The position numbers were made by a program, and so were the translations under genes. A stretch of DNA of 24,918 nucleotides from a virus. Position 1 is the first letter of the stretch, and each line of letters starts with the position of its first letter. Positions 1-24,918 of this stretch are shown here, in pieces. Under the pieces are notes generated by a model. It searched no databases. It had not been told where the DNA came from and worked only from the letters and a program-made list of their open reading frames with translations. The stretch is from positions 1 to 24,918 of IMG/VR virus record IMGVR_UViG_3300022842_000059, one strand, 5' to 3'.

Positions 1-1
1 G

Positions 2-145
2 GCAATAACAACAATAAATAAAAGAGCATATGATTATTTATTAATTCAAGACCAAATGGATATGCAATACAAAGACTTACTGAATGGTACTACTACTTGG
101 AAAGACACAGTAGCTAAAGTTAAATTATATAATCCTAAAACATAA
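2..145 (+). CDS. C-terminal end of an unidentified protein (partial at left edge)
   Basis: An open frame enters from the left edge with no stop and ends at TAA 143-145, leaving 47 residues (AITTINKRAYDYLL... ending in KLYNPKT). The composition is ordinary soluble protein with no motif I can name. It is followed at once by an overlapping start (TAATG at 143-147), so it belongs to the same transcript as the genes after it. By position it could be the end of a gene downstream of the tail-tip genes, but that is inference from typical phage gene order. Confidence 0.6.
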   Translation, partial: AITTINKRAYDYLLIQDQMDMQYKDLLNGTTTWKDTVAKVKLYNPKT

Positions 146-183
146 TGTGCAAATGTAATGGTAAATGTATTTGTGGTAAATGA
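145..183 (+). CDS. 12-residue Cys-rich mini-ORF
   Basis: The reading frame ATG (145-147) to TGA (181-183) encodes MCKCNGKCICGK: four cysteines, four lysines and no acidic residue in 12 positions. Its start overlaps the previous stop (TAATG) and its stop overlaps the next start (AATGA at 179-183), so ribosomes could pass through all three frames by re-initiation. It could be a real metal-binding micropeptide or simply a translational coupling device for the exported protein that follows. There is no Shine-Dalgarno sequence of its own. I do not recognise a family. Confidence 0.35.
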   Translation: MCKCNGKCICGK

Positions 184-731
184 AATACCTTATAATTTTA
201 TTACTATTAGTATCTTGCACATTTAAATATGCAGATGCAGCAGATACTAATACTGTAAGTTCAACAGTAGTTACTAATTCAACACCACCAACAGCAAATT
301 CACCTGCATTAAATATTGTTAATTCTGATATATGTAAAACAGGAGTAAGTGGTGCAGTTCAAACACAAGTATTAGGTTTTAGTTCAGGCATTACAATCAA
401 AGATGAAAATTGTGAGATTATTAAGTTATCAAGACAGCTTTATGCTATGGGTATGAAAGTTGCAGCAGTTAGTTTATTATCTAGTGACTATCGTGTTTTT
501 GATAGTATGTGGGCAAGTGGGACTTTTCCGCCAAGTCCATTAACTTCTTCCATAGGTTTAGACGCAAAAACAGAATGGGAAAATAACCCTGAATTAATTC
601 CTGAAGGTAGTATGGTTAAAGTTAGGTTATTAAAAGAAAATGAGCCTGTTGTTATAGAAAAAAAAGAGGTAAAGCATAATGATATTAAAAAATTTGTATT
701 TAGTGGTATTGCTCTTTTGCTTCTACTCTAA
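180..731 (+). CDS. Exported protein, probable lipoprotein
   Basis: A 183-residue protein starting with a clear export signal: MKYL, then a Leu/Ile-rich core. The sequence L-V-S-C at residues 10-13 fits a lipobox, with Cys13 as the lipid-modified residue. Alternatively, signal peptidase I could cut after the later A-D-A. The mature part is rich in Thr, Ser and Asn at first (about residues 22-50), with two further cysteines. The C-terminus ends in a short hydrophobic run (FVFSGIALLLLL), which is encoded by the same DNA as the signal peptide of the next gene. No family recognised. Its neighbours are also exported or membrane proteins, so it probably acts at the host envelope or, less likely, is a virion part. 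Confidence 0.75.
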   Translation: MKYLIILLLLVSCTFKYADAADTNTVSSTVVTNSTPPTANSPALNIVNSDICKTGVSGAVQTQVLGFSSGITIKDENCEIIKLSRQLYAMGMKVAAVSLLSSDYRVFDSMWASGTFPPSPLTSSIGLDAKTEWENNPELIPEGSMVKVRLLKENEPVVIEKKEVKHNDIKKFVFSGIALLLLL

Positions 732-2049
732 TCTAAATGCTGAATGTACTACTGAAACTTTAGGTCTTTGTACTGAAGGCACTACAACTGAAATTACCAA
801 TACTGAAATTATAGAAACTATCATATTGAATACTGATAGTGGTGATTTATTAGATGGCGATAATGGATTTGTAACCACTACCAAAGAAGGTGATATGGAT
901 TCAGATTGGGGGGGGATTGGGAGTGCTTCAATACCTACCGGTACTTATTGTAATGAATTAGGTACAGATAGATGTGCAGAAATTACAGATAGTACTCTAA
1001 CAACCTTTTATCAAGAAGTAGATATATCATCATTAGATATTAATTATGGTGGTGAAACTCAATATATAATTGAAGTAGATAAACAAGATGCACAAGACAG
1101 TATCTATATAAAAATTACAGGTAAGAATGGAAATGAACAAGTATTTACAGGAACTGATATCTTATCTGCAACTGGAGCTACCACAGGCTATCAGTCATAT
1201 ACAAGTGGATTTGATTTCAGTGGTGTTTTAAATACTATTACAATCGAGATAGGTGGAAAAGATATTAATTTAGCTGTTGGAGTTTTGTTTGATGATGTTC
1301 AAATTAATGTTTTCTATAATGTAGTTAATACAATTATTTCTCAACAGATAAAAGATTTAGAAGAATTTTTAGTATTAGAATTTAATCAAGAAAGTAATGA
1401 TGTAGCTGAATTAATATTTGCATCAAATGAAGTTAATGATGATTTTAATGATTTTACTTTAGAGCCTATAAATGAGCCTATGAATGATTTAACTATTGAA
1501 GCAATAGAAATGGAATTAGATTTGTCCGATATAGAGAGTATAGAGGTAGAAGAAGTAAAAGCTGAAACCGAAAATATAGAAGAGGTCGAACTTGAACAAG
1601 CTACTGAAGAAATAAAACAAACCAACGAAACAGAACAAGAAGAAGTCCAAGAGTTTGATGAGAATGAAATAGATGAAACTACAGAAATAAAAACACAAAA
1701 GGAAAAAGACACAGAAGATAAGAAAGAGCCTGAAGAAGAAACCAAAGAACAACCTAGTAAAATTGTTAATCAAAAACAAAAAGCTGCCAATAAGATTGTC
1801 AATAAAATGGGTGACAAAGGAAAATATGAAACGAATAATCAAACTAGAACTCTCATTGTAATGCAAATCTTAGGTAATACTAAAGACTTTTTTAATGTAA
1901 CTTCAATCATACAAGATAAGCAAGGTTTTTTTAATAATAGTTATTTACCTGACACTACTATTAGTGATAATAATATGGCATCTTATTTATTATTTGGTGG
2001 TAGTGAGTATAAACATAACGAATTTATTAATAGCCAATATACGAGGTAA
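679..2049 (+). CDS. Large exported acidic protein of unknown function
   Basis: A 456-residue protein. The N-terminus (residues 1-21, ending SNLNA before E-C) is a Sec signal peptide. Residues about 85-215 look like a beta-rich globular domain, with repeated short hydrophobic strands and Gly/Thr turns. Residues about 235-365 are a very acidic, low-complexity Glu/Lys/Thr linker. The last 80 or so residues return to an ordered-looking composition. The start overlaps the previous gene by 53 bases and has a GAGG site just upstream. The layout (secreted, beta-rich head, long charged linker) could suit a surface-exposed or host-interaction protein. A signal peptide is unusual for a virion protein, so a role in the infected cell's envelope is equally possible. 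I do not recognise the family. Confidence 0.75.
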   Translation: MILKNLYLVVLLFCFYSNLNAECTTETLGLCTEGTTTEITNTEIIETIILNTDSGDLLDGDNGFVTTTKEGDMDSDWGGIGSASIPTGTYCNELGTDRCAEITDSTLTTFYQEVDISSLDINYGGETQYIIEVDKQDAQDSIYIKITGKNGNEQVFTGTDILSATGATTGYQSYTSGFDFSGVLNTITIEIGGKDINLAVGVLFDDVQINVFYNVVNTIISQQIKDLEEFLVLEFNQESNDVAELIFASNEVNDDFNDFTLEPINEPMNDLTIEAIEMELDLSDIESIEVEEVKAETENIEEVELEQATEEIKQTNETEQEEVQEFDENEIDETTEIKTQKEKDTEDKKEPEEETKEQPSKIVNQKQKAANKIVNKMGDKGKYETNNQTRTLIVMQILGNTKDFFNVTSIIQDKQGFFNNSYLPDTTISDNNMASYLLFGGSEYKHNEFINSQYTR

Positions 2050-2051
2050 TT

Positions 2052-2501
2052 ATGGCAGAGTTAGAATTTGCAGGATTAAAGGTTAAGGGTGGAAAGATAT
2101 TTGCTATTCTTATCGCTATATCTACTTTTATCGGTGGTTTGTATGGTTCTTTTGAGGTTTATCAAAGATATTTATCTATGGAAAAAAAAATCAATAACTT
2201 TGTAAGTCCTGACCTAAGTGCTTATGATAGGCAAATAGCCGTTATTAATTCAGAATTATCAATGATATTAGATGAAGTAACCCTCATATCAGATGTAGCA
2301 AAAGATTTAAAAAATGATTTAAAAATTCAAATTCGTCAAATTGAGCAAGACAATAGACATATCACAACCATTGTGAATGATGTTGAAGATAGACAAAAGG
2401 CAGATAGCAGAGAAATTCAAGATGAATTAAAAGCTATTGAAAAAGCACTTGATATTAAGATACAGAAATCTTTATCCAATCCTTTAGCGAATATGAAATA
2501 A
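2052..2501 (+). CDS. Membrane-anchored coiled-coil protein (i-spanin-like topology)
   Basis: 149 residues. About 14 N-terminal residues are followed by one membrane span (about 15-36, IFAILIAISTFIGGLYGSF) and then a mostly helical, heptad-like region to the end. This N-in/C-out form with a long periplasmic coil is the form of inner-membrane spanins, and of other phage envelope proteins. The lysis genes lie 1.3 kb downstream and no clear Rz/Rz1 pair is present elsewhere, so a spanin role is an inference only. It has a GAGGTAATT ribosome site, and its stop overlaps the next start (TAATG at 2499-2503). Confidence 0.7.
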   Translation: MAELEFAGLKVKGGKIFAILIAISTFIGGLYGSFEVYQRYLSMEKKINNFVSPDLSAYDRQIAVINSELSMILDEVTLISDVAKDLKNDLKIQIRQIEQDNRHITTIVNDVEDRQKADSREIQDELKAIEKALDIKIQKSLSNPLANMK

Positions 2502-2740
2502 TGCCTGATTTAACTAAATTAACCACCAATCAAAAGATAGAGGTATTAATTACTAAATTAACTGTCATGGAGTCAAAGCTAGACCATATTCATAAAGACC
2601 TTGAAAAAAATAAGCAAGATATAGAACAATTAAAGGCTAGAATGAACATGGGTACAGGTGGAATTAAAGCAGTTGCTTTGTTTGGTGGAATACTAATTGC
2701 AATAACTGTATTTGTTACAAAATTACTAGGTATTAAATGA
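2501..2740 (+). CDS. Small coiled-coil protein with C-terminal membrane span (XhlA-like layout)
   Basis: 79 residues. A charged helical region with heptad spacing (about 5-50) is followed by one hydrophobic span near the C-terminus (about 56-74, AVALFGGILIAITVFV). This order matches the phage XhlA/haemolysin-like family, which helps lysis in some phages, but the match is by layout rather than by a diagnostic motif. Start and stop both overlap neighbouring genes (TAATG before, ATGA after), so it is translationally coupled to the previous coiled-coil membrane protein, and the two may act as a pair. Confidence 0.65.
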   Translation: MPDLTKLTTNQKIEVLITKLTVMESKLDHIHKDLEKNKQDIEQLKARMNMGTGGIKAVALFGGILIAITVFVTKLLGIK

Positions 2741-2943
2741 ATGTATTTCTTATTGTAGTATTTTGTTTACAACAACAAGACTTAGCATTAGATAAAACTT
2801 GTGTTACTAAAATACATAAAAACCCATATAGTACTATGGAAGAATGTATTATATCATTAAGAGAAGTAAATAAAGCATCTAGTGAAATTCCTAATTTACA
2901 TACAACCGGATTTTGCACAACTAAAGATATACAAAACATTTAA
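2737..2943 (+). CDS. Small Cys-containing protein, probably exported
   Basis: 68 residues starting in an ATGA overlap with the previous stop. It has a short hydrophobic N-terminus (MNVFLIVVFCLQ), likely a signal peptide or anchor, then Cys22, Cys36 and Cys60, which could form disulphides in the periplasm. The complementary strand is also open across almost the same span, but the + frame has the start-stop overlap and the export signal and is preferred. Function unknown. Confidence 0.6.
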   Translation: MNVFLIVVFCLQQQDLALDKTCVTKIHKNPYSTMEECIISLREVNKASSEIPNLHTTGFCTTKDIQNI

Positions 2944-2963
2944 AATAATTAATATATATTTGT

Positions 2964-3668
2964 ATGAATAAACGAATATTGGTGATTTCGGATACTCACT
3001 TCCCATATCACCATCAAGATACTTTTGTCTTTCTTACTAAATTAAAAAAAATATATAAACCTGATACTGTCGTGCATATCGGTGACGAAATGGATTGGCA
3101 CTCTGTTAATGTTTCTCATGTTATAAATCCTGACTTACCAAGTCCTGCTGATGAATTATTAATTGGTCGGTCTTTATGTGGACAGCTAGAAAAAATATTT
3201 CCTAAAATGGTTTTATTAGAAAGTAATCATGGCTCTATGATATTACGTAGAGCAATGGCTAAAGGAATGTCTAAATATTTTATTAAAGATTATAATGAAA
3301 TACTAGATGTTAGTAGTGGTTGGAAATGGAAAGAAAAGCATATTATTGAAACAGATAAAGGTAGAATATTATTTGCTCATCAATTCTCAAAAAATATACT
3401 TAAAGCTGTTAAGGAAAATTCAATGAGTTGTGTGCAGGGACATTTCCACTGTTCTAGTGAGGTTTTATTTTCCTGTAATGATTTTCATTTAAATTGGGGA
3501 ATGAGTGTAGGTTGTTTAGTAGATAAAAAATCTTTAGCTATGGCATATATGAAAGTCAATTTAGCAAAGCCTGTTCTTTCTTGTGGAGTTATAACTGAAG
3601 GTATTCCATATATTGTGCCAATGGTCTTGAATAACAATGGCAGTTGGGATAAAAATATTTATATATGA
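2964..3668 (+). CDS. Calcineurin-like metallophosphoesterase
   Basis: 234 residues with the full metal-binding motif set of this superfamily: D10-T-H12, G40-D41 (in HIGDEMDWH), N88-H89 (S-N-H in place of the usual G-N-H), H139, and G159-H160-F-H162 near the C-terminus. Such enzymes hydrolyse phosphomonoesters or phosphodiesters with two metal ions. In phages they include nucleases, nucleotide phosphatases and repair enzymes, and the substrate cannot be read from the sequence. The start has no strong ribosome site and follows an AT-only stretch. The stop overlaps the next start. It sits between the envelope genes and the lysozyme rather than with the replication genes. Confidence 0.9.
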   Translation: MNKRILVISDTHFPYHHQDTFVFLTKLKKIYKPDTVVHIGDEMDWHSVNVSHVINPDLPSPADELLIGRSLCGQLEKIFPKMVLLESNHGSMILRRAMAKGMSKYFIKDYNEILDVSSGWKWKEKHIIETDKGRILFAHQFSKNILKAVKENSMSCVQGHFHCSSEVLFSCNDFHLNWGMSVGCLVDKKSLAMAYMKVNLAKPVLSCGVITEGIPYIVPMVLNNNGSWDKNIYI

Positions 3669-3838
3669 GAATAGTTAGAATAGGAAATAAGATAAGAGTG
3701 ACTTGCACTAAAGATGAAATAGACAATTTTAATGAGAATTGTCATTTAGAAATACATATAGGATTATTAAAAGTATTGTTTAATGATATAACTAAAATTA
3801 TTGCAGAGATGCTACCAAGTTTAAGGAGTAAAAAATGA
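3665..3838 (+). CDS. Small protein of unknown function
   Basis: A 57-residue frame from ATG 3665 to TGA 3836-3838 (MRIVRIGNKIRVTCTKDEID... ending LPSLRSKK). It is joined by ATGA overlaps to the phosphoesterase before it and the lysozyme after it, which is the main reason to believe it. It starts with short beta-like strands and ends in a helix. No family recognised, and it has no ribosome site of its own. Confidence 0.6.
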   Translation: MRIVRIGNKIRVTCTKDEIDNFNENCHLEIHIGLLKVLFNDITKIIAEMLPSLRSKK

Positions 3839-4275
3839 ATATAGTAAGATTGCGTAATTCTGTATCTTCTCATGAAGGGATTAGGTACGAAGCCTACGAA
3901 GATACGAAAGGTCTATGGACAACAGGCATAGGACACTTAATAAGACATGATGAGCAACATTTAATTACTAAAAAATTAACTAATGCTGATGTAGATGTTA
4001 TTTTTACAACAGATTTAAATGTAGCTATTGATGATGCTAGAAAATTTATAACTGAGTCAGATATAAATGAACAGGCTTTTGAGGTAATTTGTGAATTATC
4101 ATTTTGGCTTGGTTTACCAAAATTACTAATGTTTAAAAAGCTAAGAGAAGCATTAAGACAAAAAGATTACGATACAGCAGCTGATGAATTGCTTGATAGT
4201 AAATTAGGAAGAAGCGAAACAGAAGGAATAGTAAAAAGAATTAACGAATTATCAGAAAGAATGAGGAGTTCATAA
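3835..4275 (+). CDS. Endolysin: T4-type lysozyme (glycoside hydrolase 24)
   Basis: 146 residues, close to the usual length for T4-type lysozymes. The catalytic triad keeps the T4 spacing: E14 (in HEG), D23 (in Y-E-D-T-K-G) and T29 (in W-T-T-G-I-G-H), equivalent to E11, D20 and T26 of T4 lysozyme. It cleaves the glycan chains of peptidoglycan at the end of infection. There is no signal peptide or signal-anchor, so release into the periplasm should depend on the holin two genes downstream. A strong AAGGAG site precedes the ATG, which also overlaps the previous stop. The second half is shorter and more divergent than in T4, and the family's usual aromatic-Asn-Gly motif is replaced by SFWLGLPK. 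Confidence 0.93.
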   Translation: MNIVRLRNSVSSHEGIRYEAYEDTKGLWTTGIGHLIRHDEQHLITKKLTNADVDVIFTTDLNVAIDDARKFITESDINEQAFEVICELSFWLGLPKLLMFKKLREALRQKDYDTAADELLDSKLGRSETEGIVKRINELSERMRSS

Positions 4276-4484
4276 TGTCAACAGAAAAAGAATTAAAAAA
4301 AGAAATTAGAGATTTAAAAAAGATGAATGAGGAAAAAAACTTACAAATTAAATTCATGGAAGAAAGATTAGAGAATTGGTCAGAAAAGAATTTTTCTTTA
4401 AGAACAGGTATATTGAATATGACTGTAGATAAATTTATCAGTATGAAAAATAAAATATTAGAAGATGTGAAATCAAATGCTTGA
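4275..4484 (+). CDS. Short coiled-coil protein in the lysis cassette
   Basis: 69 residues, highly charged, with Lys/Glu heptads over residues 1-45 and no membrane span. It starts in a TAATG overlap with the lysozyme stop, with GAGG just upstream, and its end overlaps the holin start by 8 bases. Its position between endolysin and holin suggests a lysis accessory or regulator. That is position-based inference; the sequence itself is only a generic coiled coil. Confidence 0.65.
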   Translation: MSTEKELKKEIRDLKKMNEEKNLQIKFMEERLENWSEKNFSLRTGILNMTVDKFISMKNKILEDVKSNA

Positions 4485-4893
4485 TAAATTATTAGGTGGT
4501 GGATTAGTCGGTAGTGTAGGTAAAATTTTAGATGAATTACATACATCTGATGAAGAAAAAGCAAATGCTAAAATTAAACTTCAAGAATTAGAAAACCAAT
4601 TAAATCTAAAACAAATGGATATTAATATTGCTGATGCGAAGTCAACCGCAACAGGTATTGGTGGTATCATGCAAAGGTCTTGGAGACCACTTATAGGAAT
4701 GTCTTGTGCGTTAGCTATATTTTGGGAATTTGTTTTAAAGCAATTCTTAATGTTTATTATTGCTATATTTGAGATTGAAACTTTACCATTGCCAAGCCTT
4801 GACATGAGTGTTTTAATGCCGCTTGTTGTTTCTTTATTAGGAATGGCAGGTTTGCGTTCTTTCGATAAAATTCGTGGAACAGCATTAAAGTAG
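4477..4893 (+). CDS. Holin of the 3-TM gene-transfer-agent-release family
   Basis: 138 residues. An N-terminal Gly-rich start (LLGGGLVGSV) is followed by a charged helix (about 20-55), then the family signature Q-R-S-W-R-P (about 66-71) running into a hydrophobic span (72-98), and a second span (about 108-126) ending in L-R-S-F-D-K. This matches the alphaproteobacterial GTA/phage holin family (Pfam holin_3TM), which makes the inner-membrane holes that let the endolysin out. The start lies inside the previous gene (8-base overlap), so it is translationally coupled in the lysis cassette. Confidence 0.88.
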   Translation: MLDKLLGGGLVGSVGKILDELHTSDEEKANAKIKLQELENQLNLKQMDINIADAKSTATGIGGIMQRSWRPLIGMSCALAIFWEFVLKQFLMFIIAIFEIETLPLPSLDMSVLMPLVVSLLGMAGLRSFDKIRGTALK

Positions 4894-4906
4894 AAAGGAC
4901 TATAAG

Positions 4907-5038
4907 ATGATATTTTGGTTAAAAAAAAGATGGTTTAAGATTGCAGATGTGATTGAAGATTATTGGTCATGGAGTAATCTAGTAAAACTATGTATAGCAA
5001 TACTTGCTTTATGGTTTTTACATAACCTACTACACTAA
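4907..5038 (+). CDS. 43-residue single-span membrane protein
   Basis: ATG 4907 to TAA 5036-5038, with AAAGGA upstream at 4894-4899. The N-terminus is basic and aromatic (MIFWLKKRWFK) and a single span follows near the C-terminus (about residues 27-42, VKLCIAILALWFLHNLL). Its place directly behind the holin makes a small lysis regulator or antiholin possible, but nothing in the sequence is diagnostic. Confidence 0.6.
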   Translation: MIFWLKKRWFKIADVIEDYWSWSNLVKLCIAILALWFLHNLLH

Positions 5039-5305
5039 GTGATTGTCTATCTAAAATTCCTTGACCACTCATCAGGTTCTAACTCATGGCTGACAAAAGA
5101 AGAATTTAAACAAGAATGTATTATAGAAGAATGTGAAGTGGTCGGATTTTTAGAGTTTGAAGATGATAAAGCATATTACCTATCAACTATGAGAAGTAGC
5201 ACCGATTTAGGGTCAGGTCATACAATACTCAAATCTTGTGTAACTTATGTCAAAAAATACCCAAAAAAACCTGTTTTAAAGCCTATACAGACCTCATTTA
5301 AATAA
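5039..5305 (+). CDS. Hypothetical protein with GTG start
   Basis: 88 residues, starting with GTG at the base after the previous stop, so probably translated by re-initiation. It has Cys27 and Cys32 in an acidic stretch (QECIIEECEV), then a beta-like region with S-T-D-L-G-S-G, and a basic Lys/Pro tail. It is soluble, with no recognised domain. It is the last gene before the 217-base control region. Confidence 0.6.
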   Translation: MIVYLKFLDHSSGSNSWLTKEEFKQECIIEECEVVGFLEFEDDKAYYLSTMRSSTDLGSGHTILKSCVTYVKKYPKKPVLKPIQTSFK

Positions 5306-5338
5306 TTTACGATAAATCCCACTAGGTAATTCAAAATA

Positions 5339-5368
5339 GATTAGTGCAGGGAGAAAACTACACTAATC
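5339..5368. repeat. 8-bp perfect inverted repeat (hairpin or operator)
   Basis: GATTAGTG (5339-5346) pairs exactly with CACTAATC (5361-5368) around a 14-base loop. There is no T-run after it, so it does not look like a classical terminator. It stands just upstream of further inverted repeats. Confidence 0.55.
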
Positions 5369-5377
5369 AATGGAGGA

Positions 5378-5407
5378 GAACTGTTCAAAAAGAACTAACT
5401 CATAGTT
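5378..5407. repeat. Cluster of short overlapping inverted repeats
   Basis: Three small dyads share bases: GAAC-T-GTTC (5378-5386), GTTC-AAAAA-GAAC (5383-5395) and AACTA-ACTCA-TAGTT (5393-5407). Alternating half-sites GAAC/GTTC/GAAC would suit a dimeric repressor or an RNA element with alternative folds. Each dyad is short and could arise by chance in A/T-rich DNA; it is the clustering that is suggestive. Confidence 0.4.
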
Positions 5408-5522
5408 ATATAAAAAACCTTGATTTACAATGAATATAAATAAAATATAAAATAATTATTTTTTCTATTGCAAAAGTAGTAAAAAAGTCTAAATTAAAAT
5501 CATTAACAAGGAGAACAAAAAA

Positions 5523-5756
5523 ATGAGAGATACAAAAATTAAACAAAATGGTGGTAACGGAAGATATATGGTTTTTTTACTACAATTAGATGTAGTACAT
5601 GGTGACCTTATTGAAACAGTTATTGACATGAAAGATTTTAAACAAAAATCAAGAGCAGAAAATTATAAAAGAAAAATAGATATTGAGATTACATACGACA
5701 GAAATGTTAAAATGGAAATTCAAGCAACATTTGAAAATTCAAAGGCAGTTCAATAA
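5523..5756 (+). CDS. Early small protein of unknown function
   Basis: 77 residues, first gene of the early cluster, with a strong AAGGAGAAC ribosome site. The composition is mixed alpha/beta, with beta-like stretches (YMVFLLQLDVV, then DIEITY) and many Lys. There is no Cys and no motif I recognise. Its stop overlaps the next start (TAATG). Confidence 0.65.
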   Translation: MRDTKIKQNGGNGRYMVFLLQLDVVHGDLIETVIDMKDFKQKSRAENYKRKIDIEITYDRNVKMEIQATFENSKAVQ

Positions 5757-5884
5757 TGAACGGAGCAGATTTATTTTTAATCATTGGTTGTGGCTACCTG
5801 ATTTATTTTGGGTGGTTACAATACAAGCAAGAAAAAGCAGCAAGTAGAACTATTAACATTACACATTATAAGGAGAATAAATAA
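5756..5884 (+). CDS. 42-residue single-span membrane protein
   Basis: ATG 5756 overlaps the previous stop, and TAA 5882-5884 overlaps the next ATG. An N-terminal span (about residues 4-21, ADLFLIIGCGYLIYFGWL) is followed by a basic tail. The coupling on both sides supports a real gene. Small early membrane proteins of phages often alter host functions, but nothing specific can be read here. Confidence 0.55.
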   Translation: MNGADLFLIIGCGYLIYFGWLQYKQEKAASRTINITHYKENK

Positions 5885-6039
5885 TGGGAAAGAATAGCTA
5901 TATATTAAAAGTTCTTTATGAGAAGCAGCAAAAGAAAAAAGCTAAAGAGATTAAAAGAATTAGTAAAATATTAAACAACGAATATTTTAGTAATAAAAAA
6001 GGAAAGGAGATAGAAAATGCAAGACAATTTAAAGGCTAA
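5884..6039 (+). CDS. 51-residue highly basic protein
   Basis: ATG 5884 (TAATG overlap, TAAGGAG upstream) to TAA 6037-6039. It is very Lys-rich, especially residues 14-30 (EKQQKKKAKEIKRISKI), and helical. It ends 23 bases inside the next gene. It could bind nucleic acid non-specifically. No family recognised. Confidence 0.5.
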   Translation: MGKNSYILKVLYEKQQKKKAKEIKRISKILNNEYFSNKKGKEIENARQFKG

Positions 6040-6205
6040 GATAATAAATTTTGGCAAACCTAAAAATCGTAAAATAACTACAGTTAATATTTATGATGAA
6101 ACACTAAAACAAATAAATAATTATTTGGATAAGTCTGATTATAGGATTAGCAAACCTGATTTTATTCAGTTAATATTAAACGAAGTATTAAGCACAAGAA
6201 AATAA
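6017..6205 (+). CDS. Probable ribbon-helix-helix DNA-binding regulator
   Basis: 62 residues. After a basic N-terminus comes a short strand (about 19-25, KITTVNI), then two helices (about 27-38 DETLKQINNYL and 46-58 PDFIQLILNEVL). That order and size match Arc/MetJ-type ribbon-helix-helix repressors, which bind palindromic operators as dimers. It is the best candidate regulator in the window, and the inverted repeats at 5339-5407 are a plausible target. The ribosome site is GGAAAGGAGA. The fold call is from pattern, not from a diagnostic motif. Confidence 0.55.
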   Translation: MQDNLKAKIINFGKPKNRKITTVNIYDETLKQINNYLDKSDYRISKPDFIQLILNEVLSTRK

Positions 6206-6215
6206 GGAGAAAACT

Positions 6216-6371
6216 ATGGAGAAAGAACTAGAAAAAAACGAACAGATATGTGGATTGTGTTTTGGTAATCATTATATTATTATAAAAAATTCTGATTATG
6301 TAGAACAATGTCCTGACTGTACGATACAAGAGCCAAACTTAGAGGTAAATAATAATGAAAAAAGAACATAA
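6216..6371 (+). CDS. 51-residue zinc-ribbon protein
   Basis: ATG 6216 with AAGGAGAAAA upstream, TAA at 6369-6371. Two CxxC pairs (C12-x2-C15 and C32-x2-C35, the second as C-P-D-C) are spaced like a zinc ribbon. Such small phage proteins often bind nucleic acid or a host protein such as RNA polymerase, but the target is unknown. The end overlaps the next gene by 17 bases. Confidence 0.6.
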   Translation: MEKELEKNEQICGLCFGNHYIIIKNSDYVEQCPDCTIQEPNLEVNNNEKRT

Positions 6372-6543
6372 ACCATTTGAATTTATTATTGAGAAATTGT
6401 TAGACCCAACAAGAAGAGGTTGGACTCAATTCCCATTACCTGCTATGACTATACAAGAGGAACTAAGGAGAACTAATGAGAAAAGTAACAATACTATTAA
6501 TAATATATCTTCTAATGTCTTGCAGTTATCAACCAAGAATTGA
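6355..6543 (+). CDS. Small hypothetical protein
   Basis: 62 residues (MKKEHKPFEFIIEKLLDP...). It has a Lys/Glu-rich start, a Pro-rich middle (TQFPLPAMTIQEE), then an Asn/Ser-rich tail. The last 68 bases overlap the start of the lipoprotein gene in another frame, and the tail looks unconstrained there. The conserved part may therefore be residues 1-45. Function unknown. Confidence 0.5.
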   Translation: MKKEHKPFEFIIEKLLDPTRRGWTQFPLPAMTIQEELRRTNEKSNNTINNISSNVLQLSTKN

Positions 6544-6781
6544 TTCATCAGGGCGTAGTGGTACATTTGAAAAATCCAAAGCTGAAGAAATTACTAACGA
6601 CCTTCAGCATTGTGAAAAACTTGCAAAAGAAAATTCAAATCTTTTGTTGGAGACACCAAAGTATGTTTACAACTATTACTTCAGAGCATACTTTTTATAT
6701 CTGTTACCTGAAAGAGAACTTACATATCCTGCTGTATATCGTAAGTGCATGGAAAACAGAGGACACAGCGTAATTAAATAG
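6476..6781 (+). CDS. Small lipoprotein
   Basis: 101 residues with a textbook lipoprotein signal: MRKV, hydrophobic core, then L-M-S-C with Cys16 as the lipid site. The mature protein has D-L-Q-x-C-x-K-L-A and ends in R-K-C-M-E-N-R-G-H. This resembles phage and proteobacterial small lipoproteins that have a DLxxC start and a CxxxRG end around a glycine zipper, except that the glycine zipper is missing here. The ribosome site is CTAAGGAGAACTA. It could be an early envelope-modifying protein (for example superinfection exclusion), which is speculative. Confidence 0.65.
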   Translation: MRKVTILLIIYLLMSCSYQPRIDSSGRSGTFEKSKAEEITNDLQHCEKLAKENSNLLLETPKYVYNYYFRAYFLYLLPERELTYPAVYRKCMENRGHSVIK

Positions 6782-6790
6782 GAGAACTAA

Positions 6791-7255
6791 ATGAATGAAC
6801 GAAACGATTACTTAATAATAGCTTTAGAAAAAGCTAGAAAAGAATTTAAGGAACTTAAAAAGTCAGGTAAAAACAATTTCTTTAAAACAGGAAATGGTAA
6901 GCCTCACGAATACAGTACCTTAAACGATATCTTCACTTCATGCAGGGAAGCATTAATGAATAATGATTTAAATATTATTTATAATGTTACTTATGAAGAT
7001 GGAATGAATTTTTTGATTACTAAACTTAATCACTTACCAAGTGGTCAAAAAGAAATATCAAAATCAATCTTAGGAAACTCAACAATGACAAGCCAAGCTA
7101 TGGGGTCTGCAATTACTTATATGCGTAGATACCATATTCAAGCTATGTTAAATCTTGAAGGCGATTTTGAAGATGATGGAAATGCAGCATCAGTAAAACC
7201 TGCACCAACACAACCGACCAATAATGGTCAACAACAAACCAAAGGAGGTTTATAA
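6791..7255 (+). CDS. erf: ERF-family single-strand annealing protein
   Basis: 154 residues. It matches the ERF superfamily in order and spacing: an N-terminal helix, Y41-S-T-L-N-D-I (the 'Y-x-x-L' region), then M104-G-S-A-I-T-Y-M-R-R-Y-H (104-115) and the acidic end G-D-F-E-D-D-G-N-A-A. ERF proteins anneal complementary single strands in phage recombination and genome circularisation. A Gln/Pro/Asn-rich tail follows. The ribosome site is AGGAGAACTAA, and its stop overlaps the next start. It opens a five-gene recombination block with SSB-like, HNH, exonuclease and resolvase-like genes. Confidence 0.88.
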   Translation: MNERNDYLIIALEKARKEFKELKKSGKNNFFKTGNGKPHEYSTLNDIFTSCREALMNNDLNIIYNVTYEDGMNFLITKLNHLPSGQKEISKSILGNSTMTSQAMGSAITYMRRYHIQAMLNLEGDFEDDGNAASVKPAPTQPTNNGQQQTKGGL

Positions 7256-7545
7256 TGACTTGGTTAAGTCTATTTAAAAACGAAAGAAAACAAGACGGAG
7301 ATAATTTACCACTTTACTCAAACTCTAAGATGAGTTTTGATGAAACTATTATTTTAGAAAAAGGTAAATTTTATGAAATGGCTTTGTGGAAGAAAACACA
7401 AACTAAAGATGGAAATCCTACAGACCAAGTTTCTATAAAGATTTCTGATAGTGATTATTGGAACAGCAAAGCTGAAGTTACGGCAGAGCCTACTAATGAG
7501 ACAGAACCAACACAACCTAAAAGCCGAGATGATATCCCATTCTAA
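7255..7545 (+). CDS. Candidate single-stranded DNA-binding protein with SSB-type tip
   Basis: 96 residues. A small beta-rich body (about 18-65) is followed by a disordered acidic Glu/Thr/Pro linker and the C-terminus R-D-D-I-P-F. The D-D-I-P-F end is the acidic tip of bacterial SSB proteins, which recruits host repair and replication proteins. With its position directly after an ERF annealing protein, this supports an SSB or SSB-mimic role. The body is shorter than a standard SSB fold (about 110 residues) and lacks motifs I can confirm, so it may be a reduced OB-fold or only a tip-bearing adaptor. Confidence 0.6.
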   Translation: MTWLSLFKNERKQDGDNLPLYSNSKMSFDETIILEKGKFYEMALWKKTQTKDGNPTDQVSIKISDSDYWNSKAEVTAEPTNETEPTQPKSRDDIPF

Positions 7546-7837
7546 AATCATCAAGGATAAGAAATTTCTTATGTGGGTATGCGAGTTACCTTGCTACCCA
7601 TGTGAGATAGAGGGTGTTAGCAATTATCACATGATAGTTGCACACCATTTGCAGGGAAGAAATCGTATAGGTATGGGTTTAAGACATGACCCTAATTCTA
7701 TTCCAATATGCGATTTTCATCACAGACAAATTCACGAGAAAATGGGTGAGAGAAACTTTTGGGATAAAATAGGTGTTGAACCTATACATTACGCAAACGA
7801 ACTTTATGAACAATACAAGGAGAGAAATAATGGATAA
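7529..7837 (+). CDS. HNH-type nuclease (DUF968/Ref-like)
   Basis: 102 residues from ATG 7529, which overlaps the previous gene by 17 bases. The same frame is open from ATG 7451, but the extra 26 residues are low-complexity and duplicate another gene's DNA, so the later start is chosen. Key residues: C22-x2-C25, H39-H40 (AHH-L-Q-G), P59-x-C61 and H64-H65 followed by H69. This C-x2-C / HH / C-x2-HH pattern is that of small phage HNH nucleases related to Ref/YbcO, which cut DNA during recombination, sometimes with RecA. It fits the recombination block. Confidence 0.8.
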   Translation: MISHSKIIKDKKFLMWVCELPCYPCEIEGVSNYHMIVAHHLQGRNRIGMGLRHDPNSIPICDFHHRQIHEKMGERNFWDKIGVEPIHYANELYEQYKERNNG

Positions 7838-8606
7838 AAAGAACTTCGAAAAATGGGGAATGGAAAGAATGAGTTATAGTAGATTAAATTCATTTAAGAA
7901 TTACCCCTGTCAATTTATTATTAATAAAATCTATGGCATAGATACTGGCACAAATCCTGCAATGATTACTGGCAATATCGTAGAGGAAATGCTGCATAAC
8001 TTTATGAAGGGTGAAGAACTACCTTTAAAAACCCATTTAGACGAGTTTGCAGAGCGATTAGCAGACTTTCATGACCAAGAACAGGTGGTAAAATATTTAG
8101 AGTTAATACCTCAATTTTTCTCTCAATGTAAGCCACTATTTGAGAAGATGGGTAATTATAAGCTACATTCTTATCAAGAAGAGCTACATACAGAAATATT
8201 AGGTATTAAATTTATAGGTTATTCTGATTTTGTATTTTCTGTAGTTAATGATGAAGGTGAAGAACAGCTTTTAGTCTATGACTTAAAGACTAAAGGTAGA
8301 ATGGCAATCAATCATTCCGACAAGCTGCAACAATGGGTATACAAAAAAGCACTAGAAGAAAAGTACAATAAAAAGGTGATTTGTAATCTCTTCATTGTCA
8401 CTCCAAAAAAGCACCATTTCGAGGAAATTGTTTTTGAAGATGCTCATAAGATTGAGATACATAACATTTTAAAAGGCATGAATAAAGCATTTGAGTTATG
8501 CAATGATAAAAAAGACTTTGCTTATCTTTATCAACCTGACACAAGCAGCTTTATTTGGAATAGTCCTAATATGCTTAAAGCAAGAAAAGAGATTTGGGGT
8601 GTATAA
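7830..8606 (+). CDS. PD-(D/E)XK exonuclease, Cas4/RecB-like
   Basis: 258 residues from ATG 7830, which has a clear AAGGAG site. An upstream in-frame ATG at 7773 lies inside the HNH gene and is less likely. The order of motifs is typical: an N-terminal S-Y-S-R-L-N-S-F...P-C (15-27), the G49-N-I-V-E-E region (motif I), D133 (in G-Y-S-D-F-V), D151-L-K153 (the D-x-K core in V-Y-D-L-K-T-K) and a downstream Q168-x2-Y171. Such enzymes resect DNA ends to give the single strands on which ERF acts. I see no complete four-Cys iron-sulphur cluster, unlike classical Cas4. Confidence 0.85.
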   Translation: MDKKNFEKWGMERMSYSRLNSFKNYPCQFIINKIYGIDTGTNPAMITGNIVEEMLHNFMKGEELPLKTHLDEFAERLADFHDQEQVVKYLELIPQFFSQCKPLFEKMGNYKLHSYQEELHTEILGIKFIGYSDFVFSVVNDEGEEQLLVYDLKTKGRMAINHSDKLQQWVYKKALEEKYNKKVICNLFIVTPKKHHFEEIVFEDAHKIEIHNILKGMNKAFELCNDKKDFAYLYQPDTSSFIWNSPNMLKARKEIWGV

Positions 8607-8964
8607 CGATAACAATAAATTTGATATTGACTTAGCTTATGGTCAGGTCAAAGAAAAGGAATTAGCTAAAATCTTATTTGAAAAAAAGATTGAGGTTAAG
8701 TCTGATAAACTATGGAAGAAAACAGGTAATATTGCTGTTGAGTTTAAATGTAATGGAAAGCCATCAGGTATATCGGTTAGTGAAGCTGAATTTTATGCTT
8801 TTATTCTTGATGATAACAATACTATTAATTCTATAATTATATTACCTACATGCAGGTTAAAAGATATTGCTAGAAAGCACAAAAAAAATAGAGTGTTTGG
8901 TGGTGATAATAATTTAGCTGAAATGATATTAATTCCAATTAATGAATTATTAAAACATAATTAA
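8599..8964 (+). CDS. PD-(D/E)XK nuclease, Holliday-junction-resolvase-like
   Basis: About 121 residues if translation starts at GTG 8599, just behind AAAGAGA. The frame is open further upstream (ATG 8491), but that part overlaps the exonuclease gene and looks non-coding. Motifs: D9-I-D-L-A-Y-G15 with E19/E21, then I31-E32-V-K34-S-D (the E-x-K core), then T42-G-N-I-A-V-E48, and K54-P-S-G-I-S. This matches small phage nucleases of the resolvase/VRR-like type, which cut branched DNA. It completes the recombination set. An 8-base overlap couples it to the exonuclease. Confidence 0.7.
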   Translation: MYNDNNKFDIDLAYGQVKEKELAKILFEKKIEVKSDKLWKKTGNIAVEFKCNGKPSGISVSEAEFYAFILDDNNTINSIIILPTCRLKDIARKHKKNRVFGGDNNLAEMILIPINELLKHN

Positions 8965-8983
8965 CAACAAAAAGGAGAATACT

Positions 8984-9241
8984 ATGCTTAACAAACAAAA
9001 AAAATACGAAAACGCAATTATTATAAATGACTCTGCACACATAGACAGAATAATTAAAAAGCCAAGAGAAGGTAAGATTTATATTTACCATCAAGGTTTT
9101 GTGGCTAGAGATAGAGGCACAGACCATAGAGGACTACATGGTTTTGCAAGGCAAATTCTTTATTATGCAGAAAGAAATCAAGTTGACCTTTATCAAAATA
9201 AACTTAGTAAAGATGAATACACTTACCTTTTAGTCAGATAA
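8984..9241 (+). CDS. Small early protein of unknown function
   Basis: 85 residues with a strong AAAAAGGAGAATACT ribosome site. It contains P-R-E-G-K-I-Y-I-Y-H-Q-G-F (about 47-59) followed by R-D-R-G-T-D-H-R-G, basic and rich in His, Arg and Tyr. This could be a nucleic-acid-binding surface. I do not recognise the family. It lies between the recombination block and the replication protein. Confidence 0.65.
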   Translation: MLNKQKKYENAIIINDSAHIDRIIKKPREGKIYIYHQGFVARDRGTDHRGLHGFARQILYYAERNQVDLYQNKLSKDEYTYLLVR

Positions 9242-9245
9242 TTTA

Positions 9246-9437
9246 ATGGTTAATAAGAAAAGCTCTAAAAAGCCTGACCCAAATACTTTAATGGAATGTA
9301 TGAAATGTAAAAGAACTTATACATTACATATGATGTTACAGATTTATAGTTGGTTAGACGATTATAAATGTATTAGATGTTATAACAAAGGAGAACTAAA
9401 AAATGACTACTATGCCAAAAATGAACTTATGGATTGA
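9246..9437 (+). CDS. Small zinc-ribbon protein
   Basis: 63 residues, with C18-x2-C21 (M-K-C-K) and C42-x2-C45 (C-I-R-C), a classical four-Cys zinc site with a 20-residue spacer. There is no good ribosome site, so it probably depends on the gene just upstream. Its end overlaps the replication gene by 35 bases and carries that gene's ribosome site. DNA binding or a helper role in replication is likely but unproven. Confidence 0.6.
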   Translation: MVNKKSSKKPDPNTLMECMKCKRTYTLHMMLQIYSWLDDYKCIRCYNKGELKNDYYAKNELMD

Positions 9438-10224
9438 TGCTTTCAATTCAGATACTTGCTTTTTAACTAATGATGAATTAGGGATTTATTTTAGATTAAT
9501 ATTTTATGCTTGGTCTAAAGAAGGATATTTGCCTGATGATAAAGAATTTATTCAAACTTTATGTCGTGATGCACAAAAGCCAAATAATGATAAGATAGAT
9601 AAGATATTAAAATTATATTGGACTTATGATGGCTCTGATTGGAACAAGGGTTGGTATCAAAAAAGACTAAGGGAAGAATATATAAGAGCAGTCAATACAA
9701 CTAATCAAAATAAACTTAATGGTTCTAGAGGTGGTCAAGTTACTGCACAGCGAACGCTAAGCGAACGCTCTAGCGAAACTGTAGCCTCTATATCTATATC
9801 TAAGTCTACATCTATATCTAATAATAAAGTATATACCTCTGAATTTAATATATTTTGGGAACTAGTAACCAATAAGGTCAGTAAAGGTCAGGCTTTAAAG
9901 AATTATAGTAAGATAGATAAAGATTGGTTAGAAAAACCTAAGGAACTAGCTAAATATTATAATGAATACTATGACTCTATTACTGAAAAGAAATATGCTA
10001 AACAACCTGCATTTTGGTTATCGGCTGAAAAGTATTTAGATGAAAGACCTACAGAAATATCTATGGCAGATGAAGAAACTTTAAAGCTGCAAGGGTGGGT
10101 AAAATCTTTTAAAAATCCAACTAATTTTTCTAAAGAATATGCAAAAAAACATAAAGGATTTGTAGAAAAAATGGTGGAAAAAGGAATGATTACAGAAGAA
10201 GATGTAAAAAACCTTTATTTATAG
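9403..10224 (+). CDS. Phage replication protein with DUF1376-type N-terminal domain
   Basis: 273 residues with an AAAGGAGAACTAA ribosome site. Residues about 8-110 match DUF1376: W10-I-D-A-F, L-T-N-D-E-L-G-I-Y-F-R-L, G-Y-L-P-D-D, and the basic R-L-R-E-E-Y followed by N-G-S-R-G-G. This domain is found on phage replication initiators and replisome organisers. Residues about 116-140 are a Ser/Thr linker encoded by striking DNA repeats (see 9749-9822). The C-terminal 130 residues, helical and basic, probably load the host helicase. By analogy with lambda O, it would bind an origin lying within its own gene. No helicase gene is visible in the window, so host helicase use is inferred. Confidence 0.75.
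   Translation: MTTMPKMNLWIDAFNSDTCFLTNDELGIYFRLIFYAWSKEGYLPDDKEFIQTLCRDAQKPNNDKIDKILKLYWTYDGSDWNKGWYQKRLREEYIRAVNTTNQNKLNGSRGGQVTAQRTLSERSSETVASISISKSTSISNNKVYTSEFNIFWELVTNKVSKGQALKNYSKIDKDWLEKPKELAKYYNEYYDSITEKKYAKQPAFWLSAEKYLDERPTEISMADEETLKLQGWVKSFKNPTNFSKEYAKKHKGFVEKMVEKGMITEEDVKNLYL
9749..9780. repeat. Palindromic repeats inside the replication gene (candidate origin iterons)
   Basis: AGCGAACGCT occurs at 9749-9758 and 9760-9769, and a half-copy TAGCGAAACT ends the set (9771-9780). Each full copy is itself an inverted repeat (AGCG-AA-CGCT). The full copies are 11 bases apart, about one helical turn, and so are read in different codon frames: the repetition is in the DNA, not the peptide. 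The block is G+C-rich compared with everything around it. Confidence 0.6.
9787..9822. repeat. Six tandem TCTAnn hexamers (candidate unwinding element)
   Basis: TCTATA, TCTATA, TCTAAG, TCTACA, TCTATA and TCTAAT follow each other without a gap and encode an Ile/Ser-rich linker. They start six bases after the palindromic repeats. Easily melted A/T-rich repeats beside iterons are the usual plan of a replication origin. Being a multiple of three, this part could also be a simple coding repeat. Confidence 0.55.
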
Positions 10225-10381
10225 GGGTTATTCTTGTATAAAATAAATATAAAAAAAAGGAGAACAACTAAAGAATTTTCCCTATAAAATTTTCTAGGTT
10301 TAATTCTTTTTAAGTGTTTATATAATTATACTTCACTTACAACTTTGAAGAGATTAAAACAAATTGCAAAGGAGACATATA
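10225..10381 (+). promoter_or_regulatory. Short intergenic stretch with orphan ribosome site and hairpin
   Basis: 157 bases without a gene. An AAAAAGGAGAAC site (about 10254-10265) has no start codon behind it, which may be the scar of a lost gene. A two-part dyad follows (10270-10309), then TATAAT at 10321-10326, which could be a -10 element although no good -35 is seen at the right distance. The stretch ends with GCAAAGGAGACATAT, the ribosome site of the next gene. Confidence 0.4.
10270..10309. terminator. Two-part hairpin, possible terminator after the replication gene
   Basis: AAAGAATT (10270-10277) pairs with AATTCTTT (10302-10309). Inside it, CCTA (10281-10284) pairs with TAGG (10295-10298), with a matching 3/3 internal loop and a 10-base top loop. 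The right arm runs into T residues (10307-10311). The stem is A/T-rich and would be weak, so termination is only a possibility. Confidence 0.4.
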
Positions 10382-10519
10382 ATGACTAAAAAACCAAATT
10401 TATCAGAACAACTTATAGAAATACACAGAACATTACAAAAAACTTATGACTTAGGTTATAAGGCAGGATACAAAAAACAAAAAGAAGAAAAATTAAAGGA
10501 GAAAAAAAATAATGACTGA
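10382..10519 (+). CDS. 45-residue basic early protein
   Basis: ATG 10382 with AAAGGAGACATATA upstream, TGA 10517-10519. It is helical, with a Lys-rich end (residues 27-42, KAGYKKQKEEKLKEKK) and no Cys. The end overlaps the next gene by 8 bases and supplies its ribosome site. Function unknown. Confidence 0.55.
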   Translation: MTKKPNLSEQLIEIHRTLQKTYDLGYKAGYKKQKEEKLKEKKNND

Positions 10520-10733
10520 ATACAAATTAAGTGAACAAGAGACAAAACAATTAAAAAACCAAGTAGAGTTATTTAACTCTTTATGTTTAGCTAGAGACCA
10601 TATATCTAAAATGGCAGATGAAGGTTATACTAGTTCATTTGATAATAATGAAAGAGATGAATTAGTTTATTTTAAAGATGATTTAGATATCTTTATACTT
10701 TATTTAACTAATTTTATTAAAAAACATCTATAG
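10512..10733 (+). CDS. 73-residue acidic early protein
   Basis: ATG 10512 behind AAAGGAGAAAAAAAATA. It is helical and rich in Asp/Glu and Leu, with a charged middle (DNNERDELVYFKDDLD) and a hydrophobic C-terminal helix (FILYLTNFIKK). The contrast with the basic coupled gene before it hints at a partner pair, which is speculative. It is the last gene of the early cluster. Confidence 0.6.
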   Translation: MTEYKLSEQETKQLKNQVELFNSLCLARDHISKMADEGYTSSFDNNERDELVYFKDDLDIFILYLTNFIKKHL

Positions 10734-10735
10734 TT

Positions 10736-10888
10736 TTATCTTTTAAACTTAGTATAAGCCCATTCTCTATCAATGGGTTTATACTCTATCTCAATATAGT
10801 GCTTAATATTTTCATTCCTATTATCACCAAACTGAAATAGATTTAGAAAAAAAAGAATAGATTTTTGTGTAATATGGAAAACTTTCAT
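10736..10888 (-). CDS. Possible 50-residue minus-strand protein
   Basis: On the minus strand an ATG (10886-10888) opens a 50-residue frame ending at 10736-10738, three bases from the stop of the + strand gene it faces. The C-terminal half (NIKHYIEIEYKPIDREWAY) has a strongly protein-like composition; the N-terminal half is Phe/Leu-rich. There is no Shine-Dalgarno sequence upstream of the ATG. The 14-bp hairpin at 10751-10785 lies within it, so the sequence may be under RNA rather than protein constraint. This would be the only minus-strand gene in the window. Confidence 0.3.
   Translation of the reverse strand: MKVFHITQKSILFFLNLFQFGDNRNENIKHYIEIEYKPIDREWAYTKFKR
10751..10785. terminator. Strong 14-bp hairpin between early and packaging modules
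   Basis: AGTATAAGCCCATT (10751-10764) pairs along its whole length with AATGGGTTTATACT (10772-10785), with one G-T pair and a 7-base loop CTCTATC. It is the longest inverted repeat I found. Neither strand has a T-run after it, so it is not a standard intrinsic terminator. RNA processing, module punctuation or a packaging-related site next to the terminase genes are alternatives. Confidence 0.5.
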
Positions 10889-10922
10889 AAAGAAGTTATA
10901 GAAAAATATAGATTATTTACCA

Positions 10923-11132
10923 TTGTCAAATCAACATATCTCATGTACCAATTTAGGTATGGAAAAAGATAATAATAATTTTTTTATCATTGAGGAAAAG
11001 AATGGAACACATTCAGCTATATTAAAATTTGCTAACTTTATAAGTAGAGAAGATGCACAAGATTTAATTGATAGCATTGTTACTGAACTTGGTTATGTGG
11101 GTACTATAATAGAGCCATATACAAAACATTAA
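10923..11132 (+). CDS. Small hypothetical protein, start uncertain
   Basis: The frame gives 69 residues from TTG 10923 or 57 from ATG 10959 (MEKDNNNFFIIEE). Neither has a good ribosome site. The region shared by both includes F-I-S-R-E-D-A-Q-D-L-I-D-S-I, an amphipathic helix typical of small phage proteins, and the stop overlaps the next ATG (TAATG). A 32-codon frame from ATG 10874 runs into this gene in another frame and could supply coupling. Function unknown. Confidence 0.5.
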   Translation: MSNQHISCTNLGMEKDNNNFFIIEEKNGTHSAILKFANFISREDAQDLIDSIVTELGYVGTIIEPYTKH

Positions 11133-11587
11133 TGATAGTCCAAGACAAAGCAATTACAGATATTAAGCCATACGAAAGAAATCCAAGAAAAAAAAAGGAT
11201 ATTAAGAAGGTTGCAGACTCAATTAAAGAGTTTGGTTGGCAACAACCCATAGTAGTAGATAGAGCAGGAGTCATTATTGCAGGTCATTCAAGATACGAAG
11301 CAGCTAAATTACTTGAATGTAATAGTATTCCTGTATTAATAGCAGACCTATCTCCTGAAAAAGCAAAGGCATATCGTATAGCAGACAACAAAACTAACGA
11401 ATTTAGTGAATGGGATTTTGGATTACTTCATAAAGAATTTGCAGATTTACTTGATAATAATTACGAATTGACTAATTTAGGATTTGATGAAACAGAACTA
11501 GAGGAGTTTGTAACATTTGATAAAGAAGAAGGTGTAAAGATTAAGACAGATAAAAGCTGTCCTAATTGTGGCACTAAATTAAAATAA
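11132..11587 (+). CDS. ParB/Sulfiredoxin-fold (ParB-like nuclease) protein with C-terminal zinc stub
   Basis: 151 residues. The ParB-like domain covers about 8-95: I11-K-P-Y-E-R-N-P-R, then I-K-E-F-G-W-Q-Q-P-I-V-V, then the signature I-I-A-G51-H-S-R54, and I-A-D-N-K-T-N-E. In phages this domain occurs alone or fused to DNA methylases, and next to terminase genes as here. It ends in C143-P-N-C146, a lone CxxC that could be half a zinc site. It may act in DNA modification, nicking or packaging. The function is not settled by sequence. It starts at a TAATG overlap. Confidence 0.85.
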   Translation: MIVQDKAITDIKPYERNPRKKKDIKKVADSIKEFGWQQPIVVDRAGVIIAGHSRYEAAKLLECNSIPVLIADLSPEKAKAYRIADNKTNEFSEWDFGLLHKEFADLLDNNYELTNLGFDETELEEFVTFDKEEGVKIKTDKSCPNCGTKLK

Positions 11588-11616
11588 CCTACACTCAGGT
11601 TTAAAGAGGTATAAAA

Positions 11617-11922
11617 ATGGCAAGACCAAAAAAATATAATATAGACACTAAAGAGGTGCAAAATTTAGCTAGATTTGGCTGTACGAATATAGAAATAGGT
11701 GATTTCTTTGGGTGTTCTCCTGACACTATTGAAAAAGGTTATTCGGAATATCTAACAAAAGGTAGAGCCGAACAGAAGTTACGGCTAAGACAGCTCCAAT
11801 TTAAAGCTGCTGAGAAGGGAAGTGCAGCAATTCTAATATGGTTGGGTAAGCAAATTCTTGGTCAAAAAGATGGTGTTGAGAGTACTGAAGATGATAAGCC
11901 TTTAGCTTGGTCTTATGATTAA
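11617..11922 (+). CDS. terS: Terminase small subunit
   Basis: 101 residues, a usual length for small TerS. A basic N-terminus (MARPKKY) is followed by a helix-turn-helix (about 10-36, with C-T-N-I-E-I-G-D-F-F-G-C-S and T-I-E-K), then a helical oligomerisation part with L-R-L-R-Q-L-Q-F-K-A-A and I-L-I-W-L-G-K-Q-I-L-G. It recognises the phage packaging site and feeds DNA to the large subunit. The stop overlaps the TerL start (TAATG). AAAGAGG lies upstream. Confidence 0.85.
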   Translation: MARPKKYNIDTKEVQNLARFGCTNIEIGDFFGCSPDTIEKGYSEYLTKGRAEQKLRLRQLQFKAAEKGSAAILIWLGKQILGQKDGVESTEDDKPLAWSYD

Positions 11923-13139
11923 TGCCACTAACTAAACCTCAAAAGACTATTATACAATGTGATAAAAGGTTTCGCGTTTTGCTAAGTGGAAGGCGATTTG
12001 GTAAGACCCATATAGCTATTAATGAATTAGCTAGATTTGCTAGATATCCCCGTAAAAAATGTTGGTATGTTTCCCCGTCATATCGTATGTCTAAAGACAT
12101 AGTATGGAGGGAACTCTTAGATAAACTTAGAAAACACAAATGGCTAAAATCAGTTAATAATTCAGACCTTACAGTAACACTTAGAAATAACTCTATTATA
12201 TCATTAAGAGGTGCAGACAATGAGAACTCACTTAGAGGTGTGGGTTTAGATTTTTTAGTGTTAGATGAATTTGCTGATATTAAAGAACACGCATGGTTTG
12301 AAGTGCTAAGACCTACATTGTCAGACAAAAATGGGAGTGCACTTTTCTGTGGTACTCCGCGTGGATATGGTTCGTGGAGTTATAACCTATTTACTAAAGC
12401 TAATGATGACCATGAATGGGAAAGTTTCCAATATACTACATTAGAAGGTGGTCAAGTTCCTGCCAATGAGATTGAACAGGCTAGAAATGATTTAGATGAA
12501 AGAACATTTAAGCAAGAATATGAAGCATCATTTGTTAATTATGCAGGGCAAATCTATTATAACTTTGATAGAGGTAAGACTGTTATTAGTGAATACATTC
12601 CTGAAAGCAAAACAATTCATGTAGGCATGGACTTTAACATTGACCCTATGTCATGTGTAATAGCTGAAATAAAGAATGATGATGTTTATATCTATGATGA
12701 GATACAAATCTATTCTAGTAACACGCAAGAAATGGTACAAGAATTAAAGAATAGATATTATGGTTATCAAATAATTGTTTATCCTGACCCTGCCGCTAAG
12801 CAAAGAAAAACAAGTGCAGGTGGAGTAACTGATATTGCTATCTTGAAAAATGCAGGATTTAATATTAGAGTAAGAAATAGTCACCCATTAGTAAGGGATA
12901 GAATTAATAGTGTTAATACAAAATTGAAAAACGCAAACGGAAAAAATAGTTTATTTATTGCTAACAAGTGCAAAAGTGTTATAAAATCTCTTGAAAGGCA
13001 AATTTATAAAGATGGTACAACTGTTCCTGATAAGGATAATGGTTACGACCACTTTAATGATGCGTTAGGTTACATGATAGAATATTTATACCCATTACGA
13101 AGAAACTTTACACCAAGCGAACCTAAGAGGTGGTCATAA
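11922..13139 (+). CDS. terL: Terminase large subunit (packaging ATPase and nuclease)
   Basis: 405 residues. ATPase domain: Walker A S22-G-R-R-F-G-K28-T29 and Walker B L-V-L-D115-E116. C-terminal RNase H-like nuclease with three acidic positions: D237 (G-M-D-F-N), D289 (Y-P-D-P) and D380 (H-F-N-D-A). It pumps DNA into the prohead through the portal and cuts the concatemer. The length is on the short side (usually 420-550) but all motifs are present. It is coupled to TerS by TAATG and to the portal gene by TAATG. Confidence 0.95.
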   Translation: MPLTKPQKTIIQCDKRFRVLLSGRRFGKTHIAINELARFARYPRKKCWYVSPSYRMSKDIVWRELLDKLRKHKWLKSVNNSDLTVTLRNNSIISLRGADNENSLRGVGLDFLVLDEFADIKEHAWFEVLRPTLSDKNGSALFCGTPRGYGSWSYNLFTKANDDHEWESFQYTTLEGGQVPANEIEQARNDLDERTFKQEYEASFVNYAGQIYYNFDRGKTVISEYIPESKTIHVGMDFNIDPMSCVIAEIKNDDVYIYDEIQIYSSNTQEMVQELKNRYYGYQIIVYPDPAAKQRKTSAGGVTDIAILKNAGFNIRVRNSHPLVRDRINSVNTKLKNANGKNSLFIANKCKSVIKSLERQIYKDGTTVPDKDNGYDHFNDALGYMIEYLYPLRRNFTPSEPKRWS

Positions 13140-14557
13140 TGGCAGGTTATACAAGAGAATATTTAAGTGAAAGACACATACATTACGAAGAAAAATTTAA
13201 TGATTGGAATTTTCATCTTAGGTCATATCTAGGTGGACAGGATTATCAGAACGGCTATCACCTTAACAGATATGTTTTAGAGACAGACGAAGAGTATTTA
13301 AAAAGAGCATCAAACACCCCTGTAGATAATCATTGCAAGAATGTAGTGCAAATCTATTCATCATTTCTATTTAGAGTTCCACCTACAAGAGATTATGGAA
13401 GTCTGACAGGAGACGCACAATTAGAAAGTTTTATTAATGATGCTGACTTAGATGGCAGAAGTTTTAATAACATTATTAGAGAAATGCAAGTTAACGCAAG
13501 TGTCTATGGTACTTGTTGGGCAATATTAGATAAGCCAAAAACAGTTACCAATACTAGAGCAGAAGAACTACAGCAAGACATTAGACCTTATTTAAGCATA
13601 TATACTCCTGAAAATGTATTAAATTGGAAGTATGAAAGATTAGCTAATGGTAGATTTTATTTAACATCATTAACATTATTAGAAGATTTATTAAATGATG
13701 ATGCTATTATTAAGGTGTGGACATTAGAGGATATTTGCACATATAGAATTAATGAATTTAAAAAACAATATGCAGTAACAAAACCTATATTATTAGATGA
13801 AGTACCTAACGCATTAGGAGAAATTCCTGCTGTTGTTTTATACAATCAAAAATCTCAAAGAAGAGGAATAGGTATATCTGACCTTAATGATGTTGCAGAA
13901 ATGCAACAGTCTATCTACAACGACTATTCAGAGATTGAACAAGTTATTAGATTATCTAATCACCCCTCATTAGTTAAGACACCAAATGTAGAAGCTAGTG
14001 CAGGAGCAGGTAGTATTATTGAAATGCCTGAAGATTTAGACGCAAATTTAAAGCCTTATATTATTCAACCTAGTTCTCAATCATTAGATGCTATTATGAA
14101 TAGCATAAACATGAAGGTAGAAGCTATTAATAGAATTACTCACATGGGTGCAGTTAGGTCAACAACAAGTGGTGTTCAATCAGGCATTGCTTTACAAACA
14201 GAATTTCAGCTATTAAATGCTAGACTTTCAGAGAAGGCAGACTACTTAGAAAATGCAGAAGAACATATATGGAGATTGTTTGCTAAGTGGCAGAATAAAG
14301 TCTTTGATGGTGAGATTATCTATCCTGAGTCTTTTGATTTAAGAGATTTCGCAAGTGATTTAGAATATCTACAGAAAGCTAAAGCAAGTGGTGTTACATC
14401 AGATACTTTCATTAAAGAAATAGATAAACAAATTGCTAGAGCAGTTGTAGATGATGATGATGTAATCAAAGCTATTGATAATGAAATAGATGCTAAAACT
14501 TCTCCTATTGGACAATTCTCTACAAACTCCATAGAGGGTGAAGAGATACAAGAATAA
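13139..14557 (+). CDS. Portal protein
   Basis: 472 residues from ATG 13139, preceded by AAGAGG and overlapping the TerL stop. A GTG three codons earlier is possible but less likely. Position, length and pattern fit a siphovirus portal: the N-terminal basic and aromatic part with V-D-N-H-C-K-N-V-V and F-L-F-R-V-P-P, the central region with N-H-P-S-L-V and an I-Q-P-S-S-Q segment, and the long helical 'Q-S-G-I-A-L-Q-T-E' stretch near residue 350 that is typical of DUF4055/SPP1-like portals. The dodecameric ring is the DNA channel and joins head to tail. Confidence 0.85.
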   Translation: MAGYTREYLSERHIHYEEKFNDWNFHLRSYLGGQDYQNGYHLNRYVLETDEEYLKRASNTPVDNHCKNVVQIYSSFLFRVPPTRDYGSLTGDAQLESFINDADLDGRSFNNIIREMQVNASVYGTCWAILDKPKTVTNTRAEELQQDIRPYLSIYTPENVLNWKYERLANGRFYLTSLTLLEDLLNDDAIIKVWTLEDICTYRINEFKKQYAVTKPILLDEVPNALGEIPAVVLYNQKSQRRGIGISDLNDVAEMQQSIYNDYSEIEQVIRLSNHPSLVKTPNVEASAGAGSIIEMPEDLDANLKPYIIQPSSQSLDAIMNSINMKVEAINRITHMGAVRSTTSGVQSGIALQTEFQLLNARLSEKADYLENAEEHIWRLFAKWQNKVFDGEIIYPESFDLRDFASDLEYLQKAKASGVTSDTFIKEIDKQIARAVVDDDDVIKAIDNEIDAKTSPIGQFSTNSIEGEEIQE

Positions 14558-14785
14558 TTGTACCACCCAACATTACTAGAAATATTAAATTGGACTCACG
14601 AACAAAGAAAAGAAAAGCAAAAATGTTTCTGTGGAAAATTTGCAAACTATGGTAAACCCATTACTAATAGCATTGCAAGGGAACTTCTTTGCACAGAACA
14701 CTATAGAGAAAAGGAAAGACCATGCCATATCACAGAGGAAAAAAAACAAAACTTAAAAGTAGAAAACCAATTAAACCTGTTATGA
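14558..14785 (+). CDS. Small Cys/His protein with TTG start
   Basis: 75 residues starting TTG directly after the portal stop. C23-x-C25 and C45-x2-H48 could bind one metal ion. The rest is basic and helical. The last 64 bases are shared with a different frame (14722-14802). No ATG is available, so either TTG re-initiation is used or the gene is a relic. I have no function to offer; it lies between portal and head morphogenesis genes. Confidence 0.5.
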   Translation: MYHPTLLEILNWTHEQRKEKQKCFCGKFANYGKPITNSIARELLCTEHYREKERPCHITEEKKQNLKVENQLNLL

Positions 14786-14802
14786 AAAAGAAAAAGAAAT
14801 AA
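14722..14802 (+). CDS. 26-residue extremely basic protein
   Basis: ATG 14722 behind a good AAGGAAAG ribosome site, TAA 14800-14802. The product MPYHRGKKTKLKSRKPIKPV plus M and five Lys has 13 Lys/Arg among 26 residues and no acidic one. It overlaps the end of the Cys/His gene in another frame and stops four bases before the head morphogenesis ATG. A DNA- or capsid-binding peptide is possible. Tiny Lys-rich proteins between portal and head genes are, as far as I recall, seen in marine phages, but I cannot confirm a match here. Confidence 0.5.
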   Translation: MPYHRGKKTKLKSRKPIKPVMKKKKK

Positions 14803-14805
14803 TGA

Positions 14806-15729
14806 ATGGCAAAGATAGACTTCATAACAAGACTAACTGACCAACATGAACAAAGAATAATTGGTACATTAAAAAATTTAGAAGATAAAATTGTTGCTCA
14901 ATTACAAAAAAGTCTTGGTGGTGAATTAACATTATCAACTCAATTAGCTATTCAATTACGACCTGCATTAAAAACCCTCATTGAAGAAACCTATTTAAAA
15001 GAAGCATCATTATTAGTTAGTGAGTATGATGAGATAGTAAAAGAATATCAGGCATTAATTAGACCTTTGCCATTACCTGATAGATTTAAAACATTAACCA
15101 AAGCTGATTTAACAACTATTAATAACTTAAAATTCTTATCATTTAGTGGATTTGAAGAAGTAGCCAATAGATTTCTTAATGTTATATCTGACAATGTTTA
15201 CCAATCGGCAGTTACAGGTAAGCCATTCAATGCAATGGTTAAAGAAATTAGAGGAGCAATCAATGGTGTATATCAAAGTAGTAATGAAAACGCAGTTAAT
15301 AGATTAGTCGATTATGTTGCTAAGAATAGATATTCAGATAATAAATCTATATTAAGTAAAGTGGCTATTGCTAAAACCCAATTAAACGGCAAATATGCTA
15401 GTGATATTCTAGGAAACAATATGCGTAAATATGCAAGTCAAATAGCACATGATAGTATAATGCAATTTGATGGTCAGTTTACTAAATACAAAGCAAATGA
15501 AGCAGGTATAACTTCATTCAAATATACAGGAACAAATATAGCAACTACTAGAGATTTTTGCAGAAGGCATCAAAGTGAAGTATTCACAGAACAAGAAGCA
15601 AGAAATTTATGGAGTTCAAGATGGGCAGGAAAGTCCGGTAGTGACCCATTTGTTAATCGTGGTGGCTACAGATGTAGGCACAGTTTCATACCTTATGACC
15701 CTGAATGGGAAAATTTACTTGAAGATTAA
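14806..15729 (+). CDS. Head morphogenesis / minor capsid protein (SPP1 gp7 / Mu F-like)
   Basis: 307 residues. The first 200 are helical. The C-terminal part carries the family motif: T-R-D-F-C252-x2-H255, then W-x-x-x-W-A-G, and R-G-G286-G-Y-R-C290-R-H292, a Cys/His set typical of the Mu F/SPP1 gp7 domain. These proteins bind the portal and are packed inside the head, where they help DNA ejection. It follows the portal, as expected. Confidence 0.88.
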   Translation: MAKIDFITRLTDQHEQRIIGTLKNLEDKIVAQLQKSLGGELTLSTQLAIQLRPALKTLIEETYLKEASLLVSEYDEIVKEYQALIRPLPLPDRFKTLTKADLTTINNLKFLSFSGFEEVANRFLNVISDNVYQSAVTGKPFNAMVKEIRGAINGVYQSSNENAVNRLVDYVAKNRYSDNKSILSKVAIAKTQLNGKYASDILGNNMRKYASQIAHDSIMQFDGQFTKYKANEAGITSFKYTGTNIATTRDFCRRHQSEVFTEQEARNLWSSRWAGKSGSDPFVNRGGYRCRHSFIPYDPEWENLLED

Positions 15730-15781
15730 GTAAAATAAGCCTAAACATAAATTATATATATAACACAAAGGAGTGTCCAAT

Positions 15782-16483
15782 ATGGCTGACGAGCAAGTAA
15801 CGGAAACAATAGTAGAAGAAACTAAACAAGAAGAAGTCAAACAAGAACAACCTCAATTCAATCAACCTGATTACGATAAAATAATGGCTGATAGATTAGC
15901 AAGACAAAAATTATCTATAATGAAAGATTTGGGTATTGAAAATCTTGATGAAGCTAAATCTGCGTTAGCAGAGAAGGCAAAGCAAGAAGAAGAACTTAAA
16001 ATAGAAAAAGGTAAGTTTGAAGAAGTAATGAAAAAGAGAACACTAGAACATCAAGATATAGTGAATAAATTAGGAGAAGAACTTAAAAAAGAAAGAATTG
16101 ATAAACAACTTATTAATTCAGCTTCAGTCAATGGTGCAGTTAATCCTGAACAAATAAAAGAACTATTAAAAAATAATGTTCAATTAAATGCAGATGGTCG
16201 TGTGGAAATACTTGATAAAGATAAAACTCCACGATATAACTCACAAGGTGAACTATTAACTGTTGATGAAGCAGTAAAAGAGTTTTTAACGCAGAACGCA
16301 CACTTTCAAGCAGCAACTCCTTCAGGGAGTGGAAGTGTTAGTAATGTGGGTAAGTCAGATACGAATAAGACTTTAAATATTTCGGAGTTAGATATGAATA
16401 ACCCTGAGGACAGGAAAATCTATGCTGAATATAAAAGGCAAAGAGACAACAGACCTTCGGTTATTGATTTAAATAAACAATAA
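15782..16483 (+). CDS. Capsid scaffolding protein
   Basis: 233 residues from ATG 15782, eight bases after AAAGGAG; a GTG nine bases upstream is inside the ribosome site spacing and is rejected. The protein is very rich in Glu, Lys and Gln, mostly helical and coiled-coil (about 40-125), with a Gly/Ser hinge (about 178-190) and a basic C-terminus ending N-R-P-S-V-I-D-L-N-K. Position directly before the major capsid gene, and this composition, are typical of scaffolds that shape the prohead and then leave. No protease gene is seen, so how it leaves is unclear. Confidence 0.8.
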   Translation: MADEQVTETIVEETKQEEVKQEQPQFNQPDYDKIMADRLARQKLSIMKDLGIENLDEAKSALAEKAKQEEELKIEKGKFEEVMKKRTLEHQDIVNKLGEELKKERIDKQLINSASVNGAVNPEQIKELLKNNVQLNADGRVEILDKDKTPRYNSQGELLTVDEAVKEFLTQNAHFQAATPSGSGSVSNVGKSDTNKTLNISELDMNNPEDRKIYAEYKRQRDNRPSVIDLNKQ

Positions 16484-16504
16484 TATCTTCGAAAGGATAT
16501 ACAA

Positions 16505-17347
16505 ATGTCAAACGAAACAACAGCAGCTACCCTTTCCGAATTATATACGGAAATCGTAGCAGAAGCACAATTCGTCATTCAAGAGAAATCTATAATGAAG
16601 AATTTAGTTAAGAACTACACAATAGCAGGTGGTGGAAAATCAATTGAAGTTCCTATTTATGCAGCAGTCTCAGCAGCAGCAGTAGACGACGCAACTGATT
16701 TATCTAATACCGCAATTAATCCTACTTCTATAACTGTTACAGCATCAGAAGTTGGAATCATGACAACTCTTACGGATTTAGGAAGAAACTCCGTTGGAAG
16801 AAATGTTGCAGCAGATATAGGACAACTGTTTGGTAATGCTATCGCAAAGAAAATAGACCAAGATTTATTAGCTTTGTTTGATGGTTTTAGTACAGCAGTT
16901 GGTGGAGCAGATACGGCTATTACTCCTGCATTACTATTTAATGCAGCTTCAACACTAAGAGCATTAGGATTACCTGTTAATGAAACATATTGTGTTTTAC
17001 ACCCTAAAGTGGCTTATGACCTTAAATCAGGTTTAACAAACACTTTTGCAGGTTTATCTACTGATTTATCTAATGAAGCATTGACAAATGGCTTTATTGG
17101 TCAAATCGCAGGTATCAAAATCTTTGAAACCGGTAATATGGCTAACACAGGTACAGCAGGTGATTACAAAGGTGGAATTTTCCACAAAGATGCACTTGCT
17201 CTAGCTATGATGCAAGACCTTAAAATCGAAACTCAAAGAGACGCATCTCTTAGAGGGACGGAAATTGTTGCAACTGCAGTCTACGGAGTAGGCGAATTGC
17301 ACGATACTTATGGAATTGAAGTCTTATCTGACTCATCAATCCTATAA
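16505..17347 (+). CDS. Major capsid protein (HK97 fold)
   Basis: 280 residues with a GAAAGGATATACAA ribosome site. An N-terminal helical part is followed by the core pattern of HK97-type capsids without a delta domain: G-K-S-I-E-V-P-I-Y, then G-I-M-T-T-L-T-D, the spine helix with D-I-G-Q-L-F-G-N-A-I-A-K-K-I-D-Q-D-L-L, the Y-C-V-L-H-P segment, and the A-domain end G-I-F-H-K-D-A-L-A-L-A with I-E-T-Q-R-D. Codons are less A/T-biased than in neighbours in places (for example GCA/GAC/ACC/GGA), as suits a highly expressed gene. A G+C-rich hairpin follows the stop. Confidence 0.9.
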   Translation: MSNETTAATLSELYTEIVAEAQFVIQEKSIMKNLVKNYTIAGGGKSIEVPIYAAVSAAAVDDATDLSNTAINPTSITVTASEVGIMTTLTDLGRNSVGRNVAADIGQLFGNAIAKKIDQDLLALFDGFSTAVGGADTAITPALLFNAASTLRALGLPVNETYCVLHPKVAYDLKSGLTNTFAGLSTDLSNEALTNGFIGQIAGIKIFETGNMANTGTAGDYKGGIFHKDALALAMMQDLKIETQRDASLRGTEIVATAVYGVGELHDTYGIEVLSDSSIL

Positions 17348-17359
17348 TAATACTTTTAT

Positions 17360-17381
17360 GGGTGGGGTTAATTCCCCACCT
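17360..17381. terminator. G+C-rich hairpin after the major capsid gene
   Basis: GGTGGGG (17361-17367) pairs with CCCCACC (17374-17380) around TTAATT, plus a flanking G-T pair. It is followed by TTACTGG rather than a T-run, so it would be a leaky terminator or an mRNA-stabilising 3' stem. Either could help set capsid mRNA far above the tail genes that follow. Confidence 0.65.
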
Positions 17382-17425
17382 TACTGGATTGAAATGGCAT
17401 TATGAAATTAGTTGAAAGGAACATT

Positions 17426-17581
17426 ATGAAATTATCTAACGGACACAAAATTATTGATAGAACTATAGAAGATTATGAAAAAAATAAAACTACATGGACA
17501 TTAAGAGGTTGGTCACCTGTTGAAGATAAACCTAAAGTTGTTAAAGTAGAAAAAATTAAAAAAGAAAAGAAAGATGATTAA
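17426..17581 (+). CDS. 51-residue small protein with Lys/Glu tail
   Basis: ATG 17426 behind GAAAGGAACATT (an earlier in-frame ATG at 17402 has no ribosome site); TAA 17579-17581 overlaps the next start. Residues 1-31 look folded (with T-T-W-T-L-R-G-W-S), and the rest is a Lys/Glu-rich tail. It resembles the gene at 18955 in layout. Location between capsid and connector suggests a small head or neck protein. Confidence 0.6.
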   Translation: MKLSNGHKIIDRTIEDYEKNKTTWTLRGWSPVEDKPKVVKVEKIKKEKKDD

Positions 17582-18051
17582 TGGCTACCTCTGAATTAGC
17601 AGTAGCATTATCTGATGTTCAGGAATATCAACCTGATATTGCAGCTTATGGCATAACTAATTTTGATACTCAATTACAACACGCAGAAGATGATGTCATT
17701 AGACGTATTCGTGAGGAGTGGTGGGAGAGATATCGCCATACAGTAAGATTTAAAGATATTACAAAAGTTACTTCTATTGAATTAAATAAAGCCTTATTAA
17801 CTAACACACAATGGACTAGGTCAGTTGTCTATAGAGCATTAGGTGAATACATATTACCAATGCTTACTAAATGGAAAACTCCTGATGGAGATATAGATGC
17901 TTTTCAAGTACAAATAGAATTTTATAGAGCAAGATATAATGAAGAATTTCAAGCCATATTAAGAGATGGTGTTGAGTATGATGAAGATGCAGACGGAACT
18001 GTAACAACAAGTGAAAAAGAGCCAATCCATCATCTGAAACTTATTAGATAA
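17581..18051 (+). CDS. Head-tail connector (adaptor) protein
   Basis: 156 residues, helical. Pattern D-I-A-A-Y-G, then H-A-E-D-D-V-I-R-R-I-R-E-E-W-W, then R-S-V-V-Y-R-A-L-G-E-Y-I-L-P-M-L-T, and Y-R-A-R-Y-N-E-E-F at the end. This is the helical adaptor pattern of siphovirus neck proteins, which sit under the portal. Coupled to both neighbours by TAATG. Confidence 0.75.
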   Translation: MATSELAVALSDVQEYQPDIAAYGITNFDTQLQHAEDDVIRRIREEWWERYRHTVRFKDITKVTSIELNKALLTNTQWTRSVVYRALGEYILPMLTKWKTPDGDIDAFQVQIEFYRARYNEEFQAILRDGVEYDEDADGTVTTSEKEPIHHLKLIR

Positions 18052-18515
18052 TGGTTGCTGATATAAAGATTACTAGCAACTCCGTAGAGATTGCTAATGA
18101 AATCAAAGCTATGTCAAGAAAGATGTCAGGTGCTATTAAGAAGTCACTAGCAAATGTTTCAGCTTTTGAAATAGATGCAATTATAGATAGAACACAAAAT
18201 AAAGGTGTTGATGCTTATGGTAAACGATTTAAACCCTATTCACCTAATTATAAACGAGCAGGAGTTAAACAATCAGGAGTAGTTGATTTAAAAGACACAG
18301 GTGAAATGTTTAGTTCTTTAACAACTAAAGTTTCATCTAGTAAAGGTGTATTATTCTTTAGACAAAACCTTGCTAATAAAAAAGCAGCATTTCACGATAT
18401 GTTTGGTGTAGGTAAGAAAAAAATTACTAGACAATTCTTTAGAATAAGTAAAGATGAACAAAAGAAAATACAAAGATTATTTTTTAAGATATTAGCTAGG
18501 GAATTAAGAATATGA
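18051..18515 (+). CDS. Virion morphogenesis / tail completion protein
   Basis: 154 residues. The diagnostic run D46-R-T, K-G-V-D-A-Y-G-K-R-F-K-P-Y-S (51-64), V-D-L-K-D-T-G-E-M (78-86) and A-F-H115-D-M-F-G matches the phage virion morphogenesis family (Mu gpG / P2 gpS-like). These proteins close the head-proximal end of the tail or neck. The C-terminus is basic. Overlaps: one base with the adaptor stop, four (ATGA) with the next gene. Confidence 0.85.
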   Translation: MVADIKITSNSVEIANEIKAMSRKMSGAIKKSLANVSAFEIDAIIDRTQNKGVDAYGKRFKPYSPNYKRAGVKQSGVVDLKDTGEMFSSLTTKVSSSKGVLFFRQNLANKKAAFHDMFGVGKKKITRQFFRISKDEQKKIQRLFFKILARELRI

Positions 18516-18955
18516 GTGAAAGAGAAGATATAGCCACCGATATAGTAACAAAGCTAACAGCAGTTAGTTCTCCAATTACATTTAAGAAGATTTCAAGAGA
18601 GCCGTTTGAAGCTGAAGAGTTAAGTAACGCACAATTTCCATCTGTTTATATTTCTACAAGTGACGAAAGCAGAGAAGATTTTACTATGGGTAGTAATAGT
18701 ACAGGTAAGAGGTCAGGTACTATTGATTTTGTTATAGTTGGTTATGTTAAAGGCACAACAACAAATATTGATACTGCAAGAAACCAATTAATTGAAGTCG
18801 TAGAAGAAACACTTGATAATGATATTACTAGAAACGGAAATGCTATAGATACACAGATTGTAGATGTATCAGCAGATGAAGGTGTATTATTTCCTATCGG
18901 AGCAGTAAGAATTGTGGTAAGAGTTTTATATGAATTTACAAGAGGTACAGCATAA
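18512..18955 (+). CDS. Tail terminator protein (gpU-like)
   Basis: 147 residues, alpha/beta. N-terminal helix R-E-D-I-A-T-D-I-V, then P-S-V-Y-I-S, R-S-G-T-I-D-F-V-I-V-G-Y-V, a helix with A-R-N-Q-L-I-E-V-V-E, and a final strand pair ending V-R-I-V-V-R-V-L-Y-E-F. The order of helix, strands, helix, strands and the position before the tail tube gene suit tail terminators, which cap the tail tube. There is no catalytic motif. Confidence 0.75.
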   Translation: MSEREDIATDIVTKLTAVSSPITFKKISREPFEAEELSNAQFPSVYISTSDESREDFTMGSNSTGKRSGTIDFVIVGYVKGTTTNIDTARNQLIEVVEETLDNDITRNGNAIDTQIVDVSADEGVLFPIGAVRIVVRVLYEFTRGTA

Positions 18956-19140
18956 TGGCTAAAGATATAATAATGATTAAAGGGGAAAATATAATTACTA
19001 TTAATCCCAATAACCTTGATAAGTTTTTAAAACTAGGTTATGTTCAGAAAGGTTTTGAGATTGAAAATAAAACAGTTGAAAAACCAAAAAAAGAAGATAA
19101 AAAAGAAAAACATATTAACAAAGATATAGAGGTAACATAA
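18955..19140 (+). CDS. 61-residue small protein with Lys-rich tail
   Basis: Starts at a TAATG overlap. Residues 1-37 look folded (I-I-M-I-K-G-E-N-I-I-T-I-N, then L-D-K-F-L-K-L-G-Y-V-Q-K-G-F), and the rest is Lys/Glu/Asp-rich and probably disordered. The layout is like the 17426 gene: a short globular part with a Gly-aromatic pair, then a charged tail. Possibly a neck or tail accessory. Confidence 0.6.
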   Translation: MAKDIIMIKGENIITINPNNLDKFLKLGYVQKGFEIENKTVEKPKKEDKKEKHINKDIEVT

Positions 19141-19141
19141 A

Positions 19142-19531
19142 ATGGCAACACATCACGGCAAAGAAGGTGTAATCAAAGCAGGTACTGATGTCATTGGTGA
19201 AGTAAGTGGCTTCTCATTAGATACTACAGCAGACGTTGTAGAAGATACATCATTAAGCGATACAGCAAAAACATACATAGCAGGTAGAACTGGATTTTCA
19301 GGTTCAGTAGATATGCACTATGACGAAACAGATGCTGCACAAGCAGCATTATTAGCAGGAACAACAATTAGTTTCACACTATTACCCGAAGGTAATACTA
19401 CAGGTGATGAATCATTTGTAGGGTCAGGTATTGTCACATCAATGGCAGTAGCAGTAGCATTAGATGGTGTAGTAACAAGAACTGTAGCTTTTCAAGGCTC
19501 AGGTGCATTAACAATAGGTACTGTTTCTTAA
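19142..19531 (+). CDS. Major tail tube protein
   Basis: 129 residues, beta-rich, with the start H-H-G-K-E-G, I-G-E-V-S-G-F-S-L-D-T-T-A-D and then F-S-G-S-V-D-M-H-Y-D, characteristic of phage tail tube proteins of the TP901-1/gpV type. The Ala/Gly/Thr-rich composition and location before the chaperone and tape measure genes agree. It polymerises into the hollow tail tube. It is short for the family. Confidence 0.85.
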   Translation: MATHHGKEGVIKAGTDVIGEVSGFSLDTTADVVEDTSLSDTAKTYIAGRTGFSGSVDMHYDETDAAQAALLAGTTISFTLLPEGNTTGDESFVGSGIVTSMAVAVALDGVVTRTVAFQGSGALTIGTVS

Positions 19532-19537
19532 TAATAT

Positions 19538-19885
19538 ATGACAACTGAAAAAATCGACTTCTTTGAAGGAGTCAAAGGTCACTTTGATGCTCTAGAAACT
19601 AAGATTATTGAAGTAGAAGAATGGGGTTTAATTGGTGATAAAGCAATTTACACTAAGCCTTTTAATATGCTTGAAAAGTCTAAGATATTTAAAGGTAGTG
19701 AAAGTGGAGATTTAAATGTTCTTATTGATGTCATTATAGAAAAAGCATTAACTAAAGATGGCGATAAAATGTTCACTATGGAACATAAATTAAAATTTAA
19801 AGTTAAAGCTGATACAGATGTATTGGCAAGGGTAGCTTCTCAAATAATGAACACAGACGATACTTCCTCTTTAAAAAAAAAATAA
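19538..19885 (+). CDS. Tail assembly chaperone, short (unshifted) form
   Basis: 115 residues, ending at TAA 19883-19885 directly after a run of ten A. It equals lambda gpG in position and size: an acidic alpha/beta protein between tail tube and tape measure. The last codons are TTA AAA AAA AAA, a slippery sequence. Ribosomes that slip one base back go on into the frame ending at 20053-20055. The chaperone binds the tape measure and recruits tube protein. Confidence 0.85.
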   Translation: MTTEKIDFFEGVKGHFDALETKIIEVEEWGLIGDKAIYTKPFNMLEKSKIFKGSESGDLNVLIDVIIEKALTKDGDKMFTMEHKLKFKVKADTDVLARVASQIMNTDDTSSLKKK

Positions 19886-20055
19886 AAGAAACACCTGAAA
19901 TCTATAATGTTTTAGCAATCGCTGAAAAGTTGCATAAGACAGTTGCTGAAGTCTTGCAAATGTCTTGCTATGAGTTTATGTTGTGGTTATCTTACTATGA
20001 ATTAAAACATGAAGATAATGATAGACAACAAAGAATAGCGAAATTGAAACAATGA
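19538..20055 (+). CDS. Tail assembly chaperone fusion by -1 frameshift (gpGT-like)
   Basis: The heptamer T-TTA-AAA (19870-19876), and further A-AAA-AAA options in the same run (19873-19882), allow a -1 shift. Reading then goes on in the -1 frame as I-K-E-T-P-E-I-Y-N-V-L-A-I-A-E-K... to TGA 20053-20055, giving about 172 residues. The second part has no start codon of its own except one internal ATG, is clearly protein-like (V-A-E-V-L-Q-M-S-C-Y-E-F-M-L-W-L-S-Y-Y) and has the gpT-type composition. The tape measure ATG (20052) overlaps its stop. This is the standard lambda-like arrangement, with an A-run instead of GGGAAAG. Confidence 0.82.
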
Positions 20056-22319
20056 CAACTAAAAAACTTGCAATAGATATTATAGCTAAAGATAAGAGTC
20101 AACAGGCTCTTAATCAAGTACAAGGTAATCTTAATAAAACTAAATCATCAGTATTAAATCTAAAAAATGCTCTTATTGGATTAGGTGCAGGATTAGCTAT
20201 TAAGTCTATTGTTAATATTGGTTCAGAAGTAGAAAATTTAGGTGTAAGATTTAAATTCTTATTTGGTAGTGCAGACCAAGGTGCATTAGCCTTTGCTAAT
20301 CTTACAAAATTTGCAAGTAAAGTTCCATTTTCATTAGAAGCAATTACAAAAGCATCAGGTTCACTAGCAGTTGTTGCAAAAGATGCAGGTGATTTAAATA
20401 GAGTATTAGAAATTACAGGTAATGTTGCAGCAGTATCAGGATTAGATTTTGAAACTGCTGCTATGCAAATTCAAAGAGCATTTAGTGGTGGTATAAGTGC
20501 TGCTGACTTATTTAGAGAAAGAGGTGTAAATGCTTTATTAGGATTTAAAGCAGGTGCTACAGTTTCAGTAGAAGAAACAATAGCAAAATTTGAAGAAGTG
20601 TTTTCAAATGGTGGGAGATTTGCAGGAGCAACAGATGCACTAGCACAAACATTTCAAGGAACTCTATCAATGCTTGGTGATAAAGTTTTCAATTTTCAAA
20701 AAACTATTGCAGAAGCAGGTTTCTTTCCTGAAATAAAAAAGCAATTCGGTGATTTAAATAATACATTAGAAGAAAATTCAGCAGTAATAGACCAACTTGC
20801 TAAAAAGATTGGAATAGGATTAGCAAGAGCAGTAAAAATGGTTGCTGATGGTTTTAAAACATTAGCAGATAATGCAGATTTAATATTTGGAATATTTGCA
20901 GGGATTATAGCTTTAAAAGTTGCTACTGCATTTGTAGGTATTGCAACAGCAATTACAACTATGAAATTTGCAATGATAGGATTTAATAAGGCAACTAAAG
21001 CCAATATTATCTTTGGTGGTATAGCTATTTTTATTGGCACTATGTCTTTATTAATTACGAAAATGAAAGAATTTAAAGCAGCACTAACAGATGGAAGTAT
21101 AGTAAGTACAGTAACAGATTTTAAATCAGCAGCTTTAGCTATTGCGCAAATAAATGCAGAAATTGATGCTCTCCCTAAAAAAGACAAAAAATTAACAAAT
21201 GCAGGTGGTGATAGTAAAAAATATACAATACTTAAAAAACAATTAGAAGCAATAGAAGAATTAAATTTAAAGTTTGAATCAAACAGAATAAGTAAATCAG
21301 GAAATGCAGGTAATCGAATAATTGAATTATCTAAAGCTGAATATGGTAAAAAAATACTTGCAATACAAGATTCTTTCTTAGATGAAAGACAATTAGTTCT
21401 TAAAAAGAATGAAGAAGATTTAGCTATAATTGATAAATTTTTAGAAGAAGAATTAAATATAACTAGAGCACAAAAAAATCATTTAGAAGATGTAAAGAAA
21501 GAAATTTATGAAAGAGGTGTAGCAGATATTGCACTAATTGCTGAAAAAGAAGTAGAAGCATTACAGGCAGTAGAAGATGAAAAAACTAGAATATTAAATG
21601 AAGCAAATGAAAAAAGAATAGAAGATATAAGAAAAGAAGGCTCTGTATTAGAAAACTTAAAAGAAAATTATGCTGCATTTTTTAAAGATTTTAATGAAGG
21701 TAAATTAGTAGCTGATGCATTAACAGATACATTTGCAGAATTAACAAAAGGTATAGGAGATGCGATTGCACAATCAATAGTATTTGGAAAATCTTTTAAA
21801 CAAACTTTTGGTGATGTAGCAAGACAAGCACTAGCAAGTTTAATATCAGCTTTAGTTCAAATTGGTGTTCAATTATTAGTTAATAAAGTAATACAAGAAT
21901 TTGGAATAAAAACTTCAGAAGAATCTACAAAAACAGCTTTAAAAGCAATTAAAAAAGAAGCAGAGCCTACAGCCTTTTTAGTTTCACTAGCAACAGCAGG
22001 AAGTAATGCTATTGGTGCAATAGCAGGAACCATAGCAACTTGGGGTATTACTAAAGCATTATCAGGAAGAAGAACAGGTGGACAAGTTACAGGTGGTACT
22101 CCTTACATGGTGGGTGAACAAGGTCAAGAAATGTTTGTACCCAATCAATCAGGAACAATAGTACCTAATGATAAATTAGGTGGTGGTCAAACTATTAATG
22201 TAATTATTAATGCCAATGATACCCAAGGATTTGATGAGTTATTAATTAAACGCAGAGCAACAATAGTTAATGTAATTAATGATGCTTTAAATAGTCAAGG
22301 AAAGGAAGCCTTAGTATGA
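20052..22319 (+). CDS. Tape measure protein
   Basis: 755 residues. N-terminus with A-I-D-I-I-A-K-D-K-S and a helical segment (1-40), a hydrophobic Gly-rich region (41-56), two membrane-like spans (about 276-306 and 317-335), coiled coils (about 380-530), and a C-terminal G-G-Q-V-T-G-G-T-P-Y-M-V-G-E-Q-G-Q-E-M-F-V-P (about 677-700) typical of siphovirus tape measures. It sets tail length: at about 0.15 nm per residue, close to 110 nm. I see no lysozyme or peptidase domain inside. The spans fit a role in making the DNA channel at entry. Confidence 0.93.
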   Translation: MTTKKLAIDIIAKDKSQQALNQVQGNLNKTKSSVLNLKNALIGLGAGLAIKSIVNIGSEVENLGVRFKFLFGSADQGALAFANLTKFASKVPFSLEAITKASGSLAVVAKDAGDLNRVLEITGNVAAVSGLDFETAAMQIQRAFSGGISAADLFRERGVNALLGFKAGATVSVEETIAKFEEVFSNGGRFAGATDALAQTFQGTLSMLGDKVFNFQKTIAEAGFFPEIKKQFGDLNNTLEENSAVIDQLAKKIGIGLARAVKMVADGFKTLADNADLIFGIFAGIIALKVATAFVGIATAITTMKFAMIGFNKATKANIIFGGIAIFIGTMSLLITKMKEFKAALTDGSIVSTVTDFKSAALAIAQINAEIDALPKKDKKLTNAGGDSKKYTILKKQLEAIEELNLKFESNRISKSGNAGNRIIELSKAEYGKKILAIQDSFLDERQLVLKKNEEDLAIIDKFLEEELNITRAQKNHLEDVKKEIYERGVADIALIAEKEVEALQAVEDEKTRILNEANEKRIEDIRKEGSVLENLKENYAAFFKDFNEGKLVADALTDTFAELTKGIGDAIAQSIVFGKSFKQTFGDVARQALASLISALVQIGVQLLVNKVIQEFGIKTSEESTKTALKAIKKEAEPTAFLVSLATAGSNAIGAIAGTIATWGITKALSGRRTGGQVTGGTPYMVGEQGQEMFVPNQSGTIVPNDKLGGGQTINVIINANDTQGFDELLIKRRATIVNVINDALNSQGKEALV

Positions 22320-22906
22320 GTGGAACTTTACCAACCTCACCTGAATTTAAATCAATAGGTTTTACAAGTGAGCAGAAAACTATTACCTCAACAACTGATA
22401 GTGGTAAAATGTTTAGCACACAAATTGATGGTCAAAGATTTTCTTTTACAGCTTCTTATCCAACAATGACAAGAGCAACATTCTCTCCTGTATTAGCTTT
22501 TATTATGAAACAAAGAAGTCAACAAAATACATTTCAAGTATCATTACCTGATTTAAAAAATGCTAAAGGTACTATCTCAGGAACAGTATTAGTTAATGGA
22601 ATACATACAGCAGGTGATACTACAATAGATATTGATGGTATGACCGGAAGTTTATTGGCAGGAGATTTTATTAAGTTTGCTAATCATACTAAGGTTTATA
22701 TGGTTGTTGCTGATGTAACAGCAGACGGAAGCAATGAAGCAACAGTTACTATTGAGCCACCTTTAAGAAGTAATTTAGCTAATGATGAGGCAGTTACTTA
22801 TGATGGAGTAGAATTTACAGTCAGATTATCTAATGATATTCAACAATTTAAAACAAGTGTTATAGACCAATACACATTCGAATTAGATTTTATTGAGGCT
22901 CTATAA
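22316..22906 (+). CDS. Distal / minor tail protein
   Basis: 196 residues, beta-rich. Start S-G-T-L-P-T-S-P-E-F, then Q-I-D-G-Q-R-F and T-M-T-R-A-T-F, then a central domain with G-T-V-L-V-N-G, G-D-T-T-I-D-I-D-G, L-A-G-D-F-I-K-F-A-N and a V-Y-M-V-V-A-D strand. Such internal beta domains are common in the distal tail proteins that join tape measure to tip. The start overlaps the tape measure stop by four bases (ATGA). The role follows mainly from position. Confidence 0.7.
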   Translation: MSGTLPTSPEFKSIGFTSEQKTITSTTDSGKMFSTQIDGQRFSFTASYPTMTRATFSPVLAFIMKQRSQQNTFQVSLPDLKNAKGTISGTVLVNGIHTAGDTTIDIDGMTGSLLAGDFIKFANHTKVYMVVADVTADGSNEATVTIEPPLRSNLANDEAVTYDGVEFTVRLSNDIQQFKTSVIDQYTFELDFIEAL

Positions 22907-23451
22907 TGGCAAGAGGATTATCGAGTGACCTCAAAACAGAATTTGCCAATCAATCTATTAAGCCAATTATACTATTAACAATAGGATTTGCGACTGTTGT
23001 TAGATTAACTAATCATTATAAAGATATAGTAAGTGATGGAAATACATTTACCTCTAGTGGTCATTTATTAAATATATCAAGTAAGTCAGAAAGTTCAGAA
23101 ATTAATGTAGCTAACTTTCAAATATCATTATCAGCTGTTGATAATACTTATGTTGCAGCAGTATTAAATAATAATGTTTCTAATGATGAAGTTACGATTG
23201 ATGTAGGTTTATTAAATGGCTCAGATGCTTTAATAGATACATTTAACTTTGATAGAGGATATATAGAAAGTTTTACTATTAACACACAAAGAGCAACTAT
23301 GAGTCTTTCTTGTACTTCTCATTTTTCAGACTTTAGTCGTATTGGTGGCAGACAAACAAATACAGGTAGTCAACAAAAATTCTTTAGTACAGATGTTGGT
23401 ATGGAATTTGCAGCATTAACTGTAACTGACATATTATGGGGCAGGAAATGA
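22906..23451 (+). CDS. Tail-tip hub protein (DUF2163-like)
   Basis: 181 residues. N-terminal F-A-N-Q-S-I-K-P-I-I-L-L-T and V-R-L-T-N-H-Y, a beta-rich middle, and the end R-I-G-G-R-Q-T-N-T-G-S-Q-Q-K-F-F, G-M-E-F-A-A. The S-Q-Q-x-F-F / G-M-E-F-A end is that of DUF2163 tail proteins of gene transfer agents and many alphaproteobacterial phages. It forms the hub at the tail tip. Coupled to the previous gene by TAATG. Confidence 0.7.
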   Translation: MARGLSSDLKTEFANQSIKPIILLTIGFATVVRLTNHYKDIVSDGNTFTSSGHLLNISSKSESSEINVANFQISLSAVDNTYVAAVLNNNVSNDEVTIDVGLLNGSDALIDTFNFDRGYIESFTINTQRATMSLSCTSHFSDFSRIGGRQTNTGSQQKFFSTDVGMEFAALTVTDILWGRK

Positions 23452-23849
23452 TTGATGAAGTTGTTCCTTATTATAAATCATTTGATAAATATAAAGATAC
23501 TAACGATATAGATATCATTCATCATTTACTCCCATGTTACGAAAATAACCAATATCAAATACTAAAAGATAAAGATAAAATTATAGGTTTTATTAATTGG
23601 GCATATCTTAATAATAATGTACAAAATCAATTCATGGAAACAGCTATCATTAACAGATTTGAATGGAATTGTGGTAAAAATATATGGATAATTAATTATC
23701 TTAGTTTTGAAACAAGGTTATTTTCTAAATGGTTAAAAGAACAAGCTATAAAGCATTTTGGTTTAAATCAAAAATTGCATTGGTTAAGAGTTAAAGATAA
23801 AACTACTATAGAAAAATCTTTTATAACAAAGGAGCATTGGCATGGGTGA
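23448..23849 (+). CDS. HlyC-family (toxin-activating lysine acyltransferase-like) protein in the tail-tip operon
   Basis: 133 residues from ATG 23448 (ATGA overlap with the hub gene, GGGG upstream); ATG 23436 in the same frame would add four. The pattern follows the HlyC/RTX toxin acyltransferases: L-L-P, then N-N-Q-Y, K-I-I-G-F-I-N-W-A-Y-L (compare Q-Y...SWANL), and W-N-C-G-K-N-I-W-I-I-N-Y-L-S (compare DWTSGDRKWFIDWIAP). From memory of HlyC, the catalytic Asp92 aligns with Asn83 here, and the region of His23 has Lys/Tyr. So the activity may be lost or changed. The hub-J position is normally taken by an NlpC/P60 peptidase. The gene ends inside the J ribosome site. Confidence 0.6.
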   Translation: MIDEVVPYYKSFDKYKDTNDIDIIHHLLPCYENNQYQILKDKDKIIGFINWAYLNNNVQNQFMETAIINRFEWNCGKNIWIINYLSFETRLFSKWLKEQAIKHFGLNQKLHWLRVKDKTTIEKSFITKEHWHG

Positions 23850-24918
23850 TATAGTAAGTTCCATTACTAAAGTATTTACTAAGTTTATATCTTGGTTTAT
23901 TCCTGTTCCTGAAATACCTGATGTTGGTAATTCTGCAGCTAATCAAGCAGCACAAGGTGTATTACTTAATAAACAATCCAATAACTCAAATATACCTGTT
24001 ATCTATGGAACACGATTAGTTGGTGGTACAAGAGTTTTTTTAGAAACTTCAGGGGGTGATAATCAATATCTTTATGGAGTTTTAGTATTAGCAGAAGGTG
24101 AAATTAATGACATTACAAGTATTTTATTTGATGATGATACAGTTACATTTAGTGGCTCTATTGCTGATGGCTCAACTATAACTTCTAATGACTCTAGGTT
24201 TGGAACAAATATACAAGTACAACCTTTTTTTGGAACTGATGGACAATCAGCAGCATCATTATTAACAGGTCTGAGTAGTTGGGGAAGCAATCATAAATTA
24301 TCAGGTATCGCATATATAGCCTTTAGATTGGAATGGAATCAAGACAAATTCGGTGGCATACCTAGAATACAAGCAGTAGTTGAAGGTAAAAAAGTAGTAG
24401 CATATAATTCAAGTTCAGTTGCACAAACAGCAGCATTTTCATCAAACCCTGCATGGTGTTTATTAGATTACTTAACTAATGAAAGATATGGAAAAGGAAT
24501 TGCAATAGCAGATATTGACATTCCAAGTTTTTATACTGCCAGTACAGTTGCGACAACCCAAGTCACACCCTATTCAGGTGCTAGTCAAATTAATTTATTT
24601 GATTGTAATGCAGTTTTAGATACATCAAGAAAAATTCTTGATAATGTTAAAGTCCTAGTCAAAGGCATGAGGGGTTTCTTACCTTATACACAAGGTAAAT
24701 ATAAATTGATTATTGAAACAACCGGAAGTGCAGCAATAACATTAACTACCGATACCATTATAGGTGGTTTAAAAGTTCAATCACAAAGAAAGAATGAAAA
24801 TTTTAATAGAGTTTCAGCATCATTTATTAATCCATTAAAGAATTATCAAGCAGATACTATTGTTTATCCTGAAAGTGATAGCGACCATCAAGCATTAAAA
24901 ACTGCTGATGGTGGTTTC
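23842..24918 (+). CDS. Tail-tip protein J / central fibre, N-terminal part (partial at right edge)
   Basis: ATG 23842, with AAAGGAG at about 23828-23834; 359 codons are open up to the right edge. A hydrophobic start (F-T-K-F-I-S-W-F-I-P) is followed by I-P-V-I-Y-G-T-R-L-V-G-G, Y-L-Y-G-V-L-V-L-A-E-G-E-I, and then N-P-A-W-C-L-L-D-Y-L-T-N-E-R-Y-G-K-G, a hallmark of lambda gpJ-like tail-tip proteins. These bind the host receptor through their C-terminus, which lies outside the window. Overlaps the previous gene by eight bases. Confidence 0.9.
   Translation, partial: MGDIVSSITKVFTKFISWFIPVPEIPDVGNSAANQAAQGVLLNKQSNNSNIPVIYGTRLVGGTRVFLETSGGDNQYLYGVLVLAEGEINDITSILFDDDTVTFSGSIADGSTITSNDSRFGTNIQVQPFFGTDGQSAASLLTGLSSWGSNHKLSGIAYIAFRLEWNQDKFGGIPRIQAVVEGKKVVAYNSSSVAQTAAFSSNPAWCLLDYLTNERYGKGIAIADIDIPSFYTASTVATTQVTPYSGASQINLFDCNAVLDTSRKILDNVKVLVKGMRGFLPYTQGKYKLIIETTGSAAITLTTDTIIGGLKVQSQRKNENFNRVSASFINPLKNYQADTIVYPESDSDHQALKTADGGF

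Follow-up and report, generated by a model that had tools for sequence, protein, structure and literature searches.

A candidate replication origin of lambda-like layout within a DUF1376-type phage initiator gene

The location of a phage replication origin within the gene for its own initiator is already known from lambda, in which the smallest fragment that can be unwound consists of two iterons and the A/T-rich tract (PMC7466680). Among other described systems, the Rac prophage of E. coli carries an active origin, oriJ (PMC3945230), and in Bacillus subtilis a short-period single-strand motif (the DnaA-trios/DnaD recognition element) adjoins the double-strand initiator boxes (PMC10201434). 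Many bacteria have phages and prophages that encode a DUF1376 protein, YdaU of E. coli K-12 being one example, and the domain is still listed as being of unknown function. In the literature that we searched, five papers name DUF1376, each a single time and never in a title or abstract, which bears out the remark of the initial annotation that in-gene origins of DUF1376 proteins are poorly described.

Iterons and a weak DNA tract within the gene at 9403-10224

We analyzed a virus record of 24,918 bases, referred to in full as the window, the terminase of which has its nearest relatives in Phage DSL-LC06 and pelagiphages. One of its genes encodes a member of the DUF1376 family: the protein scores 39.1 bits against PF07120 (gathering cut-off, 30.1) and also matches PHROG families for a primosomal protein (E 9.6e-18) and a replication initiation protein (E 7.7e-9). 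The features of this gene are as follows.

9403..10224, + strand: DUF1376-type replication initiator gene, 273 aa (Pfam PF07120, E 9.8e-10; PHROG matches)
9403..9726, + strand: N-terminal DUF1376 domain, aa 1-108, predicted winged-helix-like, proposed iteron binder (AlphaFold model, structural matches)
9749..9758, + strand: iteron 1, AGCGAACGCT (sequence, TRF)
9760..9769, + strand: iteron 2, AGCGAACGCT, starting 11 bp after iteron 1 and in a different codon frame (sequence, TRF)
9772..9777, + strand: half-iteron AGCGAA, 12 bp after iteron 2 (sequence)
9778..9786, + strand: spacer ACTGTAGCC, 9 nt, from iterons to tail (sequence)
9787..9822, + strand: six TCTAnn hexamers, proposed unwinding element (6-bp array, low duplex stability)
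9835..10221, + strand: C-terminal part, aa 145-273, proposed helicase or loader contact (PHROG 270, replication initiation protein, E 7.4e-7)

The coordinates and letters given for this block by the initial annotation are exact, as are its two copies, half-copy and six hexamers. The unit, however, is not the perfect palindrome that had been described: AGCGAACGCT is a dyad (AGCG-AA-CGCT) in which arms of 4 bp flank an AA centre that is asymmetric. Similarly, the hexamers do not follow the repeats at once, as the 9-nt spacer intervenes after the half-copy, and while copies 1 and 2 are indeed out of codon phase with each other, the half-copy shares the phase of copy 2.

We found that AGCGAACGCT has only two matches in the 24.9 kb even when up to one mismatch is allowed; none of 100 shuffled sequences contained two. 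When codons were shuffled with the peptide kept, two exact GCGAACGC-type sites arose in 0 of 2000 shuffles (null mean, 0.0075 per gene), and the repeat count of the linker was attained in 4 of 1000. TRF placed the sole 11-bp and the sole 6-bp tandem arrays of the whole window side by side at this block. By 40-bp duplex stability, the iterons lie at the 0.1st percentile of the window (most stable) and the hexamers at the 99.1-99.5th (least stable). A search of the window for other origins revealed no other compact iteron array; the DnaA box TTWTNCACA occurs five times, which is chance level, with the nearest match more than 3 kb away; in this respect the block is unlike a DnaA-dependent origin. 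The turn in GC skew that had been expected at the block is absent, the skew being monotonic, which is uninformative here, as almost all genes of the fragment share one strand.

In the AlphaFold model, the N-domain (residues 1-108) and the C-domain (from about residue 145) are joined by a disordered linker (residues 110-142, pLDDT <50), and the iteron/hexamer block (approximately residues 116-140) is encoded within this linker, as had been claimed. The N-domain most resembles winged-helix domains in VIA-align, with ORC first (Z 5.5) and the plasmid initiator 4pt7 at Z 4.2; these middling scores, none of them decisive, suggest a winged-helix-like fold. Foldseek returned nothing at E <1, a PDB sequence search found no relative and an NCBIfam search no meaningful match. 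PHROG 270 is matched by the C-terminal part and also by the O-like BcepIL02 protein. In addition, many O-like initiators align with the C-terminal part of one longer DUF1376 relative. Judged by these alignments, the DUF1376 C-terminal domain is one common to O-like initiators.

As with the lambda origin in gene O, dyad iterons (here at least two) lie mid-gene in the linker of an initiator, with an A/T-rich, easily melted tract adjoining them downstream. The units differ: those of the window are approximately 10 bp long and spaced at 11 bp, whereas those of lambda are 18-19 bp long with starts 20-24 bp apart, and the DUF1376-type tail is a 5-7-nt tandem repeat, unlike that of lambda. The proteins differ as well, as the N-domain of the window protein is DUF1376 and does not match the O-like families that lambda O matches (PHROG 277 and relatives). 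The block is thus lambda-like in layout, not by family membership; the original claim of a lambda-like origin holds for the layout and for the codon-shuffle signature of lambda O described below, but not for the N-terminus, which is no homologue of that of lambda O. The likeness to the DnaA-trios is one of plan only, with no shared motif in the tail of the window.

Recurrence of the block in relatives and across the family

We compared relatives of the gene codon by codon, using seven close relatives and a further set at about 50% identity. The linker peptides differ (AQRTLSERSSETVAS, AKRSLTERYTESVPS, AIAEPSQSERTAS, ANAEPTQSERTAS, DANAVRTHSERNTS), while the linker DNA has units of the form GCGAACGC, GCGATCGC, GCGACCGC or GCGTTCGC, for the most part in an 11-bp register, and then TCTAnn repeats. 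The 11-bp-phased GCGAWCGC units and the TCTAnn tract are kept down to about 50% protein identity, and over this range the prediction that the repeat DNA would be kept while the peptide varies is borne out. An exact unit of the GCGAACGC/GCGATCGC type is present in 13 of 15 representative genes, window included; the other two (L026 and L027) have degraded copies only. In relatives with the iteron type of the window, the spacer usually ends in GCC or GCT. Within the close set, the arms AGCG..CGCT of copy 1 are kept and its centre varies (AA, TT, AT); copy 2 reads ACCGAACGGT in one relative, with the dyad preserved, and is half-changed, with one arm lost, in others. Base for base, conservation of the iteron block in close relatives is not above that of its surroundings, and the case therefore rests on pattern and not on percent identity. 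Across the family, the serine codons of the tail tract are TCT in 69 of 69 cases, compared with 37 of 185 elsewhere in those genes. The nearest described relative, Pelagibacter phage HTVC112P (L037:5758-6552), has a CCTAnn tract in its linker with no recognisable iterons, in place of which there is a GCTAC...GTAGC inverted repeat. Some genes contain a second GCGAACGC pair inside the DUF1376-domain coding region, approximately 160-200 bp upstream of the linker cluster (L117:2607-2625, L085:3041-3059, L071:5892-5910).

We also used the Pfam model to gather DUF1376 genes from some 1,060 genomes, almost exclusively of Pseudomonadota, and counted exact 8-mer repeats, direct or inverted, in each region against synonymous codon shuffles within that region (threshold, about p 0.01). 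Repeats exceeded the shuffles in 25 of 54 linkers, about half thus falling below significance, compared with 1 of 54 regions coding for the DUF1376 domain and 2 of 36 coding for the C-terminal part. In total, the linkers contained 840 repeats against 201 expected, and the control regions 91 against 61 and 159 against 111. Four of the 54 genes (L164-L167) come from genomes first reached via the linker, which biases their selection; when these four are left out, 21 of 50 linkers exceed the shuffles. In lambda O the linker alone was flagged (0/1000), at the location of the annotated iterons, which indicates that the repeat test detects a known in-gene origin. The linkers of E. coli Rac YdaU, Vibrio phages 1.052.A and 234P9, Acinetobacter phiAC-1, Pseudomonas phPA-G and Thalassomonas BA3 were likewise flagged (0/1000 each); those of Vibrio phage 1.003.O and HTVC112P were not. 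Short-period tails passed the threshold in 13 of 54 linkers (control regions: 0/54 and 0/34), and 12 of these 13 tails are lower in G+C than their own gene.

The iteron units vary by gene (GCGAACGC, GTTSAAC, GGGAC/GTCCC, TGTCAC/GTGACG, ATGGCAA); L173, for example, has about six copies of GTTSAAC at 11 bp. We found that the iteron class is shared by 13 of 26 nearest neighbours in N-domain similarity (shuffled mean, 5.9; as high in 14 of 5000 shuffles), a correspondence that would fit recognition by the N-domain and could partly reflect common descent. L197 and L198 have DUF1376 domains that are 61% identical and iterons that differ (TGTSAC/GTGACG-type versus GCGAACGC-type), a contrast that suggests rapid switching of recognition.

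Like the window protein, E. coli Rac YdaU has a DUF1376 domain and a linker in which iterons precede short repeats, although its iteron sequence is different: the linker of the K-12 gene (L159:7120-7977) contains TGTTCAAACA twice and one inverse TGTTTGAACA, followed by AAAGAT-type repeats. This linker is a candidate for the Rac origin oriJ; we found no text that places oriJ within ydaU.

The Lin1244_N domain (PF14297; DUF4373 in some records) is a separate Pfam family, the N-domains of which are distant homologues of those of DUF1376 (hhalign 94%, E 1.2e-7). Many Lin1244_N initiators have GCGAACGC iterons in the same position as do DUF1376 genes, whereas LBR48 and EF62phi carry GCAATGC-type units instead. 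Among Lin1244_N phages, the repeat test flagged EF62phi and a Porphyromonas phage, with LBR48 borderline (52/1000).

We also scanned viral contigs for GCGAACGC-N3-GCGAACGC, blind to protein, and obtained at least 119 stretches. Of the 119 contigs among the matches listed, 101 have the site within an ORF whose N-domain is of DUF1376 or Lin1244_N type, and in 100 it falls C-terminal to that domain. The HMMs for these N-domains drew part of their sequences from 23 of these loci; leaving the 23 aside, the count is 78 of 96. Control pairs fell in DUF1376/Lin1244_N genes in 8 of 119 cases at 12-bp spacing, 4 of 89 at 10-bp spacing and 0 of 66 for a scrambled unit at 11 bp. In 68 distinct genes from the matches listed, the unit logo is (T/A)GCGAACGC(A) and successive units are 11 bp apart in 122 of 160 cases, a spacing that shifts the reading frame at each unit. 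One iteron type recurs in phages of 27-64% GC. In most of the linkers inspected, the units are followed by a short-period tract of varied sequence (CCAATA, CCAGACA, ACACAAG, GGAAAGTAAA, AGTATT). The period of the tail is 5, 6 or 7 nt depending on the phage, with no shared motif.

Proposed function and alternative explanations

The anatomy of the block, its maintenance at the level of DNA, its recurrence at one place across the family and its contrast in stability point, with high probability, to a phage replication origin inside its own initiator gene. In the mechanism that we propose, the winged-helix-like DUF1376 N-domain would bind the AGCGAACGCT iterons, and their 11-bp spacing would set successive iterons on one face of the helix. 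By analogy with lambda, the two perfect iterons would nucleate an initiator complex; the assembled complex would open the adjoining A/T-rich TCTAnn tract, and the C-terminal domain would recruit the replicative helicase or a helicase loader. We infer each of these steps, from protein binding through unwinding and helicase loading to initiation at the block. Because the tract lies downstream of the iterons, in the orientation seen in gene O, the arrangement fits a lambda-like mechanism.

The iterons might instead be an operator at which the protein, bound to its own gene, represses or times the replication operon, with the true origin elsewhere. Operators too typically show dyad units one helical turn apart, and several of the fold matches to the N-domain are MarR-type regulators. 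However, the block is not at a promoter but some 350 bp into the gene, and an operator needs no short-period A/T-rich tract, yet one adjoins the iterons. The layout also matches the lambda origin. We regard an operator in place of an origin as unlikely, although autoregulation could coexist with origin function. We consider it very unlikely that replication slippage in a flexible, low-complexity linker produced the repeats as a by-product, with selection on the peptide alone. Such an account would agree with the predicted disorder of the segment and with the hexamers, which are in frame and encode S-x-S-x-S, but the 11-bp units alter the frame each time, the repeats exceed those of peptide-preserving codon shuffles, the serines of the tail use TCT only, and one iteron persists at 27-64% GC while 10-bp, 12-bp and scrambled pairs are not enriched in DUF1376/Lin1244_N genes.

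A role in some other DNA process, such as recombination or attachment, packaging, or binding of the ParB-like protein whose gene is at 11132-11587, is brought to mind by the position of that ParB-N-domain gene 1 kb downstream and by a similar neighbour in HTVC112P. Across phages, however, the block stays within a DUF1376 or Lin1244_N gene, and its iteron type tends to track N-domain similarity, as the nearest-neighbour comparison above indicates; we judge this explanation very improbable.

Breadth of the family and neighbouring genes

With this result, DUF1376 acquires a probable function, that of an origin-binding initiator; the DNA bound by many of its members becomes predictable, as does the location of phage replication origins from sequence alone. 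We think it likely that DUF1376 and Lin1244_N make up one large superfamily of phage initiators with origins in their own interdomain linkers. On this view, the TGCGAACGCA iteron at 11 bp would have been kept despite wide differences in phage GC content while sister groups switched to others, so that specificity and origin would evolve as one movable cassette. How a site is read could be studied with the many initiator domains that occur naturally with their iterons, and the tails, with periods of 5, 6 and 7 nt, form a natural set of unwinding tracts. We found no description of this initiator family, its 11-bp spacing, its 5-7-nt tandem tail or its DUF1376/Lin1244_N breadth in a search that lay outside the subscription literature, where an earlier notice is possible; a search on the letters of GCGAACGC returned unrelated subjects only.

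We recognised neither a helicase nor a loader among the window genes tested against Pfam and PHROG. In named phages, the DUF1376 gene precedes one for a DnaB-like helicase (L221), an IstB-like ATPase (L222) or a primase/helicase (L224); a DnaC-like loader is encoded after the Lin1244_N gene (L228, L230). The neighbours of the initiator gene in the window encode an ERF-type annealing protein (6791-7255), a PD-(D/E)XK nuclease (7773-8606) and a ParB-N protein (11132-11587). In HTVC112P, the gene order is also DUF1376, ParB-like, terminase.
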